Assembly: GCF_014931605.1 (NCBI RefSeq)
Contig: NZ_CP053382.1
Coordinates: 2,666,001-2,730,000 of the forward strand
Reading direction: 5' to 3'
DNA length: 64,000 nucleotides
Origin: Halomonas sp. MCCC 1A13316
GTDB taxonomy: Bacteria; Pseudomonadota; Gammaproteobacteria; Pseudomonadales; Halomonadaceae
Position numbers and translations under genes: made by a program. Of the stretch, positions 1 through 64,000 are shown one piece after another. Every line of letters starts with the position of its first letter. The first letter of the stretch is position 1. The notes beneath the pieces are model-generated. The model searched no databases. It was given only the letters and a program-made list of their open reading frames with translations, and was not told where the DNA came from.

Positions 1-834
1 GGACTGCAGCTCGTTGTAGGCGGACACCCACTTGTTGACCGCGTCCTTGACCGAACCGTCATCACGCGACACGGTGAGGCTCAAGGTGTTGCCCTCGGCC
101 TCCGGCGTAAGCGACAAGGTTACACCCTGGATGGCCTCCTCCACGGTATTGGTGGCACTGGTGATGGCGATGCCATTGATCGTAAGGCTGGCATCTTTGC
201 CTGTACGGGCCGTCGCGGCATCTTCCCCTAGCGTGACACCGGCCGACAGCCCCGTGAAAGTCATTCCGGTAATACCCGCATCAGCCCCCGTCTCTCTCGA
301 AGAGAGCACGAGACGATAGCCAGTCCCATCGTTGATGATGGAAGCATCGACGCCGGCAGCCTCATCGGCATTAATGGCGTCGCGCATGCCTTCCAGCGTG
401 CTGCCGGCCTCCAGAGCCACCGTATGGGTAGTGCCATCTCCGAAAGCAAGGTCCAGGGTGGAACCGGCATCGGTGAGACTGGTCTCCAAGCTATCCACAC
501 GAGTCGTTGCCAGCGTGCCGGCAGTAGCAATGCTGGTTACCGCAACGTCGTAACGGCCTGGGCTCGCCGCATCACTGGCTGAAGCCGACATGCCATCGCC
601 CTGCACGCTGGCCGAGAGCTTCTGATAAAGCGTTGAATCATTGAGCGCTTGCGCCGCGCCCTGAAGCTTGTCGACACCGGCCTTGAGCCGACCGAAGGCG
701 GATATCTTCGCCTCTTGTTGTGCCTTTTGCTGTGCGATGGGCTGCAGTTTCTGCCGCTCGGCACTGCGCAGCTGATCGAGCAGGCCGTTCAGGTCGAGGC
801 CGGAGCCAATGCCGAGTGAAGAGATCGATGCCAT
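1..834 (-). CDS. fliD: Flagellar hook-associated protein 2 (filament cap), partial
   Basis: FliD is exported through the flagellar type III apparatus and caps the filament tip, where it helps flagellin subunits fold in. The minus strand is open from the ATG at 834 to the left edge (278 codons, no stop), so the C-terminal part lies outside the window. The N-terminus, beginning MASISSLGIGSGLDLNGLL, is the classic FliD D0 opening, followed by a coiled-coil-like Gln/Lys-rich segment (QKLQPIAQQKAQQEAKI). A sigma-28 promoter lies 45 bp upstream, as expected for a late flagellar gene. The identification is firm; only the 3' end is unknown. Confidence 0.93.
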   Translation of the reverse strand, partial: MASISSLGIGSGLDLNGLLDQLRSAERQKLQPIAQQKAQQEAKISAFGRLKAGVDKLQGAAQALNDSTLYQKLSASVQGDGMSASASDAASPGRYDVAVTSIATAGTLATTRVDSLETSLTDAGSTLDLAFGDGTTHTVALEAGSTLEGMRDAINADEAAGVDASIINDGTGYRLVLSSRETGADAGITGMTFTGLSAGVTLGEDAATARTGKDASLTINGIAITSATNTVEEAIQGVTLSLTPEAEGNTLSLTVSRDDGSVKDAVNKWVSAYNELQS

Positions 835-878
835 GTTATTCGCTTCCCTGGGTTGGCAGAGATTAGTGATTAGAACCG

Positions 879-905
879 CTATCGGCCGCAGCGCAAGGAA
901 CTTTA
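879..905 (-). promoter_or_regulatory. Sigma-28 (FliA) promoter of fliD
   Basis: The minus strand reads TAAAGTTC, 11 bases, GCCGATAG. It matches the enterobacterial FliA consensus (TAAAGTTT-N11-GCCGATAA) at 14 of 16 positions, with exact spacing. It sits just upstream of the fliD start. Confidence 0.85.
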
Positions 906-936
906 GCGCTTCAAAAATTTTTTTCCATACGCAGCA

Positions 937-954
937 GGCCGCTTCCCTGCGGCC
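937..954 (-). terminator. Weak hairpin downstream of the chemoreceptor gene
   Basis: GGCCGC and GCGGCC are separated by 6 bases. On the minus strand the hairpin lies after the chemoreceptor stop codon, and an A7T5 stretch follows about 12 bases later. The U-tract is not adjacent, so this may be only part of a terminator. Confidence 0.3.
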
Positions 955-973
955 AGTTCAGCTTGCGTCACAC

Positions 974-2797
974 TCAGGCTTGGGCCAACCGGCGCTCGCT
1001 GAGCTTGAACCCACCTACGGCTTCGGCTAGACGGTCGGCCTGATCCTTGAGCTGTTCGGCCGCCACCGTCGATTCTTCCACCAGAGCGGCGTTCTGCTGG
1101 GTCATGCGGTCGAGTTCGGCAACCGCCACATTGACCTGACCAATACCGTCGCTCTGCTCACTTGCCGCCACGCTGATCTCGCCCAGAACCTTGGCCACTC
1201 GATTCACGCCCGCCACCAGTTCTTCCATTGTCGCGCCTGCGCGACGAACCAATTCGGTACCCGCGGCCACCTTCTGGCCGGATGCATCGATCAAGCTACG
1301 AATCTCACGCGACGCTTCGGCACTGCGCGTCGCCAGCTGGCGTACCTCGCCTGCCACAACGGCGAAGCCCCGGCCTTGTTCCCCGGCACGCGCTGCTTCG
1401 ACCGAGGCGTTGAGCGCCAGCAGGTTGGTCTGGAAGGCAATGCCATCCATTACCTTGACGATGTTACCGATGCGCTCCGAAGAGGCCGTGATCTCCTCCA
1501 TGGTGTTCACGACCTGCCCCACCACTTGGCCGCCGCGGGTCGCCACATCGGAAGCCGACTGAGAAAGCTCGCTGGCATGACGCGACGAATCCGCGGTGTG
1601 CTCGACGGTGCTGGTGATCTCTTCGATCGAGGCCGAACTCTGCTGCAGGCTCGAGGCGGCATTCTCGGTACGCCGGGAGAGATCCTGGCCGCCGGTCGCG
1701 ATTTCGCTCGCCGCTACGGTCACCGACTCACTGGCATCACGAATGGTGAGCATGACATTCTCGATACGCGATACGAACTGGTTAAAGGCGCCTGCGATTT
1801 GCGCCACCTCATCGCGACCGTTCTCGGGCAGGCGTCGGGTAAGGTCGCCTTCACCACTGGCGATGTCGGTCATGGCATCGCGTACTGCCTGCAACCGGCG
1901 GAACATCAGTTTGAGCAGTGTTCCCAGCACCAGGGCCGCCCCCAGCACCACCAGTACCAGGGTCACCAGCGATGTTCCCAGTACGGTGCGCAGTCCGGCC
2001 CTGGCTTCGCGTTCGTCCAGCGCTACGACTAGCTGCCAGTCGGTACCCTGGATGGGCACGCTACGCAGCAGCTTGTTGCGCCCCTCCAAGGCGAGGTGCA
2101 CTGGCTGTTCAACGCCGATCGGGGAAGAAAAGTAGCCGGCATCGAAGGTCTCGGACAGACGCGAAGCCGGTTCCAGCGTCATCTCGGGATCGGGATGCGC
2201 CACTAACGTACCATCGGCAGTAACCAGAAAGGCGAAGCTTTCCGGTGTTGGTGCAATGGCACCCACATTGGCCACGATGGTATCGATGGCGATGTCCCCA
2301 CCGCCAACCGCAACCAGCTGATCATCGACATGGAAGGGCGTGGCGATGGTGACGATCAAACCGCCGGTACTGGCATCCACGTAGGGCTGCGTAACGATGG
2401 TGTCACCGGCCTCTACGGCCTGGAGGTACCACGGGCGCTGGCGCGGATCATAGTCTGCCGGCGGATTCCAACCGTCGGAGAAAATCCCACTGCCATCCGC
2501 CGGGTCGGCCAGATACACCGAAATGAAGCCACCGGCAGCGGCCCCCTGTTGCAGCGCTGCCATCGGATCATCATTTCGAGCGACTGGTGCCAATGCTTCC
2601 AGCATGTCAGCGCGGGCCTCGATCCACTCGCTGATGGCAAGTCCATTGCCCTGGGCTTCGGCCGCCAGGTTGCGCGCGATCTGCTGGTCGTTATGACGTT
2701 GAAGGGTGAAGTAGTTAATGGCGGCGTTGAGTAGCAGCGACACGGCAATGACGGCAGCCGTGGCCAACAGCAAGCGCAGTCGCAAAGAGGTGAGCAT
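974..2797 (-). CDS. Methyl-accepting chemotaxis protein with amino-acid-type dCache domain
   Basis: This 607-residue transmembrane chemoreceptor has an N-terminal helix (about 8-30), a periplasmic dCache domain (about 35-270), a second membrane helix (about 275-297), a HAMP linker and a cytoplasmic signalling hairpin. The tip sequence [20 protein letters not shown] is the invariant CheA/CheW-contacting region. In the sensor domain Y116, R121, W123, Y124, Y139, D141 and D168 follow the spacing of the amino-acid-binding signature of PctA-type receptors, so the ligand is probably an amino acid. No C-terminal CheR-docking pentapeptide is visible (the end is RRLAQA). A FliA promoter lies directly upstream, consistent with late flagellar co-expression. 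Confidence 0.92.
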
Positions 2798-2860
2798 GAT
2801 AGGGGTCTCGCTTGTAACGGGATGCGGAGCCGGACGCCTCCTTGCACCGGGGTTACCCGC

Positions 2861-2887
2861 ATATCGGCCGCGAGAGAATAGACTTTA
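2861..2887 (-). promoter_or_regulatory. Sigma-28 (FliA) promoter of the chemoreceptor gene
   Basis: The minus strand reads TAAAGTCT, 11 bases, GCCGATAT. This is close to the FliA consensus with exact spacing, and it lies 63 bp upstream of the chemoreceptor start codon at 2797. Confidence 0.8.
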
Positions 2888-2895
2888 GGTGGATT

Positions 2896-3909
2896 TCAGC
2901 GCGCGTGAATAATAACTTCCACTCGGCGATTCTGAGCCCGCCCCTCCCTCGTGTCGTTGCTGGCCAGGGGGCGTGTATCGGCGAGGCCCACTGCGCGAAG
3001 ACGCTCTGAGTCGACACCCGCCCGCTCAAGGGCGTGAACGATGGCGATAGCCCTGGCACTGGAGAGCACCCAATTGGAGGGGAATTCTTCGGTCTGAATC
3101 GAACGACTGTCGGTATGCCCCTCCACAGCGACTTCTCCATCGTGGCGCTGGATCACTTCCATCAGGCTCTGAACGAGCGCCTCACCGTCGTCGGTCAACT
3201 CGGCCGTCGCGGTGGGAAACAGCATCCGATCCTCCACGCGCAGCTTGATACCCTCGGCCACCCGCGAAACCTCAACTCCCTCGAGGTCTGCCAGGTATGG
3301 GGCATCGTCCAAACGCTCGCTCAGCACGGCTTGCAGCTCCTCGGTCGCCGCTATGGCTTGCGGGTCGATTACCCCAACGCCGTTCGGCGGGCGATCGGTC
3401 AGCACCAGCGCAAATTCGGCAGCGGAAACCGGCAGTGGGCCGTTGGCCACCAACACCGGTTGCGGAGACGCCGGTGGCGACAATACAGGCAGAGGCGACT
3501 CACGTTTCGCCAACAGGGCCAGCGGCGTGGGCGGAGCCGTAAAGGCAACCCGTTCGCTCGGCGCCGGGTGCGGTAGCCCTGCCACGCCCAGCGCAGCTGC
3601 AATAGCAGATTGGCTCAGCTGGCCGCGAGCCGGACGAGGCACGGCCGGCACAGGCAACGCCTTTGCCATCTCACTGGGCAACGGAATGGCAAAGGGAACG
3701 TGCGTGGCGAGTGGCGCTGCCTCCTCGTCAGGCTGCCCGAAGCTGGAAAGCGTAAAGATGAGCACCATCAGCGCCACCAGAAGGGTCATGATGTCCAGGT
3801 AGCCGATCATCCAGGTGCTGTCCTGATCGTGATCGTAGTGGGTCGGCATCAGTGATTCGTGGCGCATGGGCCCACGATGATCACCGCTGCTTGAGTGCAG
3901 GGTACTCAT
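2896..3909 (-). CDS. MotB-like stator/OmpA-family protein
   Basis: This 337-residue protein has one N-terminal membrane helix (WMIGYLDIMTLLVALMVLIF, about 33-55) and a C-terminal OmpA/MotB peptidoglycan-binding domain (about 215-335) with the motifs VEGHTDSR, SNWVLSSARA and NRRVEVII. Asp39 in the helix occupies the place of the proton- or sodium-conducting Asp of MotB/PomB, so a stator-type role is plausible. The linker between the two parts is long and Pro/Ala-rich. No motA partner is adjacent, which is unusual because motA and motB are normally paired. The start is uncertain: Met15 and Met21 are alternatives and no strong ribosome binding site is seen. It could instead serve a non-flagellar envelope complex. 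Confidence 0.72.
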   Translation of the reverse strand: MSTLHSSSGDHRGPMRHESLMPTHYDHDQDSTWMIGYLDIMTLLVALMVLIFTLSSFGQPDEEAAPLATHVPFAIPLPSEMAKALPVPAVPRPARGQLSQSAIAAALGVAGLPHPAPSERVAFTAPPTPLALLAKRESPLPVLSPPASPQPVLVANGPLPVSAAEFALVLTDRPPNGVGVIDPQAIAATEELQAVLSERLDDAPYLADLEGVEVSRVAEGIKLRVEDRMLFPTATAELTDDGEALVQSLMEVIQRHDGEVAVEGHTDSRSIQTEEFPSNWVLSSARAIAIVHALERAGVDSERLRAVGLADTRPLASNDTREGRAQNRRVEVIIHAR

Positions 3910-4026
3910 CGAAACGGTTGTTAACCTGGAGGCATGAAAGGGAGACGCGAAAAGATGCCTAGACTAACGGGTCTCGATGACGGGTGAAACCATGAAAAGC
4001 GCCCGCCGAAGCCGGTTTCTCGATAC

Positions 4027-4045
4027 CGCCTGAAACTGTCAGGCG
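4027..4045 (-). terminator. Hairpin at the 3' end of the CBS-PAS-GGDEF-EAL gene
   Basis: The minus strand has CGCCTGA, a 5-base loop and TCAGGCG, with the stop codon inside the left arm. No T-run follows, so intrinsic termination is uncertain. Confidence 0.3.
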
Positions 4046-6597
4046 TCTTGAGGCGTCACGCCATTGCGGGTGGCCAGATAGCGTTTGGCGAAGAGGTCGG
4101 CCGGCAGCGGTTGGCCGGTGAGATACCCCTGGATCAGTTCGACGCCATGCCGAGCCAGGGCTTCACGCTGCGACTCGGTCTCGACCCCGACGGCAGCCAG
4201 GCGCAGCTCCATTTCTCGAGCCAGCCCCGCCACCGCGGCCACGATGGCCGCACTGCCCCGCTGTCCGCTATCCAGGCGCTGCACGAAACGGCGGTCGATC
4301 TTGACCATGCTGATCGGCAGCTCCTGGAGATAACCGAACGAGGCATAGCCGGTGCCGAAATCATTGATGGCGACCTCGCCACCCAGGCGCCGCAAGCGCT
4401 TGAGCACGATGGCCGCCTGGTGGGGTTTTTCCATCAGCGTGCGCTCGGCGATCTCGAAACCCAGCAGGCCCGGCTGCAGCTTGTGTACGTTGAGTTTGGT
4501 GGCCACGCGCACGGGCAGGTCGTGCTGCCAGAACTGGCTTGCCGACAGGTTGATGCTGATGGGGACCGGCCCGGCCCCCAAGGTGCTCCAGGCGGCCAGC
4601 TGCGTGCAGATCTGCTCGAGAATGTACTCATCCAGCTGCGGCAATAGCCCCGCACGCTCGGCCAAGGTGACGACACTGGCCGGCGGCACGCTGCCCAACA
4701 GGGGGTGGTGCCAACGCAGCAGCGCCTCGGCGCCCTGCAGCCGGCCTCCTTCACGCTGGAAAACGGGTTGGTAGTGCAGTTGCAAGCCCTCTCCCGTGGC
4801 AAACGCCTCGCGCAGGGCCGTTTCGAGCGCGCGCTGGCGATCGTCCTGCAGATTCATCTCGTTGCGGTAGAGGCGGTAGCCGTTGCGGCCTTCCTGCTTG
4901 GCCCGATACATGGCGACATCGGCGTTATGTACCAACGATTCCGCCGTCGAAGCATCATCAGGGTAGAGGCTGATACCCAGGCTGCAACCGAGGCGAAACT
5001 CCTGGCCTTCGATCACGCAAGGCTCGCGGACGGCTTCCACCAGACGTCGGGCTACTCGGGCCACTTCGTCCACCTCTTCGAGGTCGGGAAGCAGCACGAG
5101 GAATTCATCGCCCCCGAGACGGGCAAGGGTGTCATCCTCTCGCAGGCGTAGCTGCAGCCTCTCGGCCATCATGACCAGCAGCTCGTCACCGAAGGCGTGG
5201 CCCAGCGCATCGTTGACCTCCTTGAAATGATCAAGATCGACAAAGATGACGGCCAGCCGGCTCTGGTTGCGATGGGCGTGGCGTATCGCCAGCTCCAGTC
5301 GGTCCTCCAGCAGGCGACGGTTGGGCAGCCCGGTAAGGGCATCGTAGTAGGCCAGCCTGCGAATACGCTCTTCATTGTCACGCAGGTGTGTGATGTCGCT
5401 GAACAGCGAAGCGTAATGCGTAGCTACCCCACTATCGTCGGTGATCGCCGTGATCGTCAGCATTTCCAGATAGAGCTCGCCGCTCTTGCGCCGATTCCAG
5501 ATTTCGCCGCGCCAGTAACCACTGCGCTGCAGGGCGTCCCACATCTGACGGTAGAAGGCAGCGTCGTGGCGCCCCGACGACAGTATTGCGGGCGTTTTTC
5601 CGATCACCTCCTCTGCGGTGTAACCGGTCATATGGGTGAATGCACGATTGGCGAATTCGATGCGATTAGCGGTATCGGTGATGATGATTCCTTCCAGCGA
5701 GGAATCGATCACCCGCTCGGCCAGTTGCCGGTTTTCCCGCGACTGGGCAAGCGCACGGTCGCGCTGCTCCAGGGCGTTACGCAGGTCCTGCATGTAGAGG
5801 TGCTCGGCGCCAGCCAGCATGTCGCGAAAGCCCAGCAGCCCTACCACTTCATCGGCCTCATCCAGCACGGCCAGGTGGCGTACGCGATGATTCATCAGCA
5901 GATCCCGCGCGGCTATCAGGGTATCGTTCTGGTGCACCGTCAGCAGGGGTCGACTGGCAAGCGATTCGATTGGCGTATTCCCCGGATGGCGCGCCACGAA
6001 CCGCACCAGGTCACGCTCGGTGAGAATGCCCAGCTCGCCATCCTCGCACTTGACCACAACGGCATCGCACTCGGAGAGCCGCATCGAACGCGCCGCCTGG
6101 GCCAAGCGCAGCTCGCCTTCCAGCACCAGCGCGCGCTGACGCATGGCGGCCTGAACCTCGCGCAGCCTCAGGTAGGGCTCGAGCCCCTGGTTCAGGGCAA
6201 CATCGGTTTGCGAAAGGATTCCCAGCGGGGCGCCAGCGTCATCCACCACAAGGAAATGCCGGCGCCGCTCGGCATTGAAGCGCAGCGCGGCTTCGCTGAC
6301 CGGCGTGCCTGAGGGCAGGCTCACCACCGGCTGGCTCATGAACTCCGATATGGGCTGACGTACGGCATCGGGGTCGGCGAAATTGACTGCAAGCGCGTCA
6401 TGTTCCGTCCAGATACCCAGGGGCTGGCCCGATTTAACCACGACGATCGAGCTGCATTGGCGTGCCGCCATTCGCTCGGCTGCCATCCACAGCGGTGTCT
6501 CGAACTCACAAGTCAGCAACCCGGACTGCATGATGCGTTCGATAGTTAGCTCTTGGCTCATGGCGCCTCGCTGGCTGGAAACTGCTGCTTGAGTCAA
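4039..6597 (-). CDS. Four-CBS, PAS, GGDEF and EAL cyclic-di-GMP protein
   Basis: This is an 852-residue cytoplasmic protein. Two CBS pairs (about 14-135 and 150-265; possible adenosine-nucleotide sensors) are followed by a PAS domain (about 296-408), a GGDEF domain (about 415-575) and an EAL domain (about 590-840). GGDEF is intact (495-499) with an RxxD inhibitory site at 486-489, so diguanylate cyclase activity is likely. In the EAL domain EAL (624-626), INLS, the Glu of FEIAE and the Lys of VKID are kept. The DDFGTG metal loop reads NDFGTG, with Asn at 745, so phosphodiesterase activity is doubtful. No transmembrane helix is seen. The flagellar surroundings suggest motility or attachment control, which is inference. 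The 5' ATG at 6597 fits the domain start. Confidence 0.88.
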   Translation of the reverse strand: MTQAAVSSQRGAMSQELTIERIMQSGLLTCEFETPLWMAAERMAARQCSSIVVVKSGQPLGIWTEHDALAVNFADPDAVRQPISEFMSQPVVSLPSGTPVSEAALRFNAERRRHFLVVDDAGAPLGILSQTDVALNQGLEPYLRLREVQAAMRQRALVLEGELRLAQAARSMRLSECDAVVVKCEDGELGILTERDLVRFVARHPGNTPIESLASRPLLTVHQNDTLIAARDLLMNHRVRHLAVLDEADEVVGLLGFRDMLAGAEHLYMQDLRNALEQRDRALAQSRENRQLAERVIDSSLEGIIITDTANRIEFANRAFTHMTGYTAEEVIGKTPAILSSGRHDAAFYRQMWDALQRSGYWRGEIWNRRKSGELYLEMLTITAITDDSGVATHYASLFSDITHLRDNEERIRRLAYYDALTGLPNRRLLEDRLELAIRHAHRNQSRLAVIFVDLDHFKEVNDALGHAFGDELLVMMAERLQLRLREDDTLARLGGDEFLVLLPDLEEVDEVARVARRLVEAVREPCVIEGQEFRLGCSLGISLYPDDASTAESLVHNADVAMYRAKQEGRNGYRLYRNEMNLQDDRQRALETALREAFATGEGLQLHYQPVFQREGGRLQGAEALLRWHHPLLGSVPPASVVTLAERAGLLPQLDEYILEQICTQLAAWSTLGAGPVPISINLSASQFWQHDLPVRVATKLNVHKLQPGLLGFEIAERTLMEKPHQAAIVLKRLRRLGGEVAINDFGTGYASFGYLQELPISMVKIDRRFVQRLDSGQRGSAAIVAAVAGLAREMELRLAAVGVETESQREALARHGVELIQGYLTGQPLPADLFAKRYLATRNGVTPQDA

Positions 6598-6901
6598 CGT
6601 CTACAGCGAACCCAAGTGCAACCTGCACGCTTCCCTGTCTGCTCAAGATCCCTGCTTGTCTGGATGCAACATTAAAAATGTAGCCAATCCGTAACTGCAT
6701 TTTATCCACTTGGCATAACTTTGCATCAACGAACGGAAAAAATGTCCAACGGTACGCTCAAGGGCGCAAAAAATTGCATCAAACATTAAAGTTATTCGCG
6801 GCTGTGCCGATAGGTTTTGCGGGAGAGGCTGTCTACTAGGCGGCCTTGGGGAGGATGCTGAAGGACTGCTTCAGCAAAGGCATATATAAGGAAAATACGA
6901 A
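6598..6901. other. 304-bp intergenic region between divergent genes, with flaG promoter
   Basis: This A+T-rich gap separates the minus-strand CBS-PAS-GGDEF-EAL gene from flaG. Apart from the sigma-28 promoter at 6787-6813 it holds several A-tracts (around 6671, 6737 and 6769). No ORF or hairpin worth naming was seen. The promoter of the minus-strand gene could not be identified. Confidence 0.5.
6787..6813 (+). promoter_or_regulatory. Sigma-28 (FliA) promoter of flaG
   Basis: The sequence TAAAGTTA, 11 bases, GCCGATAG matches the FliA consensus at 14 of 16 positions. It lies 88 bp upstream of the flaG start codon. Confidence 0.85.
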
Positions 6902-7267
6902 ATGTCTTCGCCACTAACCGATGCCACCAATGCCTTGAACACGTCGGCACTTCACGAGCTGACACCACGCCAGCGCAAGGAAACCGTGCTCGCCACGCTA
7001 CCTTCGGCCGGAACCGCCTTGGCCCAGGCCAAGAGCCACGGCCAATCGCCCAGCTCTGCCGACCTGGTCGAGCCGATTCAACGCATCAATGAAGTACTTC
7101 GCCAGTACGGCGTGGAATTCGAACTCAACGACACGTCACGGGTGATTACCCGCATCGTGGATCGTGAAACGGGTGACGTACTGCGCCAAATTCCTTCGGA
7201 GGAAGTACTGGCCATCGCCGAGCGGCTGGAAGAGTTGCAGGGGCGGTTGATCAACCTGAAGGTGTGA
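6902..7267 (+). CDS. flaG: FlaG family flagellar protein
   Basis: This is a 121-residue protein with the FlaG fold in its C-terminal half (about 55-121): an amphipathic helix, then FELNDTSRVITRIVDRETG and VLRQIPSEEVL, then a terminal helix. FlaG proteins influence filament length or filament-associated properties; the precise mechanism is not established. The N-terminal third is low-complexity. It has its own sigma-28 promoter and is monocistronic, ending 3 bp short of the convergent fliE stop codon. In Pseudomonas-type clusters flaG sits beside fliD; here the two are separated by the chemoreceptor, MotB-like and c-di-GMP genes. Confidence 0.88.
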   Translation: MSSPLTDATNALNTSALHELTPRQRKETVLATLPSAGTALAQAKSHGQSPSSADLVEPIQRINEVLRQYGVEFELNDTSRVITRIVDRETGDVLRQIPSEEVLAIAERLEELQGRLINLKV

Positions 7268-7270
7268 GTA

Positions 7271-7600
7271 TCACACCTGCATGTTCATGACGTCCTTATA
7301 GGCCGTCACCAGGCGATTACGAACCTGCAGCCCCATCTGGAAGGCGACGCTGGCTTTTTGCATGTCGACCATGACGTCGTTGAGCTCGACATTGGGATCG
7401 CCGGCCTGAAACGCCATGGTCTTGGCGGCGGATGCCTGCTGCAGGCTGTTGATGCGCTGTATCGAAGCCTGTAGCTCGCCGGCAAAGCCGCCCTGCCCCA
7501 CCTGAGTGGAAACCTGCTGCCCCTTGCCAACCTGACCGCCGGCTTGGGTCGCCAGGCTCTGCATCTGTGCCAGCGCCGACTGGATGGCCGGTGAACTCAT
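7271..7600 (-). CDS. fliE: Flagellar hook-basal body complex protein FliE
   Basis: FliE links the MS ring to the proximal rod and is among the first substrates of the flagellar export apparatus. The 109-residue product has the family's conserved C-terminus, with FQAGDPNVELNDVMVDMQKA followed by FQMGLQVRNRLVTAYKDVMNMQV. The ATG at 7600 gives the normal family length; the open frame runs further upstream without homology. It is divergent from fliF, the enterobacterial arrangement, so it probably has its own promoter in the 7601-7883 interval. Confidence 0.93.
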   Translation of the reverse strand: MSSPAIQSALAQMQSLATQAGGQVGKGQQVSTQVGQGGFAGELQASIQRINSLQQASAAKTMAFQAGDPNVELNDVMVDMQKASVAFQMGLQVRNRLVTAYKDVMNMQV

Positions 7601-7692
7601 GATCCATGCCCTCTTGCAGAATGATAGTTTGCCGCTGCCATAACCAACCGGCCCCTGGCGAATGTAGAGCAAGGCTAACAGCTTACGAAGAT

Positions 7693-7718
7693 TTACCAAA
7701 CTGCCAAATGGCAGGTAA
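7693..7718. promoter_or_regulatory. Palindrome in the fliE-fliF divergent control region
   Basis: A perfect inverted repeat, CTGCCA-AA-TGGCAG (7701-7714), is flanked by a second matching pair, TTACC and GGTAA. The symmetry and central location between two divergent early flagellar genes suggest a binding site for a dimeric regulator. The regulator is not identifiable from the sequence. The motif could alternatively form a small RNA hairpin in the fliE leader. Confidence 0.4.
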
Positions 7719-7744
7719 AAAAGGGGCTTTTCCCGCCTTTGGAC

Positions 7745-7760
7745 TGGAAGACGGCTCGCA
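7745..7760 (+). promoter_or_regulatory. Possible sigma-54 promoter upstream of fliF
   Basis: TGGAAG-N5-TCGCA has the obligatory GG and GC doublets 10 bases apart and matches TGGCAC-N5-TTGCA at 8 of 11 positions. It lies about 124 bp upstream of fliF, which is sigma-54 dependent in polar-flagellate gammaproteobacteria. The -24 element is imperfect. Confidence 0.35.
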
Positions 7761-7883
7761 TAATAGCTCCCATCACAGTTGCGCCCCTTGCGGGCAGCCA
7801 GAACGCGGTGAACGGATGCAGTCGATGCCATCTTCCAGCAACATTTTGCAAGCAGCCGATGGCGCTCTCCTACGGGGGGGCGC

Positions 7884-9623
7884 ATGAGCAACGGTGCCAC
7901 GACGCAGGAGCGTCAGAACGCCTCGGGTAGCGCGTCTTCCACTGCGCTGCTGGAGCGACTCCAGCAGCAGCTTCGCGGAAACCCGCTGTTTGCCGTTCTG
8001 ATCGGTGGAGCCGCCATGATCGCAATCGTGGTGGCTCTGCTGATGTGGGCGCGCGAGCCCGAGTATCGTGTCCTTTACAGCAACCTCACCGAGGCCGATG
8101 GCGGCCGCATCATCGGCGAACTGGACACTCGCGGCGTTCCCTATCGCTTCAGCGAGGGTGGAACAGCGCTGCTGGTGCCGGGAGATTCCGTTCACAGCTT
8201 GCGCCTGCAACTGGCCGAACAAGGTTTGCCGCGCGGTGGCAACGTCGGCTTCGAACTGATGGACAATCAAGCCTTCGGTGTCAGCCAGTTCGCTGAGCAG
8301 GTCAACTTTCAGCGCGGCCTCGAGGGCGAGCTGACGCGCTCTATCGAATCCCTCGGGCCGGTTTCCCGCGCCCGCGTTCACCTGGCCATGGCCCGCGATT
8401 CGGTATTCGTACGCGACCGCGAGCCAGCCAAGGCCTCGGTCATCGTCACCCTGGAACCCGGTCGGGTCATCGGCGATGGCCAGGTCAATGCCATCATTCA
8501 CATGGTTTCGAGCAGCGTACCGGACCTCGCCGCCGAAAACATTACCGTGGTCGATCATGGCGGTCGCATGCTGTCGATGCCGAACAGCCAGGGTCGTGGT
8601 CTCGACGCGACTCAGCTCGACTATATCGCCGAGGTCGAGCGCTCCTTCCAGCAACGCATCGAGAACATTCTCTCGCCGATACTTGGCCGCGAGAGCATCA
8701 GCGCCCAGGTAGCCGCCCAGATCGACTTCTCACGTCGCGAAGAAACCAGCGAGCGCTATGGCCCCAACCAGCCGCCCAACGAAGCCGCAGTGCGCAGCCG
8801 CCAGTCCAGCCTTTCCTATAACGGTGGCGACGGTGTGGCAATGGGCATACCCGGTGCGCTGAGCAACACCCCTCCGGGAGTCGCACCCTCACCCATCGAA
8901 AATCTGCCCACCGATGAAGAAGGAGAGCTCACCGAGGAAGCCCAGCAGAGCCTACAGGCGCTGAACAACCTGAACCAGGACGACGTCGTCAACTACGAGG
9001 TCGACCGCAACGTTCAGCACATTCAGCACCGCCAAGGGCAGGTGACTCGCCTGAGCGCCGCAGTGGTAGTGGATTACCGTGAAGAGCGCAACGAAGAAGG
9101 CGAATGGGAGCGCGTTCCGCTCAGCGAGGTCGAGATCGCTCAGATCGAAAGCCTGGTGCGTCAGGCCATCGGCTTCTCCCAGGCACGTGGAGACGCCATT
9201 GAAGTCGTCAACAGCCCGTTCACTCGTGACGTTGAGGAGTTCGAGGAACTCGAGTGGTGGCAGTCGCCCCAGGTGCATGCACTGGCGCTCACCATCGGGC
9301 GTTACCTGCTGGTGGCACTGGGTATCCTGCTGGGCTACTTGCTGATCCTGCGTCCGCTGATCAAGCGTCATACCGAGCGGCCCATGCTGGCCACGACCCC
9401 CGGTACCGGTCTGCAGGTTCGTGTGGGCGACGACACGGAGGCAAGCGAAGGCGAGCTGGAAGCGGCAGGCGAAGAAGACGACGCACTGCGCCCCTACCAG
9501 AAGCCGAAGCGCAAGCGCCGCTCCTCGGCTTATGAAGACCACTTGGCCGAGCTGCGTGAGCTCGCCCAGGAGGATCCACGCATGATCGCCATGATCGTAC
9601 GCAGCTGGATGAATAAAGAATGA
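7884..9623 (+). CDS. fliF: Flagellar MS-ring protein FliF
   Basis: FliF forms the inner-membrane MS ring that houses the export gate and carries the C ring. The 579-residue product has the expected two membrane helices (about 36-55 and 475-496), the conserved REPEYRVLYSNL segment after the first helix, ring-building domains between them, and a C-terminal FliG-binding helix (YEDHLAELRELAQEDPRMIAMIVRSWM). It is the first gene of a tightly packed run reaching fliR. The stop codon overlaps the fliG start by 4 bp, indicating translational coupling. Confidence 0.96.
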   Translation: MSNGATTQERQNASGSASSTALLERLQQQLRGNPLFAVLIGGAAMIAIVVALLMWAREPEYRVLYSNLTEADGGRIIGELDTRGVPYRFSEGGTALLVPGDSVHSLRLQLAEQGLPRGGNVGFELMDNQAFGVSQFAEQVNFQRGLEGELTRSIESLGPVSRARVHLAMARDSVFVRDREPAKASVIVTLEPGRVIGDGQVNAIIHMVSSSVPDLAAENITVVDHGGRMLSMPNSQGRGLDATQLDYIAEVERSFQQRIENILSPILGRESISAQVAAQIDFSRREETSERYGPNQPPNEAAVRSRQSSLSYNGGDGVAMGIPGALSNTPPGVAPSPIENLPTDEEGELTEEAQQSLQALNNLNQDDVVNYEVDRNVQHIQHRQGQVTRLSAAVVVDYREERNEEGEWERVPLSEVEIAQIESLVRQAIGFSQARGDAIEVVNSPFTRDVEEFEELEWWQSPQVHALALTIGRYLLVALGILLGYLLILRPLIKRHTERPMLATTPGTGLQVRVGDDTEASEGELEAAGEEDDALRPYQKPKRKRRSSAYEDHLAELRELAQEDPRMIAMIVRSWMNKE

Positions 9624-10624
9624 GCAGTGCCAAGACCATGAGCGGCGTACGCCGCAGCGCCATCCTGATGCTGGCCCTCGACGAGGATAGTGCCGCAGAG
9701 GTGTTCAAGTTCCTCGCGCCCAAGGAGATCCAGCAGCTCAGTATGGAGATGGCGGAGATGGACCAGGTCTCCCACGAGGATATGCAGCAGGTCATGCTGG
9801 AGTTCCATCGTGAAACCGAAGAGTTCATCGCGCTGAACCTCAACTCCAGCGATCACATCCGTTCGGTGTTGACCAAGGCCCTGGGCAGCGAACGTGCCAC
9901 CAGCCTGATCGAGGACATACTGGAGTCCACCGGGAGCAGCAGCGGCATCGATTCGCTGAACCTTATGGAAGCTTCTATGGTGGCCGAGCTGATCCGCGAC
10001 GAGCATCCGCAGATCATCGCCACCATCCTGGTCCATCTGGAGCGGCATCAGGCCGCCGACGTGCTGGAGCAATTCGACGACAAGCTGCGCAACGACGTGG
10101 TTCTGCGTATCGCCACTTTCAGTGGCGTTCAGCCGGCCGCCCTGCAGGAGCTCACCGAGGTGCTGACCGGCATGCTCGACGGCCAGAACCTCAAGCGCAG
10201 CAAGATGGGCGGCGTGAGGACTGCGGCCGAGATTCTCAACCTGATGAACTCCTCCCTGGAAGAGACCGCCATCGAAACGGTACGTGCCCACAGCGAGGAC
10301 CTGGCCCAGAAGATCATCGACGAGATGTTCCTGTTCGAGAACCTCATGGACCTGGACGACCGCAGCATCCAGTTGGTGCTCAAGGAGATCGACACCAACT
10401 CATTGGTGGTGGCGCTCAAGGGCGCCCCCGAAGGGCTCATGGAGAAGTTCCTGCGCAATATGTCGCGGCGTGCCGCCGACCTGTTGCGCGAGGACATGGA
10501 AGCCCGCGGGCCGATTCGCGTCTCCCAGGTCGAAGCCGAGCAGAAATCCGTCCTTCAGGTGGTACGCCGCCTGGCGGATTCCGGCGAGATCGTGCTGAGC
10601 GGCGGAGACGACACCTATGTCTGA
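9620..10624 (+). CDS. fliG: Flagellar motor switch protein FliG
   Basis: FliG is the rotor protein that couples FliF to FliM and interacts with the stators through its C-terminal domain. The 334-residue length is typical. Visible signatures are the middle-domain DEHPQIIATIL motif, the KMGGVRTAAEILN linker with its Gly-Gly hinge, and the C-terminal domain with alternating charged residues (KIIDEMFLFENLMDLDDRSIQ and NMSRRAADLLREDME). It overlaps fliF by 4 bp and fliH by 8 bp. Confidence 0.96.
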   Translation: MSSAKTMSGVRRSAILMLALDEDSAAEVFKFLAPKEIQQLSMEMAEMDQVSHEDMQQVMLEFHRETEEFIALNLNSSDHIRSVLTKALGSERATSLIEDILESTGSSSGIDSLNLMEASMVAELIRDEHPQIIATILVHLERHQAADVLEQFDDKLRNDVVLRIATFSGVQPAALQELTEVLTGMLDGQNLKRSKMGGVRTAAEILNLMNSSLEETAIETVRAHSEDLAQKIIDEMFLFENLMDLDDRSIQLVLKEIDTNSLVVALKGAPEGLMEKFLRNMSRRAADLLREDMEARGPIRVSQVEAEQKSVLQVVRRLADSGEIVLSGGDDTYV

Positions 10625-11363
10625 GCGGGCGCCCTCCTCTTCCGAACGCCATGCGCCCTGGCAGCGCTGGCGTATGGGCGAGCTGCACGCCGAGAGTTCG
10701 GACGACAGGAGTCCTGCACAGGAGCTCGACCCCGCCGAGCAGGCCAGGCGCCGTGCCGCTTTTCAGCGCCAGGCGGAGCTGAAAGCACTGCGCGAAAAGG
10801 TCATTCAGGAAGCCCGCGAAGAGGGCTACCAGGCCGGCTTCGAGGCGGGGCGCAGCGAAGGTCTTACCCAGGGCCTGAGAGAAGGCCGTGATGAGGCCCA
10901 GAGCGAACTCAAGCAACGCATTCATGAGGTCGTGACGCCGCTCAAGCCGCTTGCCGAGCAGTTCACGGATGCGCTCGAACTGCTCGACGAAGAGATCGCC
11001 AACGACCTGGTCGAGCTGGCCATGGCAACGGGTCATCAGTTGGCCGGCGAGGCGCTCAAGGCACGTCCCAAGCAGATTTTGGAACTGATCAAGGCGTTAC
11101 TTCATACCGATCCACCGATGATCGGGCAACAGCGCCTGTGGCTGAATCCCCAGGACCACAAGCTGGTCGAGGAACACCTGGGCAGCGAGCTGGCCGCGGC
11201 AGGCTGGAAGCTGCAGCCAGACGCCCAGCTGACCCGTGGAGGATGCCGGGTAACGAGCGCCAACGGTGAGCTGGACGCCACCTGGGAGAGCCGTTGGGAG
11301 GCCGTCAAATCACAGGTCAGGCGGCGACGTACGGCGACTCCCCCCGGCAATAACGAAGAATAG
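10617..11363 (+). CDS. fliH: Flagellar export regulator FliH
   Basis: FliH dimerises, binds the FliI ATPase and tethers it to the C ring and export gate. The 248-residue product has an acidic N-terminus, a central segment with glycine-spaced helix motifs typical of FliH/YscL (EEGYQAGFEAGRSEGLTQGLREG), and a C-terminal FliI-binding domain. The ATG overlaps the end of fliG. The gene lies between fliG and fliI in the conserved order. Confidence 0.92.
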   Translation: MSERAPSSSERHAPWQRWRMGELHAESSDDRSPAQELDPAEQARRRAAFQRQAELKALREKVIQEAREEGYQAGFEAGRSEGLTQGLREGRDEAQSELKQRIHEVVTPLKPLAEQFTDALELLDEEIANDLVELAMATGHQLAGEALKARPKQILELIKALLHTDPPMIGQQRLWLNPQDHKLVEEHLGSELAAAGWKLQPDAQLTRGGCRVTSANGELDATWESRWEAVKSQVRRRRTATPPGNNEE

Positions 11364-11372
11364 AGGCAGGAC

Positions 11373-12770
11373 ATGAGCGAAACAGCGGCATCGACCAACA
11401 CGCACCAGGCACGCTGGCAGCATACGCTGCGGCATGTCCGTGCGCGTGTGGAAACGGTGCCCGGCTTTCGCGCCAGTGGTCGGGTGCTCCGCGCGACCGG
11501 TATGGTGATCGAGGCCGTCGGCCTGCGCGTGGCACTGGGCAATGCCTGCCGCATCGAACTGCTCTCGTCCGGCAGCAGCGAGCCGCCCCGTTTCGCCGAG
11601 GCCGAGGTGGTCGGTTTCAACGGCGAACGCCTTCTTCTGATGCCACTCACGGAGATCGCCGGCCTGATGCCCGGTGCTCGCGTCTTCCCGCTGGGCGATG
11701 GCCCGGATCACGCCGCCCGTCGCTTCCCTCTCGGCGAATCGTTGCTCGGCCGCGTAGTGGATGGCAACGGCGACCCGTTGGATGGCCTCGGCCCCCTGGA
11801 CGATGCGCCACGCTCCCCACTCGCCACCCCGCCGCTCAACCCGCTGAAGCGGGCGCCGATCAACGAGCAGATCGACGTCGGCATTCGCGCCATCAATGCC
11901 CTGCTCAGCGTCGGTCGCGGGCAGCGCATGGGGCTGTTCGCCGGCTCCGGTGTCGGTAAATCGGTACTGCTCGGCATGATGGCCCGCTATACCGGGGCCG
12001 ACGTCATCGTGGTGGGCCTGATCGGTGAACGGGGCCGCGAGGTGCAGGACTTCATCGACAACATTCTCGGCCCTGAGGGGCGCCGCCGCGCAGTGGTGGT
12101 AGCGGCCCCCGCCGACACCTCTCCGCTGCAGCGCCTGCAGGGCGCCGCCTATGCCACGCGCTTGGCGGAAGGCTATCGCGACCAGGGCAAGAACGTCTTG
12201 TTGATTATGGATTCGCTGACCCGCTACGCCATGGCCCAGCGCGAGATCGCCCTGGCCATCGGCGAGCCTCCTGCGACCAAGGGCTATCCACCCTCGGTGT
12301 TCGCCAAGATTCCCAGCTTGGTGGAGCGTGCCGGCAATGCCGAACGCGGCCGCGGCTCGATCACCGCCTTCTATACCGTACTCACCGAAGGCGATGACCA
12401 GCAGGACCCCATCGCCGACTCGGCACGCGCCATTCTCGATGGCCACATCGTGCTGTCACGGACTCTGGCCGAAGCCGGCCACTACCCGGCCATCGATATA
12501 GAAGCCTCGATAAGCCGCGTGATGACCCACATCATCGACGACCAACAATTGACCATGACCCAGGCGTTCAAGCGGCTCTTCTCTCGCTATCAGCGCAACC
12601 GCGACCTGATCAGCGTAGGCGCATACAGCCCGGGTCACGATCCCCAGCTGGACGAAGCCGTCCAGCGTTACCCGCAGCTGGAGCACTTCCTCCAGCAGGG
12701 CATGAATGAAAATGCCTCGATCGAGGCTTCTCGACAGGTTCTGGCTGAAACCCTAGGAGTCAGACAATGA
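11373..12770 (+). CDS. fliI: Flagellum-specific export ATPase FliI
   Basis: FliI is an F1-beta-like ATPase that powers and orders substrate delivery to the flagellar export gate. The 465-residue protein shows a Walker A motif ([14 protein letters not shown]), the [11 protein letters not shown] segment, a Walker B region ([21 protein letters not shown]) and the type III ATPase signature [23 protein letters not shown]. The stop codon overlaps the fliJ start by 4 bp. Confidence 0.96.
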
Positions 12771-13222
12771 GTGCATCGTCTCAACTCGCCATGCTGAGCG
12801 ATCTGGCCCGCGATGCCCGCGATCAGGCGGGTCAACTGCTGGCTGGTGAACGTCAGAACGAGCGCCAGGTGGCCTCCCAACTGGAGTCGCTCAATCGCTA
12901 TCGGCTCGAGTATGCCGAACGCCTGCAGCAGGCCATGCGTGAAGGCATCGATCCGGCCAGCATGCATAACTATCAACAGTTCCTGGCTTCGCTGGATACC
13001 GCTCTGCAGCGGGCCAGGCAAGCACTCGATGCCCAGCAGCAACGGGTCCAGCAGAGCCAGCAGCAGTGGCAGCAGGAACAGAAGCGGCTCTCGGCCTACG
13101 ATACGCTGGTATCGCGCCGGGATGTCGAGCGGCAGCGTCAAGAGGAGCGCCGCGAACAGCGTATCAATGACGAGATGTCAGCCGGACGGCTCTTGCGCCT
13201 GCGTGCCGGATACACATCGTGA
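12767..13222 (+). CDS. fliJ: Flagellar export chaperone FliJ
   Basis: FliJ is the coiled-coil stalk of the FliI hexamer and a general export chaperone. The 151-residue product is almost entirely helical and rich in Gln, Glu and Arg ([20 protein letters not shown] and [20 protein letters not shown]), the normal FliJ composition. Its position between fliI and fliK fixes the identity. Confidence 0.9.
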
Positions 13223-13241
13223 TTCGGCAAAGGAGATAACC

Positions 13242-14510
13242 ATGAATATTCAGATGATCCTGTCCGCTCTGCCGACGCCACTCTCCGGCAAACCGGAATC
13301 CGGCGCTGGCCATGGCCAATTCGCCCTGGCGCTCAACCAAGCCGCCCAGAGCGCGCCCGGTCAGGCCGGCAGCGTCACGTTCCCGGCCGCCTTGAACGCC
13401 ACTTCGGTCGAAGGCCTGCCGCCACCGACCATGGCGGCACAGCAGGCACTGCTTCAGGCACTGAATGCCCACGCCGGTCAACGGCTCGATGGCGAGACCG
13501 ACGTTGCCTTGCCCGATGCCGAGCTGAACGAGATCATGGCAAGACTCGCGCTGATCGATGGCAGCCATCAGCAGCCCGCAGTAACCAACGTGCAACCGCA
13601 ACCCAGCTTGGAACTGGCATTGCCCGCTGGTGAAATTCCGCTAGAGCTCACCGAGCACCCCCACGCCGCCGCCCTGGTGGCGACAGTCGTAGCCTCGGAG
13701 ACTCAGCGCCCTAGCGCTCCCCCCCTGGGGATAAATGCCCTGGCAGAGCGACCCGCGCGCCCTGACATGCCCGCCGTGCCCACCACGGCCGCGCCCGACA
13801 AACCGCTGGCGGCTCAGTTGACGGCATCCGCTACCGCCTCTGTCCAGGAAATCGATAGTGACGCAAGCACTCCGGCGCGTCCCGCCGACTTCACGAGTGC
13901 CCTGGCCAAAGTCTCCACGCCCCAGCCTGGCGGTGGCGAACTGCGTGCGGTAGCAGCCGACGCAGCACGCGGCGGCTTCGTGCCGGAATCCGCACCGATG
14001 GCACAATCCTCTGCCAGTACGGCAACACCGGCCAGCGCAACCGCTCAGCCCTCCCTGCTCACCCACACCAGCCTTGCCGCACCGGTACAGAGCCCGGCCT
14101 GGCCCGGCCAACTGGGCCAGCAGCTGGTTCAGTTCGCCCGTCAAGGCGGTGAACAACAGGTCGAGATTCGCTTGAACCCAGCCGAGCTTGGGCCGCTTGC
14201 CGTGAGCCTGAAAATGACTGAACAGGGTGCCCAGGCCCAGTTCCTGTCTGCCCATGCCCAGGTACGCCAAGTGCTGGAGCAGGCCATCCCACAGCTTCGC
14301 GAGGCGCTGGCCGAGCAGGGTATCAGCCTGGGCGAAACCTCGGTGGGCGAACAGCGTCGGCAGGATGCCCAGGCATTCGCCGGCCGTGACGGCCAGCGTG
14401 GCCAGGGTGCACAGGTCGCTGACGATCCGGCCCTGTTGGGTGATGATGTGCTCGCAGCGCCTTCCGCTACCACGCTCTCGCTGGACGGTCGCGTGAACCT
14501 TTACGCCTGA
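13242..14510 (+). CDS. fliK: Flagellar hook-length control protein FliK
   Basis: FliK acts as a secreted ruler for the hook and switches export specificity through FlhB. The ATG at 13242 follows AAGGAGATAACC, a strong ribosome binding site, and gives 422 residues. The open frame continues further upstream but overlaps fliJ there. The N-terminal two thirds are Ala/Pro/Gln-rich and poorly conserved. The C-terminal hook-length domain (about 290-380) carries the hallmark VEIRLNPAELGPLAVSLKM and AQAQFLSAHAQVRQVLEQAIPQLR. Confidence 0.92.
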   Translation: MNIQMILSALPTPLSGKPESGAGHGQFALALNQAAQSAPGQAGSVTFPAALNATSVEGLPPPTMAAQQALLQALNAHAGQRLDGETDVALPDAELNEIMARLALIDGSHQQPAVTNVQPQPSLELALPAGEIPLELTEHPHAAALVATVVASETQRPSAPPLGINALAERPARPDMPAVPTTAAPDKPLAAQLTASATASVQEIDSDASTPARPADFTSALAKVSTPQPGGGELRAVAADAARGGFVPESAPMAQSSASTATPASATAQPSLLTHTSLAAPVQSPAWPGQLGQQLVQFARQGGEQQVEIRLNPAELGPLAVSLKMTEQGAQAQFLSAHAQVRQVLEQAIPQLREALAEQGISLGETSVGEQRRQDAQAFAGRDGQRGQGAQVADDPALLGDDVLAAPSATTLSLDGRVNLYA

Positions 14511-14535
14511 GACAAAAAGGCAAGATAAGCCCTTT

Positions 14536-14569
14536 CGCGCGGCCTGTTCCTGTCATCAGGAGCCGCGCG
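14536..14569 (+). repeat. Long interrupted hairpin between fliK and fliL
   Basis: CGCGCGGC pairs with GCCGCGCG, and inside it TCCTG pairs with CAGGA around a TCAT loop, leaving a 4-base bulge on the left arm. No T-run follows. It could slow transcription or protect an mRNA end between the fliFGHIJK and fliLMNOPQR blocks. Confidence 0.45.
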
Positions 14570-14621
14570 CCTCCGGCATACTCTCTCCAACTGCTAGACC
14601 AACATAGACAAAGGCAAGGCA

Positions 14622-15098
14622 ATGGCGAAATCGACGGGTGGCTCCTCCAAGCTCCTGTGGTTGATGATACTGCTGGTACTGCTCTCCACGGCAGCAGCCG
14701 GGGCGGCCATCTACATGGTCCTGAACGACCGCAGCGGCAATGGAGAAGAAGCCATACAGACGCAACAGCTGGAGCGCCAGGCACCGATCTTCATCAAGAT
14801 CGAACCCTTCACGGTCAATCTCGCTGACGACAATTTCGGTTCGCGTCTGCTGTATACCGGCATTTCGCTGAAGGTCGGCAATGAAGAAACTCGCGAAATC
14901 CTGGATGAGCACATGCCACAGGTGCGCAGCCGGCTATTGATGCTGTTCTCCGGCAAGCAGGCAAGCGAACTGACTACGCCGAGTGGCAAGCGCCGCCTGA
15001 GCGAGGAAGTCATTGCCATGCTCTCAGAGCCACTGACCGAGCCCCAGCCGTCCCTTGAAATTCAGGACGTGCTGTTCACCGAGTTCATCGTGCAATAA
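14622..15098 (+). CDS. fliL: Flagellar basal body-associated protein FliL
   Basis: FliL is an inner-membrane protein surrounding the stator units and modulating motor torque. The 158-residue product has a short cytoplasmic N-terminus, one membrane helix (about 10-32) and a periplasmic stomatin-like domain ending with QDVLFTEFIVQ, the usual FliL terminus. It begins the second block of the run, upstream of fliM. Confidence 0.93.
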   Translation: MAKSTGGSSKLLWLMILLVLLSTAAAGAAIYMVLNDRSGNGEEAIQTQQLERQAPIFIKIEPFTVNLADDNFGSRLLYTGISLKVGNEETREILDEHMPQVRSRLLMLFSGKQASELTTPSGKRRLSEEVIAMLSEPLTEPQPSLEIQDVLFTEFIVQ

Positions 15099-15115
15099 CG
15101 GGTGCCCTGGCCACC

Positions 15116-16162
15116 ATGTCCCAAGACGATCTGCTGTCACAGGATGAGATCGACGCCCTGCTCAAGGGCGTCAGCGGCGACGACGAGCCGGTTGCGCGCA
15201 GCGACGGCGACTCCCGCGTACGCCCTTATGACCCGGCGACACAGCACCGCGTCATTCGCGAGCGTCTGCAGGCGCTGGATATCATCAACGAACGTTTCGC
15301 GCGGCATTTCCGCATGGGGCTGTTCAACCTGCTGCGCCGTAGTGCCGACATAACCGTCGACTCGGTACGCTACCTGAGCTACAGCGAGTTTTCGCGCAAC
15401 GTGCCGGTGCCGACCAATATCAATATCATCGGCATGAAGCCGCTGCGCGGGTCGGCGCTGATCGTGTTCCCGCCCAACCTTGTCTTCATGGTGGTGGATA
15501 ACCTGTTCGGTGGCGACGGACGCTTCCTGACCAAATCGGAAGGCCGCGAATTCACCAATACCGAGCAGCGCATCATCCAGCGTCTGCTGCAGTTGGCCAT
15601 CGATGCCTACGAAGAGTCGTGGAAGTCGGTCTATCCGCTGCAGATCAGTTACTTGCGCTCGGAGATGCAGTCGAAGTTCGCCAACATCACCAACTCGCCC
15701 AACGAGATCGTGGTGAATACGAACTTCAATATCGAGGTCGGCAATCTCTCCAGCAGCTTTCAGATCTGCATTCCGTATTTGATGGTAGAACCCCTGCGCG
15801 ACCTGCTGGCCAACCCGCTCAACGATGGCCATCACGATCAGGATGGGTCCTGGACCAAGCGCATGGCGGGCGAACTTCGTCGCTCCGAAGTAGAACTGAT
15901 CGCCAATTTTGCCGATGTCCCTACCCGCATAGCCCATGTCATGGCGCTCAAGGTGGGCGACGTTCTTCCTCTCGAGCTACCCGAGACGGTCACCGCCAGC
16001 GTCGATGGCGTACCGGTGATGGAGTGCGATTACGGTAGCCAGAACGAGCAACGCGCGCTGCGTGTCATCCGCATCATCGACCATGGTGCACAGAATCCGG
16101 TGTCAAAGGACGCCTTCATCAAGGGCGCAGCGCCTCAAGCCAAGGACTACAAGCATGACTGA
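15116..16162 (+). CDS. fliM: Flagellar motor switch protein FliM
   Basis: FliM forms the C-ring wall and receives phosphorylated CheY. The 348-residue protein begins with the conserved CheY-P-binding helix (LLSQDEIDALLKGV), has the middle-domain VVDNLFGGDGRF segment and ends in a SpoA-like domain (about 260-330) that pairs with FliN. The gene overlaps the fliN start by 8 bp. Motif content and order make the call secure. Confidence 0.96.
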   Translation: MSQDDLLSQDEIDALLKGVSGDDEPVARSDGDSRVRPYDPATQHRVIRERLQALDIINERFARHFRMGLFNLLRRSADITVDSVRYLSYSEFSRNVPVPTNINIIGMKPLRGSALIVFPPNLVFMVVDNLFGGDGRFLTKSEGREFTNTEQRIIQRLLQLAIDAYEESWKSVYPLQISYLRSEMQSKFANITNSPNEIVVNTNFNIEVGNLSSSFQICIPYLMVEPLRDLLANPLNDGHHDQDGSWTKRMAGELRRSEVELIANFADVPTRIAHVMALKVGDVLPLELPETVTASVDGVPVMECDYGSQNEQRALRVIRIIDHGAQNPVSKDAFIKGAAPQAKDYKHD

Positions 16163-16726
16163 TCCCAAGAAACCCGATCAGAACGTTTCCGACGACGACT
16201 GGGCCTCCGCCATGTCCGAGCAGCAGGACAACAAACCTGCAACCGACGACGACCCTTGGGCCGAGGCCATGGCCGAGCAGGAAGCGGCCGAGTCCGCTCC
16301 CAGCGCCGAGGACGATCCCTGGGCGGAAGCGTTAGCCGAGCAGGAAGCGGTTGAAGCCGCGGCAGACGAAACTTCGGCGGTGGCAGTACACCCGCCTCCG
16401 CCCCCCAGTCAGCTGGTGATCGCGTATTCCGCCCGCTCGACAAGGGCAAGGAAGGCGGTACCGCTCGCGATCTCGAAATGATCATGGACATCCCGGTCAA
16501 GTTGACCGTGGAGCTGGGCCGCACCAAGTTGACCATCAAGCAGTTGCTGGAACTGGCCCAAGGCTCCGTCGTCGAACTCGATGGCTTGGCCGGTGAGCCG
16601 ATGGACATTCTGATCAACGGTTACCTGATCGCCCAGGGCGAAGTCGTCGTCGTAGACGACAAGTACGGCATTCGCATCACCGAGATCATCACCCCCTCCG
16701 AGCGGGTGCAGAAACTCAACCGATGA
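16155..16726 (+). CDS. fliN: Flagellar motor switch protein FliN, interrupted by a frameshift
   Basis: FliN is the C-ring base protein. Two overlapping frames together make one FliN. The ATG at 16155 opens an acidic extension with a duplicated DDPWAEAMAEQEA-type unit, then runs out of frame to a stop at 16481. The other frame carries VFRPLDKGKEGG and the complete SpoA domain (MDIPVKLTVELGRTKLTIKQ to the stop at 16726). Adding one base in the C6 run at 16401-16406 restores a continuous 190-codon reading frame. FliN is essential for flagella, so a sequencing error, a recent mutation or ribosomal slippage are all possible. Internal initiation at ATG 16478 or 16484 would yield only the SpoA core, and no clear ribosome binding site precedes it. 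Confidence 0.85.
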
Positions 16727-17163
16727 GCAGCACCGCCACTCCCGAAGCTTCCACCGGGCTCGAGTCCTTTGCCGTTGGTGGCGATGCCCTGGTGGGCATG
16801 GCCACCCTCGGCAAGACTGCCGCCGCCCTGGCGCTGGTCATCGCCATCATCCTGGTCTGCACGGCGCTGTTGCGCCGCTGGAACCCGCAAAAACGCGCAG
16901 CCGGCGGCCATCTGCAGGTTATCGGCAGTGCCGCCCTGGGCAACCGAGAGCGAGTGGTTATCGTCGAGGTCGAAGGGACCTGGCTGGTGCTCGGTGTCGG
17001 CGGCGGCCAGATCAATAAGCTGCATGAGCTTGCAGCACCGGCTCGCCCGCCCGACGATTCCTCTGGTTCCGTGCCCGAGGGCGAGCGCTTTGCCGCCCGC
17101 TTCGCGCGCGCGCTCAAGCATAATGCCGGCCTGGGCGGCGCTCGTGGACGGGGAAATTCATGA
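16723..17163 (+). CDS. fliO: Flagellar biosynthetic protein FliO
   Basis: FliO is a small membrane protein that assists assembly of the FliP ring of the export gate. The 146-residue product has one membrane helix (about 28-48) followed by a cytoplasmic domain with [30 protein letters not shown], the recognisable FliO core. It overlaps fliN and fliP by 4 bp each. Confidence 0.92.
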
Positions 17164-17921
17164 TCGTCTCTTCTCGCTCGCTGCATCTGCTCGCTCTGCT
17201 TGTCGCGCCGGTTCTCGCCCTGCTGCCGCTGGGTGCCGATGCCCAGCAGATTCCCGGCATCGTCAGCCAGCCGCTGGAAGGCGGCGGCCAGCAATGGTCG
17301 ATCACGCTTCAAACGCTGCTGCTGTTGAGCTCGCTGGCCTTCCTGCCGGCCGCACTGCTGATGATGACCAGCTTCACACGCATCATCATCGTACTCAGTC
17401 TGTTGCGCACCGCCATCGGGACCCAGTCAACGCCACCCAATCAAGTGATGTTGGGCATGGCTCTGTTCCTGACCTTCTTCGTGATGTCCCCGGTTATCAG
17501 CATGGTCTACGAAACCGCCTGGGTCCCCCTTTCGGCTGAGGAGATCACGTTTCCGGAGTTCCTGCAGCTGGCCCAGCAGCCCTTTCGTGAGTTCATGCTG
17601 GCCCAGACTCGCGAGCCCGACCTGGCGCTGTTTGCGCGCTTGGGAGAGGTAGGCCCGATGCAGGGCCCCGAGGACGTGCCGCTACGCATTCTGGTGCCGT
17701 CCTTCGTCACCAGCGAGCTCAAGACTGCATTTCAGATCGGCTTCACCGTCTTCATTCCGTTCCTGATCATCGATCTGGTGGTGGCCAGTACGCTGATGTC
17801 GCTGGGCATGATGATGGTTCCGCCGGCGACAATCTCGCTGCCGTTCAAGCTGATGCTGTTCGTGCTGGTGGATGGCTGGCAGCTGATCATCGGCTCGCTG
17901 GCGGAAAGCTTCTTCATCTAG
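17160..17921 (+). CDS. fliP: Flagellar export gate protein FliP
   Basis: FliP is the main subunit of the FliPQR export channel in the MS ring. The 253-residue protein has a cleavable signal peptide (about 1-28), four membrane helices and the family signatures [18 protein letters not shown] and [22 protein letters not shown]. The length and order next to fliQ and fliR are standard. Confidence 0.96.
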
Positions 17922-17963
17922 GCCGACGTAACAAGACCGAGCCATGCTCGGCGAGGAGTCGAT

Positions 17964-18233
17964 ATGACACCGGAAATGGTCATGAGCATTGCCTACCAGG
18001 GCATGCGCGTCACGCTGTTCCTGGCCGGCCCGCTGCTGATCACCGCCCTGCTGACCGGCTTGATCGTGAGCCTGTTTCAGGCCGCCACGCAGATCAACGA
18101 GATGACGCTTTCCTTCATCCCCAAGATTCTCGGCGTGTTCACCGTGCTGGTACTCGCAGGTCCCTGGCTGATCGGGTTGATCGTCGACTTCACTCGCGAC
18201 CTCTTCACCAGCATACCCAGCATGTTGATGTGA
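17964..18233 (+). CDS. fliQ: Flagellar export gate protein FliQ
   Basis: FliQ is an 89-residue two-helix membrane protein that wraps the FliP/FliR channel. The signature LLITALLTGLIVSLFQAATQINEMTLSFIPKI is nearly invariant in the family. It lies 7 bp upstream of fliR. Confidence 0.95.
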   Translation: MTPEMVMSIAYQGMRVTLFLAGPLLITALLTGLIVSLFQAATQINEMTLSFIPKILGVFTVLVLAGPWLIGLIVDFTRDLFTSIPSMLM

Positions 18234-18240
18234 GGCACGC

Positions 18241-19032
18241 ATGGTCGAGGTGACCTTCGCCCAGCTGCACGGCTGGCTGGTAATCCTGCTATGGCCATTC
18301 GTGCGAATCCTGGCCTTCTTCGCCGCCGCCCCGCTGTGGGGTCATTCCAGCGTACCCAGGCAGGCCAAGATCGGGCTGGCCTTGCTGATCACGCTGGTCA
18401 TCGCGCCGGTACTCCCTCCCATGCCCGACGTGCCGATCATGTCCTGGGCAGGGTTTGGCATCATGGTGGAGCAGATGCTGATCGGCATCGCCATGGGCTT
18501 GGTGATGCACGTGACGTTCGCCGTGGTGCAGGCTGCTGGTGAGTTCATCGGCCTGCAAATGGGCCTGGCCTTCGCTACCTTTTTCGATGCCGGTAGCGGC
18601 ACCAACACCATGATCCTGTCACGTGTTTTCTACATGATTACCCTACTGCTATTCCTGGCCCTGGGCGGGCACCTGATGGTGCTGGAAGCATTGGTCTCGA
18701 GCTTCCACGGCTTGCCCATCGGCATCGGCTCCTTCAACCCTGCTGCTTTCGAAATGTTGGTTCGTTACGGCGGTACCATCTTCGTGGCGGGCATGGCGCT
18801 GGCGCTACCAGTCGTGGGCTCGCTGCTGATCATCAACCTGGCCATGGGCATTCTCAACCGCTCGGCCCCACAGCTGACGGTATTCAATATCGGCTTCCCC
18901 ATGACGCTGTTCATCGGCCTCGTGCTGCTGATGGTGCTGATGACGGATATGTCACGCTTTCTGCAAAGACTGTTCAGCAATGCCATCCACTTTCTTTATT
19001 CTCTAATTGAGGCGTTGGCGCCGATCACATAA
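18241..19032 (+). CDS. fliR: Flagellar export gate protein FliR
   Basis: FliR completes the FliPQR export channel. The 263-residue product has about six membrane helices, the conserved start region ILAFFAAAPLWGHSSVPRQAKIGLAL, and NIGFPMTLFIGLVLLM near the C-terminus. It is the last gene of the fli run; flhB is not adjacent. Its stop codon touches the T-run of the flgL terminator on the other strand. Confidence 0.95.
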   Translation: MVEVTFAQLHGWLVILLWPFVRILAFFAAAPLWGHSSVPRQAKIGLALLITLVIAPVLPPMPDVPIMSWAGFGIMVEQMLIGIAMGLVMHVTFAVVQAAGEFIGLQMGLAFATFFDAGSGTNTMILSRVFYMITLLLFLALGGHLMVLEALVSSFHGLPIGIGSFNPAAFEMLVRYGGTIFVAGMALALPVVGSLLIINLAMGILNRSAPQLTVFNIGFPMTLFIGLVLLMVLMTDMSRFLQRLFSNAIHFLYSLIEALAPIT

Positions 19033-19059
19033 AAAAACCGCCCCGGCAAGCCGGAGCGG
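19031..19059 (-). terminator. Intrinsic terminator of the flgKL transcript
   Basis: On the minus strand CCGCTCCGGC, TT, GCCGGGGCGG forms a 10-bp stem with one mismatch and is followed directly by seven T residues. It lies 60 bp past the flgL stop codon. Confidence 0.88.
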
Positions 19060-19118
19060 CGAAAGAGACCTCATGGGTTATACCTATAAGGTCTGCAGGG
19101 AAGCGAAAAACTAATGAT

Positions 19119-20414
19119 TTACAAAAAATTGAACAGTGACAGACCCTTGACGTCGACGAAGGCTTTCTGTGCTGCCTGGAGCCCCACCTGGCGCAGGCTG
19201 TATTCGGCAATGGCCTCGTTGTAGTCCAGATCAACCAGATCCGAGAGCGTCTGCTCGTAGTTCATCATGCGGTTATCACCCACGGCATCGACCACGTCGA
19301 GCTCGTTGAGCCGCGCCCCCATGGAAGCGCGCACGGTCAGTACGTTATCGAGGCTGTTATCCAGCTCACGCATGGTGGAGCTGATGGTGTTGCGGAAATG
19401 GGCACGGTTCTCGGCGAGGCCGCCTTGGTCCATTTCGAGCACATCGATGGCGTCCTTGAGTGTTTTGAATACGTCCTGGTTGGCATCCGCATGGTTCGCC
19501 GGTCGTAGTTGAAGCTGGTCACCATCTACCGGTGTGCCTTCCAGCGTGATACTGATGCCACCAAAGCTGACCGACTTGCCGGTTTCGTAAACCGCCTCGG
19601 TAATGATGGGCGTCCGTGTACCGTCTGCCTCTATGGCACTCACTGAGAAGATCGGATCGCCATCCACATTGGTGGAAAACTCAAGTTCGAACGGCTTGCC
19701 GAAATGCGCATTATCCGGGTCGACACGATTCGGGCCGCTGGTGAAGGCGACAGAACCTTCGTTGCGCACATAGCCCGGCTGGGTGCCGATGCTGACATTG
19801 CCTGCCGACTCTTTTTCCGCCCGCGCTACATAGCCCGCACCGGAGGGGACGCTCTTAAAGATTGCCATGCCATTATCTGCAACCGGCATCAGACGAGAGG
19901 AATCGATACGCTGCTCTCGGGTGTTCTCGTCACCGATATACTGAGTACCCGAAACACCTTCGCCCGTAGTGCGCGCAAAGGGTGGCGAGTCGTCCCGATA
20001 CCCCCCGAACAGGAAGCGCCCGTTACCATCGGTAGCGTTGGCCTGTCCAACCATGGTCTCGTAGATGCCACGTAGCTCGGAGGCCACCGATTGACGGTCG
20101 ACATCGCTGAGGGTATCGCTCGCCGCCTGCACAAGCAGTGTCTTGGCACTGGTGATGGCATCGCTGACACTATTGAGCACGCTTTCCCCCTGGGCAAGGG
20201 TATTGCGAGCCGACACCCTTGCATCGGCATATTGCTCGGTCACGGCCTTGGCTTGGGAAACGCCCACCGCACGAGAAGCCGCCTGCGGGTCGTCGGAAGG
20301 ATTGACCACCCGGCGTCCGCTAGCAATCTGCTGGCCGACCTTCATGAAGTCGCCCTGCTGGCGGTTCATGGCCGAGACGCTCTGGTCAAACATGGTCACG
20401 GTGCTGATACGCAT
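19119..20414 (-). CDS. flgL: Flagellar hook-associated protein 3 (hook-filament junction)
   Basis: FlgL forms the second junction ring between hook and filament. The 431-residue protein has the flagellin-like D0/D1 ends: MRISTVTMFDQSVSAMNRQQ with SGRRVVNPSDDPQAASRAVG at the N-terminus, and an amphipathic C-terminal helix ending SLFNFL. The middle domain is variable. It follows flgK by 20 bp and ends at a strong terminator. Confidence 0.95.
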   Translation of the reverse strand: MRISTVTMFDQSVSAMNRQQGDFMKVGQQIASGRRVVNPSDDPQAASRAVGVSQAKAVTEQYADARVSARNTLAQGESVLNSVSDAITSAKTLLVQAASDTLSDVDRQSVASELRGIYETMVGQANATDGNGRFLFGGYRDDSPPFARTTGEGVSGTQYIGDENTREQRIDSSRLMPVADNGMAIFKSVPSGAGYVARAEKESAGNVSIGTQPGYVRNEGSVAFTSGPNRVDPDNAHFGKPFELEFSTNVDGDPIFSVSAIEADGTRTPIITEAVYETGKSVSFGGISITLEGTPVDGDQLQLRPANHADANQDVFKTLKDAIDVLEMDQGGLAENRAHFRNTISSTMRELDNSLDNVLTVRASMGARLNELDVVDAVGDNRMMNYEQTLSDLVDLDYNEAIAEYSLRQVGLQAAQKAFVDVKGLSLFNFL

Positions 20415-20434
20415 CGTACTGGTCTCCCGGGTAA

Positions 20435-22378
20435 TCAGTTACGCAAGCCGAGGATGGTATCGAAGACCGTCGAAGCGGTATCGATGACCCGGGCGTTAGC
20501 TGAGTAAAACTGCTGGTAGCGGATAAGGTTGGCTGCTTCTTCGTCCAGGTTGACGCCGGATTCGGACTGCTGCACCGCCTTGAGCTGGTCGGTGAGCCCC
20601 TGGCGGGCATCGAGGTTGACCTTGACGATATTGGCACGGTTGCCGACGTCGCTGACCATGCCGGCATAGGCTTGGCTCAACGATGCTCGCCCTGCCACCA
20701 GGGCCTCGCTCTGCAGGTTCTGCAGGGCAAGTGCATTGCGGTTGTCGCCGGTACCGGAAGCGGTGATACCAAGGTCGAGCGTAAACTCACCCTGTGCGGC
20801 ACTGGGGACCATTGCCTCGAAGCTCACACCGTCAACGGTGAGCGTTGCACCGGTTGACACAGGAGCACCGCTAATCGTGCCATCAGCGGCAACGGTTCGC
20901 TCCTCGCCATCGACCAGGATGGTCGCTGGCATTTCCTGTCCTGCTGCCAAGCCAAAGGTCAGCTCCCCCGCGCTATCCAGAGTAATGGCATAAAGCTCGT
21001 CGGCCTCGAGCCCACTGAGCGCACCCGATTCGGCACGCACTTGTCCCGATATCATGTCGCTTGAGGCGGTAACGAAGCTCCCCGCCGCGATCTTGTCCAG
21101 ATCACCGATTTGCGACTCGAAATTCGCCGCAGCGCGGCGCACCGGCTGGACTTCGTAGCGATCGCCGCTGGCGGGCGGTTCACTGAACTCGAGCTTGATA
21201 CCACCGAAGCTCAGCACCTCGTTTTCCCAGCTGACCTCGGCGGCGGGCACGGCCTGGCCATTGTCCTTGCGAGTTACCTGCGGATCGCCCGCCGCATCGA
21301 AGCGGATCGAGTAGTCGGTCGCGCGCAGCTTGTTGATGTTCGCCTCATCGAAGCTCGCCTCGACGACTTCTGCCCCGCTGATGTTGCGCGGCAGAGAGTA
21401 GGCCTGCGGTTGGCCGATGGAGAAGAAATCGGCACCCTGTTCGCCGTCGAGATCCTGTCCCAGGCGATGCTGCTGATTGAAGCCTGTTACCAGCGATACT
21501 GCCAACTGGCCGATCTGATTCTGTGTCTTGTCCAGCGTTTCCGCACGGAAGGTCATCAACCCTCCGAGAGTTCCACCCTTGATGGTGTCCTCTGGCAATA
21601 CCACATCCTTGCCGCCCGAATCCTTGTAGCCCAGCACGGTACGCTGCGGATCGCTCGGCGACTCCATTGCCTGTAGGCGATAGTGGTTGGTGCCGGCGAC
21701 CAGCGGCTGGCCGTTGGGCAGACTGATGTTGTAGCTCTTGCCATCCTGAATGTTCAAGCGAATATCCATGCGCTCGCTGAGTTCGGCTATCAGTCGGTCG
21801 CGCTGGTTGAGCAGTCCGTTGGGAGCCTCGCCACTGCGCGCACGCGACAGGGCGATCTCGCGGTTGAGGGTCGCGAGCTGCTCGGTCGTGTTATTGATCT
21901 GGGTGACTTCATCCGCAATCTGGCCGTTGATGCCCTTCTGCATGTCTTCGAGATAGCCATCGAAGGCACGGAACTGAGCAGTCAGCGTATCGGCGGTACC
22001 CAGCAAGCCCTGACGGGCAGCCGGGTCGGAGGGTGCACCGGCGAGGTCTTCCAGCGACGAGAAGAAGTTCTGCATCAGCGGCGCCAGGCCGGCGTCCCGG
22101 TCGGCCAGCAGGTTGTCGATCTGGCTGATCTGGTTCTCGTAGGTCTGCAGTGCACTGGAGGAGCTGGTCGCAGCGTTGAGCTGCGAAGCCACATACTGGT
22201 TGAACTGGCGCTGGATGTCATTGACCTGTACGCCGGCATCGGCACGGTTCTGCCCCAGAATCGTCAGCTCCCGATTGTAGCCGGGGGTATAGACGTTGCT
22301 GATATTGTTGCTGGTGGTGTTCAGCGCGTTCTGAGCGGCATTAAGGCCGCTCAGGCCGACGGAAAAAATGGTGCTCAT
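20435..22378 (-). CDS. flgK: Flagellar hook-associated protein 1
   Basis: FlgK is the first hook-filament junction protein. The start at 22378 (MSTIFSVGLSGLNAAQNALN) follows AAAGGAAAC and gives 647 residues. The conserved N-terminal rod/hook motif TTSNNISNVYTPGYNRE and the C-terminal ANLIRYQQFYSANARVIDTAS are both present. The central region is long and probably surface-exposed. A sigma-28 promoter in the 61-bp gap after flgJ drives flgK-flgL as a late unit. Confidence 0.95.
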   Translation of the reverse strand: MSTIFSVGLSGLNAAQNALNTTSNNISNVYTPGYNRELTILGQNRADAGVQVNDIQRQFNQYVASQLNAATSSSSALQTYENQISQIDNLLADRDAGLAPLMQNFFSSLEDLAGAPSDPAARQGLLGTADTLTAQFRAFDGYLEDMQKGINGQIADEVTQINNTTEQLATLNREIALSRARSGEAPNGLLNQRDRLIAELSERMDIRLNIQDGKSYNISLPNGQPLVAGTNHYRLQAMESPSDPQRTVLGYKDSGGKDVVLPEDTIKGGTLGGLMTFRAETLDKTQNQIGQLAVSLVTGFNQQHRLGQDLDGEQGADFFSIGQPQAYSLPRNISGAEVVEASFDEANINKLRATDYSIRFDAAGDPQVTRKDNGQAVPAAEVSWENEVLSFGGIKLEFSEPPASGDRYEVQPVRRAAANFESQIGDLDKIAAGSFVTASSDMISGQVRAESGALSGLEADELYAITLDSAGELTFGLAAGQEMPATILVDGEERTVAADGTISGAPVSTGATLTVDGVSFEAMVPSAAQGEFTLDLGITASGTGDNRNALALQNLQSEALVAGRASLSQAYAGMVSDVGNRANIVKVNLDARQGLTDQLKAVQQSESGVNLDEEAANLIRYQQFYSANARVIDTASTVFDTILGLRN

Positions 22379-22407
22379 GGTATCGTTTCCTTTCGCCAAT
22401 GCCCGTT

Positions 22408-22434
22408 ATATCGGCCTGAAGACGCCAAACTTTA
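22408..22434 (-). promoter_or_regulatory. Sigma-28 (FliA) promoter of flgKL
   Basis: The minus strand reads TAAAGTTT, 11 bases, GCCGATAT: 15 of 16 consensus positions, the best match in the window. It sits between the flgJ stop and the flgK start. Confidence 0.92.
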
Positions 22435-22439
22435 GAAGT

Positions 22440-23561
22440 TTAATAACTGAAAAAGACCAGCGAATCGCCACGTTGCTGCACTGGACCCATGCTGTTCATT
22501 ACCGCGACCAGCTTGTCGGCGTAGGCCGGGTCGGTGGCATAGCCTCCCGCCTGCAAAGCCCTGGCTGCCTGCTCGGCATTCCCGGCAGTCGTCACTTCCG
22601 CGTAACGTGGATTGTTGCCGATCAGCCGCGCATAGTCGGTGAAGGCTTCCTCGAAGGAGCCGTAGGCGCGGAAGGTATCGACGACTCGTGTGCGCCGGCC
22701 ATTGATGTATTCATGGGTGGTAACGTCAACGGTACGCCCCTCCCAGTTGCTGCCCGCCTTGATGCCGAACAGGTTGTAGCTGTTACCGCCATCGGCAGTG
22801 GCGATCTCATGTCGCCCCCAGCCGGTTTCCAGTGCCGCCTGGGCCAGGATCAGTTCGGCCGGCACACCGGTCTGTCGACTGGCGGCCTGGGCAGGCGCCG
22901 AGAGGCGTTCCATGAAGCGCTGCACGTGCTCGCCTGCCGCTGCATTCGTACGAGACGCCTGAGGAGCCGTGAGGTTGGCCTGGGGAGACATCGCTGCCTG
23001 CGCAGCAGATGCTGCGGGCAACTCGGCATCGAGCGCCGACATGAAGCCGCCACGCACCGCCTCGAGCTCTTCGAGGAAACTGTTCGGCGCCGTTACCGCT
23101 TCGGCCTGGCGTACTGTCGTATCGTCTTCATCGTTACGCGCTTCCTCTTCGCTCGCCGGCTGCAGGGCATCCTGAAGCACCCTGGGCGTACCGCGGGGAA
23201 TACCGGCGATCAGTTCGCCGAGCTCACGGTCGGCGACGCCGGAGCGGGAAGGCGATCCGCCCATTTGGCCTTCGAGTTGAGCGACGAGATGATCAGCCAA
23301 GCCGACTCCACGCCCGGCCATGGTCTGCGCCCATTGCTGGTCGAGCATGGACTGATAGAACTCGCCCTGCTGGCCTTCGAGCAGGCCACCGGAAGGAATG
23401 GTGTCGCGCATGCTCTTGAGCATCATCTGCAGGAACAGCGCCTCGAACTGCTGGGCGGCACCGCGCAGCCCGGCCGCGCTATCCTGACGTGCAGTATGCT
23501 TGAGCCGCTCGAGCCCCTGTACGTCGAGGGCGAACTGGCCGGTGGCGTCCTGAATACTCAT
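22440..23561 (-). CDS. flgJ: Flagellar rod cap and peptidoglycan hydrolase FlgJ
   Basis: FlgJ caps the growing rod and opens the murein layer. The 373-residue protein is the two-domain form. An N-terminal rod-binding domain (about 20-120, AAQQFEALFLQMMLKSMRDT) and a low-complexity linker precede a C-terminal glucosaminidase domain (about 215-370) with LILAQAALETGWGRHEI, where the Glu is the probable catalytic residue, and YNLFGIKAG. The start overlaps the flgI stop by one base. Confidence 0.94.
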   Translation of the reverse strand: MSIQDATGQFALDVQGLERLKHTARQDSAAGLRGAAQQFEALFLQMMLKSMRDTIPSGGLLEGQQGEFYQSMLDQQWAQTMAGRGVGLADHLVAQLEGQMGGSPSRSGVADRELGELIAGIPRGTPRVLQDALQPASEEEARNDEDDTTVRQAEAVTAPNSFLEELEAVRGGFMSALDAELPAASAAQAAMSPQANLTAPQASRTNAAAGEHVQRFMERLSAPAQAASRQTGVPAELILAQAALETGWGRHEIATADGGNSYNLFGIKAGSNWEGRTVDVTTHEYINGRRTRVVDTFRAYGSFEEAFTDYARLIGNNPRYAEVTTAGNAEQAARALQAGGYATDPAYADKLVAVMNSMGPVQQRGDSLVFFSY

Positions 23562-24700
23562 CAGAGGATCTCTAGGTCGGCGCGCAGCGATCCGGCAGCC
23601 TTGAGCGCCTCGAGGATGGCCATCAGGTCGGTGGGCGTGGCACCCAGTGCGTTGAGCGCATTGACCACATCCACCAGATCGGCACCCTCGACCACGCGCA
23701 GATAAGCGTCCTGCTCCTGAACCTCGATTTCGGTATCGGGCACCACCACCGTCTCACCTTCGCTGAAGGGTGCCGGCTGGCTGACCATGAAGCGCGGGTC
23801 GATCACGATGGAGAGATTGCCATGGGCAACCGCCGCACGATGCAACTTGACTGCACTGTTCATGACGACCGAGCCCGTGCGGGCGTTGAAGACGACCTTG
23901 GCCGACGCCTCCGTGGGCGTGACCTGGATGTTCTCCACCTGAGCCATGAAGTTGACCCGTGAATTGGCATTCATCGGCCCGTCGAGCGCGATGACGCGAC
24001 CGTTCATCGCCGCGGCCACCGGCCGGCCGAATTCGTCGTTGATGGCGTTGACCACGCGCTGCGCAGTGCCGAAATCGGCCTGCTTCAACTCCAACTCGAG
24101 CAGCCCGCCATTACTCCCCAGATCGAGCGGCACCTCACGCTCTACCATGGCACCTCCGGCGATGCGGCCGCCGGCCAGTTGATTGACCTGTACCGAAGCG
24201 CCTCCCGCCGCCGCCCCGGCCCCGCCAACCAGCAGGTTACCTTGGGCGATGGCATAGGTATCACCGTCGGCGCCCTTGAGCGGTGTCATCAGCAGCGTAC
24301 CGCCACGCAAGCTACGTGCGTTGCCGATCGACGATACGTTGACGTCCAGCCGCTGTCCCGGGCGCGAGAAAGGCGGTAGATCGGCCGTCACCATCACCGC
24401 GGCTACGTTGCGCAGTTGCATGTTGGTGCCCGGCGGCACGGTGATACCGAGCTGCGACAGCATGTTGGTCAGACTCTGTCCGGTGAAGGGAGCCTGCATG
24501 GTCTGGTCGCCGCTACCGTCGAGACCGACCACCAGGCCGTAGCCGACCAGTTGGTTGTCGCGTACGCCGGCGAAGCCGGCAATCTCCCGAATCCGCTCGG
24601 CCTGTACCGGCAGCGCCAGCAGCAATAGCGCCAACAGCAGCAGCACTCTCGCCAACACGGTAATCTGCCTCATATTCCGGTTCATCCCGATCTGCTTCAT
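23561..24700 (-). CDS. flgI: Flagellar P-ring protein FlgI
   Basis: FlgI builds the periplasmic P ring around the rod. The 379-residue precursor has a signal peptide ending near LLLLALPVQA, then the conserved IREIAGFAGVRDNQLVGYGLVVGLDGSGDQ and the TPPGTNMQ-like VPPGTNMQLRNVAAVMVTA segment. The start at 24700 follows GAGGG at 6-base spacing; Met6 and Met10 are possible alternatives. It lies 22 bp after flgH. Confidence 0.95.
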   Translation of the reverse strand: MKQIGMNRNMRQITVLARVLLLLALLLLALPVQAERIREIAGFAGVRDNQLVGYGLVVGLDGSGDQTMQAPFTGQSLTNMLSQLGITVPPGTNMQLRNVAAVMVTADLPPFSRPGQRLDVNVSSIGNARSLRGGTLLMTPLKGADGDTYAIAQGNLLVGGAGAAAGGASVQVNQLAGGRIAGGAMVEREVPLDLGSNGGLLELELKQADFGTAQRVVNAINDEFGRPVAAAMNGRVIALDGPMNANSRVNFMAQVENIQVTPTEASAKVVFNARTGSVVMNSAVKLHRAAVAHGNLSIVIDPRFMVSQPAPFSEGETVVVPDTEIEVQEQDAYLRVVEGADLVDVVNALNALGATPTDLMAILEALKAAGSLRADLEIL

Positions 24701-24722
24701 TGTTCGCCCTCGTGCGCTTCCA

Positions 24723-25511
24723 TCAGAAAGGCGAAATGTTCAGGAAGAAGCGCTGCATCCAGCCCATGTACTGCGCCTCGTTGATATAACCATTGCCCAC
24801 GTATTCGATCCGCGCATCGGCCACGGCCGTGGAAGGCACGGTATTCTGGCCGGTGATGGTGCGCGGGCTGACCACACCGGAGAAGCGAATGAACTCGACC
24901 CCCTGGTTGATGGCGATCTGCTTCTCGCCGCGCACGCGCAGGTTGCCGTTGTGCATCACCTCGAGCACCGACACGGTGATCGTTCCGGTAAAGCTGTTGT
25001 TGGCCTGAGAACCCCCGCCACCGGCAAAGTCACTCTCGCCGGAGAGGTCGAAACCGTATTCGGCCAGACGCTCCAGGGCATCGGGAAGTTCGACCAGATC
25101 GAGACCGGCCGAGCCACTGCGATCCATGTTGGAGCGGGCGTTCTTGCTGGCACTGACCTGCTCGTCGAGCACGATGGTCAGGATATCGCCGACCATGCGC
25201 GGGCGACGATCCTCGAACAGCGGCTGAGCCCCACGATGCGCCTGGTAGATGGAGCCATTGGCCATTCGCGGCGGCGGCTCGACGATGTTGATCTGCTCCT
25301 GCTCTCCCACCACAGAGGCACGTGGCACCTGGGCACAACCGCCCAGGGCCAGCATCGCGATGGCGAGAACCGCCATGACCACTCGCGCGGTCGATATCCT
25401 CGCCGAGCAAGTACTTGCGCTAGTACGTGAGCTAGCACTTGAATTAGTACTTGAGTTATACCTTGAATTAGTACTTGAGCTAGTACTTGAGAGAGTCCCC
25501 GTACCTTTCAT
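24723..25511 (-). CDS. flgH: Flagellar L-ring lipoprotein FlgH with repeat-expanded N-terminus
   Basis: FlgH is the outer-membrane L-ring lipoprotein. The mature part begins at the lipobox LALGGC (Cys near residue 59 of the product used here) and shows PRMVGDILTIVLDEQVSASKNA and the C-terminal GWMQRFFLNISPF. The start is unclear. ATG 25511 has a GCGAG ribosome-binding-like sequence but makes a 35-residue Ser/Thr-rich stretch, encoded by 12-bp repeats, ahead of the hydrophobic signal core. ATG 25376 would give a 13-residue signal without basic residues. The open frame reaches back to 25565, flush with the flgG stop. Confidence 0.9.
   Translation of the reverse strand: MKGTGTLSSTSSSTNSRYNSSTNSSASSRTSASTCSARISTARVVMAVLAIAMLALGGCAQVPRASVVGEQEQINIVEPPPRMANGSIYQAHRGAQPLFEDRRPRMVGDILTIVLDEQVSASKNARSNMDRSGSAGLDLVELPDALERLAEYGFDLSGESDFAGGGGSQANNSFTGTITVSVLEVMHNGNLRVRGEKQIAINQGVEFIRFSGVVSPRTITGQNTVPSTAVADARIEYVGNGYINEAQYMGWMQRFFLNISPF
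25408..25491. repeat. Seven tandem 12-bp palindromic units in the 5' end of flgH
   Basis: Seven degenerate copies of a 12-mer (plus-strand consensus CTAGTACTTGAG) run without gaps. The core CAAGTACTTG or TAGTACTTG is nearly self-complementary, so neighbouring units can pair in many ways. On the coding strand each unit adds four residues (SSTS, SSTN, SRYN, SSAS, SRTS, ASTC). Copy-number change would keep the reading frame. Confidence 0.88.
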
Positions 25512-25565
25512 GCTTACTCGCTTCCAGCCAAACGCTTCAGGCCAAGATGTTGCGTTGATCTTCAA

Positions 25566-26348
25566 TCACAGCTGGCTCAGGCGCGCCAGCATCTCATCGC
25601 TGGTTTGCACGGCACGGCTATTGATCTCATAGGCTCGCTGGGTCTGGATCATGCTGACCATCTCCTCCACCACGTTGACGTTGGAGGTTTCCACGTAGCC
25701 CTGGAACAGGCGCCCGGCGCCATTCATGCCCGGCATGGCCTCGTTACGCGGGCCGGAAGAGGTGGTTTCCCGATAGAGGTTGCCACCGATACTCTCGAGG
25801 CCGGTCGCGTTGACGAAAGTCGAGATGGTGATCTGGCCCACCTCCAACGCCTGGTTGACGCCGGGCTGGGTCACCGAGACGATGCCGTCCTCACCGATGG
25901 AGATGGACAGGGCATTGTCGGGAATGATGATGGCCGGCTCGAGCGGATAGCCGTTGGCATTCACCATCTGGCCGTTCTCGTTGAGCTGAAAGCTGCCGTC
26001 GCGGGTATAGGCGGTGTTACCGTCCGGCATCAGCACCTGGAAGAAGCCGTTGCCGTTGATCGCCAGGTCGCGCGAGTTCTCGGTCTGCTCGAGGCTGCCC
26101 TGACTATGCAAGCGTTCGGTGGCCACCGGGCGAACGCCGGTGCCGACCTGCATGCCCGAAGGCAGGCGGTTCTGCACGTCATTCTGCGCACCGGGCTGAC
26201 GCAGGTTCTGGTAGAGCAAATCCTCGAACACCGCCCGCGAGCGCTTGAAGCCGTTGGTGCTGACGTTGGCCAGGTTGTTGGAGATGACATCCAGCTTGAC
26301 CTGCTGGGCTTCCAGGCCGGTCTTGGCCGTCCACAGTGACTTGATCAT
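25566..26348 (-). CDS. flgG: Flagellar distal rod protein FlgG
   Basis: FlgG forms the distal rod. The 260-residue product begins [20 protein letters not shown] and has the rod-protein motif [20 protein letters not shown]. It also has the second conserved box [20 protein letters not shown] and the C-terminal [31 protein letters not shown]. It has its usual length and order between flgF and flgH. Confidence 0.96.
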
Positions 26349-26391
26349 ATTTTTTCCTTGACCCTACGGGCCACAGCCCTGGATGGAGCCG

Positions 26392-27147
26392 TTAGCCTTG
26401 GATAGAGAGCAGACTGTTGGCCCGCTGGGCATTTTCGTCGGCGGTGCTGATCGCTTTCATCTGCATTTCGTAGCGTTTGGCCACATCGATCATGGCGACC
26501 ATGGCCTCCACCGCGCTCACATTGCTGCCTTCCAACGAACCGCTGACAACACGGGCTTCCTCGTCGGCTTCCAGCGCAGCGACCTCGCCCTCTGCATTGG
26601 GTGGCATGCGGAACAGGCCGTCGTCGCCGCGCAGCAGGTTCTGCTCCGGCGTGACAAGCTTCAGCCGGCCCACGTCGACCAAGGCCTCAGGGCCCTGGCC
26701 CTCACCGATGGCGCTGAGGGTGCCATCGGCACCAATAGTCACGCTCGAGCCCAGCGGCACGATGATGGGGCCACCGTCGCCGATTACCGGGCGGCCCACC
26801 ACGGTGACCAGGCCATTGCCATCCACTTGCAGATCGCCACGTCGGCTATAAGCCTCGGTACCGTCGTCAGCCTGCACGGCTAGCCAGGCACCACCTTCCA
26901 TCGCCACGTCCAGCTCGCGCCCGGTATGGGTGATCGGCCCCGGGCTGAAATCGCTGCCCGGGGTGGTCGCCGCTACCGAAACGCGGGTCGGCAGCAAGCC
27001 GTCGCCCTGAACCGGCACAGCGCGCATGGCATGCAACTGGGCGCGAAAGCCGCTGGTGGAGACGTTGGACAGGTTGTGACTGACCACCGCCTGCTGGTCC
27101 ATGCTCTGCTTGGCCCCGCTCATGGCGGTATAGAGAATGCGGTCCAT
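26392..27147 (-). CDS. flgF: Flagellar proximal rod protein FlgF
   Basis: FlgF is a proximal rod subunit. The 251-residue protein opens MDRILYTAMSGAKQSMDQQA with the rod motif VVSHNLSNVSTSGFRAQLHA. It ends with NVSAVEAMVAMIDVAKRYEMQMKAISTADENAQRANSLL, the typical C-terminal helix. It is flanked by flgE and flgG. Confidence 0.95.
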   Translation of the reverse strand: MDRILYTAMSGAKQSMDQQAVVSHNLSNVSTSGFRAQLHAMRAVPVQGDGLLPTRVSVAATTPGSDFSPGPITHTGRELDVAMEGGAWLAVQADDGTEAYSRRGDLQVDGNGLVTVVGRPVIGDGGPIIVPLGSSVTIGADGTLSAIGEGQGPEALVDVGRLKLVTPEQNLLRGDDGLFRMPPNAEGEVAALEADEEARVVSGSLEGSNVSAVEAMVAMIDVAKRYEMQMKAISTADENAQRANSLLSIQG

Positions 27148-27166
27148 GACTCAGGCTCCGTCCGAC

Positions 27167-28453
27167 TTAGCGCAGGTTGATCGCGGTTTGCAGGAGTTCG
27201 TCCTGAGTCTTGATCGTCTGCGAGTTAGCCTGGTAGGCCCGCTGAGCCACGATCATACTGACCAGTTCACGTGCCATGTCGACGTTGGAGGTCTCGACCG
27301 CCCCAGAAACGATCCCGCCCAGCAGACCGGTACCCGGGGCACCGACCAGCTCCTGGCCCGATTCGTTAGAGGCGCGCCAGACATTGTCGCCGCCAGGCGT
27401 CAAGCCTTCGGGGTTGCGGAAGCTGACCAGCGCGATCTGACCGGCAGCACGCGACTCCTCGTTGGAGTAGTTACGCATGATGGTGCCGTTCTCATCGATG
27501 GTGATGCCCACCAGGGTACCGGAGGTGTAGCCATTCTGGGTCAGGCTGCTGACGGTGGAGGTGTTACCGAACTGGGTGGTACCGGCCAGATTGAGGTCGA
27601 AGGAGAGGTCGTCCGGCTCGCCGTTAAAGAAATCAGCAGAAAGAAACTCGATACCAGCTATTCCACCATTAGCTACGTCACCTGCATTCCGTAGCTTCCC
27701 ATTTGCATCGAAGCTGATCTCAAATGCGCGAGGATCAGCTCCGTTCATAAGAGCCTGTCCATCCAATGTCATACGGGCAGCCCAGGTATTCTGAACAGGT
27801 GTACCGGCGGGGAACTCGTCAACTTTTTCGTAGTACACAGTGATGTTACGAGGATTGCCCAGCGAGTCGTAAACGGTGTAGTTATTCGAGTAGTGGTAAT
27901 CAATGTTAGTCGTCGCCGTGCCAGTATTGTCAGTTCTGACTTCGGTAGTGCTCATATCAGAGCCTGCCACCTTGCGCGCATCCAGGTTGAGCGTAGTGCC
28001 GACGCGAGTCGTAGCACTTGCCGCCAGCTCCTCGGCCGATACATTCAGCGCTTGAGGCTGGCCACCTACCTGCACCTCGCCCGCGGCATTGAGGCCGTAA
28101 CCCATGATCTGGAAACCCTGAGCGTTGATCAGGTCGCCTTCAGAGGTCATGGAGAGCTGGCCGTTGCGTGAGTAGACCACTTCGCCGCTGGTATCCGCGT
28201 AGCGGAAGAAGCCTTCACCGGCTACCGCCAGGTCCAGGTTGCGATTGGTCGACTCGACGTTACCCTCGCTGAAGTTCTGCAGCACGGCCGACACCCGCGT
28301 CCCCAGGCCGACCTTGGAATTGGCGAATACATCCGAGAACTGGACGTTGGAGCCCTTGAACCCGACGGTCTGGGAGTTGGCAATATTATTGCCGATCGTC
28401 CCGAGTTTCTGCGCTTGGGAGTTCAGGCCGCTAAGTGCTTGTGAAAAGCTCAT
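27167..28453 (-). CDS. flgE: Flagellar hook protein FlgE
   Basis: FlgE polymerises into the hook. The 428-residue protein has the conserved N-terminus MSFSQALSGLNSQAQKLGTIGNNIANSQTVGFKG and the C-terminus VDMARELVSMIVAQRAYQANSQTIKTQDELLQ. The central, surface-facing domains (coded around 27620-27990) have clearly lower G+C than the ends, which fits either relaxed constraint or past recombination of the exposed region. It follows flgD in the standard order. Confidence 0.95.
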   Translation of the reverse strand: MSFSQALSGLNSQAQKLGTIGNNIANSQTVGFKGSNVQFSDVFANSKVGLGTRVSAVLQNFSEGNVESTNRNLDLAVAGEGFFRYADTSGEVVYSRNGQLSMTSEGDLINAQGFQIMGYGLNAAGEVQVGGQPQALNVSAEELAASATTRVGTTLNLDARKVAGSDMSTTEVRTDNTGTATTNIDYHYSNNYTVYDSLGNPRNITVYYEKVDEFPAGTPVQNTWAARMTLDGQALMNGADPRAFEISFDANGKLRNAGDVANGGIAGIEFLSADFFNGEPDDLSFDLNLAGTTQFGNTSTVSSLTQNGYTSGTLVGITIDENGTIMRNYSNEESRAAGQIALVSFRNPEGLTPGGDNVWRASNESGQELVGAPGTGLLGGIVSGAVETSNVDMARELVSMIVAQRAYQANSQTIKTQDELLQTAINLR

Positions 28454-28535
28454 TTTTCGTTCCTCTGCCTACCGCTGAAAGTGCCGCTATGCGCGGTTCT
28501 TTTATGCTGCGTATGCTGTGTCAATGAATGAAAAT

Positions 28536-29228
28536 TCAAAGAATCTGCTTGACCTGGTCGAGGCCGACCTGGCCATAGACGGCTCCCAGGTCCAGCTTCA
28601 CGCCACCATTCTGGTCGGGAGGCGTTATTCCGCCGACCACGGCGTAGTTGAGCGTGGTGCCGCTCACCGTCTTGTCGCCATTGGTCGCTTCGATGCGTAC
28701 GCGATAGGAACCCGAAACGGCTGCCTCGCCTTCGCTGGTACGACCATCCCAGGTGAATGACTCAACTCCCGCCTTGGCCGACCCGATATCGTAGCGGTTG
28801 ATTACCTGGCCGCTGGCATTGGTGATCACAACCCTCACGTTCTCGGCCGACTGAGGCAGCTCGATGCCGAACGGGGTGGTATGCGGCTCGCCATCCTCGC
28901 CCTGCTCGAGCAAAACGCGGTCGCCGGGTACCAGCACGCCCTTGCCGATGAGGCCGGTAGCCTGCAGGGTCTGGCCGGCGTTCATCTGGTCGGTGATGCC
29001 ACTCAAGGTCTCGTTGAGATCCTCGATGCCGCTGACGGTATTGATCTGCGCCAACTGGCTGGTCATCTGATGGTTGTCCATCGGTTTGAGCGGATCCTGA
29101 TGCTGCATCTGAGCAATCAGCAGAGTCATGAAGTTGTTGCGCAGGTCGCCGGACTGGCTGGCATCGCGTGCAGCGGGGCCACCCTGGTTCATGCGCGTGA
29201 CGACATTGGCGTCGATGGTGTTGGACAT
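28536..29228 (-). CDS. flgD: Flagellar hook-capping protein FlgD
   Basis: FlgD is the temporary scaffold at the tip of the growing hook. The ATG at 29228 (MSNTIDANVVTRMNQGG) is used, with GAGGG upstream, giving 230 residues. The signature NNFMTLLIAQMQHQDPLKPMDNHQMTSQLAQINTVSGIEDLN is diagnostic. A C-terminal Ig-like domain (about 110-215) is present. The start overlaps nothing but is only 5 bp from the flgC stop. Confidence 0.95.
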   Translation of the reverse strand: MSNTIDANVVTRMNQGGPAARDASQSGDLRNNFMTLLIAQMQHQDPLKPMDNHQMTSQLAQINTVSGIEDLNETLSGITDQMNAGQTLQATGLIGKGVLVPGDRVLLEQGEDGEPHTTPFGIELPQSAENVRVVITNASGQVINRYDIGSAKAGVESFTWDGRTSEGEAAVSGSYRVRIEATNGDKTVSGTTLNYAVVGGITPPDQNGGVKLDLGAVYGQVGLDQVKQIL

Positions 29229-29233
29229 GGCGA

Positions 29234-29641
29234 TCAACCCTCGCCCAGCGTGAGTGTCTTGAGCATCATCTGCTTGCTCGTGTTCATGACCTCGACGTTG
29301 GCCTGATAGGAGCGTGATGCCGAGATCATGTTGACCATTTCATGTACCGGCTCGACGTTGGGCATCGACACATAGCCTTCTTCGTTGGCCAAGGGATGCT
29401 CGGGGCGGTACTCCATGCGCAGGGGCGAGGGGTCCTCGACCACTTCGCGCACACCGACACCGCCAATACCGTGGCCGCCCTGCAAGCGCGACTCGAACAT
29501 GACCTGCTTGGCCCGGTAAGCCTCGCCGTCCGGCCCGGCCACACTGTCGGCGTTGGCCAGGTTACTGGCGGTGACGTTCATACGCTGTGACTGGGCGCTC
29601 ATGGCCGAGCCGGCGATATCGAACACGGAAAACATCGACAT
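29234..29641 (-). CDS. flgC: Flagellar proximal rod protein FlgC
   Basis: FlgC is a 135-residue proximal rod subunit. It has the start [33 protein letters not shown] and the C-terminal [39 protein letters not shown], both characteristic. It lies 31 bp after flgB. Confidence 0.95.
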
Positions 29642-29672
29642 GGTAAGATCTCTCTCCCTTTGTTCCGGCCTG

Positions 29673-30086
29673 TTATTCCGGCTGCATGGCGTTCTTCAGC
29701 CCCTGGATGCGGCTGTTCATGATGGTCAGCGCCGCCTGGTAGCGCACCGTATTGTCGGCGAACTGGGTGCGCTCGCGGTCCATGTCCACGGTATTGCCGT
29801 CCAGGCTTGGCTGGTCGGGAATGCGATAGAGCAGCTCCTGAATGGGCGCCGCCATGGCCCGACCGGGCAGGTGCCCCTCGGAGGTGCGCGCCAGCGATAG
29901 CCCACCGCCGGTGGTGCGCCCTTGATCGACCGCCTTCTTCAATTCACTGGCAAAGTCGATATCGCGCGCCTTGTAATTGGGCGTATCGGCATTGGCGATA
30001 TTGCTCGCCAATACCTTGTGACGCTGCTGGCGCAGGCCCAGCGCTTGCTGGTGATAATTAAAGGCGGCCTCGAGCTGGTCGATCAT
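29673..30086 (-). CDS. flgB: Flagellar proximal rod protein FlgB
   Basis: FlgB is the first gene of the flgBCDEFGHIJ run and forms the proximal rod. The ATG at 30086 ([20 protein letters not shown]) follows GGGGGAG and gives 137 residues. The motif [21 protein letters not shown] is conserved. It is divergent from flgA with about 184 bp between them. No sigma-28 promoter is seen there, consistent with an earlier flagellar class. Confidence 0.93.
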
Positions 30087-30270
30087 GCCGGCACTCCCCC
30101 GTACAAACCCAATGGATGTCATGCGGAACTTCTTGAGGTTGAAGAATAGCTACGCCGCTGTCATTTCAATGGCAGGAACAGGCCGGTTTTCCTCGTTCAT
30201 TTCCGCTGTTTCAGTCCGCAGCCTCCCGCTAGAATCCTGCTATCACCATCCAGCTGGACGGCCTTGTTTC

Positions 30271-30960
30271 ATGCGTCTGATCCGATTCGCCCTGTTGCTA
30301 CCGCTGTCACTGGCCGGCTTGCTGCCGATTGCGGCAGCCTCGGCCGAAGACACCGAACTGCTGCAAGCCGTACACGCCTTCCTGCACGAAGAGACCCAGG
30401 CCTTGGGTGACGAACTCATCATCGAACTGCACCCACCGTCCGCCAGGCTGCCGGCGTGCGAATTTCCCGAGCCTTTCCTGGCGCGCCCAGGCGACGCACC
30501 TCTGGGACGTATTTCCGTGGGCGTACGCTGTGGCAGCGATGGTCGCCAGGTGCGCTACTTGCAGGCAGAGGTCGGGGTAGTGGGAGAGTACCCGGTGCTA
30601 GCCGCCCCGCTGGCGGCGGGCGAAACTGTGCGACGCGATCACCTGACGATGCAGACGGGCAATCTTGCCGAACTGCCGAATCGTACCTTGCTCGATATCA
30701 ACGAGATCGTCGGCCAGGCAGCGACGCGCCCCCTGCCCCCAGGTCAGCCCCTGCAAGCTCACCAGTTTCGCAGCCTGCCGCTGGTGGAGAGAAACCAGCA
30801 TGTCGTGGTCGAAGCTCGCGGCTCGGCGTTTCGTGTATCCCGTGAGGGCCAGGCCCTGGAGCCTGGAGTTTTGGGCGACCGCATCAGGGTGCGCTTCGAC
30901 AACCGTGAAGTCGTGACCGCCGAAGTGGTCGGAGAGGGCACCCTTGTCGTAGACTTCTGA
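30271..30960 (+). CDS. flgA: Flagellar P-ring assembly chaperone FlgA
   Basis: FlgA is the periplasmic chaperone for FlgI. The 229-residue precursor starts MRLIRFALLLPLSLAGLL with a signal peptide ending at about residue 25 (AAASA). A C-terminal SAF domain follows, with AAPLAAGETVRRDHLTMQTGNLAELP, LPPGQPLQAHQFRSLPLVERNQHV and the terminal VRFDNREVVTAEVVGEGTLVVDF. The ORF continues upstream, but homology begins at 30271. It is divergent from flgB. Confidence 0.93.
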   Translation: MRLIRFALLLPLSLAGLLPIAAASAEDTELLQAVHAFLHEETQALGDELIIELHPPSARLPACEFPEPFLARPGDAPLGRISVGVRCGSDGRQVRYLQAEVGVVGEYPVLAAPLAAGETVRRDHLTMQTGNLAELPNRTLLDINEIVGQAATRPLPPGQPLQAHQFRSLPLVERNQHVVVEARGSAFRVSREGQALEPGVLGDRIRVRFDNREVVTAEVVGEGTLVVDF

Positions 30961-31040
30961 AACCGAGCGCAGTACGTTGGCGAGTGCATCTTGCAAGCAC
31001 AGGCGTATCCGCCTGGAAACTCTTGCCGAAAAAACAGGCC

Positions 31041-31067
31041 TAAAGTTATCCAGCGCGCTGCCGATAG
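31041..31067 (+). promoter_or_regulatory. Sigma-28 (FliA) promoter of flgMN
   Basis: TAAAGTTA, 11 bases, GCCGATAG matches 14 of 16 FliA consensus positions and ends 34 bp before the flgM GTG start. Confidence 0.88.
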
Positions 31068-31100
31068 CAGATGAAAGCATTCGGTCATGAGGCCATTATC

Positions 31101-31382
31101 GTGAAAATCAACAGCCAGAACCCCCTGACTCGCCCGACCCAGACGACTCCGCGCGAGGAGGCTCAGCCGGTCAAGGGTGCCACTCCTGCAGGACAGCAGG
31201 AACCCGGCCCATCTGCCGCCACCCATCTCAGCCAGAAGGCCGCCGACACCTCACGTGACGTCGATATGACACGGGTCGAGGAGATTCGCGAGGCCATTCG
31301 CGAGGGGCGGCTGGAAATTCGTGCCGAGCGCATTGCCGATGCCCTGATCGAATCGCTGTCTGCGGAGAGCCGTGGGGAATGA
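31101..31382 (+). CDS. flgM: Anti-sigma-28 factor FlgM
   Basis: FlgM holds FliA inactive until hook completion, when it is exported. The GTG at 31101 is chosen because GAGG lies 8 bases upstream and the product then starts VKINSQNPLTRPTQTTP, as in the family; it has 93 residues. The C-terminal sigma-binding helices (VEEIREAIREGRLEIRAERIADALIESL) are conserved and the N-terminal half is unstructured in composition. FliA transcribes it, giving an autoregulatory loop. The stop overlaps flgN by 4 bp. Confidence 0.92.
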   Translation: MKINSQNPLTRPTQTTPREEAQPVKGATPAGQQEPGPSAATHLSQKAADTSRDVDMTRVEEIREAIREGRLEIRAERIADALIESLSAESRGE

Positions 31383-31828
31383 GCCTGGCGAAGCTTCTTC
31401 AGGAACAACAGCGGCGCTTGGGCGGAGTCATCGAACTGCTTCAGCAAGAGCGCACCGTACTGGCCAATGCTGAGATCGATGGCAACGTGCTCGGCGAAAT
31501 TGCCGTGCAGAAGCAGACGCTACTGGCCAAGCTGGAAGCCAGCGAAACGCTGCGTCAAGGCGTACAGCAGCGGCTGGGCTATGCCAGCGGAGCGGAAGGA
31601 GCACGCCAAGCAGCGACTGATGCCGGCTGTGAAAACGCTTGGTTGCATACCCTTGAACTGACTCGCGAAGCCCAGCGTCTCAATGTCCTGAACGGGAAGT
31701 TGGTGAAACTACGCATGGAGCAGAACACACGCCTTCTGGAATATATTCATCAGGCCGCAGAGAAAACCGTATATCGCTCCAGCGGGCGTGTTGCCGCCCA
31801 GTCGGGGCGCATCAATGCCTCGGTCTAG
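31379..31828 (+). CDS. flgN: Flagellar chaperone FlgN
   Basis: FlgN is the export chaperone for FlgK and FlgL. The 149-residue protein is helical with the FlgN-like core LGGVIELLQQERTVLANAEIDGNVLGEIAVQKQTLLAKLE. It is translationally coupled to flgM through the ATGA overlap. Sequence conservation in this family is low, so position supports the call. Confidence 0.88.
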   Translation: MSLAKLLQEQQRRLGGVIELLQQERTVLANAEIDGNVLGEIAVQKQTLLAKLEASETLRQGVQQRLGYASGAEGARQAATDAGCENAWLHTLELTREAQRLNVLNGKLVKLRMEQNTRLLEYIHQAAEKTVYRSSGRVAAQSGRINASV

Positions 31829-32040
31829 CACCGCCTCCTGACGTCTCTGCCCCACCCTCCTCTCGCTTCCTTCTATGCAATACTTCGCTTCAGCGCATCG
31901 CTGCCGGCGCAGCTTGACGGCTGCTCAGGCGGCCGGCACCACCCTCGCATCACCGACACACTGCCTCAGCGTAACCGACACTGCCAACCCGCCCGTAGCA
32001 AGCCTATTTATTCCTCCGACCTGGCCGCGTGCATGTTCCG

Positions 32041-34047
32041 TTACCACAGGCTATCGATCAGATCGTCGTCGAAGGTCGTGATCACCACGGTGTTACGTCC
32101 ATCCGCCTTGGCCTTGTAGCTCGCCTCGTCGGCGCGAGCGAGCACGGTCTCGGCCGACTCGTCGCCCTCTTGCAGCGCCGTGACTCCCATGCTGAGCGTG
32201 ATGGCGTAGGTCTTGTCCTCATTGGTCACCGTGACCTCGGACACTGCGCGACGCAAGGACTCGGCAATCTCACTCGCCTGCTTGATCGTACAGCTGGGTA
32301 GCAGGACGGCGAATTCATCGCCGCCCTGGCGAGCGACGTGATCGCTGCGCCGCACTTCCCAGGCTACCACCTGAGCGACTCGCCGCAGCATCTCGTCACC
32401 CAGGGCGTGCCCACCCTCGTCATTGATCGGCTTGAAGCGATCGAGATCGAACAGGATCAGCACCGAGGGGGTACCAGTCTTGGCATACTCCGCCAGTGCC
32501 TCCTCGAGGCGTCGCTCGAAGCCTCGCCTATTGAGCAGCCCCGTCAAGGGGTCGTGTTCGGCCTCCCAGCGCTGCAGTGCCTCCTGCTGCCGTCGCTCAG
32601 TGATGTCCTTTACCATGCCCACGAAACCCAGCGACTGCTCGTTGCCCTGCACCTGACTGGCATGGACCTCGACCCACAGCGTGGCCCCGCTTGAATGGAG
32701 GAAACGTATTTGGCGCACGAAATCGTTGCCGGTTGCCAGGGTATGCTGCCACATGTCCTCGGCCCCCCGCTGGTCTGCGGGGTGTATGCGCTCCCACCAC
32801 TCTCTGTCGCCATGCAGCTCGTCGAGCCCGAGCAGTTCGAGAAGCGCCGGGTTCAGATAGTTGAGACGACCGTTCAGATCCGCCACGAACATGCCAATCG
32901 GAGTCGAGCCGAGCACCGCATCGAGAAACGCCTGACGATCGCGCAGGTGTTCCAGCGCCGCCAGACGCTCGTGCTCGAGGTGGTTGAAGCTGCTGGCGAC
33001 CTGACGCAGCTCATGCATGTTGGTGGAAAGCTCCAGATAACGCCTCTCGCCCGCTCCGACCTGGGCGATCTGCCGTTCGAGCCGGTGCAGGGGGCGCAGC
33101 AGTCGCCTGACCAAAAGGCGCATGGTAATCAAAAGTACTACCGCCAGTACCAGCCAAGCCCACCATAGCCGGCTCAGAAAGTCGCCCAAGGGCTGCCGAA
33201 CCTGGGCCTGGGGTATCGCCACCTTGACGATCCAATTAGCCGGCCAGATCTGGCGATACGACATCAGGGTCGGGGCACCGCTGTTTGCCTGAGTGACCGT
33301 TTCCCCCTGCCAACCATCCAGCGCCTGCTGCAGCGCCGGAGAGTCGTCAAGGGCCTCCCCCCTGAGCGCTAATGGCTGGCGCCGCGGATGAAAGAGCCGC
33401 TCGCCCTCTGCGGTGAATACCGATACGTAGCCATCCTCGCCCAAGCGGATCGTCTCCAACCGGCGAAACAGGCCGCCTTGGGTGAGGTTGATCATGCCGC
33501 CGACCACGCCGGCAAATCTACCTAGCTCGTCGAAGCGCGGCACCAGCATCAACACCAGGGAGTCACCGCTCGCCCTGCCGATGAAGGGGTGGCTGACGTA
33601 AGGCCATGGTGAGTGTCGAACCATGCGGAAATATTCCGTGTCTGCGGTTTCAAGCCCCACTCGCCCCGGCACGATGGGCGAATCCGCAACGACACGCCCT
33701 TCGTCATCGGTCACCATCAAACCCTCGAACCACTCCAGCAGCACCTGGTTATTGGCCAATAGAGACGCAAGCTCATCTGCCTCGGCATCACGCAGATCCC
33801 GTTCGAGTCGCTTGAGCGCGCCCATCCTGCGGTCGACCTGCCGGGTCAAGTCATCGGCGATCAGTTGCGATTCGTAGCGCAGATGCGAGAGATTGGCTTC
33901 ATCGACGAGCCCCTTGCCAAACTGCCAGGCCAGTACCAGAACGACGCCGACGATTACCAGCCAGGTCATGGCCAGCCCCGCTAGGAGACGCCCCTGCAGC
34001 GAACAGATCGAGCGAGCCAGTGACGCGATTGGTGCCATCACGTGCAA
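32041..34047 (-). CDS. Membrane diguanylate cyclase (dCache-HAMP-PAS-GGDEF)
   Basis: This is a 668-residue sensor protein. It has a membrane helix (about 20-43), a periplasmic dCache-type domain (about 48-290), a second helix (about 298-318), a HAMP-like linker, a PAS domain (about 370-485) and a C-terminal GGDEF domain. The active site reads ARQGGDEFAVLLP and is intact, with an RRSD inhibitory site five residues before it, so it should make c-di-GMP subject to product inhibition. The upstream FliA-type promoter ties its expression to completed hooks. It is divergent from the degenerate GGDEF-EAL gene. The ligand is unknown. Confidence 0.88.
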   Translation of the reverse strand: MHVMAPIASLARSICSLQGRLLAGLAMTWLVIVGVVLVLAWQFGKGLVDEANLSHLRYESQLIADDLTRQVDRRMGALKRLERDLRDAEADELASLLANNQVLLEWFEGLMVTDDEGRVVADSPIVPGRVGLETADTEYFRMVRHSPWPYVSHPFIGRASGDSLVLMLVPRFDELGRFAGVVGGMINLTQGGLFRRLETIRLGEDGYVSVFTAEGERLFHPRRQPLALRGEALDDSPALQQALDGWQGETVTQANSGAPTLMSYRQIWPANWIVKVAIPQAQVRQPLGDFLSRLWWAWLVLAVVLLITMRLLVRRLLRPLHRLERQIAQVGAGERRYLELSTNMHELRQVASSFNHLEHERLAALEHLRDRQAFLDAVLGSTPIGMFVADLNGRLNYLNPALLELLGLDELHGDREWWERIHPADQRGAEDMWQHTLATGNDFVRQIRFLHSSGATLWVEVHASQVQGNEQSLGFVGMVKDITERRQQEALQRWEAEHDPLTGLLNRRGFERRLEEALAEYAKTGTPSVLILFDLDRFKPINDEGGHALGDEMLRRVAQVVAWEVRRSDHVARQGGDEFAVLLPSCTIKQASEIAESLRRAVSEVTVTNEDKTYAITLSMGVTALQEGDESAETVLARADEASYKAKADGRNTVVITTFDDDLIDSLW

Positions 34048-34152
34048 TGAAATCCCCTTGATGGAGGTAGAATATGGCCTGTCGGCTTCGCCTTGACAGA
34101 GTGTACCGCCTCTTCCTGGCAGCCCCGCACCAAGGCAGGAGAACTAACTTCG

Positions 34153-34179
34153 TTATCGGCACGCCCGAAGCGAACTTGA
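34153..34179 (-). promoter_or_regulatory. Sigma-28 (FliA) promoter of the diguanylate cyclase gene
   Basis: The minus strand reads TCAAGTTC, 11 bases, GCCGATAA. The -10 element is perfect and the -35 element matches 6 of 8. It lies about 105 bp upstream of the start codon at 34047. Confidence 0.7.
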
Positions 34180-34200
34180 GCCCTGTAGACGCATCAAAAC

Positions 34201-36072
34201 ATGTTACTCAACATGACGACCCTACCCCTCAACGCAAGGGAGGGGGGAACCTTTGCTCAAGTCCTGGCGAGGCAGGCCGATAAAGATTTGAAGTCGACCC
34301 GAACTCAACTTAATGAAGCCGCTCAGATGACCGAAAAAGGTAACCGTCCCCCGGGCAAGCACTTGCATGTCCTTGCTCAACACCCGGCGAGGTTGGTGCA
34401 ACATGCCTTCGAGCAGAGCCAGACCGGTATGGTCATCACCGACCAGAATGGCATCATTGTGCTGGTCAACGATGCCTTTTGCCGCATCGCCGGTAGCGAT
34501 TGCGCCGAAACGAGCGGTTGGCCGATCGAGCATTTCTACGTCTCCCGTCGCACGCCTTCGCACCTGCCGGTTACCGCTGGCACCAAAACGAACCTGACAC
34601 ACTCCTGGCAACAGGAAGTGCTCTGTCGTCGCGCCGATGGCGAGTCACTACCGGTATTGATGACGGTCGACGCGATACTCGACGAACGCCAGCAACCAGG
34701 CCACTTTCTGCATAGCTTCGTCCAGCTCACCGGAGCCAACGGCGAGATACTCGACGATCGTCACTGGATTCACATCGATCCCATCACCGGCCTGCCCAAC
34801 TGGCTGTTGCTGCGCGACCGCCTGGGCCACGCTCTGGCCCAGTCCGAGCGTGCCGACACCACCCTGGCGCTGCTGTTCATCGATATCGACCGATTCAAGA
34901 CCGTCAACGACGCGGCAGGGCATATCGAGGGAGACCGCATGTTGGGCGAACTGGCCCAGCGGCTGCAACGCGAGGTGCGCAGCAAGGATACCCTGGCCAG
35001 GCTTGGCAGCGACCAGTTCGTGGTTCTGCTGGAAAAGGATGGCACTGCGGAGGCGGCACAGCTGGTAGCAGAACGCCTGCAGGAAGCCCTGGACCCCCCC
35101 TTTATCTCGGGGGATCGCTATTTGCTGATGACGGCATCGATCGGCATTGCCTTTTACCCCACCGATGCCGAAGATGTCGAGACGCTGCTTACAGCCGCCC
35201 GGAGCGCCATGTTCATCGCCCGCAAGAAGGGGCCCGGCCGCCTGGCCTTCGTCGATCATCGTTTGACGGCACGACTCAAGGAAAAACAACAGCTCGAGAG
35301 CCTGCTCAGCGAAGCCGTTCATATGCCGGAGCAACACTTTGTCTTGCATTACCAGCCGGAGCTTGATCGGCACAGCCTTCTCTGTACCGGCTTGGAAGCC
35401 GTACTGCGCTGGAAACGTCCCAAGCATTGGCAGCAACCACCGGGATACTACATGGACGTTCTCGCCCGCCTGGGACTTGGCGTAAGACTCAACCGCTGGA
35501 TGATCCAGACCTCGATATCCGACCATCGCCAATGGCATGACGCCGGCTCTGCCCTGGGAGGGCTGCCGGTTTCCATCCAGCTCTGCGAATCGCATCTGGC
35601 GCAGGACACCTTCGACCACAGGCCACTGGACCATTTCCTGCGGCACCAGGAGACGGGGGCCTTCGAATGGCTGACCCTGAAGGTACCCTCACACGGTATC
35701 GGCAGCGACCTGGACAAGGCAACCCACCTGCTGAAGCGGCTCGAGCGGCTCGGCATACGCCTTGCGGTCGAGGGCGTCGGCACAAACTCCGTCGACCTCG
35801 CCTGGCTATCTCGCCTGCCTTTTCACAAGGCCACCATCGATGCTCAACTGGTCGGAGCGCATCAGGATGGGCGGCGCTTGGTGGAGGCATCGTGTCGCCT
35901 GCTGAACGCTCTCGATATCGAGCCCGTCATCGTCGGCATCGACAACGTAAACCTGGCATCCAACCTGGAGCCGGTCTCCGCACGTCTCGTGCAGGGCAAC
36001 CTGTACTGCCCGGCGATGCCGGCCGAGGCATTGAGCCAATGGCTCGAGGAGCACAGGCCGGCCGAGGAGTGA
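34201..36072 (+). CDS. PAS protein with degenerate GGDEF and EAL domains (probable c-di-GMP receptor)
   Basis: This is a 623-residue soluble protein: PAS (about 68-180), GGDEF-like (about 195-350) and EAL-like (about 370-615). The GGDEF motif is GSDQF (269-273), incompatible with known cyclases, but RSKD at 260-263 keeps the RxxD inhibitory site at correct spacing. In the EAL domain EAL is EAV and the DDFGTG loop reads VEGVGTN. The catalytic Lys is replaced (TIDAQLV) and the late Glu loop is lost. It therefore probably senses rather than makes or breaks c-di-GMP, in the manner of FimX-type proteins. Met43 (34327) is an alternative start, because a FliA-like promoter lies at 34257-34283 inside the longest frame. 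Confidence 0.85.
   Translation: MLLNMTTLPLNAREGGTFAQVLARQADKDLKSTRTQLNEAAQMTEKGNRPPGKHLHVLAQHPARLVQHAFEQSQTGMVITDQNGIIVLVNDAFCRIAGSDCAETSGWPIEHFYVSRRTPSHLPVTAGTKTNLTHSWQQEVLCRRADGESLPVLMTVDAILDERQQPGHFLHSFVQLTGANGEILDDRHWIHIDPITGLPNWLLLRDRLGHALAQSERADTTLALLFIDIDRFKTVNDAAGHIEGDRMLGELAQRLQREVRSKDTLARLGSDQFVVLLEKDGTAEAAQLVAERLQEALDPPFISGDRYLLMTASIGIAFYPTDAEDVETLLTAARSAMFIARKKGPGRLAFVDHRLTARLKEKQQLESLLSEAVHMPEQHFVLHYQPELDRHSLLCTGLEAVLRWKRPKHWQQPPGYYMDVLARLGLGVRLNRWMIQTSISDHRQWHDAGSALGGLPVSIQLCESHLAQDTFDHRPLDHFLRHQETGAFEWLTLKVPSHGIGSDLDKATHLLKRLERLGIRLAVEGVGTNSVDLAWLSRLPFHKATIDAQLVGAHQDGRRLVEASCRLLNALDIEPVIVGIDNVNLASNLEPVSARLVQGNLYCPAMPAEALSQWLEEHRPAEE
34257..34283 (+). promoter_or_regulatory. Possible sigma-28 promoter inside the 5' end of the degenerate GGDEF-EAL ORF
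   Basis: TCAAGTCC, 11 bases, GCCGATAA has a perfect -10 and 5 of 8 at -35. If used, translation would begin at ATG 34327, with a weak GAAG ribosome binding site 8 bases upstream. Confidence 0.4.
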
Positions 36073-36099
36073 GGGGGTCGTCCTGACCGGGAGTCGCCA

Positions 36100-37524
36100 T
36101 TAGACGACCGAACCGCCTCGCGCCAGATCGAGCTCATCGGGGAACCGCGGCGGAAAAGCCGATAGATAGGCGTGGCTGACCCTCAGGATCCGCGCATCAT
36201 CATGCTTGCCGCCCGCCAGTTGGAACCCCACAGGCAGGCCGCTCGACGTGAAGCCGCAGGGAACGGAGGCAGCAGGCTGCTGACTGAGGTTGAAGGGATA
36301 GGAAAACGGCGCCCACTCCTCCCAGTCGCGCATGCCGGTGCCCGGCGGCACGTCGTGATTGAGAGGAAAGGGACGCACCGCCACCGACGGTGTCATGACC
36401 AAGTGGTAGCACTGGTTGAAATGTTCGAGCCTCTCCGTCAGGCGCGCCCTCTCCTTCAGGGCATAGAACATGTCCAGTGCACTCAACTGCTCGGCCCGTT
36501 TCGCATCGGCCACCAGGCCGGAGTCGAGCAGTCGGCGCTGCCGCTCGCCGTGCTCTCGATACAGTGCAAGCGAAGCAGTGAACCAGAGCGTATTGAAGAT
36601 ACGTATGGGCGACTCGAAACCAGGGTCCACCTCTTCCACCTCGGCGCCGAGCTCCGCGAGCCGACAGGCTGCCTGGCGTACGCATTCGGCCACCTCGGAC
36701 TCTACCCGGGCATAGCCCAACGTGGGTGAATAGGCGATACGCATGCCCTCGAGCCCTTGACCAAGCTCTTCCCCCCAGTCGTGGGGCTGACCACGCAAGG
36801 CGTAGGGGTCTCGATAGTCGTAGCGTCCTATCACGTTCAGCATGCGCGCCGCATCGGCCACGGTTCGAGTCAATGGACCCAAGTGGGAAAGCGAGGCTTC
36901 CTTCGCGCGCGGCCACTCCGGCACCCAGCCAAAGGTGGGCTTGAAGCCAAACACACCGCAGAATGATGCGGGTATGCGGATCGAACCGCCTGAATCGCCC
37001 CCTTGGTGCAGCACGCCCATATTGAGCGCCGCCGCCGCCGCCGCGCCGCCCGAAGAGCCCCCCGGCGTCAGTCTGGTGTCCCATGGATTGCTCGTCGCGC
37101 CGAAGACGCGATTATCGGTAATGGCCTTCCAGCCGAATTCCGGCGTATTGGTCTTGCCCAGGATGACCGCTCCCGCCTCGCGCAGCATGCGCGCCGGCGG
37201 GGAATCCCGTTCACAGGGAGCGTCCGACTCCGTCAGCGACCCCTTGCGCGCCGGCAGGCCGACGGACTCGGTCAGATCCTTCAATGAGACAGGAACGCCA
37301 TCGATGGGGCTGAAAGCTCGGCCTTCGCGCCAGCGCCGGGTCGAGGCCTCGGCAGCCGCCTGTGCACCCTCCCTGTCGACCAGTACGTATGCATTGACCC
37401 GATCGTTGAATCGATCGATTCGCTCGAGAGCAGCTCTCGTTGCCTCCAGGGGTGAAGCCGCGCCGCTTTCGAAAAGCTGCCGAAGCTGCCCTGCATCCAT
37501 AGTGCCGAGATCGGTATCGCTCAC
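36100..37524 (-). CDS. Amidase signature family hydrolase
   Basis: This is a 474-residue cytoplasmic amidase-signature enzyme. The Ser-cisSer-Lys triad is visible: Lys in PVSLKDLTES (about residue 80), the Gly/Ser-rich GGSSGGAAAAAALN loop, and the nucleophile region QGGDSGGSIRIPASFCGVFG. FKPTFGWVP follows, as in aryl-amidase and GatA relatives. It is not linked to gatB/gatC, so tRNA amidation is unlikely and it probably hydrolyses a small amide; the substrate cannot be deduced. It ends near the convergent degenerate GGDEF-EAL gene. Confidence 0.88.
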   Translation of the reverse strand: MSDTDLGTMDAGQLRQLFESGAASPLEATRAALERIDRFNDRVNAYVLVDREGAQAAAEASTRRWREGRAFSPIDGVPVSLKDLTESVGLPARKGSLTESDAPCERDSPPARMLREAGAVILGKTNTPEFGWKAITDNRVFGATSNPWDTRLTPGGSSGGAAAAAALNMGVLHQGGDSGGSIRIPASFCGVFGFKPTFGWVPEWPRAKEASLSHLGPLTRTVADAARMLNVIGRYDYRDPYALRGQPHDWGEELGQGLEGMRIAYSPTLGYARVESEVAECVRQAACRLAELGAEVEEVDPGFESPIRIFNTLWFTASLALYREHGERQRRLLDSGLVADAKRAEQLSALDMFYALKERARLTERLEHFNQCYHLVMTPSVAVRPFPLNHDVPPGTGMRDWEEWAPFSYPFNLSQQPAASVPCGFTSSGLPVGFQLAGGKHDDARILRVSHAYLSAFPPRFPDELDLARGGSVV

Positions 37525-37612
37525 GAGAACCTCCCTTTTTCCAGTGAGACTTCCTACGATTGTGGGGAAGAAACATCCCGCTGGGCAAACTAGAGGCTTC
37601 GCGACGCAGCGA

Positions 37613-38584
37613 TTAGCGTTGGTGGCGCTGGCTCATCATCCAACTTATCGATGCCACGACAGTTGCCGCCGACGCCACTGCCAGCATGCGCCGGCGCAGA
37701 CGTGGCGAGCGAAAGCGGCCATCGATGCGCCGCTCTCCTCGAGGAGGCGCGAACAGGTTCCCCGGCGATTCGGACTGCGGCCGTGCGCGGCCCAGCGAGG
37801 CATCCACCAGGCTGGCATTGAGCGTACTGTAGCCGGGCAACCATTGCGCAAACAGCGACATCACGGCGGGCAAACCGACGTAGACGCTAGGCCGCGGATG
37901 CCTCGCCAACCCTACGATGGCCCGCGCCGTACGCCGTGGGTCGTAGACCGGCGGCACGGGCTTGACGACACGACCCGTATAGTTCGCCCCATCCCGGAAA
38001 CCCGGCGTATCCATGACGGAGGGGAAGACATTGCAGACATGGATGTTCGGCCAATCACGCAACTCGCCACGCAGGCTCTCGCCAAAGGCGCGCAAGCCGA
38101 ACTTCGCGGCGCTGTAAGAGGCGGCATAGGGCTGTGGCGCCCACCCCCCCAGTGAGACGTTATTGATGAGAATGCCGTACGCCTGCCGTTTGAAGTACGG
38201 CAGCACCGCATGGGCACCTCGCAAACCGCCCAGCAGGTCGGTCTGCAATACCTGCTCATGCACCTCGCGAGGCACTTCCTCGAACGGTCCCAACGCACCG
38301 ACCCCAGCGTTGTTGACCCAGACATCGATACGGCCTGCCGTATCGAACGCATTCCTGGCAACTCGCTCCATGTCGTCGGGCTGGCTGACGTCGGCAACGA
38401 CGATCCGGGCCTGACCGCCCAGGCGGTGACACGTCTCGGCTACATCGTGAAGAGCCTGACGGTCGCGGGCGACGAGGAACAGTGCGGCACCACATCGCGC
38501 GAACTCTTGGGCAGCAGCTCGGCCAATGCCACTCGAAGCGCCTGTCAACACGACTACCGCATCGCGCAAATCATTTGTACGCAT
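37613..38584 (-). CDS. Short-chain dehydrogenase/reductase
   Basis: This is a 323-residue SDR. The start at 38584 (MRTNDLRDAVVVLTGASSGIG) follows a GGGAGGAG ribosome binding site. It has the cofactor motif TGASSGIG near residue 14, the NNAG motif (VWVNNAGVG) and the catalytic Ser with YSAAK. A basic C-terminal tail (about 290-323) ends in a hydrophobic stretch (MLAVASAATVVASISWMM), suggesting membrane attachment. The substrate is unknown. The amidase gene downstream is on the same strand and may be co-transcribed. Confidence 0.88.
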   Translation of the reverse strand: MRTNDLRDAVVVLTGASSGIGRAAAQEFARCGAALFLVARDRQALHDVAETCHRLGGQARIVVADVSQPDDMERVARNAFDTAGRIDVWVNNAGVGALGPFEEVPREVHEQVLQTDLLGGLRGAHAVLPYFKRQAYGILINNVSLGGWAPQPYAASYSAAKFGLRAFGESLRGELRDWPNIHVCNVFPSVMDTPGFRDGANYTGRVVKPVPPVYDPRRTARAIVGLARHPRPSVYVGLPAVMSLFAQWLPGYSTLNASLVDASLGRARPQSESPGNLFAPPRGERRIDGRFRSPRLRRRMLAVASAATVVASISWMMSQRHQR

Positions 38585-38772
38585 CCTGACTCCTCCCTGA
38601 TGGCGCCCACACCGGGCCGGCAACAGCCCGGTGCCGCCAGCATTTCCGACCGTGCCCATAACGTAGACGACGGAGCGTGAGAATGACGTAGCGTGAACAG
38701 CCAACTTTGTATCTTTGGGTATCAAGGGGCTAACCTTGGTTAATAAATGCGCAATACGGCAAGGAAATGAAA

Positions 38773-39015
38773 ATGAACAAGGCATTGGTGGCTGCCGCTT
38801 GCGCAGTCGGCATCGGCGCTGGCATCCATCTGCTCAACGATGCAAGGGATCAGGCAGAAACAGTAAACCCGGAGGACTTGTCACCGGATCAGCAGCGCTA
38901 TTGCGAGAACGTCGAACAGTGGTATCGGGAAGAAATGCTTGATGTGGCCCCCAAGTGGCGTCTAGGTCATCCTGACGAACAGGGCACATATACTCAATGG
39001 TGTGCAGAAAGGTAG
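38773..39015 (+). CDS. Small exported protein of unknown function
   Basis: This is an 80-residue protein starting MNKALVAAACAVGIGAGIHLL, a basic residue followed by a hydrophobic stretch that looks like a signal peptide or membrane anchor. The remainder is hydrophilic with two cysteines (RYCENVEQWYREE and YTQWC) that could form a disulfide. AAGGAA lies 6 bases before the chosen ATG; an ATG two codons upstream is also open. I do not recognise the family. It stands alone, divergent from the SDR gene and ending beside the tRNA-Ala terminator. Confidence 0.6.
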   Translation: MNKALVAAACAVGIGAGIHLLNDARDQAETVNPEDLSPDQQRYCENVEQWYREEMLDVAPKWRLGHPDEQGTYTQWCAER

Positions 39016-39037
39016 AGGTACCAGCGACATAGACACG

Positions 39038-39070
39038 AAAAAGCCGCCTGGCGCGGTGCGCCAAGCGGCT
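39038..39070 (-). terminator. Intrinsic terminator of tRNA-Ala
   Basis: The minus strand AGCCGCTTGGCGC, ACC, GCGCCAGGCGGCT has a 13-bp stem with one mismatch and is followed by TTTTT. It lies 18 bp past the tRNA 3' end. Confidence 0.92.
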
Positions 39071-39087
39071 GATTCATAATATTTCGT

Positions 39088-39163
39088 TGGTGGAGCCTAG
39101 CGGGATCGAACCGCTGACCTCAACACTGCCAGTGTTGCGCTCTCCCAGCTGAGCTAAGGCCCC
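39088..39163 (-). tRNA. tRNA-Ala (GGC anticodon)
   Basis: This is a 76-nt cloverleaf with acceptor GGGGCCT/AGGCTCC that includes the G3-U70 wobble diagnostic of alanine tRNA. The anticodon loop is CTGGCAG (anticodon GGC), the T loop is TTCGATC, and the 3' CCA is encoded. It is a single-gene unit with its own promoter and terminator. Confidence 0.97.
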
Positions 39164-39193
39164 ACACGCCCTCGACCTGCGAGAACGAGGCGT

Positions 39194-39222
39194 ATCGTAC
39201 CTATCACAGCCAAGCTCGTCAA
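39194..39222 (-). promoter_or_regulatory. Sigma-70 promoter of tRNA-Ala
   Basis: On the minus strand TTGACG, 17 bases, TACGAT precedes the tRNA by about 30 bp. Confidence 0.7.
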
Positions 39223-39416
39223 TAGTACGCACGAGAACATGCGCTTCGTTGATAGAAAGCGGGAATCGGGATGCTCGTTCAATTTCCCTTGCCTCATGAG
39301 TATGGCAAGCTTGCACCTAAATATGCCGAAGGCTCGGCGATGAAGAGCCTAGCCCCGAGTTCAAGCTCCGCCGCGACTGTCTTTTCGTCGCCGCCAGCTA
39401 TCCGCAATGACGAGGA

Positions 39417-40073
39417 ATGTCAGTCTTGATCAAGGTGCTCATTGTCGATGACCATCACCTGGTTCGCACCAGTCTCGCTCGCTTGCTCGAGAACGAAGAG
39501 GATATAGATGTGCTGGGCGAAGCCGCCAGCGGCGAGGAAGCCATCACCCTATGTCGCGAGCTCGAGCCGGATGTCATTCTCATGGACCTGCGTATGCCAG
39601 GTATCGGCGGTCTTGAAGCAACTCGAAAAATCATGCGTAACAATACCGATGTGCGCATTCTGGCCCTTACCGGCTTCATGGAAGACAATTTCGCACAGCG
39701 AATGCTCGATGCCGGTGCTGGCGGCTTCATCAGCAAGGACACCCAGGTACCGGACATGGTCGACGCCATCCGCAGCGTATTCGCCGGGCATCGCTACATC
39801 AGCCCCGACATCGCGCAGCGCCTGGTCCTCTCGCGTTTCGACTCGGAGGAGAACCCATTCGACAAGCTCTCGCAGCGCGAACTGCAAGTGGCCATGATGA
39901 TCGTCAACTGCCAGCGGGTCTCGGAAATCTCCGATCGGCTGTTCCTCAGCCCCAAAACCGTCAACACCTATCGCTACCGGATTTTCGAGAAGCTTGGCGT
40001 CGAAACCGACGTGGAACTCACCCACTTGGGGCTTAAGCACGGCCTCATTGAAGGATTCGACACCGCCAACTGA
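39417..40073 (+). CDS. gacA: GacA/UvrY-type response regulator
   Basis: This is a 218-residue NarL/FixJ-family regulator. It has a receiver domain (about 5-120) with acidic pocket VDDHH, phospho-acceptor Asp in VILMDLRMPG (about residue 57) and Lys in FISKDT, and a LuxR-type HTH (about 148-205, LSQRELQVAMMIV to SPKTVNTYRYRIFEKLGV). Gene order gacA-uvrC-pgsA is the classic GacA/UvrY neighbourhood. In relatives GacA activates RsmY/Z-type sRNAs controlling motility and biofilm; that role here is inferred. The cognate kinase is not in the window. Confidence 0.93.
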   Translation: MSVLIKVLIVDDHHLVRTSLARLLENEEDIDVLGEAASGEEAITLCRELEPDVILMDLRMPGIGGLEATRKIMRNNTDVRILALTGFMEDNFAQRMLDAGAGGFISKDTQVPDMVDAIRSVFAGHRYISPDIAQRLVLSRFDSEENPFDKLSQRELQVAMMIVNCQRVSEISDRLFLSPKTVNTYRYRIFEKLGVETDVELTHLGLKHGLIEGFDTAN

Positions 40074-40102
40074 AGGCACGCTTCTGGTAACCTATTGCTT
40101 CC

Positions 40103-41938
40103 ATGCAAGACAGCCAGAGCGCCATGACCTTCGACCCGAGGCAGTTCCTTGCCAACCTCACGCAAGCCCCCGGCATTTACCGGATGCTGGATGAGCGCGG
40201 TGACACCCTCTATGTAGGCAAGGCCAAGCGGCTAAAGGCTCGCCTGGCCAGCTACTTTCGCGGCGCACTCAATACCAAGACCCAGGCCATGGTGTCTCGC
40301 ATCGCTGACGTCCAGGTCACGGTGACGCGCAGTGAAATCGAGGCCTTGCTGCTCGAGCAGACCTTGATCAAGGAGCTCCGGCCGCCTTACAACATCCTGC
40401 TGCGCGACGACAAGTCGTATCCTTTCGTCTTCGTCAGCGATCGCCATCCCTACCCCGCACTCGAGTACAAGCGTGCCCGCAGGCGCCACGACGATGGACG
40501 CTACCTCGGCCCTTACCCAAGCAGTGGCGCGGTACGGGAAAGTCTCTCGCTGATGCAGAAGATCTTCCGCATACGCAACTGTGAGGACAGTGTCTTTTCC
40601 CATCGCACACGCCCCTGCCTGCAGTACCAGATCCAGCGCTGCAGCGCGCCCTGCGTGGATTACATCAGCGAAGCCGACTATCGGCGCGACCTGGAGCATG
40701 CCGTGATGTGTCTCGAAGGCCGCAGCGAGCAGGTCACGCAGGAACTGACCGAGGCCATGGAAGCCGCCAGCCGTGACCTGGCATTCGAGGACGCCGCCCG
40801 CTTGCGCGATCAGATCCAGCACCTGCGCCAGCTCCAGCAGCGTCAGTTCGTCGATACCGAAGGCGGCGACGCCGATGTATTTGCCTTGGCCGAACGCGAA
40901 GGTGCGCTGTGCATCTCGGTTCTCGCGGTACGTCAGGGGCGACTGCTGGGAGCTCGTCACCACTCGCCAGACAACGGCTTGGGCCTTGAGGCCTCAGAGC
41001 TGCTGGGAGAATTCGTCAGCCAGTACTATCTTGGCCAAGGTCGCGAGATTCCTCGCGAAGTGATCAGCAGCCTGCCGCTCCCCGACGACAATATTCTGGA
41101 AAGCGCTCTGGGCAGCCGGGCCGAGCGACGCGTACGCGTGACCCACAAGGTCCGCGGCCATCGCAGCCAATGGCTCGAACTGGCACGCACCAACGCCGAG
41201 CAGCAATTGGCCAGTCGCCTTGCCAGCCAGAATGAACTCGACCGCCGCTTCGATTCGCTGCAGAAAGCCCTGGCGCTCGAGACGACTATCGAGCGACTCG
41301 AATGCTTCGACATCAGCCACAGCCATGGCGAAGCGACAGTAGCCTCATGCGTGGTGTTCGACCGCAATGGCCCGCGGAAGTCGGACTACCGGCGCTTCAA
41401 TATCGAAGGCGTGACTGCCGGCGACGACTATGCCGCCATGCGCCAGGCGCTGAGCCGGCGCTTTCGCCGCCTCGCCGAGGGTGAAGGACCCACGCCGGAC
41501 ATTTTGCTGCTGGATGGCGGCAAGGGGCAGCTCAATCTGGCACACCAGGTACTGGGCGAGCTGGAACTCGGCAACATCCGTCTGCTTGGCGTGGCCAAGG
41601 GCACCACACGCAAGGCCGGCCTCGAAACGCTTTTCATCGAGACCGTCGACCGCACCCTCGACCTGCCGACGGCATCGCCGGCCCTGCACCTGATCCAGCA
41701 CGTGCGGGACGAGGCCCACCGCTTTGCCATTACCGGGCACCGCAACCGCCGCGACAAGGCCCGCCGCAGCTCCGCGCTGGAAGATATCGAGGGTATCGGC
41801 CCCAAGCGCCGCCGGGAGCTGCTGCGATTTTTCGGCGGGCTGCAGGGCGTCAAGCAGGCAAGCCGAGAAGAACTCGCCCGCGTGCCGGGCATCAGCGCCA
41901 CCTTGGCAGAGACGATTCATCGCTCCCTGCATGGATGA
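40103..41938 (+). CDS. uvrC: Excinuclease ABC subunit C
   Basis: UvrC makes both incisions in nucleotide excision repair. The 611-residue protein has an N-terminal GIY-YIG nuclease (APGIYRML then TLYVGKAKRLKARL), a Cys-rich segment (NCEDSVFSHRTRPCLQYQIQRCSAPC), a UVR domain (LAFEDAARLRDQIQHLRQLQ), the RNase H-like nuclease (ECFDISHSHGEATVASCVVF) and C-terminal helix-hairpin-helix motifs. Met8 (ATG at 40124) matches the usual N-terminus length better and is a plausible true start. It is downstream of gacA. Confidence 0.97.
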   Translation: MQDSQSAMTFDPRQFLANLTQAPGIYRMLDERGDTLYVGKAKRLKARLASYFRGALNTKTQAMVSRIADVQVTVTRSEIEALLLEQTLIKELRPPYNILLRDDKSYPFVFVSDRHPYPALEYKRARRRHDDGRYLGPYPSSGAVRESLSLMQKIFRIRNCEDSVFSHRTRPCLQYQIQRCSAPCVDYISEADYRRDLEHAVMCLEGRSEQVTQELTEAMEAASRDLAFEDAARLRDQIQHLRQLQQRQFVDTEGGDADVFALAEREGALCISVLAVRQGRLLGARHHSPDNGLGLEASELLGEFVSQYYLGQGREIPREVISSLPLPDDNILESALGSRAERRVRVTHKVRGHRSQWLELARTNAEQQLASRLASQNELDRRFDSLQKALALETTIERLECFDISHSHGEATVASCVVFDRNGPRKSDYRRFNIEGVTAGDDYAAMRQALSRRFRRLAEGEGPTPDILLLDGGKGQLNLAHQVLGELELGNIRLLGVAKGTTRKAGLETLFIETVDRTLDLPTASPALHLIQHVRDEAHRFAITGHRNRRDKARRSSALEDIEGIGPKRRRELLRFFGGLQGVKQASREELARVPGISATLAETIHRSLHG

Positions 41939-42007
41939 TAACGTCCGGTACAGATAGAATGGGGCCCACTTAGGCTTTTCCGTTCCAAGGCAAGGACCCC
42001 CCGTCAC

Positions 42008-42556
42008 ATGAACATCCCCAACATCCTGACGCTGGCTAGAATCGCCTTCATCCCGCTGCTGGTGGTGTTCTTCTATCTCCCTTATGCCTGGAGCATGCCG
42101 GTGGCTGCCGGTCTCTTCGCACTGGCCTCTGTCACCGACTGGCTCGATGGCTACCTGGCACGGCGCTGGAACCAGTCCACTCCTTTCGGCGCTTTTCTCG
42201 ACCCGGTGGCGGACAAACTGATGGTGGCCGTGGCCCTGGCCCTACTCATCGAGCGCTACGATAGCATCTGGCTGACCTTGCCGGCCCTGGTAATCATCGG
42301 ACGTGAAATCGTGATCTCGGCGCTACGCGAATGGATGGCCGAGATGGGCAAGCGAGGCAGCGTAGCCGTCTCCTGGCTGGGCAAGGTGAAGACAACGCTG
42401 CAGATGGTCGCCCTGCTGCTGCTGCTGGCCTTCGCTCCGGGAACTCAGTTGGCCCTGGTCGGGATTTTCACCCTGCACGTCGCTGCCATCATGACGCTCT
42501 GGTCAATGTATATATACTTGCGCGCTGCCTGGCCCCACCTGTCTCGGGCGATGTAG
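42008..42556 (+). CDS. pgsA: CDP-diacylglycerol-glycerol-3-phosphate phosphatidyltransferase
   Basis: PgsA makes phosphatidylglycerophosphate from CDP-diacylglycerol. The 182-residue inner-membrane enzyme has [20 protein letters not shown] at the start and the CDP-alcohol transferase motif [24 protein letters not shown] with all four Asp residues. There are several membrane helices. It follows uvrC by about 70 bp and precedes the tRNA cluster, as in Pseudomonas and relatives. Confidence 0.96.
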
Positions 42557-42583
42557 AAGCATGCTCCCGGCGTCATCAAGTGA

Positions 42584-42611
42584 TTGACATTAACGAGCTT
42601 ATCCGTATAAT
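42584..42611 (+). promoter_or_regulatory. Sigma-70 promoter of the tRNA-Gly/Cys/Leu cluster
   Basis: A perfect TTGACA and a perfect TATAAT are separated by 16 bp and end 15 bp before tRNA-Gly. Confidence 0.9.
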
Positions 42612-42626
42612 TCGCTCTCGAGTCGA

Positions 42627-42701
42627 GCGGGAATAGCTCAGTGGTAGAGCATCGCCTTGCCAAGGCGAGGGTCGGGAGTTCGAATCTCCTTTCCCGCTCC
42701 A
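42627..42701 (+). tRNA. tRNA-Gly (GCC anticodon)
   Basis: This is a 75-nt tRNA with acceptor GCGGGAA/TTCCCGC, anticodon loop TTGCCAA (anticodon GCC), T-loop TTCGAAT and an encoded CCA. It is the first gene of a three-tRNA cluster. Confidence 0.97.
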
Positions 42702-42714
42702 AACGACTCATAGA

Positions 42715-42788
42715 GGCTGGATGGCAGAGTGGTCATGCAGCGGACTGCAACTCCGTGTACGCCGGTTCGATTCCGACTCCAGCCTCCA
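42715..42788 (+). tRNA. tRNA-Cys (GCA anticodon)
   Basis: This is a 74-nt tRNA with acceptor GGCTGGA/TCCAGCC, discriminator U as required for cysteine, anticodon GCA in CTGCAAC, and an encoded CCA. Confidence 0.97.
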
Positions 42789-42827
42789 TTTCTTGACCCC
42801 TTTCAGCTGCCTGCTCGAAACCGTGCC

Positions 42828-42914
42828 GCCCGGATGGCGAAATTGGTAGACGCAAGAGACTTAAAATCTCTCGGTGGCAACACCGTGCCGGTTCGAGCCC
42901 GGCTCCGGGCACCA
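42828..42914 (+). tRNA. tRNA-Leu (TAA anticodon)
   Basis: This is an 87-nt class II tRNA with acceptor GCCCGGA/TCCGGGC. The anticodon loop is CTTAAAA (anticodon TAA), with a long variable arm (CGGTGGCAACACCG region) and an encoded CCA. Confidence 0.97.
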
Positions 42915-43001
42915 GGCTCTTCGCTATCCCCTCGCTCCTATCCAGCCGGACACCTTTACGGCATGCTGGCTGTTGCATAACAGGCTTCAGCGAGAACGCG
43001 C

Positions 43002-44597
43002 ATGGCTCCTAGCACCCCGACTCGTAGCGAACACGATGTATTGGTGATCGGCGGAGGCGTTGCCGGCCTGACCCTGGCCCTGCACGTCGCCGAGACACGC
43101 CGCGTCACCCTGGTGCGTCCTGCCAGCGACGATCAGGGTGCCAGCCGCTGGGCTCAGGGCGGCATTGCCGCCGTACTCTCCCCCCAGGACGACTTCGAGG
43201 CCCACGTGGCGGATACGCTGGTGGCCGGCGATGGCCTATGCGACGAGCGGGCCGTGCGCTTCACCGTCGAGCAAGGGCCCACTGCCATCGAGTGGCTATT
43301 GTCACTCGGCGTGCCGTTCACTCGCGATGACAGCCCAAGCGCCAGCTACCCCTACCACCTGACTCGGGAAGGCGGTCATGGCGCCCGTCGCATCATCCAT
43401 GCCGAAGATGCCACCGGGCGTGCCGTGCTCGACACCCTCAAGGCCCATGTCCAGGCACATCCGGCGATCACCATCCGCGACGACCTCGTCGCCATTGGCC
43501 TGCTGGCCGACACGGAGAAGCACTGTCGCGGTGCTCGCTGCCTGGACGAGCGCAGCCAGCTACTGGAACTGCTGGCCAGCGATACCGTACTGGCGACCGG
43601 CGGCGCCAGTGGCGTCTACCGGCATACCACCAGCCCACACCCGGCCAGCGGCGAAGGCATGATGATGGCGGCCGAGCTGGGAGCCGAGCTGATGAACCTC
43701 GAGTTCCAGCAGTTTCACCCTACCTGTCTCTACGACCCGGACGGCCCGCCTTTCCTGATCAGCGAAGCGGTTAGAGGTGAAGGTGGACGGCTTTACAGCA
43801 CGGACGGTCGACGCTTCATGCTCGCACTGGACGAGCGTGCCGAACTGGCGCCACGCGATATCGTCGCCCGCGCCATCGATGCCGAGATGCAGCGTACCGC
43901 CTCACCTCATGTATGGCTCGACGTGACCCATCTCGGTGAGACATCCATTCGCCATCACTTCCCGACCATTCATAGCCACTGCCTGAGCCGCGGGCTGGAC
44001 ATTACTCGACAGCCGATTCCCGTCGTGCCCGCTGCCCACTACAGCTGCGGCGGTATCGCCACCGACCTTGATGGCAGTTCCAGCGTGCCGCACCTGTACG
44101 CCATCGGTGAAGTCGCCTGCACGGGGCTGCACGGCGCCAATCGCATGGCCAGCAACTCGCTGTTGGAATGCCTGGTTTACGCGCGCAGCTGTGCCGCCAA
44201 GCTGGCACTCAGCCATGCTCCAGCCACGGCGCCGCTGTCAGCAGGCAACTGGGGTGGAAATCAGGTGGCAGCCCAGCAGATCCAGCAGTGGCGCAAGACA
44301 ATGCGTGACATCATGAGCCGCCACGTGGCGATCGTTCGTCGCGACGCGGGCCTCGATACCGCAGCAAGAGAACTGAGTGAGCTGAGTCGGGAAGTGGAAG
44401 CCGTACTCGCCAGCGCTGCACCCAGCGCAGCGCTGGCGAGTCTATGGCATGCCGTCAGGCTGGCCTGCCTGACGGTTCTGGCGGCTCGCCAGCGCCGTGA
44501 GTCACGCGGCCTGCACTTCAATCCGGACTGCCAGCCCCATCACCTGTCGCCCCAGCCTTCGAGACTCCACATGGACGACCTTTCGCACCCAGCCTGA
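43002..44597 (+). CDS. nadB: L-aspartate oxidase
   Basis: NadB oxidises L-aspartate to iminoaspartate, the first step of de novo NAD synthesis. The 531-residue flavoprotein has an N-terminal FAD dinucleotide motif (DVLVIGGGVAGLTLAL) and SRWAQGGIAAVL. The active-site regions HPTCLYDP, SEAVRGEGGRL and VVPAAHYSCGGI are present, and GANRMASNSLLECLV binds FAD. It lies downstream of the tRNA cluster and is convergent with ygfX. Confidence 0.96.
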   Translation: MAPSTPTRSEHDVLVIGGGVAGLTLALHVAETRRVTLVRPASDDQGASRWAQGGIAAVLSPQDDFEAHVADTLVAGDGLCDERAVRFTVEQGPTAIEWLLSLGVPFTRDDSPSASYPYHLTREGGHGARRIIHAEDATGRAVLDTLKAHVQAHPAITIRDDLVAIGLLADTEKHCRGARCLDERSQLLELLASDTVLATGGASGVYRHTTSPHPASGEGMMMAAELGAELMNLEFQQFHPTCLYDPDGPPFLISEAVRGEGGRLYSTDGRRFMLALDERAELAPRDIVARAIDAEMQRTASPHVWLDVTHLGETSIRHHFPTIHSHCLSRGLDITRQPIPVVPAAHYSCGGIATDLDGSSSVPHLYAIGEVACTGLHGANRMASNSLLECLVYARSCAAKLALSHAPATAPLSAGNWGGNQVAAQQIQQWRKTMRDIMSRHVAIVRRDAGLDTAARELSELSREVEAVLASAAPSAALASLWHAVRLACLTVLAARQRRESRGLHFNPDCQPHHLSPQPSRLHMDDLSHPA

Positions 44598-44616
44598 GAG
44601 CCATTCGAAGCCTCGA

Positions 44617-45009
44617 TCAACGAGCCAAGGCGCGCCGCAACTGTCGCAGCGCAGCAGGCGAAGCGCTATCGGGCCATAGCCAGGCCCGGCGATGTCCGAT
44701 CTCCAGCGCAATCAGCCAAGGGCCGAGATAGGCGCACCGCAACTCGACGTGAGCGGCCTCGACGGCCGCCGCCGGACGCCATAGCCAGTGCCAGCCGCCG
44801 CCGGCTTTGGGCAGCATCTGCAGTTCACCGCGAGCCTGTCCGCGCCAGAGCCACCAACCCAGCGGCAGGAGCCACGCCAGGGCTACCAGCGTCAGCCAGC
44901 CGGGAGCATGGACCACCACGTCACCGCTGACCGCCAACCCCAGCAGCCACTGGCTGCCCCATGCCAGCCTAGACGGGACGATGCGGATCGTTGTCGGCGT
45001 TCTCGGCAT
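44617..45009 (-). CDS. ygfX: YgfX/CptA-like membrane protein
   Basis: This is a 130-residue protein with two closely spaced hydrophobic segments (about 18-30 and 36-55) and a Trp-rich C-terminal half, as in the YgfX family encoded beside sdhE. In E. coli YgfX has been described as interfering with the cytoskeleton. Sequence conservation is weak, so the name rests on size, topology and its place directly after sdhE. Its ATG overlaps the 3' end of sdhE by 41 bp, indicating coupled translation. Confidence 0.7.
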   Translation of the reverse strand: MPRTPTTIRIVPSRLAWGSQWLLGLAVSGDVVVHAPGWLTLVALAWLLPLGWWLWRGQARGELQMLPKAGGGWHWLWRPAAAVEAAHVELRCAYLGPWLIALEIGHRRAWLWPDSASPAALRQLRRALAR

Positions 45010-45262
45010 GTTCTTGAATCAGCGTCACGATGCGACGAAATTCCGGGGCGGGCTCATCGCGCTGCATCAGCCAGGCGAAAAGATCCTGATCCTCACCCTC
45101 GATGAAGGCACGGTAAGCCGCCTGGTCATCGGCCCCAAGCTGGTCGTAGCAGTGTTCGAGGAAAGGGATCAGCAGCAGGTCGAGTTCCCACATCCCGCGC
45201 CGGGAGTGCCAATAGAGCCGCTTGCGCAAGGCAGCGGCATCGGGGGTATTCGCTTCGCTCAA
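44969..45262 (-). CDS. sdhE: FAD assembly factor SdhE (YgfY/CptB)
   Basis: SdhE promotes covalent flavinylation of SdhA and FrdA. The 97-residue helical protein carries the RGxxE signature (RRGMWELD, about 21-28) and the typical LLIPFLEHCYDQL and YRAFIEGEDQDLFAWLMQRDEP segments. It is the first gene of a two-gene unit with ygfX. Nearby nadB encodes a related flavoprotein, but a functional link is only suggested by position. Confidence 0.93.
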   Translation of the reverse strand: MSEANTPDAAALRKRLYWHSRRGMWELDLLLIPFLEHCYDQLGADDQAAYRAFIEGEDQDLFAWLMQRDEPAPEFRRIVTLIQEHAENADNDPHRPV

Positions 45263-45351
45263 CGTCGGCCTCGATGGTTAGGGGAATGAGCATCCAGTAT
45301 ACCGGAGCCGGAAAAATGCGGCAGTGCTTCGACCCGACTTGTCCATTTTTC

Positions 45352-45380
45352 TTGACCATGGTCGTAGTGCGTTGTTTTAT
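45352..45380 (+). promoter_or_regulatory. Possible sigma-70 promoter of ihfB
   Basis: TTGACC, 17 bases, TTTTAT lies 82 bp upstream of the ihfB start codon. Confidence 0.45.
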
Positions 45381-45462
45381 CTCGGTTTGAGCAGTATGCT
45401 GACGGAAGAACAAGAATGCCACCCAGGTCCCACCGGACCGGGCAATGCCTGGAGATGACCCG

Positions 45463-45759
45463 ATGACCAAATCCGAGTTGATCGAACAGATCGCCATGCG
45501 CCAGCCTGAACTTTCGATCAAGGAAGTCGAATCCGCGGTTCGCCTGATTCTCGACGACATCACCGATACGCTGGCCGAGGGAGGGCGAGTCGAGATCAGG
45601 GGATTCGGCAGTTTTTCCTTGCATTACCGGGAGCCACGGGTAGGTCGCAACCCCAAGACCGGCGATCCGGTCGCGCTGGAGGGCAAGTTCGTGCCACACT
45701 TCAAGCCTGGCAAGGAGCTCCGCGAGCAGGTCAATGCCAGCCGCGCCCTCGGCTACTAA
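45463..45759 (+). CDS. ihfB: Integration host factor subunit beta
   Basis: IHF-beta pairs with IHF-alpha to bend DNA, and among its roles assists sigma-54 promoters. The 98-residue HU-family protein starts [11 protein letters not shown] at 45463 with GGAG upstream. It has the DNA-binding arm [40 protein letters not shown]. rpsA, often just upstream in relatives, is absent here. lapA and lapB follow. Confidence 0.96.
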
Positions 45760-45786
45760 CACTTTCCATTCACAAGGGATAGAAAC

Positions 45787-46092
45787 ATGCGTTGGCTCAA
45801 AGGCCTGATCCTGGCCATCATTCTGCTGGCGGTTCTGCTTGTCGGCATACTCTTCGCCGTCAACAATCAGCAGACGGTACCGCTCAACCTGATCTGGATG
45901 GAGCTACCACCCATATCGCTCTCCGTCTGGCTCCTGACCGCCCTGGTTTGCGGCGTAGTGCTGGGCATGCTGGCGATGACAGGAGTCTGGCTGAGGTTGC
46001 GCACCGCGCTGTCACGCACCCAGCGATTGAATCGTCAGCAACGCAAGGAACTCGACCGTCTTCGCGTTCAGGAGCTCAAGGAACTGCCGTAA
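45787..46092 (+). CDS. lapA: Lipopolysaccharide assembly protein A
   Basis: LapA (YciS, DUF1049) is a 101-residue inner-membrane protein acting with LapB in control of LPS synthesis. Two membrane helices (about 5-25 and 42-65) and a basic coiled-coil C-terminus (QRLNRQQRKELDRLRVQEL) are visible. The stop is directly followed by the lapB start. Confidence 0.9.
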   Translation: MRWLKGLILAIILLAVLLVGILFAVNNQQTVPLNLIWMELPPISLSVWLLTALVCGVVLGMLAMTGVWLRLRTALSRTQRLNRQQRKELDRLRVQELKELP

Positions 46093-47280
46093 ATGCCAGA
46101 TGCCCTGCTGCTTGTGCTGCTGGTGGCCGCCGTAGCCATTGGCTGGTGGCTAGGCCGCCGTGAGCGCCAGGGTAGCCATGATCGCGCACCACCGAATACG
46201 CTGTCGCGGGACTACTTCGTCGGCTTGAATTATCTGCTCAACGAACAGCCCGATCGCGCCATCGAAACCTTCGTCAATGCGCTGGAAGTCAACAGCGAGA
46301 CCATCGATACCCACATTACGTTGGGTAATCTGTTCCGCACCCGGGGCGAGGCCGACCGTGCCGTCAAGATCCACCAGAATCTGCTGGCTCGCCCCACCCT
46401 GACGGCGCTGCAGAGCGAACAGGTACAGCTCGAGCTGGCACGGGACTTTCTGCACCTGGGATTGTTCGACCGTAGCGAGCGAGTCCTACAGCAACTGGTT
46501 CACGATTCCAGCCATGAGGACATTCGTCATGCCGCCAAGCGCCTGTTGGCGGACCTGTTCGATCGCGAGGCAGAGTGGCAAGCCGCCTTCGACGTGGCCT
46601 ATCCCAACCTGATTCGCCAGCACGAGGACATCCGCCGGGCAGCGGCCCACTGGCTCTGCGAAATGGCCGATCACGAGCGCTGCTCCGCAAGCCCAGGTCT
46701 GGCCCGCAAGCACTTGCGCCGGGCGCTATCCATCGACCCGCGCTGCGTGCGCGCCAACCTATTGCTGGCGGCCTTGTCTCAGGACACCGGGCATTATCGT
46801 GAGGCCATCCGGACCCTCATGCGCATTCCGGACCAGGACCTGGACATGATGCCGGTTGCGCTGGAACCGCTACATCACGCCTATGCCATGCTGGATGATG
46901 AAGCAGGATTGGTGGATTGCCTGGAGCGGCTGCTCGAGCGGGCTCACGTAACCAGCCTGATCATTCTGCTGGCGGAGACTCAGCGCAAGCGCCATGGGCT
47001 ACAAGTCGCCATCGAGCTGGTCAGCGAGCAGCTCAACCGGGCACCTAGCCTGGGCGCACTCGACTACCTGCTGGATCTCTATCAGCACCAGCAGCAGCAG
47101 CAAGGCGCACCCGACAACCGGCTGCAGCTACTCAAGCAACACACCCATACCTTGCTGACAGCCCGGCCCAGACATCGGTGTCAGCGCTGTGGTTTCGCCG
47201 GCCAGCCGCTCCACTGGCAGTGCCCCAGTTGCCGCAGTTGGGGCACCACCCGTCCCATTACCGGCATCGAAGGGGAATAA
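46093..47280 (+). CDS. lapB: Lipopolysaccharide assembly protein B
   Basis: LapB (YciM) is an inner-membrane-anchored TPR protein that regulates LpxC turnover through FtsH. The 395-residue product has an N-terminal anchor (about 1-22) followed by YFVGLNYLLNEQPDRAIETFVNAL, TPR repeats through about residue 340, and a C-terminal rubredoxin-like zinc ribbon (CQRCG and CPSC). The order ihfB-lapA-lapB-pyrF matches E. coli and Pseudomonas relatives. Confidence 0.95.
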   Translation: MPDALLLVLLVAAVAIGWWLGRRERQGSHDRAPPNTLSRDYFVGLNYLLNEQPDRAIETFVNALEVNSETIDTHITLGNLFRTRGEADRAVKIHQNLLARPTLTALQSEQVQLELARDFLHLGLFDRSERVLQQLVHDSSHEDIRHAAKRLLADLFDREAEWQAAFDVAYPNLIRQHEDIRRAAAHWLCEMADHERCSASPGLARKHLRRALSIDPRCVRANLLLAALSQDTGHYREAIRTLMRIPDQDLDMMPVALEPLHHAYAMLDDEAGLVDCLERLLERAHVTSLIILLAETQRKRHGLQVAIELVSEQLNRAPSLGALDYLLDLYQHQQQQQGAPDNRLQLLKQHTHTLLTARPRHRCQRCGFAGQPLHWQCPSCRSWGTTRPITGIEGE

Positions 47281-47285
47281 GGGGT

Positions 47286-47987
47286 TCAGCGCGCGGCCAG
47301 TTCCTGCTCGATAGCCCTCAAGGCCACCATCGGATCGTCCGCCTGGGTCACCGGCCTCCCAATCACGAGATGAGTGCTCCCGACCGTCATTGCCTCGCCC
47401 GGCGTCATCACACGACGTTGGTCGCCATGCTCGGTACTGCTGGGCCTGATGCCCGGCGTCACCTTGAGGAAGTCGTCGCCACACAGCTCGCGCAAGCTGG
47501 CCGCCTCCTGAGCCGAACACACCACACCATCCATGCCGCATTGACGCGCCAGCATGGCCAGCCGTTCGACGTGCTGTGCCGGGCTCGCATCGACGCCCAC
47601 TTCAGCAAGATCGCTTGCCGACATGCTGGTCAGTACCGTTACGGCAATCAGGTGGGTGGCCAAACCATGGCGATCCAGTCGCTCTCGCGCGGCTTCCATC
47701 ATTCGCCTGCCACCGCTGGCATGTACGTTGACCATCCATACGCCCTGCTCGGCGGCCGCCTGTACGGCCCCAGCCACGGTGTTCGGGATGTCGTGAAACT
47801 TGAGGTCGAGAAAAATCTGGAAGCCACGCCCATGCAGCGCATCGATCACCTCCGGGCCGCTGCGGGTGAACAGCTCCTTGCCCACCTTGACGCGACAGCG
47901 CTCGGGATCGAGCCGGTCGGCCAGGCACAGTGCGGCATCGAGAGAGGGATGATCAAGGGCAATGATCAGTGGCGAATCACTAGACAC
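47286..47987 (-). CDS. pyrF: Orotidine 5'-phosphate decarboxylase
   Basis: PyrF converts OMP to UMP, the last step of de novo UMP synthesis. The 233-residue TIM-barrel enzyme has the substrate Lys in [12 protein letters not shown], the catalytic [11 protein letters not shown] motif and the phosphate-binding end region [14 protein letters not shown]. It is convergent with lapB with a 5-bp gap, whereas in E. coli pyrF follows lapB on the same strand. Confidence 0.96.
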
Positions 47988-48178
47988 GTTGAGTGCTCCG
48001 GCTGCGTGGTCAGTTCGCTCAATTATACCAGTCCCTGACGGTTCACCGTTCTCTTCAGGCTGAACTATGCTCTTACCTAATATGAGTTCGGATGCCGGAT
48101 TCGCTCAAATCCTCAAAATAGCAAGGAAACGACGACGGCCAGCGCCATGCCCCTGAACTGATGGATCGGGAGGTCTCC

Positions 48179-49330
48179 ATGACAAGTGAACAACGCATAG
48201 GCCCCATCGCCTTGACCGACAGCCGCGCCCAGCGGGTGCTGAGTACGCTGCTGGAAGGTTCCGGCGTGACACTCAACGGCGAGGCCCCTTGGGACCCGCA
48301 GATCTACCATCCCGATTTCTGCTCGAGAATACTGCGCCAAGGTTCCCTGGGGCTGGGGGAGTCGTTCATGGACGGCTGGTGGGAGTGCGAACAGATCGAT
48401 GAGTTGGCCTGCCGCCTGCTTCAGCACGGTCTGGGAGAGCGGGCTCGCCCGCCTGCGGATCGCATCATGTATCGCCTCCAGGCTGGGCTGCTCAACCTGC
48501 AGAGCAAAGCCCGCGCCTACATCGTCGGCGAGGCCCACTACGACCTGGGAAACGACCTGTTCGAGCGCATGCTGGATCCGACCATGTGCTACTCCTGCGG
48601 CTACTGGAAGGAAGCCAGGACGCTCCACGAAGCCCAGCTTGCCAAGCTCGAGCTGGCTTGTCGCAAGCTCGAACTACGCCCCGGCATGCATGTGCTCGAC
48701 ATCGGCTGTGGCTGGGGCAGCTTCGCCGAATACGCAGCCCGCCATTACGGTGTCTCGGTCACCGGTATCACCATCTCACGCGAACAGGCGGAGCTGGCCA
48801 GACAGCGCTGTGCCGGCTTGCCCGTCGAGATCGAGCTCAAGGACTACCGCGAGTTGACCGGTTGTTATGATCGCATCGTCTCCATCGGCATGTTCGAGCA
48901 TGTGGGTCATCGCAACTACGAAGTCTACTTCCAGACCGTCGAACGACTGCTGGCCGAATACGGCTTGTTCCTGCTGCATACCATAGGCTCGAATCACTCA
49001 GAGATCAGCGTCGACCCATGGATCGACCGTTATATCTTCCCCAATGGAGTCCTGCCATCGGCGCGCCATATCGCCGATGCCAGCGAGAGTCTGCTTCTGA
49101 TGGAGGACTGGCACAACTTCGGCCCCGACTACGACAGAACGCTGATGGCCTGGCGCGACAACTTCGACACCCACTGGCACGAGATCGCAGATCGCTACAG
49201 CCAGCGCACCGAGCGCATGTTCCGCTATTACCTGTCGGTGTGCGCCGGCGCCTTCCGTGCCCGTGACCTTCAGCTCTGGCAGGTGGTCTTCTCGCGCGGT
49301 AGAAGGGCGCGCTACGACGCACCACGATGA
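48179..49330 (+). CDS. cfa: Cyclopropane-fatty-acyl-phospholipid synthase
   Basis: Cfa transfers a methylene group from S-adenosylmethionine to unsaturated acyl chains of membrane lipids. The start at 48179 follows GGGAGG; the product has 383 residues. It shows an N-terminal lipid-binding region (SLGLGESFMDGWWECEQIDEL), the MCYSCGYW motif, the SAM-binding HVLDIGCGWGSFAEYAARHYGVSVTGITIS, and the C-terminal FSRGRRARY region. It is monocistronic. In relatives it is a stationary-phase or acid-stress gene. Confidence 0.96.
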   Translation: MTSEQRIGPIALTDSRAQRVLSTLLEGSGVTLNGEAPWDPQIYHPDFCSRILRQGSLGLGESFMDGWWECEQIDELACRLLQHGLGERARPPADRIMYRLQAGLLNLQSKARAYIVGEAHYDLGNDLFERMLDPTMCYSCGYWKEARTLHEAQLAKLELACRKLELRPGMHVLDIGCGWGSFAEYAARHYGVSVTGITISREQAELARQRCAGLPVEIELKDYRELTGCYDRIVSIGMFEHVGHRNYEVYFQTVERLLAEYGLFLLHTIGSNHSEISVDPWIDRYIFPNGVLPSARHIADASESLLLMEDWHNFGPDYDRTLMAWRDNFDTHWHEIADRYSQRTERMFRYYLSVCAGAFRARDLQLWQVVFSRGRRARYDAPR

Positions 49331-49552
49331 GATCAACGCTGTGTGCGTCTTATTCTTACAAGCTATATAGACAATCTCTTACAGCTTCTGCTAGATGATT
49401 TACGTACCGTTACAACGTATATTAGTCATTCACCCAACGGCTCCCTTCTGAAGGCAGGCGGCTTCCCGCTGATAGCGTGACGAGGCATCGAGCCGATACA
49501 TAACAACACCAGGACTCATGCCTGTGCGCAGCAGGCCACAAGGGATGCCCGC

Positions 49553-50464
49553 ATGCCTGATGAGAATGCCATGACGGGAGGGGAGCTGAACGAGCCGATC
49601 AGCATGCGTGACTTCACGGAACGCCTGCCCGGCGTTGTTTTTCAGTTTCATCGTGACCATCACGGACACATGCATTTCCCCTACCTGGCCGGAAGCGGCA
49701 CCGGCCTGCCAGGAATCGACCGCGACGCCTTGAATCAGGACGCTCGCCATTTGCTCGATCGGCTGGACGAGGAGGATTACCCGCGCGTGATGGCTGCCAT
49801 CGAACGCTCGGCTCGCTGGCGCATTCCCATCGCCACCAAGTTCCGCATACGCCTGTCGAGCCAGCGTTGTTGTTGGGTGGCGCTGCGTGCCCAGCCGGAA
49901 GATGCACAGACCGGTGTGCTCTGGTACGGCCTGATGATCGACATTACCGAGCAAATGGCTGAGGAGGCCAGGCTACGCCGGCTGTCCGATACCGATGACC
50001 TGACCGGTCTGGCCAATCGCCGTAGGTTGATGACTCGGCTGGAGGAAGAGATTGCCAGAAGCAATCGTCATGGTAGCCCGCTCTCCCTGATGCTGATCGA
50101 CCTGGATCACTTCAAGCGGATCAACGACACTTGGGGTCATCTGCAAGGCGACCTGGTTCTTGCCGAGTTTGCCACTATCTGCCAACAACTACTGAGGGAA
50201 GAAGATGTCGTGGGCCGACTCGGGGGGGAAGAGTTCGCCGTGATACTGCCATTGACCCCATTGGTAGCCAGCCGTCCTTTGGCCGAGCGGCTGCGCCGTG
50301 CCATCGCCGAGCACAATTTCGGTATCGATGCCGGTCAGGTCACGGCCAGTATCGGTCTTGCCGAATATCGCCTGGGTGAGCCAAGAGATACCTTGATCGA
50401 CAGGGCTGACCGCAGCCTTTACGCGGCCAAGCATCAAGGGCGCAACCGTGTCGTCAGCGGCTGA
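49553..50464 (+). CDS. PAS-GGEEF diguanylate cyclase
   Basis: This is a 303-residue soluble protein. An N-terminal PAS-like domain (about 18-125, with PEDAQTGVLWYGLMIDITEQ) precedes a GGDEF domain (about 135-300). The active site GRLGGEEFAVILP is intact and REED gives the RxxD inhibitory site at proper spacing. It probably synthesises c-di-GMP in response to a cytoplasmic signal. It stands alone between cfa and the aminotransferase gene, with 222 bp upstream that shows no clear promoter. Confidence 0.87.
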   Translation: MPDENAMTGGELNEPISMRDFTERLPGVVFQFHRDHHGHMHFPYLAGSGTGLPGIDRDALNQDARHLLDRLDEEDYPRVMAAIERSARWRIPIATKFRIRLSSQRCCWVALRAQPEDAQTGVLWYGLMIDITEQMAEEARLRRLSDTDDLTGLANRRRLMTRLEEEIARSNRHGSPLSLMLIDLDHFKRINDTWGHLQGDLVLAEFATICQQLLREEDVVGRLGGEEFAVILPLTPLVASRPLAERLRRAIAEHNFGIDAGQVTASIGLAEYRLGEPRDTLIDRADRSLYAAKHQGRNRVVSG

Positions 50465-50607
50465 TTGCCCTTCGCGGGTGCCATCAGCCGAGTGGCAGAT
50501 TTCCCATGGCAATGGCATCATGGATAAGTAACGGGCCAAGCGGGAACGAGCCCTGGCTTTGCACGAATATCCTAATTTGCTGCCAGAACCATGAGGTGAC
50601 GAAATCA

Positions 50608-51795
50608 ATGTTCGAAAATATTGAGCGGGTTCCCGGGGACGCCATCCTCGGCCTGATCGAGGCCTTCAAGAAGGATACCAATCCGGAGAAGGTCGATCTC
50701 GGCGTCGGCGTCTATAGGGATGCCCAGGGCAACACCCCGGTGATGCGCGCCGTCAAGGAAGCCGAGGCCCTGCTGCTCAAGAACGAAACCACCAAAACGT
50801 ATATCGGCTCCCATGGCGCACCCGAGTACGGCGAAGTCATCCTGCCGATGGTGCTGGGCGCAGGCTCACCGGTGCTTGAGGCCGGCCGCGCCAGCGCGAC
50901 ACAATCACCGGGCGGCACCGGCGCGCTGCGCCTGGCTGCGGACTTCATCAGCACCCAGCTACCCGGCAAGGGAATCTGGGTCAGCAACCCCACCTGGCCG
51001 AACCATCACGGTATTTTTACCGCTGCTGGCATCGAGCTCCACAAGTATCCTTATGTCGACGCCGAGAATCGCCTCGATTTCGACGGTATGCTGGCCGCGG
51101 TCAAGCAGATCCCCGCCGGCGACGTCATCGTGCTGCACGCCTGCTGCCATAATCCCACCGGCTTCGATCTCTCCCGCGAGCAATGGCAGCAGATCCTCGA
51201 AGTGATCCGTGAGCGCAGCCTGCTGCCTCTGGTCGACTTTGCCTATCAGGGCTTCGGCGAGGGTCTCGACGAGGACGCCTATGGCGTTCGCCTGTTGGCC
51301 GAAAGCCTCGACGAGGTGATAATTACCAGTTCTTGCTCGAAGAACTTCGGCATCTACTGCGAGCGTACTGGCTGCCTGATCATGGTGGCGAAGAACAATG
51401 AGCAGATGGAGAACGTTCGCTCGCAGGTAGCCATCGTCGCCCGCGAGAATTACTCCAATCCGCCGGCTCATGGCGGTGCCATCGTCAGCGAGATACTGCA
51501 CTCCGCCGAACTGGCCGCCATTTGGCGCGAGGAGCTCACGGAAATGCGCGACCGCATCAACACCTTGCGCCGCGATTTCGTCGAAGCACTGAAACCCTAC
51601 GGGCTCGACCAGAAATATGCCTGCGTTGCCGAGCAGCGTGGCATGTTCTCCTATACCGGCCTGCAGCCGGAGCAGGTCGATCGCCTGCGCGATGAGTTCG
51701 GTATCTACATGGTACGTTCAGGCCGGGCCAACGTGGCTGGCTTCTCCCATGAGAACCTGCCCTACCTGGCCAAGGCTATTGCGGCAGTCAACTGA
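50608..51795 (+). CDS. Aromatic-amino-acid/aspartate aminotransferase
   Basis: This is a PLP-dependent class I aminotransferase. ATG 50608 follows GAGGTGA and gives 395 residues, close to AspC and TyrB. Visible features are VDLGVGVYRD at the N-terminus, WVSNPTWPNHHGIF, HACCHNPTGFD, the PLP Lys in SSCSKNFGIYCERTG, and SGRANVAG near the end. It transaminates aspartate or aromatic amino acids with 2-oxoglutarate; sequence inspection cannot separate tyrB from aspC. A very strong hairpin follows it. Confidence 0.93.
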   Translation: MFENIERVPGDAILGLIEAFKKDTNPEKVDLGVGVYRDAQGNTPVMRAVKEAEALLLKNETTKTYIGSHGAPEYGEVILPMVLGAGSPVLEAGRASATQSPGGTGALRLAADFISTQLPGKGIWVSNPTWPNHHGIFTAAGIELHKYPYVDAENRLDFDGMLAAVKQIPAGDVIVLHACCHNPTGFDLSREQWQQILEVIRERSLLPLVDFAYQGFGEGLDEDAYGVRLLAESLDEVIITSSCSKNFGIYCERTGCLIMVAKNNEQMENVRSQVAIVARENYSNPPAHGGAIVSEILHSAELAAIWREELTEMRDRINTLRRDFVEALKPYGLDQKYACVAEQRGMFSYTGLQPEQVDRLRDEFGIYMVRSGRANVAGFSHENLPYLAKAIAAVN

Positions 51796-51814
51796 CCGAG
51801 CCTAGCAAGACTAA

Positions 51815-51852
51815 CAACGCTGCGCCCCGGCACATGCCGGGGCGCAGCGTTG
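51815..51852. terminator. Perfect 18-bp hairpin between convergent genes
   Basis: CAACGCTGCGCCCCGGCA and its exact reverse complement are separated by just CA. It lies between the aminotransferase gene (+) and the Crp/Fnr gene (-), so it can terminate both transcripts. The following T content is low on both sides (GTCCCCTTA and TTAGTCTTGC). Confidence 0.8.
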
Positions 51853-51874
51853 TCCCCTTAGTTGGCCCGCGTCC

Positions 51875-52621
51875 TCACTTCTTGTAGCCACCCAGCACAG
51901 GGCGAATATTTTCGATCAGGTAGCGATCGTCGAACCCGGCCTCCTGCGTCAACGCCTCCAGGTCCGGAAACGTCACCACGTGGCGATTACGAGTGACCAG
52001 ACCATCTTCGCTCAGGGCGCTAAACGTACGGCTGATATGCACAGGGCTTAGCCCCAGCAGATCAGCAAGGATTTCCTGTGACATCGGCAAGCGAATGCTA
52101 TCGCTGCCGTGTGCATGGGTCTGCTTGAGGCGCTGGTAGATTTCCAATAGAAAGTGAGCCAGTTTCTGGCGAGCATTACGGCGAGCCAGGTTGACCAGGC
52201 GCTCTGTGATCAAGATCTGTTGACGGCTGGCTACGGCAAACAGTATCGAAGTCAGGGTAAAAGAAAGACGAAAAATGTTGACGAGATTGCAGTGAGGAAA
52301 GAAGCAGACTTCGCCATCCTCGACCATCTGCACGCCGGCCAGGCGCTGAGAGAAGGCAAATTCCCGCAGCCCGATGATATCGCCCGGCAGGTAGATCTCG
52401 AGTATCTGTCGCGTACCGTTTTCCAGGTTTCGATAAGAGAACGCCCAGCCAGCCTTGAGAGTACAGAATTCACTAGCAACATCCCGCTCCTCCCACAACA
52501 CGGTGCCAGCCCGCACCGGCGTGGCGCTATCTTCGAGAGCGCTCAGCAGTGCTTTGTCCTCTTCGGATAACGGACTGTAATAACTGAAATGGCGGACTAC
52601 ACAGCTCTCGTCTGAGCTCAT
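51875..52621 (-). CDS. Crp/Fnr family transcriptional regulator
   Basis: This is a 248-residue regulator starting at 52621 after GGGGGAG. A cyclic-nucleotide-binding-like beta roll (about 25-140, YLPGDIIGLREFAFSQ) is followed by a long helix and a winged HTH (about 170-230, LPMSQEILADLLGLSPVHISRTFSALSEDGLV). The N-terminal Cys cluster of oxygen-sensing FNR is absent, so the effector is unknown. It is divergent from the NCS2 permease gene, making that gene a candidate target. Confidence 0.88.
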   Translation of the reverse strand: MSSDESCVVRHFSYYSPLSEEDKALLSALEDSATPVRAGTVLWEERDVASEFCTLKAGWAFSYRNLENGTRQILEIYLPGDIIGLREFAFSQRLAGVQMVEDGEVCFFPHCNLVNIFRLSFTLTSILFAVASRQQILITERLVNLARRNARQKLAHFLLEIYQRLKQTHAHGSDSIRLPMSQEILADLLGLSPVHISRTFSALSEDGLVTRNRHVVTFPDLEALTQEAGFDDRYLIENIRPVLGGYKK

Positions 52622-52833
52622 TGATACTCCCCCTTCGATACGGGCCAAAGCCCTTGCTTCGACATGACACCCAAGCAACCCTGGGTGCTTCCAACGCAAT
52701 CCGCCATGCTCTGGCGACCTGACACAGGCCAGGGCCAAGCACGACTACGACAAAGGCAGACTTGACCAATCAGTCAGACCGAAGCCAAACTGGCCCTGCC
52801 TTGACTACAACCCCAACACACAAGAGGCTCATC

Positions 52834-54372
52834 ATGGCGGCTTCCCCTGTGCACTACCCTTGGTACAAGAAGGAGGACACCGATGCCTTCTTCGCCCTCT
52901 TCCAGAACAATATCGCGAACTTCGTCATCATTGCCATCAGCATGCTGGGCATGGGCTTCCCCGCCTCCATCGTATTCGGCCAGGTACTGCCGGGGGCAGC
53001 GGTGGCGGTAATGGTGGGCAATTTCTACTATGCCTGGAGCGCGGCTCGCCTGGCACGCAAGGAGAACCGCGCGGATGTCACCGCCCTCTCCTACGGTATC
53101 TCCACACCGGTCATGTTCGTCTTCCTGTTCGGCGTGCTGCTACCCGCGAAGCAGCTTACCGGCGATGCCGAACTGGCCTGGAAGGTGGCCGTTGCGGCCT
53201 GCTTCATCAGCGGCGCCATCGAGGTAGCCGTGAGCCTGATCGGCCGCTGGGTTCAGTACCATCTTCCCAGGGCCGCCATGCTCGGCGCCGTGGCTGGCGT
53301 GGCACTGACCTTCATTGCCGGCGAGATGCTGTTCAAGACCCTGGAGATGCCAGTGGTCGGTCTGCTGGTGCTGGCAATTATCATCGTCGGACTGGTGGCA
53401 CGGGTCAGCATGCCTTTCCGTCTACCCACTTCACTGTTTGCCATCGTCATCGGTACCGCCATGGCCTACCTGATCGGCGATGCCGGCGGCGAGCGCTTCA
53501 GTGACGCCTTCACCCACCTCGGTTTCTACCCGCTGTTGCCCAACCTGGCTTGGTTCGAGGGGCTGGGGCTGCTATTCACCGGCATGCTGGCGGTGCTTAC
53601 CGTGGTCCTGCCGATAACGCTGTACAACGCCATAGAGACCATGAACAACGTCGAGGCGATGGAAGCCGCCGGAGACAAGTACGACGTGCGCGAGTGCCAG
53701 GCCGTGGATGGCGCCGGCACCATGCTCGGCGCCCTGTTCGGTGGCGTCTTCCCCACCACTGTGTATATCGCCACCGTCGGAGCGAAATGGATGGGCGCGG
53801 GCCGAGGTTACAGCATACTCAACGGGGCGGTCTATGCCTTGGCCACCATGTTCGGCCTGATCGCCGCCCTGGCCGCCATCATTCCAGTCTCGGTAGTTGC
53901 CCCCATCCTCGTCTTCGTCGGCATGTCGATGATCGCCACTGCCTTTCAGAGCAACGACACCCGTTACTACCCTGCCGTGGCACTGGCCATGCTGCCCTAC
54001 TTCGCCAACTACGTGATGACCCGCTTCAATCGCGGCGCCGGTGAGGTCGTGGCGGACATCTCAGGCGGTATCGTCGCCATGGGCCAGGGCGCCATGTTCA
54101 TGGCCATCTTCATCGGCGCCATGACCGTCTCAGTCATCGATCATCAGTTCCGTCGAGCGGCCATCTTCGCCGCGGTGGCGGCCGCCTTCTCCTTCGTCGG
54201 TCTGATGCATGCGCCGGAACTGGCCCTGAACGCTGCCTGGGATTTCACCCTTGGTTACCTGGTGATGGGCATCCTGTTCCTGTACTTTGCCTGGCAGCAA
54301 GAAAAGTTGGCAGCACCTCACGGTTCCTCTTCGCGGCCTGCTGCAACCACGCAACCGCCTGCCGTTGACTGA
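52834..54372 (+). CDS. NCS2-type nucleobase permease-like membrane protein
   Basis: This is a 512-residue integral membrane protein with about 12-13 hydrophobic helices. ATG 52834 follows AAGAGG. TALSYGISTPVMFVFLFGVLLP near the start, ITLYNAIETMNNVEAMEAAGDKYDV in the middle and ALFGGVFPTTVYIATVGAKWMGAGRGYSILNG are arranged as in NCS2 xanthine/uracil/AzgA-like carriers. The substrate cannot be assigned from the sequence. It is divergent from the Crp/Fnr regulator and followed by a hairpin terminator. Confidence 0.82.
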   Translation: MAASPVHYPWYKKEDTDAFFALFQNNIANFVIIAISMLGMGFPASIVFGQVLPGAAVAVMVGNFYYAWSAARLARKENRADVTALSYGISTPVMFVFLFGVLLPAKQLTGDAELAWKVAVAACFISGAIEVAVSLIGRWVQYHLPRAAMLGAVAGVALTFIAGEMLFKTLEMPVVGLLVLAIIIVGLVARVSMPFRLPTSLFAIVIGTAMAYLIGDAGGERFSDAFTHLGFYPLLPNLAWFEGLGLLFTGMLAVLTVVLPITLYNAIETMNNVEAMEAAGDKYDVRECQAVDGAGTMLGALFGGVFPTTVYIATVGAKWMGAGRGYSILNGAVYALATMFGLIAALAAIIPVSVVAPILVFVGMSMIATAFQSNDTRYYPAVALAMLPYFANYVMTRFNRGAGEVVADISGGIVAMGQGAMFMAIFIGAMTVSVIDHQFRRAAIFAAVAAAFSFVGLMHAPELALNAAWDFTLGYLVMGILFLYFAWQQEKLAAPHGSSSRPAATTQPPAVD

Positions 54373-54382
54373 GGCAACAAAC

Positions 54383-54410
54383 ACCGTGGGGTGCAGCAGC
54401 GCCCCACGGT
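54383..54410 (+). terminator. Hairpin after the permease gene
   Basis: ACCGTGGGG and CCCCACGGT form a 9-bp perfect stem with a 10-base loop, 10 bp past the stop codon. Only a short T-containing stretch (ACTTCGTTCT) follows. Confidence 0.6.
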
Positions 54411-54454
54411 ACTTCGTTCTGCATCATCTACGGTGATGGTTGTCGAGCCAGGGG

Positions 54455-55159
54455 TCAGTTGGCGTCGATGGCGCCCTCGACTTCCGTCTCACTCTCGGCA
54501 GTTCCCCTGATACGATCACGGTTATCTTCGATCCGATCCTGGGCAGGCTCAGCGGTTCGCTCCATCGCGCGATCCAACCCTGGGGCTTTCGTACGGCTGT
54601 CGGCGTTGGCCTCAGTTTCAACGCCCGCCTCCAGCTCTGATTCCTCGCCGAACTCCTCCGTGGACTCTGCCTCCACATCGCTCTCGACGTCAGGATCACT
54701 ATCTAGGCTACCTTCGGTATCGGCATCTCCATCGAGACCACTTTCGGTATCGCCGTCGGTGTCGACGTCAAGACTGCCTTCGGCTTCGCCATCCAGGCCA
54801 CCATCGGCACTGCCATCGACATCGCCTTCGGCTCCTCCATCCAGGCCACCATCGGCACTGCCACCGACATCGCCTTCGGCTCCTCCATCGAGGCCACCAT
54901 CGGCACTGCCACCGACATCGCCTTCGGCTCCTCCATCAAGGCCACCATCAGCACTACCGCCGACACTGCCCTCGGCACCTCCATCCAGGCCACCACCGGC
55001 TTCGCCGGCCTGGGCCAGCAGCATGGTAGAAGACTCACTGGTCACACCTACCGCATGAAAGTTGCCGCTCTGCTGCCCTTCGGGCTCGGCATGAGCGGTC
55101 GCGCCGGCCAGACCGGCAAAAATCAGAGCTATACTGGCAGTCAGTGTCTTGAGCTTCAT
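54455..55159 (-). CDS. Acidic repeat-containing exported protein
   Basis: This is a 234-residue protein with a clear signal peptide (MKLKTLTASIALIFAGLAGATAHA, 1-24) after AAGGAGG. Residues of about 55-120 hold four near-identical 16-residue repeats of the type GGLDGGAEGDVGGSAD plus a degenerate fifth, then a longer Asp/Glu/Ser-rich acidic tract. The C-terminus (AMERTAEPAQDRIEDNRDRIRGTAE) is mixed charge. I do not recognise the family. Its composition suits a halophile secreted or periplasmic protein, and Asp-rich repeats could bind divalent cations; both are inference. Confidence 0.75.
   Translation of the reverse strand: MKLKTLTASIALIFAGLAGATAHAEPEGQQSGNFHAVGVTSESSTMLLAQAGEAGGGLDGGAEGSVGGSADGGLDGGAEGDVGGSADGGLDGGAEGDVGGSADGGLDGGAEGDVDGSADGGLDGEAEGSLDVDTDGDTESGLDGDADTEGSLDSDPDVESDVEAESTEEFGEESELEAGVETEANADSRTKAPGLDRAMERTAEPAQDRIEDNRDRIRGTAESETEVEGAIDAN
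54770..54995. repeat. Tandem 48-bp coding repeats
   Basis: Four 48-bp units with few differences, plus a degenerate one, lie within the acidic exported protein gene. The in-frame length means copy number can vary without breaking the protein. Confidence 0.8.
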
Positions 55160-55526
55160 AGCGCCTCCTTGGCCCATTTCCTTGGGCTATTCCGGTGAGA
55201 CTCCTCATGAGCGGCTCATCAGCGATACCGCTCGTCACTCACCTGCGAGAGGTATGCCACGAGAGAAAAACTGACTGGAAAATATGCAGTTATAAGAGAA
55301 CGCTGTTTTATTAATAGCGCTTACCACTCACCTTCACGCCATTAACTGTCGCAACGAAGCAACAGAAACCGGAGAAAAATCGGAGAGAAATCGCGCAGAA
55401 TGACGATTTGAGGAGGAATAACCCTGTCTGCTTTCCACGACACGGATATGCGGGAAACAAGTACAAGGAGGACAAGCGGAGGGAATACAGCGGCTCCCAG
55501 CAAGGAAGCCGCTGCCGGAGAGTTAC
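55160..55526. other. 367-bp intergenic region, A+T-rich in its centre
   Basis: This gap lies between the acidic repeat protein (start at 55159) and the 3' end of the Spy/CpxP-like gene. The stretch around 55260-55340 is notably A+T-rich and probably holds the promoter of the acidic protein, but no consensus could be fixed. An 8-bp inverted repeat (CAGCGGCT/AGCCGCTG, 55489-55515) lies just past the Spy/CpxP-like stop codon and may end that transcript. No ORF of merit was seen. Confidence 0.45.
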
Positions 55527-55997
55527 TTATTGGGTTGGCTGGGCCGGCTGCCCCTCTTGCTGCTGCATCTGATTCTGAAGATCTTGCATCTGTTGCTGCT
55601 GCTGAGCGATCGCATCATCCAACTGCTGACGCTGCTCCTCAGTGAATACCGATTCGATGCGTGACTGGAGCAATACCGTCTCGGCCGTGATCTCACCGGT
55701 CAGATCACCCAGCCGTGAGGCATCCTCACGAATGAGGTCTTCATCGTAATCGGGCCCGACATAATCGCCGAGGCGCGCCTGGAGCGCCTGTGCCTCCTGC
55801 TCCTTGGGTGCCAGCTGACTCTCAGCCTCGTCCAGCAGGCTACGAATCTCCTGCTGCTGGTTCTCGTCCAGATCGAGCAACTGATCGAGTTGATCCACCT
55901 GATCCCCCTGAGGCGGTGCCTGCATCTGCTGTGCCGATGCTACGCCGACGATTCCCAGGGTAAGTGTGATCGTTGCCAGAAACTTGGTGAGCTTCAT
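55527..55997 (-). CDS. Spy/CpxP-like periplasmic protein
   Basis: This is a 156-residue exported protein with a signal peptide of about 22 residues (ending GVASAQ). The helical body contains LDLDENQQQEIRSLLDEAES and an LTxxQ-like motif, FTEEQRQQLDDAI, as in the Spy/CpxP/Zra family of envelope-stress chaperones. The C-terminus is a Gln-rich run. In relatives such genes respond to misfolded envelope proteins; no regulator site was identified here. Confidence 0.75.
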   Translation of the reverse strand: MKLTKFLATITLTLGIVGVASAQQMQAPPQGDQVDQLDQLLDLDENQQQEIRSLLDEAESQLAPKEQEAQALQARLGDYVGPDYDEDLIREDASRLGDLTGEITAETVLLQSRIESVFTEEQRQQLDDAIAQQQQQMQDLQNQMQQQEGQPAQPTQ

Positions 55998-56080
55998 TAC
56001 TTACTCCATTCCATCAGAGTTGCTTTCATGGCCCGAACCGGTCGAGCCACTACGTCCTAACCCTGACAGCGGAACAAGCG

Positions 56081-57460
56081 TCAGGTTCGCTCACGAGGCA
56101 AAAGTTTCGACTCGGTGTCGGCATCAGCTCCACTTCGTGCCAGCATGCGGCGCATCAGTTGCCAAGCGGCCATCCCAGCCAGCAGGTTGCCAAAAGCCGC
56201 CCCCATGGCGAGCCCCGGCAAGCCACCAAGCACAGCACCCAACCAGAGAAACGGGAGATAGCACAGGAACAGCCTCGCCGTGGACATCAGCATGGCATGT
56301 AGCGGCCAACCCAACGCATTGCCAGCGGAGACCACCAGCATACAGACACCAAGAGCGGCATAACTCGGCAGCAAGAAACGGATCAGCAGCGTCAAGTCGT
56401 CTCGCACGTCAGGACTGCCCGCCAGCAGATGAGAAGCCCATGGGGCGAGCAGAGCCAATACCAGGCCCAAGGTGAGTTGCCATCCCACCACGATCCTCAA
56501 TGCCAGCCGCACCAGTTGCCGGACCTGCGCCCAGTCGCCAGCGCCGTAGCAACGCCCCAGCCATGGCGGCAGCGACATGGTCATGGCCAGTACCACCACC
56601 AGAGTCAGCGTTTCAAGCCGGCTCGCAAGTCCCCATGCGGCCACGCTTGATTCCCCCAATTTCGCCACCACCGAGATGGCAAGCATTGACGCCAACGGCG
56701 GCATCAACTGGCTGACCATGGCCGGTCCGGCAATACCGACAAAGGGACGTGCCGAGCCAGCCAGCTCCCGCCTGAGCCCCTCACGCGCCAGCCAATCATT
56801 TTGTCCCAGCCGTTTGGCAACCAGCAGCAGCCCGCAGCCAAAGGCAATAACCGTGGCCCAGGCTGCCCCGGGGAGACCAAGCCCCGCCCAGGGCCCCACA
56901 CCGAAAATAAAAAGCGGATCAAGCAGCAGGTTGAACAAGCTGGTAATCACCATGATCTTGCCGGGTAGCCGCGTATCGCCATGGGCACGAAACAGGCTAT
57001 AGACGAAGTAGAGAACTGCCCCCAGCCAGGCTGCCAGCAACTGAGGCGTCCAATAATCGCGGATCAGCTCGCGCGTTGCCTCGTCGGCACCCAGGCGGGA
57101 GAAAATTGCCGTCTGGGTCCACCACAGCACGAACGCTAGCAGAGCGAGGGTCACACTACCGACCATCAGAACCAGCGAGCCAAGACGCCGCGCCCTGGCT
57201 GTCTCACCGGCGCCCAAGGCGCGCGAGATCAGTGCTGCGATGGCGATGCCAAGCCCGACCTGAACGCCGATGATGAGGAAGGTCAGCGGAAAGGTGAACG
57301 ACTGCGCCGCCAACGGCGCAGTACCCAGGCGAGCGACGAAGGCACTGTCCACCAGTTGGAAGCCGAGCAGCGCCAACACCCCGATGGCCATCGGCCAAGT
57401 CTGCCGCCAGAGCGTCAGCCCCAGAGAGACGTCAACTGAACGAGAAGGATGCGATATCAC
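56081..57460 (-). CDS. MATE family efflux transporter
   Basis: This is a 459-residue membrane protein with about 12 helices in two repeats, as in MATE (NorM/DinF) cation-drug antiporters. The features are QTWPMAIGVLALLGFQLVDSAFVARLG at the N-terminus, GLGIAIAALISRALGAGE, and the DPLFIFGVGPWAGLGLPGAAWATVI loop. Substrates are unknown. It lies between the Spy/CpxP-like gene and the solo PAS gene, all on the minus strand but separately spaced. Confidence 0.92.
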   Translation of the reverse strand: MISHPSRSVDVSLGLTLWRQTWPMAIGVLALLGFQLVDSAFVARLGTAPLAAQSFTFPLTFLIIGVQVGLGIAIAALISRALGAGETARARRLGSLVLMVGSVTLALLAFVLWWTQTAIFSRLGADEATRELIRDYWTPQLLAAWLGAVLYFVYSLFRAHGDTRLPGKIMVITSLFNLLLDPLFIFGVGPWAGLGLPGAAWATVIAFGCGLLLVAKRLGQNDWLAREGLRRELAGSARPFVGIAGPAMVSQLMPPLASMLAISVVAKLGESSVAAWGLASRLETLTLVVVLAMTMSLPPWLGRCYGAGDWAQVRQLVRLALRIVVGWQLTLGLVLALLAPWASHLLAGSPDVRDDLTLLIRFLLPSYAALGVCMLVVSAGNALGWPLHAMLMSTARLFLCYLPFLWLGAVLGGLPGLAMGAAFGNLLAGMAAWQLMRRMLARSGADADTESKLLPRERT

Positions 57461-57510
57461 TACAGTAGTGTCTCCAGTACCTTATCGAGGGAGCGAAGCG
57501 CAAACGAGGT

Positions 57511-57963
57511 TTACTGTTCGGCCTCGATGGTATCGAGACGAACGTCGACACAAAACATGACGGGATCTTTGGTGAACTCGTCGAGCATCACATGGTAGGA
57601 ATAGACCGGTACCGGATGCCCTCGCCATTCTTGCAGTACCAGGCGCCCCGGCGGTATTACTTTCCCTACGCGTAGCCATGCGGTGTGATCTTGTATCACC
57701 TGCGCTTGCATGGTCTCGGGAATGATGAGTTCTTCGAGATAGCGACCAGCGGCCTCTTCGGCCTGATAACCGTACAGTCGAGTACTCTCCGCATTCCAGT
57801 AGATGACTCGTCGGTTGCGATCATAGCCTTGTACTGCAACGTTAGGCAGACTTTCCAGCAGCACCCTGAAACGTGAATCAGCTTGGCAATTCTTGCTACC
57901 TGAGTGTGAGCGGAGCCGAAACGTTTGCAACAGGCAACGGATACATCTGAGAAAGTAGCCCAC
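57511..57963 (-). CDS. Stand-alone PAS domain protein
   Basis: This is a 150-residue protein consisting of a short Arg/Cys-containing leader and a single PAS fold (about 30-145, VLLESLPNVAVQGYDRNRRVIYWNAESTRLYGYQAEEAAG). The GTG start is supported by GGAG 7 bases upstream. No output domain follows and the frame ends cleanly, so it is either a diffusible sensor partner or the remnant of a larger sensor. The PAS resembles those found before GGDEF and kinase modules. Confidence 0.7.
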   Translation of the reverse strand: MGYFLRCIRCLLQTFRLRSHSGSKNCQADSRFRVLLESLPNVAVQGYDRNRRVIYWNAESTRLYGYQAEEAAGRYLEELIIPETMQAQVIQDHTAWLRVGKVIPPGRLVLQEWRGHPVPVYSYHVMLDEFTKDPVMFCVDVRLDTIEAEQ

Positions 57964-58041
57964 CTGCAGACTCCATGACCGAGTTAGGCCTGCATGGTAC
58001 TAGAAAACGGCGACAACCCCGCTACGGCTTGCTTAAAGGTC

Positions 58042-58064
58042 AACCCTCGGCCGCGCCGAGGGTT
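58042..58064 (-). terminator. Terminator of the yceI transcript
   Basis: AACCCTCGGC, a 3-base loop and GCCGAGGGTT form a perfect 10-bp stem 22 bp past the YceI stop codon; GACCTTTAAG follows on the minus strand. Confidence 0.65.
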
Positions 58065-58086
58065 TCATCGTGCAACCAGCGCTTGG

Positions 58087-58671
58087 CTACTGACGCACAC
58101 CCTCGAAGGTGACGTAGAGTTCGAGTTCATGCATCGCTTCGGGGAACTCGCTCATGTCGATACCGAAGTCGGCCAGCGTCAGCATGGTGCTGCCCTCGAA
58201 GCCGGCGCGATAGCCGCCCCAGGGATCCTCACCTTCCCCCATCAGGGTCACCGGCATCTCGATCTCGCGGGTCTCGCCGTGCAAGGTCAGGTCACCGGTC
58301 AACACGCCTTCCTCGTCGCCGTTGGGCGTGAAGCCGGTGGAGACGAAGGTGGCAGTGGGATACTCGTCGGCATCCAGGAAGTCGCTGCTGAGAAAATGCT
58401 TGTCACGCTCGGCATGGTTGGTATTTAGACTTCCCACCTGTACTTCCATCTCTACGCTGGATGCCTCGAGGTCCTCAGGGTCGTAGTGGAAACGACCTTC
58501 GAATTCCTCGAAGTTGCCGAGAATGTAGGAATAGCCGAGATGGTTGATCTTGAACTGGATGAAGGCGTGCTGGCCTTCGGTGTCCACCACGTAGTCGTCG
58601 GCCAGGGCCAGACCGGTGGCGGCCAGGGAAACGGCGCCTAAGGCAGTAGCGAGTGCGGCTTTCTTGAACAT
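58087..58671 (-). CDS. YceI family periplasmic protein
   Basis: This is a 194-residue exported lipocalin-like protein starting at 58671 after AAGGAGA. The signal peptide ends at about residue 24 (GLALA). The YceI core has YVVDTEGQHAFIQFKINHLGYSYILGNFEEFEGRFHYDPE, SVEMEVQVGSLNTNHAERDKHFLSSDFLDADEYPTATFVST and LTLADFGIDMSE. The family binds isoprenoid-type lipids. It follows the cytochrome b561 gene, a very common pairing, suggesting a shared envelope redox or quinone function. Confidence 0.93.
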   Translation of the reverse strand: MFKKAALATALGAVSLAATGLALADDYVVDTEGQHAFIQFKINHLGYSYILGNFEEFEGRFHYDPEDLEASSVEMEVQVGSLNTNHAERDKHFLSSDFLDADEYPTATFVSTGFTPNGDEEGVLTGDLTLHGETREIEMPVTLMGEGEDPWGGYRAGFEGSTMLTLADFGIDMSEFPEAMHELELYVTFEGVRQ

Positions 58672-58709
58672 GAGTCTCTCCTTGGTGGTAGCGCTCATAG
58701 CGCTGGCGT

Positions 58710-59264
58710 TCAACGGCGACGCGTACGTGCCGGGTTCAGCATACGGGTAAGGGTATCGTGGCGATCGAGAATATGATGCTTCAGCGCCGCCAGAGTATGC
58801 CCTGCTGCCAGTAGTAACAGCGCCACGGCGCTATACCAGTGGATCTCGCCGGCAATGCCGGCCTGGTCGGGCAGGTTGCTGAAGAACGCGGGCACCTCGA
58901 ACCAGTCGAAGACGCCGATGCCACGCCCTTTGGCGGTGGAGATCAGGTAGCCGCTAACCATTACCGTGAGCAGCAGCACATAGAGGGCGATATGACCCAA
59001 GTGCGCTGCGACACGCTCCATGCGGCTACCGTGAGCGACGGGCGTCGGCTGGAACAGGCGCCAGAGGACGCGCAGCAGCGTGGCGAACAATAGCAGCATA
59101 CCAATGGAGCGGTGCCACCATGGAGCGAGGTTGTACCAGGCGTCGTAATAGCTCAGGTCCGTCATCCACCAGCCGAGAATGAACAAGCCAACGATCACCA
59201 CGGCACTGGCCCAGTGAAGGGTTATGCTGACCAGGCCCCAGCCTGAGCGAGTGTTGCGCCACAT
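58710..59264 (-). CDS. Cytochrome b561 family protein
   Basis: This is a four-helix di-haem membrane protein of 184 residues. ATG 59264 is chosen because GGAG lies 8 bases upstream; an ATG nine codons earlier lacks one. Candidate haem ligands are the His residues in SITLHWASA, WWHRSIGMLL, GHIALYVLLL and AAGHTLAALKHH. It likely moves electrons between quinones and periplasmic partners. It is directly upstream of yceI, 38 bp apart. Confidence 0.92.
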   Translation of the reverse strand: MWRNTRSGWGLVSITLHWASAVVIVGLFILGWWMTDLSYYDAWYNLAPWWHRSIGMLLLFATLLRVLWRLFQPTPVAHGSRMERVAAHLGHIALYVLLLTVMVSGYLISTAKGRGIGVFDWFEVPAFFSNLPDQAGIAGEIHWYSAVALLLLAAGHTLAALKHHILDRHDTLTRMLNPARTRRR

Positions 59265-59409
59265 CTCGTCGCTCCCGTTGAGCTTCGTCATCGATGGGTG
59301 GCAGCATACCGTAACGAATGCTCAGGATGCGCTGAAAAAACCGAACGTTACGTTCGTAAAAATTCCCTGTTCCGCATCCGAACATGCATCACTCAGCATT
59401 CCGGACAGG

Positions 59410-60606
59410 TCAAATCAGCGCATCGAGCCCACGTGCGAGATCGACACGTATATCTTCCAGTGCCTCGAGCCCCACCGCGACGCGAACCAGACCTTCGCCG
59501 ATGCCCGCGGCTTGCTTCTGAGCATCGGAAAGACGCCCGTGGGTAGTGGTACCGGGATGGGTGATGGTGGTTTTGACGTCACCCAGGTTGCCGGTGATCG
59601 AGAGCATGCGAGTGGCATCGATGACCGACCATGCCGACTCGCGCCCACCCTTGACCTCGAACCCAAGCACCGCGCCATAACCTTTCTGCTGACGGCTTGC
59701 CAACCCGTGCTGCGGGTGGTCCGGCAGGCCGCTGTAGTGCACCCGCGTCACTGCAGGGTGCCCCTGTAGCCACTCGGCCAAGGCCTGGGCATTCTCGCAG
59801 TGGGCACGCATACGTAGATTGAGCGTCTCCAGCCCCTTGGTGAAGATCCAGGCATTGAATGGGCTCAGGCACGGTCCGCAGGTACGCACCACGCCAAACA
59901 CTTCTTCGAGTTCCTTTTCACGCCCTACCACGGCTCCGCCGACCGCCCGGCCCTGCCCATCCAGGTACTTGGTGGCAGAGTGAATGACCAGATCCGCCCC
60001 CAGCACCAGCGGCTTCTGCAACGCCGGGGTCAGGAAGCAGTTGTCTATGGCAAGCAGCGCACCACTGCGATGGGCGATATCGGCAAGCGCCGCGATATCG
60101 ACTACCTCGGAGAGCGGATTGGAGGGCGTCTCGGCGAACAGCAGACGCGTCCGGTGCGTCATCGCTGCCTCCCAGGCCGCCAGGTCGGCGAGCTCCACAT
60201 AGCGCGTGGTGATGCCCAGCTTGCCGAAATACTTGTCGAACAGGCTGACCGTGGAACCGAACAGCGAACGCGAGGCGACGATCTCGTCACCGGCTTGCAA
60301 CAGGGCGAGTACCGTCGCCAGGATCGCCGCCATGCCGGAACTGGTCGCGACACAGCGCTCCCCTTCTTCGAGCGCTGCCAAGCGACGCTCGAAGGTATGC
60401 ACGGTGGGATTGGTGAAGCGCGAATAGACATTGCCCGGCTCCTCACCCTTGAACTTGCGCGCCGCTTCGGCGGCACTGGCGTAGACGAAGCTCGAGGTGG
60501 GAAAGATCGGCTCGCCATGCTCTTGCTCATGGGTACGCTGATGGCCCGCACGAATCGCCAGGGTTTCCAGTGCCCAACTGTCGTCGGGGGTCATCTCGTC
60601 ATGCAT
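59410..60606 (-). CDS. metZ: O-succinylhomoserine sulfhydrylase
   Basis: MetZ makes homocysteine from O-succinylhomoserine and sulfide. This is a PLP enzyme of the Cys/Met metabolism family with 398 residues from ATG 60606 (GAGG upstream). It has VYSRFTNPTVHTFERRLAALE, SSGMAAILATVLALL, the PLP Lys in VIHSATKYLDGQGR, and SLGG-equivalent SITGNLGDVKTTITHP. The purF-metZ order matches Pseudomonas, where the gene is metZ rather than metB. Confidence 0.93.
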   Translation of the reverse strand: MHDEMTPDDSWALETLAIRAGHQRTHEQEHGEPIFPTSSFVYASAAEAARKFKGEEPGNVYSRFTNPTVHTFERRLAALEEGERCVATSSGMAAILATVLALLQAGDEIVASRSLFGSTVSLFDKYFGKLGITTRYVELADLAAWEAAMTHRTRLLFAETPSNPLSEVVDIAALADIAHRSGALLAIDNCFLTPALQKPLVLGADLVIHSATKYLDGQGRAVGGAVVGREKELEEVFGVVRTCGPCLSPFNAWIFTKGLETLNLRMRAHCENAQALAEWLQGHPAVTRVHYSGLPDHPQHGLASRQQKGYGAVLGFEVKGGRESAWSVIDATRMLSITGNLGDVKTTITHPGTTTHGRLSDAQKQAAGIGEGLVRVAVGLEALEDIRVDLARGLDALI

Positions 60607-60614
60607 GGTGGGCC

Positions 60615-62138
<1,524 letters not shown>

Positions 62139-62194
62139 TCCACCTTACCTCGCTTGCAGGGTGCCGACGGTGGTCGGCAAGAAGAAACCATTGT

Positions 62195-62758
62195 TCACAA
62201 CGCCTCGGCGCCGGGTTCGTTCCGGTCACGACGCTCGGGCAACGGAATGTTCCGCCACCCTTCCGGCGCCTCGGGAACGCGGCCTTCCCAGGCCTCGAGC
62301 TGATTCACGGCCCAGTTGCGCATCTGTTCGAAGGTCGGGCGCAACTCGGCATCCTGCCATGCTTGCAGTTGTGCCAGCGGCGTCAGGCTGATCAGGATGG
62401 TCGCCACCACTAGCACCGCCGCTCCTCGTGCAATGCCGAAACAGGCGCCGGCGACACGATTGAAGAAACCCATGCCGACCCACTCCACGGCGGCATGCAC
62501 CATGCGTATGATGATGCCACAAAGCAGCACCACCCCCAGGATAACCAGCACGAAGGCCAGCACCAACCGGCCGTCGGGGCTGTCGATCAGCCCCGAGAGT
62601 AGATCGGCTACCGGCTCGGCAAGCAGCCGCGCAGCCAACAGTGCGATGATCCAGGCCGCCAGGCCCAGGCCTTCACGTATCAGTCCGCGCATGAAGCCAG
62701 CCAGTGTCGAGATGGCCAGTACGGCGAGAAAGCCCCAATCGATCCAGGTCAGCGTCAT
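62195..62758 (-). CDS. cvpA: Colicin V production family protein CvpA
   Basis: CvpA is a 187-residue inner-membrane protein with four hydrophobic helices. It has the family start LTWIDWGFLAVLAISTLAGFMRGLIREGLGLAAWI. It is found upstream of purF in many gammaproteobacteria. It affects envelope homeostasis in E. coli, and the exact function is unsettled. It lies 56 bp before purF. Confidence 0.94.
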   Translation of the reverse strand: MTLTWIDWGFLAVLAISTLAGFMRGLIREGLGLAAWIIALLAARLLAEPVADLLSGLIDSPDGRLVLAFVLVILGVVLLCGIIIRMVHAAVEWVGMGFFNRVAGACFGIARGAAVLVVATILISLTPLAQLQAWQDAELRPTFEQMRNWAVNQLEAWEGRVPEAPEGWRNIPLPERRDRNEPGAEAL

Positions 62759-62762
62759 CGAC

Positions 62763-63476
62763 TTACTCTCTCACTCTGACCAGCAGACCTTGCAGGTTGA
62801 CCTGTTCCTTCACAGCGCTCATGGCACGCTCACCGGAGTCCGAGGACTCGAAGGGACCCACATAGACCGTGGTCATGTTGTTGTCGCGCTGCCGGCTGTA
62901 GACGGGAAACCCCTTCTCCTGCAGCTGTGACTGGAGGCGTTCGGCATTGCCCGGCTCGCCGAAGCTTCCCACCTGCACGGCCCATTCCCCTTCAGGCGAT
63001 GCGTTCGCCGACGAGCCCTGACGCTCGGGCCCGGAGCTCTGGGCAGGGGATTGGCTGCTCTCCAGGCGCTCGGAAGCGGCCCGGGCCAGGTCGGCAATCG
63101 GATCCTGCCGAGGTGTCTCGGCCGGCGATGAGGCCTGGTTCGCGTCGCTGCCCGCGCCAGCCTGTTGCAGCGCCACGGCCGGCTCCGGCTCGACACGTTC
63201 GGGGTCGCCAGGCTCAGGCTCGACATCAGCCAACGGCGGCTGCGGCTCTACCTGCGCCGGATTCGTCTCGGGCGAACGGATCTGCCCAAGACTCGTCGGC
63301 GGCTGCGGATCGGGTACGTTGCGCCGCTCCACCGGCACCGGTTGCTCGATGGTCAGCATCGGCTGGGGGCGCTCGTCGCGGGGTGCCGGCTCATCGAACA
63401 GCATCGGCACGAAGATCACCGCCAAGGCAATCAGAATGACTGCACCGCTGATTCGTTCGCGCATTCCGTACTTCAT
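62763..63476 (-). CDS. dedD: SPOR domain protein DedD
   Basis: DedD is a bitopic division protein that binds denuded septal peptidoglycan through its SPOR domain. The product used here has 237 residues (MKYGMRERISGAVILIALAVIFVPMLF): an N-terminal membrane helix, a long Pro/Glu/Gln-rich linker, and a C-terminal SPOR domain (about 160-236, EWAVQVGSFGEPGNAERLQSQLQEKGFPVYS). AGGAGG precedes two adjacent ATGs (63479, 63476). The order folC-dedD-cvpA-purF is conserved. Confidence 0.93.
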   Translation of the reverse strand: MKYGMRERISGAVILIALAVIFVPMLFDEPAPRDERPQPMLTIEQPVPVERRNVPDPQPPTSLGQIRSPETNPAQVEPQPPLADVEPEPGDPERVEPEPAVALQQAGAGSDANQASSPAETPRQDPIADLARAASERLESSQSPAQSSGPERQGSSANASPEGEWAVQVGSFGEPGNAERLQSQLQEKGFPVYSRQRDNNMTTVYVGPFESSDSGERAMSAVKEQVNLQGLLVRVRE

Positions 63477-63493
63477 CATCCCTCCTGCCCCGC

Positions 63494-64000
63494 TTATGCC
63501 GCCTGCGCCTGTTTCCATGCCAGTATGGCCGCTACCGTGAAGAAGGAGCCGCATACCAGCACACGATCGTCGGGCGCCAGGCGACCGGACAACCACACCG
63601 CGCCGTCCTCGGGCGTCGGGGCCTGATAAGCCACATGCCCCCCGGCGACCTCGATGCGTCCTGCCAGATCCGCGGCAGCACGTGCCCGGTCACCGGCCAG
63701 GCTCACGGCGACCCAGCCATCCGCGACACCCTCCAGCGCCCCGATGACGCCATCGGCATCCTTGTCGCCCAACATGCCGAGCAGCACCCAGGTACGCCCG
63801 CGGCATGGCTGCTCAGCGAGTCTTCCCGCCAGATAAGCGGCAGCATGTGGGTTGTGGCCTACGTCCAGACACCACTGTCCCAGCCACTGCATGCGGCCGG
63901 GCACCTGCAGCTCGCGCAGGGCCAACCGGCAACTCACTTCGTCGAGCGCCAGACCGGCCGCTTGCAGGGCCTGCAAGGCCGTAGCAGCATTGTCCAGCGG
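63494..64000 (-). CDS. folC: Dihydrofolate/folylpolyglutamate synthase, C-terminal part
   Basis: FolC adds glutamate to dihydropteroate and folates. Only the C-terminal 168 residues are inside the window; the frame is open to the right edge. Recognisable parts are GRMQWLGQWCLDVGHNPHAAAYLA (the ligase C-terminal domain motif with DVGHNP), TWVLLGMLGDKDADGVIGAL and the terminal VLVCGSFFTVAAILAWK. It is upstream of dedD, as in relatives. Confidence 0.94.
   Translation of the reverse strand, partial: PLDNAATALQALQAAGLALDEVSCRLALRELQVPGRMQWLGQWCLDVGHNPHAAAYLAGRLAEQPCRGRTWVLLGMLGDKDADGVIGALEGVADGWVAVSLAGDRARAAADLAGRIEVAGGHVAYQAPTPEDGAVWLSGRLAPDDRVLVCGSFFTVAAILAWKQAQAA

Follow-up and report, generated by a model that had tools for sequence, protein, structure and literature searches.

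Genes of c-di-GMP signaling that are controlled by FliA (sigma-28) are already known, among them those for PdeH, YcgR, FlgZ, BifA, and a GGDEF/EAL protein of Legionella, and the gene pair described here varies this theme. In Pseudomonas, the PilZ receptor FlgZ is encoded in a flgMN-flgZ operon and is reduced in fliA and fleQ mutants (PMC3913639). The present locus resembles that one in having a c-di-GMP gene directly 3' of flgMN. It differs in that FlgZ, a PilZ protein, shares a transcript with flgMN, whereas here a cyclase and a degenerate GGDEF-EAL protein are encoded behind boxes of their own, with the cyclase gene reversed. Neither protein of the pair is of the FlgZ/YcgR PilZ type, and a search of both for a PilZ domain (E <= 0.001) gave no match. 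In E. coli, PdeH and YcgR likewise provide a c-di-GMP enzyme and an effector under sigma-28 (PMC8669469), but PdeH destroys c-di-GMP, whereas the intact enzyme here is predicted to make it, and the genes here form a divergent pair. The P. aeruginosa diguanylate cyclase HsbD is also encoded in a region with flgM; unlike the pair, it acts via HptB-HsbR-HsbA partner switching with FlgM, and the excerpted source describes no FliA promoter for it (PMC5085249). The GGDEF/EAL gene lpp0952 of Legionella belongs to the FliA regulon and falls in a fliA mutant, but it is a single gene for which the portion of the report at hand describes no cyclase partner (PMC5655016). Finally, the degenerate GGDEF proteins PopA, PelD, CdgA, and SgmT are said to respond to c-di-GMP through the active site or an RxxD motif, as the partner protein here may do. 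In the passages available from that source, none is described as forming a FliA-controlled pair with a cyclase next to flgMN, and the dead EAL domain of the partner is a further difference (PMC3974145).

Layout and distribution of the gene pair

The window, meaning the whole stretch of DNA that was analyzed, comprises 64,000 nucleotides of Halomonas sp. MCCC 1A13316 (NZ_CP053382.1, assembly GCF_014931605.1, positions 2,666,001 to 2,730,000 of the forward strand), from a genome of 4.49 Mb; the feature under study occupies window positions 32,041 to 36,072. On the plus strand, a sigma-28 box (31041 to 31067; TAAAGTTA-N11-GCCGATAG) precedes flgM (31101 to 31382), which encodes the anti-sigma-28 factor and has a GTG start 3' of that promoter. 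In a scan from 31071, its product matched both Pfam FlgM and NCBIfam TIGR03824 above cut-off. The flagellar export chaperone gene flgN follows (31379 to 31828, plus strand; Pfam FlgN, 67.7 bits). The diguanylate cyclase gene (32041 to 34047) lies on the minus strand, and the partner gene (34327 to 36072), encoding PAS, degenerate GGDEF, and degenerate EAL domains, diverges from it on the plus strand. The initial annotation placed the pair directly after flgMN, which is accurate as to flgM and flgN lying upstream but not as to orientation, as the cyclase gene is convergent with flgN. Because the cyclase gene points toward flgN, read-through from flgMN into it is impossible. The genome encodes FliA (a profile match to TIGR02479 of 271.9 bits, above cut-off) and, likewise, FlgM.

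Conservation of the divergent pair next to flgMN had been proposed as a check, and it was borne out at close range. There were 13 close named loci, 11 of them with enough contig to be testable, and the pair adjoined flgMN in all 11. The loci with this arrangement form a single clade. In all of the 38 other family genomes that were read, the cyclase gene lies away from flgMN, which rules out a family-wide linkage and restricts the proposed conservation to one clade. Of the 38 loci outside the clade, 8 nevertheless have the divergent partner adjacent or close to the cyclase, and a partner (E <= 1e-120) was found in 15 of 151 family genomes, every one of which also had the cyclase. The two GGDEF-EAL genes next to flgN in G141 and G074 are not taken as orthologs of the partner, since their identity to it, only 28 to 30%, barely exceeds the 26 to 28% found for two other GGDEF-EAL proteins encoded in the genome of the window.

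Sigma-28 boxes upstream of both genes

The FliA consensus is TAAAGTTT-N11-GCCGATAA. Both boxes that the initial annotation had proposed are present. The cyclase box (34153 to 34179, minus strand) reads TCAAGTTC-N11-GCCGATAA, with its -35 element at 34179 to 34172 and a perfect -10 element at 34160 to 34153. The partner box (34257 to 34283, plus strand) reads TCAAGTCC-N11-GCCGATAA, again with a perfect -10 element and 11-base spacing, and 43 bases separate its end from the partner ATG at 34327, which puts it outside the gene. The pattern AAG-N14-GCCGATAA has nine matches in the 4.49-Mb genome, against four for the pattern read backward, and two of the nine are these boxes, 106 bp apart. With a scoring matrix built from 12 motility promoters of the same genome, the cyclase box scored 23.1 and the partner box 19.8. 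The training promoters scored 22.5 to 28.9, or 20.3 to 28.3 when each was left out of its own matrix (flgM, 27.4 and 26.5). By spacing and sequence, then, the pair is predicted to belong with the sigma-28 class III genes, the partner box being the weaker of the two and slightly below the lowest left-out training promoter.

Seven sites on both strands of the window scored at least 13, namely those of fliD, an MCP gene, flaG, flgK, flgM, and the cyclase/partner pair, and the best site elsewhere in the window scored 12.4. Five of the seven are themselves training promoters; with a matrix that omitted those five, the two boxes of the pair reached 22.6 and 18.8, compared with 13.2 for the highest-scoring site not among the seven. 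The full FliA consensus gave no match, and the consensus with an 11-base spacer and up to two mismatches gave 140, 11 of them recorded as perfect (backward-read control, 98). An off-by-one control with a spacer one base longer, at the same tolerance, gave 81, none perfect (backward-read control, 34). Much of both match sets is chance. When the upstream regions were shuffled 50 times each, peak scores mostly stayed below 15, with a single maximum of 19.2. Genome rarity, matrix scores, and the conservation footprint together rule out the two boxes as chance matches.

In Billgrantia relatives, both boxes stand out as conserved stretches amid intergenic DNA that has otherwise diverged, the 32 box positions being 93% conserved versus 61% in the rest of the intergenic region. 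Among 252 intergenic segments of 27 bases, overlapping ones included, the cyclase box ranked second for conservation and the partner box only ninth. This concentration of conservation in the boxes argues against a reading in which they go unused or a housekeeping promoter dominates, which we consider very improbable. Comparable genes do have a sigma-70 promoter as well, for example bifA of P. putida (PMC5300878). Positions 31780 to 34400 held no sigma-70-type site, although shuffled sequence averages only 0.6, so that this count weighs little.

The boxes also separate the clade from its relatives. A cyclase box scoring at least 14.5 was found in 12 of 13 clade members versus 1 of 39 other genomes, and a partner box at that level in 14 of 14 (all at least 15.3) versus 0 of 8. 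Raising the threshold to 16 gave 11 of 13 and 0 of 39 for the cyclase box and 12 of 14 and 0 of 8 for the partner box. The exception within the clade, L074, has a 12-base spacer in its cyclase box, which lowers its score to 10.4. The box of the deep relative L201 reaches 14.7, and the cyclase of L208, outside the clade, has a box at 15.7. As a positive control, the same matrix found a box of 16.1 to 28.3 upstream of flgN in 19 of 19 family loci, the window included, 16 of which come from genomes outside the clade. Because cyclases outside the clade lack a strong box though the flgN boxes there score well, FliA control of the pair is predicted to be clade-specific. Promoter conservation is confined to one clade and hence amounts to one evolutionary event.

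An intact cyclase and a degenerate partner

The cyclase has a dCache_1-HAMP-PAS-GGDEF architecture, with a dCache_1 match just at cut-off and a Pfam GGDEF match of 151.3 bits. Its start is probably the TTG at 34047, which is preceded by an AAGGGGA motif seen by eye. The description of this enzyme as an active cyclase agrees with its motifs: GGDEF and the RRSD I-site are intact and invariant in 11 of 11 sequences (the window and 10 relatives), and the GGDEF domain has a median dN/dS of 0.046 (nine sequences). It thus has the motifs of a GGDEF diguanylate cyclase and is predicted to make c-di-GMP.

For the partner gene, a longer open reading frame (34201 to 36072) is also present, but a start at 34201 is displaced by the ATG at 34327. 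Alignments with 5 of 13 close named relatives begin at that ATG or no more than two residues away, an in-frame stop precedes it at short distance in three relatives, and the ATG is invariant across 12 aligned sequences. The GGDEF motif of the window protein is GSDQF, and its I-site, RSKD, is retained. Among 14 partner sequences, 13 read GSDQF or GGDQF, replacing the acidic fourth residue with Q, and L081 reads GGDEF; all 14 retain RxxD as RSxD. The metal and catalytic positions of an EAL domain we take to be the E of EAL, N, E, DD, K, and the E of EGVE. The window protein has lost N, E, DD, K, and EGVE but retains the first E and a late Q; none of the 14 sequences keeps N, E, K, or the E of EGVE, and the Asp pair is still present in 6 of 14 orthologs. 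The partner therefore lacks the residues of an active EAL phosphodiesterase. Even so, its GGDEF and EAL domains have dN/dS values of 0.10 and 0.19, which indicate purifying selection.

Two routes to a receptor were considered. LapD/FimX-type receptors presumably keep ligand-contact residues in a dead EAL pocket, such as the Arg of ExLxR. At that Arg, the only contact compared, 4 of 14 partner sequences have H (L072, L073, L078, and L081) and L202 has Y, and the LapD model scored 60.9 bits where its cut-off is 1020; on these two points the partner does not fit that type. It does have the motif pattern of the PopA/PelD kind of I-site receptor, a degenerate active site with RxxD retained. Since the active sites are lost, RxxD is kept, and selection is purifying, a c-di-GMP-binding pseudoenzyme fits, and we regard this as the probable nature of the partner. 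The earlier designation as receptor-like thus stands as to the broken active sites and the retained RxxD, with c-di-GMP binding a prediction from these residues.

One alternative is that the partner has remained a diguanylate cyclase despite GSDQF/GGDQF, making the locus one of two cyclases. The substrate-side residues DIDRFK..ND are retained, the deep members L081 and L202 still read GGDEF, and degenerate AGDEF and SGDEF motifs can be active, as for the V. cholerae AGDEF enzyme, so GSDQF is no proof of inactivity. Both active cases named in the available passages keep the acidic fourth residue (PMC3974145), however, which is Q in nearly every partner sequence, and we think this alternative improbable. 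Somewhat less remote, though still unlikely in our estimation, is a dead-enzyme regulator that does not sense c-di-GMP: GGDEF-GGDEF contact would tune or place the cyclase, and RxxD would serve folding or contact. Persistence of the pair over large distances, including the eight loci outside the clade, is consistent with such a role, as are the low dN/dS and the preservation of GGDEF fold positions. Against it, RxxD is universal among the partners while adjoining catalytic residues decay, and it is not a general feature of GGDEF domains in this genome, being absent from two of them (L150 and L154).

Proposed role and origin

On balance, we favor a c-di-GMP-binding partner, and consider it somewhat probable that the pair are late (class III) flagellar genes for a FliA-driven cyclase and a pseudoenzyme that relays the signal locally. 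Upon completion of the hook-basal body, FlgM would be exported and FliA freed, and both divergent promoters would then fire with flgM, fliD, flgK, and the motor and chemotaxis genes. The cyclase would sit in the inner membrane, sense its ligand through a periplasmic dCache domain, and make c-di-GMP in response, with the I-site limiting its own activity. The partner would be soluble, neither making nor breaking c-di-GMP, and would most likely bind it via RxxD and relay the signal locally, probably by contact with the cyclase or with a flagellar or chemotaxis protein. What the sequences themselves show are the promoter boxes and their conservation, the intact motifs of the cyclase, and the broken motifs of the partner. 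From there we infer that FliA drives the pair in the cell, that the cyclase is active and placed in the membrane, and that the partner binds c-di-GMP and has a downstream target. Such a switch suggests that c-di-GMP signaling from the pair begins only once the flagellum is being finished, and if so, swimmers would carry a signal usually linked to sessile life from the onset of motility.

The pair is not the sole c-di-GMP locus with FliA boxes. Six further c-di-GMP genes in the genome have FliA-like boxes: a lone EAL gene beside motA (likely a phosphodiesterase), two GGDEF-EAL genes, two GGDEF genes, and one HD-GYP-like gene. Because of these, the direction of the net c-di-GMP effect cannot be read from sequence, and the readying of a motile cell for attachment, as put forward in the initial annotation, is one possible outcome. 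It is quite possible that the boxes are real but that the module works alongside other FliA-driven cyclases and phosphodiesterases, which together would hold c-di-GMP low and well buffered in swimmers, in the manner of PdeH in E. coli, with no preparation for attachment. The six boxed genes favor this, whereas the intact-motif enzyme at the locus is predicted to make c-di-GMP rather than remove it, and among the six boxes the comparison with relatives covered that of the lone EAL gene only. This possibility concerns outcome and is compatible with the favored FliA-driven cyclase and pseudoenzyme.

As to origin, we tentatively suggest that in the Billgrantia clade the sigma-28 regulon may have grown into a c-di-GMP regulon through repeated capture, with one captured gene decaying into a sensor. 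Genes that in related lineages lie at other positions and have no FliA boxes would have settled beside late flagellar promoters and gained boxes, as with the pair beside flgMN and the lone EAL gene that diverges from motA. Both in this family and in Pseudomonas, c-di-GMP genes would have docked repeatedly at the position immediately following flgN. Decay of the partner would have been stepwise, EAL first and GGDEF later, yielding a sensor of its neighbor's product, and with RxxD kept it offers a readable case of an enzyme apparently becoming a sensor. The contrast between boxed and unboxed related genes makes the benefit of coupling c-di-GMP to the flagellar checkpoint testable. No PilZ receptor is missing for which the pair could substitute, as three PilZ matches are present in the genome.

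Layout of the locus and its predicted sigma-28 sites

The genome around the window is a single contig of 4.49 Mb. Its closest named relatives are members of Billgrantia, a genus earlier classed within Halomonas, and the top matches to the partner protein come from B. lactosivorans and B. antri. The gene order is flgA (identified by eye), flgM (+), flgN (+), a predicted diguanylate cyclase gene at 32041-34047 (-) that is convergent with flgN, and a divergent GGDEF-EAL gene (+), here called the partner. By Pfam, the cyclase has the architecture dCache_1-HAMP-PAS-GGDEF, with dCache_1 barely at the cut-off, and the partner is PAS-GGDEF-EAL; no equivalog family scored over its cut-off against the cyclase or the partner (best 25 of 35 and best 25 of 26 families, respectively).

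Both FliA boxes reported in the initial annotation are present at precisely their coordinates, 34153-34179 (-) ahead of the cyclase (TCAAGTTC-N11-GCCGATAA) and 34257-34283 (+) ahead of the partner (TCAAGTCC-N11-GCCGATAA). An open reading frame starting at 34201 would place the partner's promoter within the gene. The alignments of relatives point instead to 34327 (gene 34327-36072), because the match begins at Met43 of the 34201 open reading frame, or at most 2 residues away, in 5 of 13 close named relatives, an in-frame stop lies just upstream of the ATG at 34327 in three relatives, and that ATG is invariant in 12 aligned sequences. From the end of the partner box to this ATG is 43 bases.

Genome-wide, AAG-N14-GCCGATAA gave nine matches versus four for the reversed pattern, and a fuller FliA pattern gave 35 sites, 11 perfect and 24 with one mismatch. 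Grouped by downstream gene, 12 of the 35 precede motility genes (fliS, fliD, flaG, flgK, flgM, cheB, two motA-type, and four MCP genes) and 8 precede c-di-GMP genes (the pair, a lone EAL gene, two GGDEF-EAL, two GGDEF, and one REC-HD_5); the other 15, of which 12 were inspected, fall in neither group, and one of them (locus L049) lies, by eye, inside a putative asd. With a scoring matrix built from the genome's own 12 motility promoters, which themselves scored 20.3 to 28.3 when left out one at a time, the cyclase box scored 23.1 and the partner box 19.8. When the window's five training promoters were dropped from the matrix, seven sites in the window scored at least 18.8 and all others at most 13.2. 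Score alone is not proof genome-wide, since 7 of the 15 other sites, elsewhere in the genome, also scored 18.8 to 23.4; position and conservation carry the weight of the evidence. Elsewhere in the window, a FliA-like box at 2861-2887 lies upstream of an MCP gene (974-2797) and is adjoined by an open reading frame (2896-3909) that is OmpA/MotB-like by eye. At another locus, a 79-aa protein without a Pfam match (L057:1194-1430) is encoded 70 bases downstream of a FliA-like box scoring 23.4.

Conservation within and outside one clade

A search with the partner returned at least 80 loci; among the matches listed, 13 were close, at 56 to 80% identity, and the next stood at 34%. That the divergent pair would be kept beside flgMN in relatives was borne out in 11 of the 13 close loci, which have flgM, flgN, cyclase, and partner in identical order and on identical strands; the two exceptions (L076 and L081) are cut off by a contig end just upstream of the partner. 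In an alignment of 12 intergenic regions, mean identity is 93% over the 32 box positions versus 61% for the remainder, and the box spacers show 61% and 58%. Ranked by conservation among 252 windows of 27 bases, the cyclase box is second and the partner box ninth. The distance from box to start is 80 to 116 bases for the cyclase and 34 to 70 for the partner, with the relatives' starts extrapolated from alignments.

Among 151 family genomes, the partner was found in 15 (E <= 1e-120) and the cyclase in 93, including all 15 that bear the partner. Of 40 of these 93 in which the cyclase surroundings were examined, 2 were flgMN linked; in the remaining 38, a profile search found neither flgM nor flgN within ~5 kb of the cyclase, the profile having been built from the linked clade, such that it may not reach other genera. 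An independent Pfam FlgN search placed flgN on another contig (8 genomes) or at least 0.6 Mb off (7 genomes) in 15 of the 38, and in genome G039 it gave no match. A divergent partner-like gene lies beside or near the cyclase in 8 of the 38 unlinked genomes; at locus L227 the two are 2.2 kb apart.

Cyclase boxes scoring at least 14.5, a cut-off chosen after the scores were seen, occur in 12 of 13 clade loci and 1 of 39 outside, and partner boxes in 14 of 14 (L076 and L081, where flgMN linkage is not visible, included) and 0 of 8; at 16 or above the counts are 11/13 and 0/39 for the cyclase and 12/14 and 0/8 for the partner, none of which, nor the Fisher values, are independent statistics, because the compared loci and genomes share species. 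The clade exception, L074, has a cyclase box spacer of 12 bases, and the sole outside match, L208, scores 15.7. Shuffling 74 upstream regions 50 times each gave maxima of 7.8 to 19.2, with 5 of the 74 at 14.7 or more. As a positive control, the same matrix found a box scoring 16.1 to 28.3, taken to be flgM's, upstream of flgN at all 19 loci tested, including 16 from outside the clade. A tree of 53 cyclase rows places the 14 flgMN-linked ones in one group (97/90). The box contrast and this single group argue that the FliA boxes and the flgMN site are a joint property of one clade, and we favor gain of the boxes there over loss elsewhere. Conservation of the boxed pair beside flgMN thus holds in that clade but not in the 38 other genomes, where the cyclase is unlinked. 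FliA control of both genes, as initially proposed, is well supported at the sequence level by the boxes, their position, and their conservation in the clade.

The cyclase and its degenerate partner

The cyclase shows no variation in its GGDEF motif or RRSD I-site among 11 sequences (the window protein plus those of 10 relatives, with L082 left out), and its GGDEF domain has a median dN/dS of 0.046. The partner's EAL site was compared, at its metal-binding and catalytic positions, with two GGDEF-EAL proteins that have canonical EAL motifs and are encoded in the same genome. In the window protein, the N, E, DD, K, and EGVE are replaced, and the first E and late Q are kept. Among 14 partner sequences, none retains the N, the E, the K, or the E of EGVE, and 6 retain the Asp pair; the GGDEF motif is GSDQF or GGDQF in 13 and GGDEF in L081, and the RxxD inhibition site is present in every one. 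Eight partner-like proteins from outside the clade have GGDEF and RxxD intact and the EAL site partly altered, so that decay looks like EAL before GGDEF, with RxxD retained. Median dN/dS in the partner (11 sequences) is 0.10 for GGDEF, 0.19 for EAL, and 0.285 for PAS, ratios that are rough because dS is near or above 1 but that show selection to be still at work. Since the catalytic motifs have decayed, RxxD is kept, and selection persists, the partner would still function, as a pseudoenzyme that most probably senses c-di-GMP through its I-site. The receptor role first proposed for it is plausible.

Other FliA-boxed c-di-GMP genes and the site after flgN

FliA control of c-di-GMP genes is already established, and the pair is a variation on this known theme. 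PdeH, YcgR, and Nfr of E. coli (PMC8669469; for PdeH also PMC6119863), FlgZ, encoded behind flgMN (PMC3913639), BifA of P. putida (PMC5300878), and Legionella lpp0952 (PMC5655016) are described as FliA controlled, and a P. aeruginosa fliA mutant has higher c-di-GMP (PMC4866697). HsbD is a cyclase located in an flgM-containing region (PMC5085249). A Halomonas study reports putative sigma-28 sites ahead of a chemotaxis cluster, in passages that do not mention the pair (PMC5907407). Searches by title and abstract start, with most subscription journals outside their reach, found nothing on the pair among the papers listed, and "Billgrantia" was absent among the matches listed in one literature search.

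The genome yields 42 matches to GGDEF and 21 to EAL, with 20 of these 21 above the cut-off. A box lies at most ~210 bases upstream of seven GGDEF/EAL genes, the pair included, versus ~0.04 expected for 35 sites placed at random before ~44 genes. One is the lone EAL gene (L155:480-1253; loci L260-L266, G000:C1:2611400-2613000), which has FliA-like boxes and in this genome, where the neighbor was read, is divergent from motA, which Pfam assigns to the MotA family. Of the 18 loci compared, drawn from 16 of 31 same-genus genomes, 7 are boxed on the EAL side (at least 17.6) and on the opposite strand (at least 14.5), and 11 lack a box on either strand, apparently a second instance of the boxed/unboxed contrast seen for the pair. 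In G123, a genome with the pair, the lone EAL gene was not found at E <= 1e-40. Two boxed GGDEF-EAL genes (L150:641-3232 and L154:7-4002), each with a FliA-like box upstream, are each followed by a PilZ-HD_5 fusion gene (L279:682-2112 and L280:493-2178, respectively), and a REC-HD_5 (HD-GYP-like) gene (L062:87-1448) lies 52 bases downstream of a FliA-like box scoring 17.4. An attachment checkpoint driven by the pair, as first suggested, can be hypothesized, and its outcome is harder to predict because these other c-di-GMP genes also carry FliA boxes.

The region downstream of flgN was also read in 12 further genomes, taken from the 19 flgN loci: an HDOD-GGDEF gene follows on the same strand in 5 (L287-L291), a degenerate GGDEF-EAL gene is convergent with flgN in 2, and no open reading frame matching either protein was found in 5. 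With an HDOD-GGDEF gene there in 5 of 12, c-di-GMP genes are often found at this position. The two genomes with the degenerate GGDEF-EAL gene (L285:2175-4241 and L286:2116-3966) are of the same genus; the gene points toward flgN at the cyclase's place, and no FliA box of at least 15 other than flgM's was found there.
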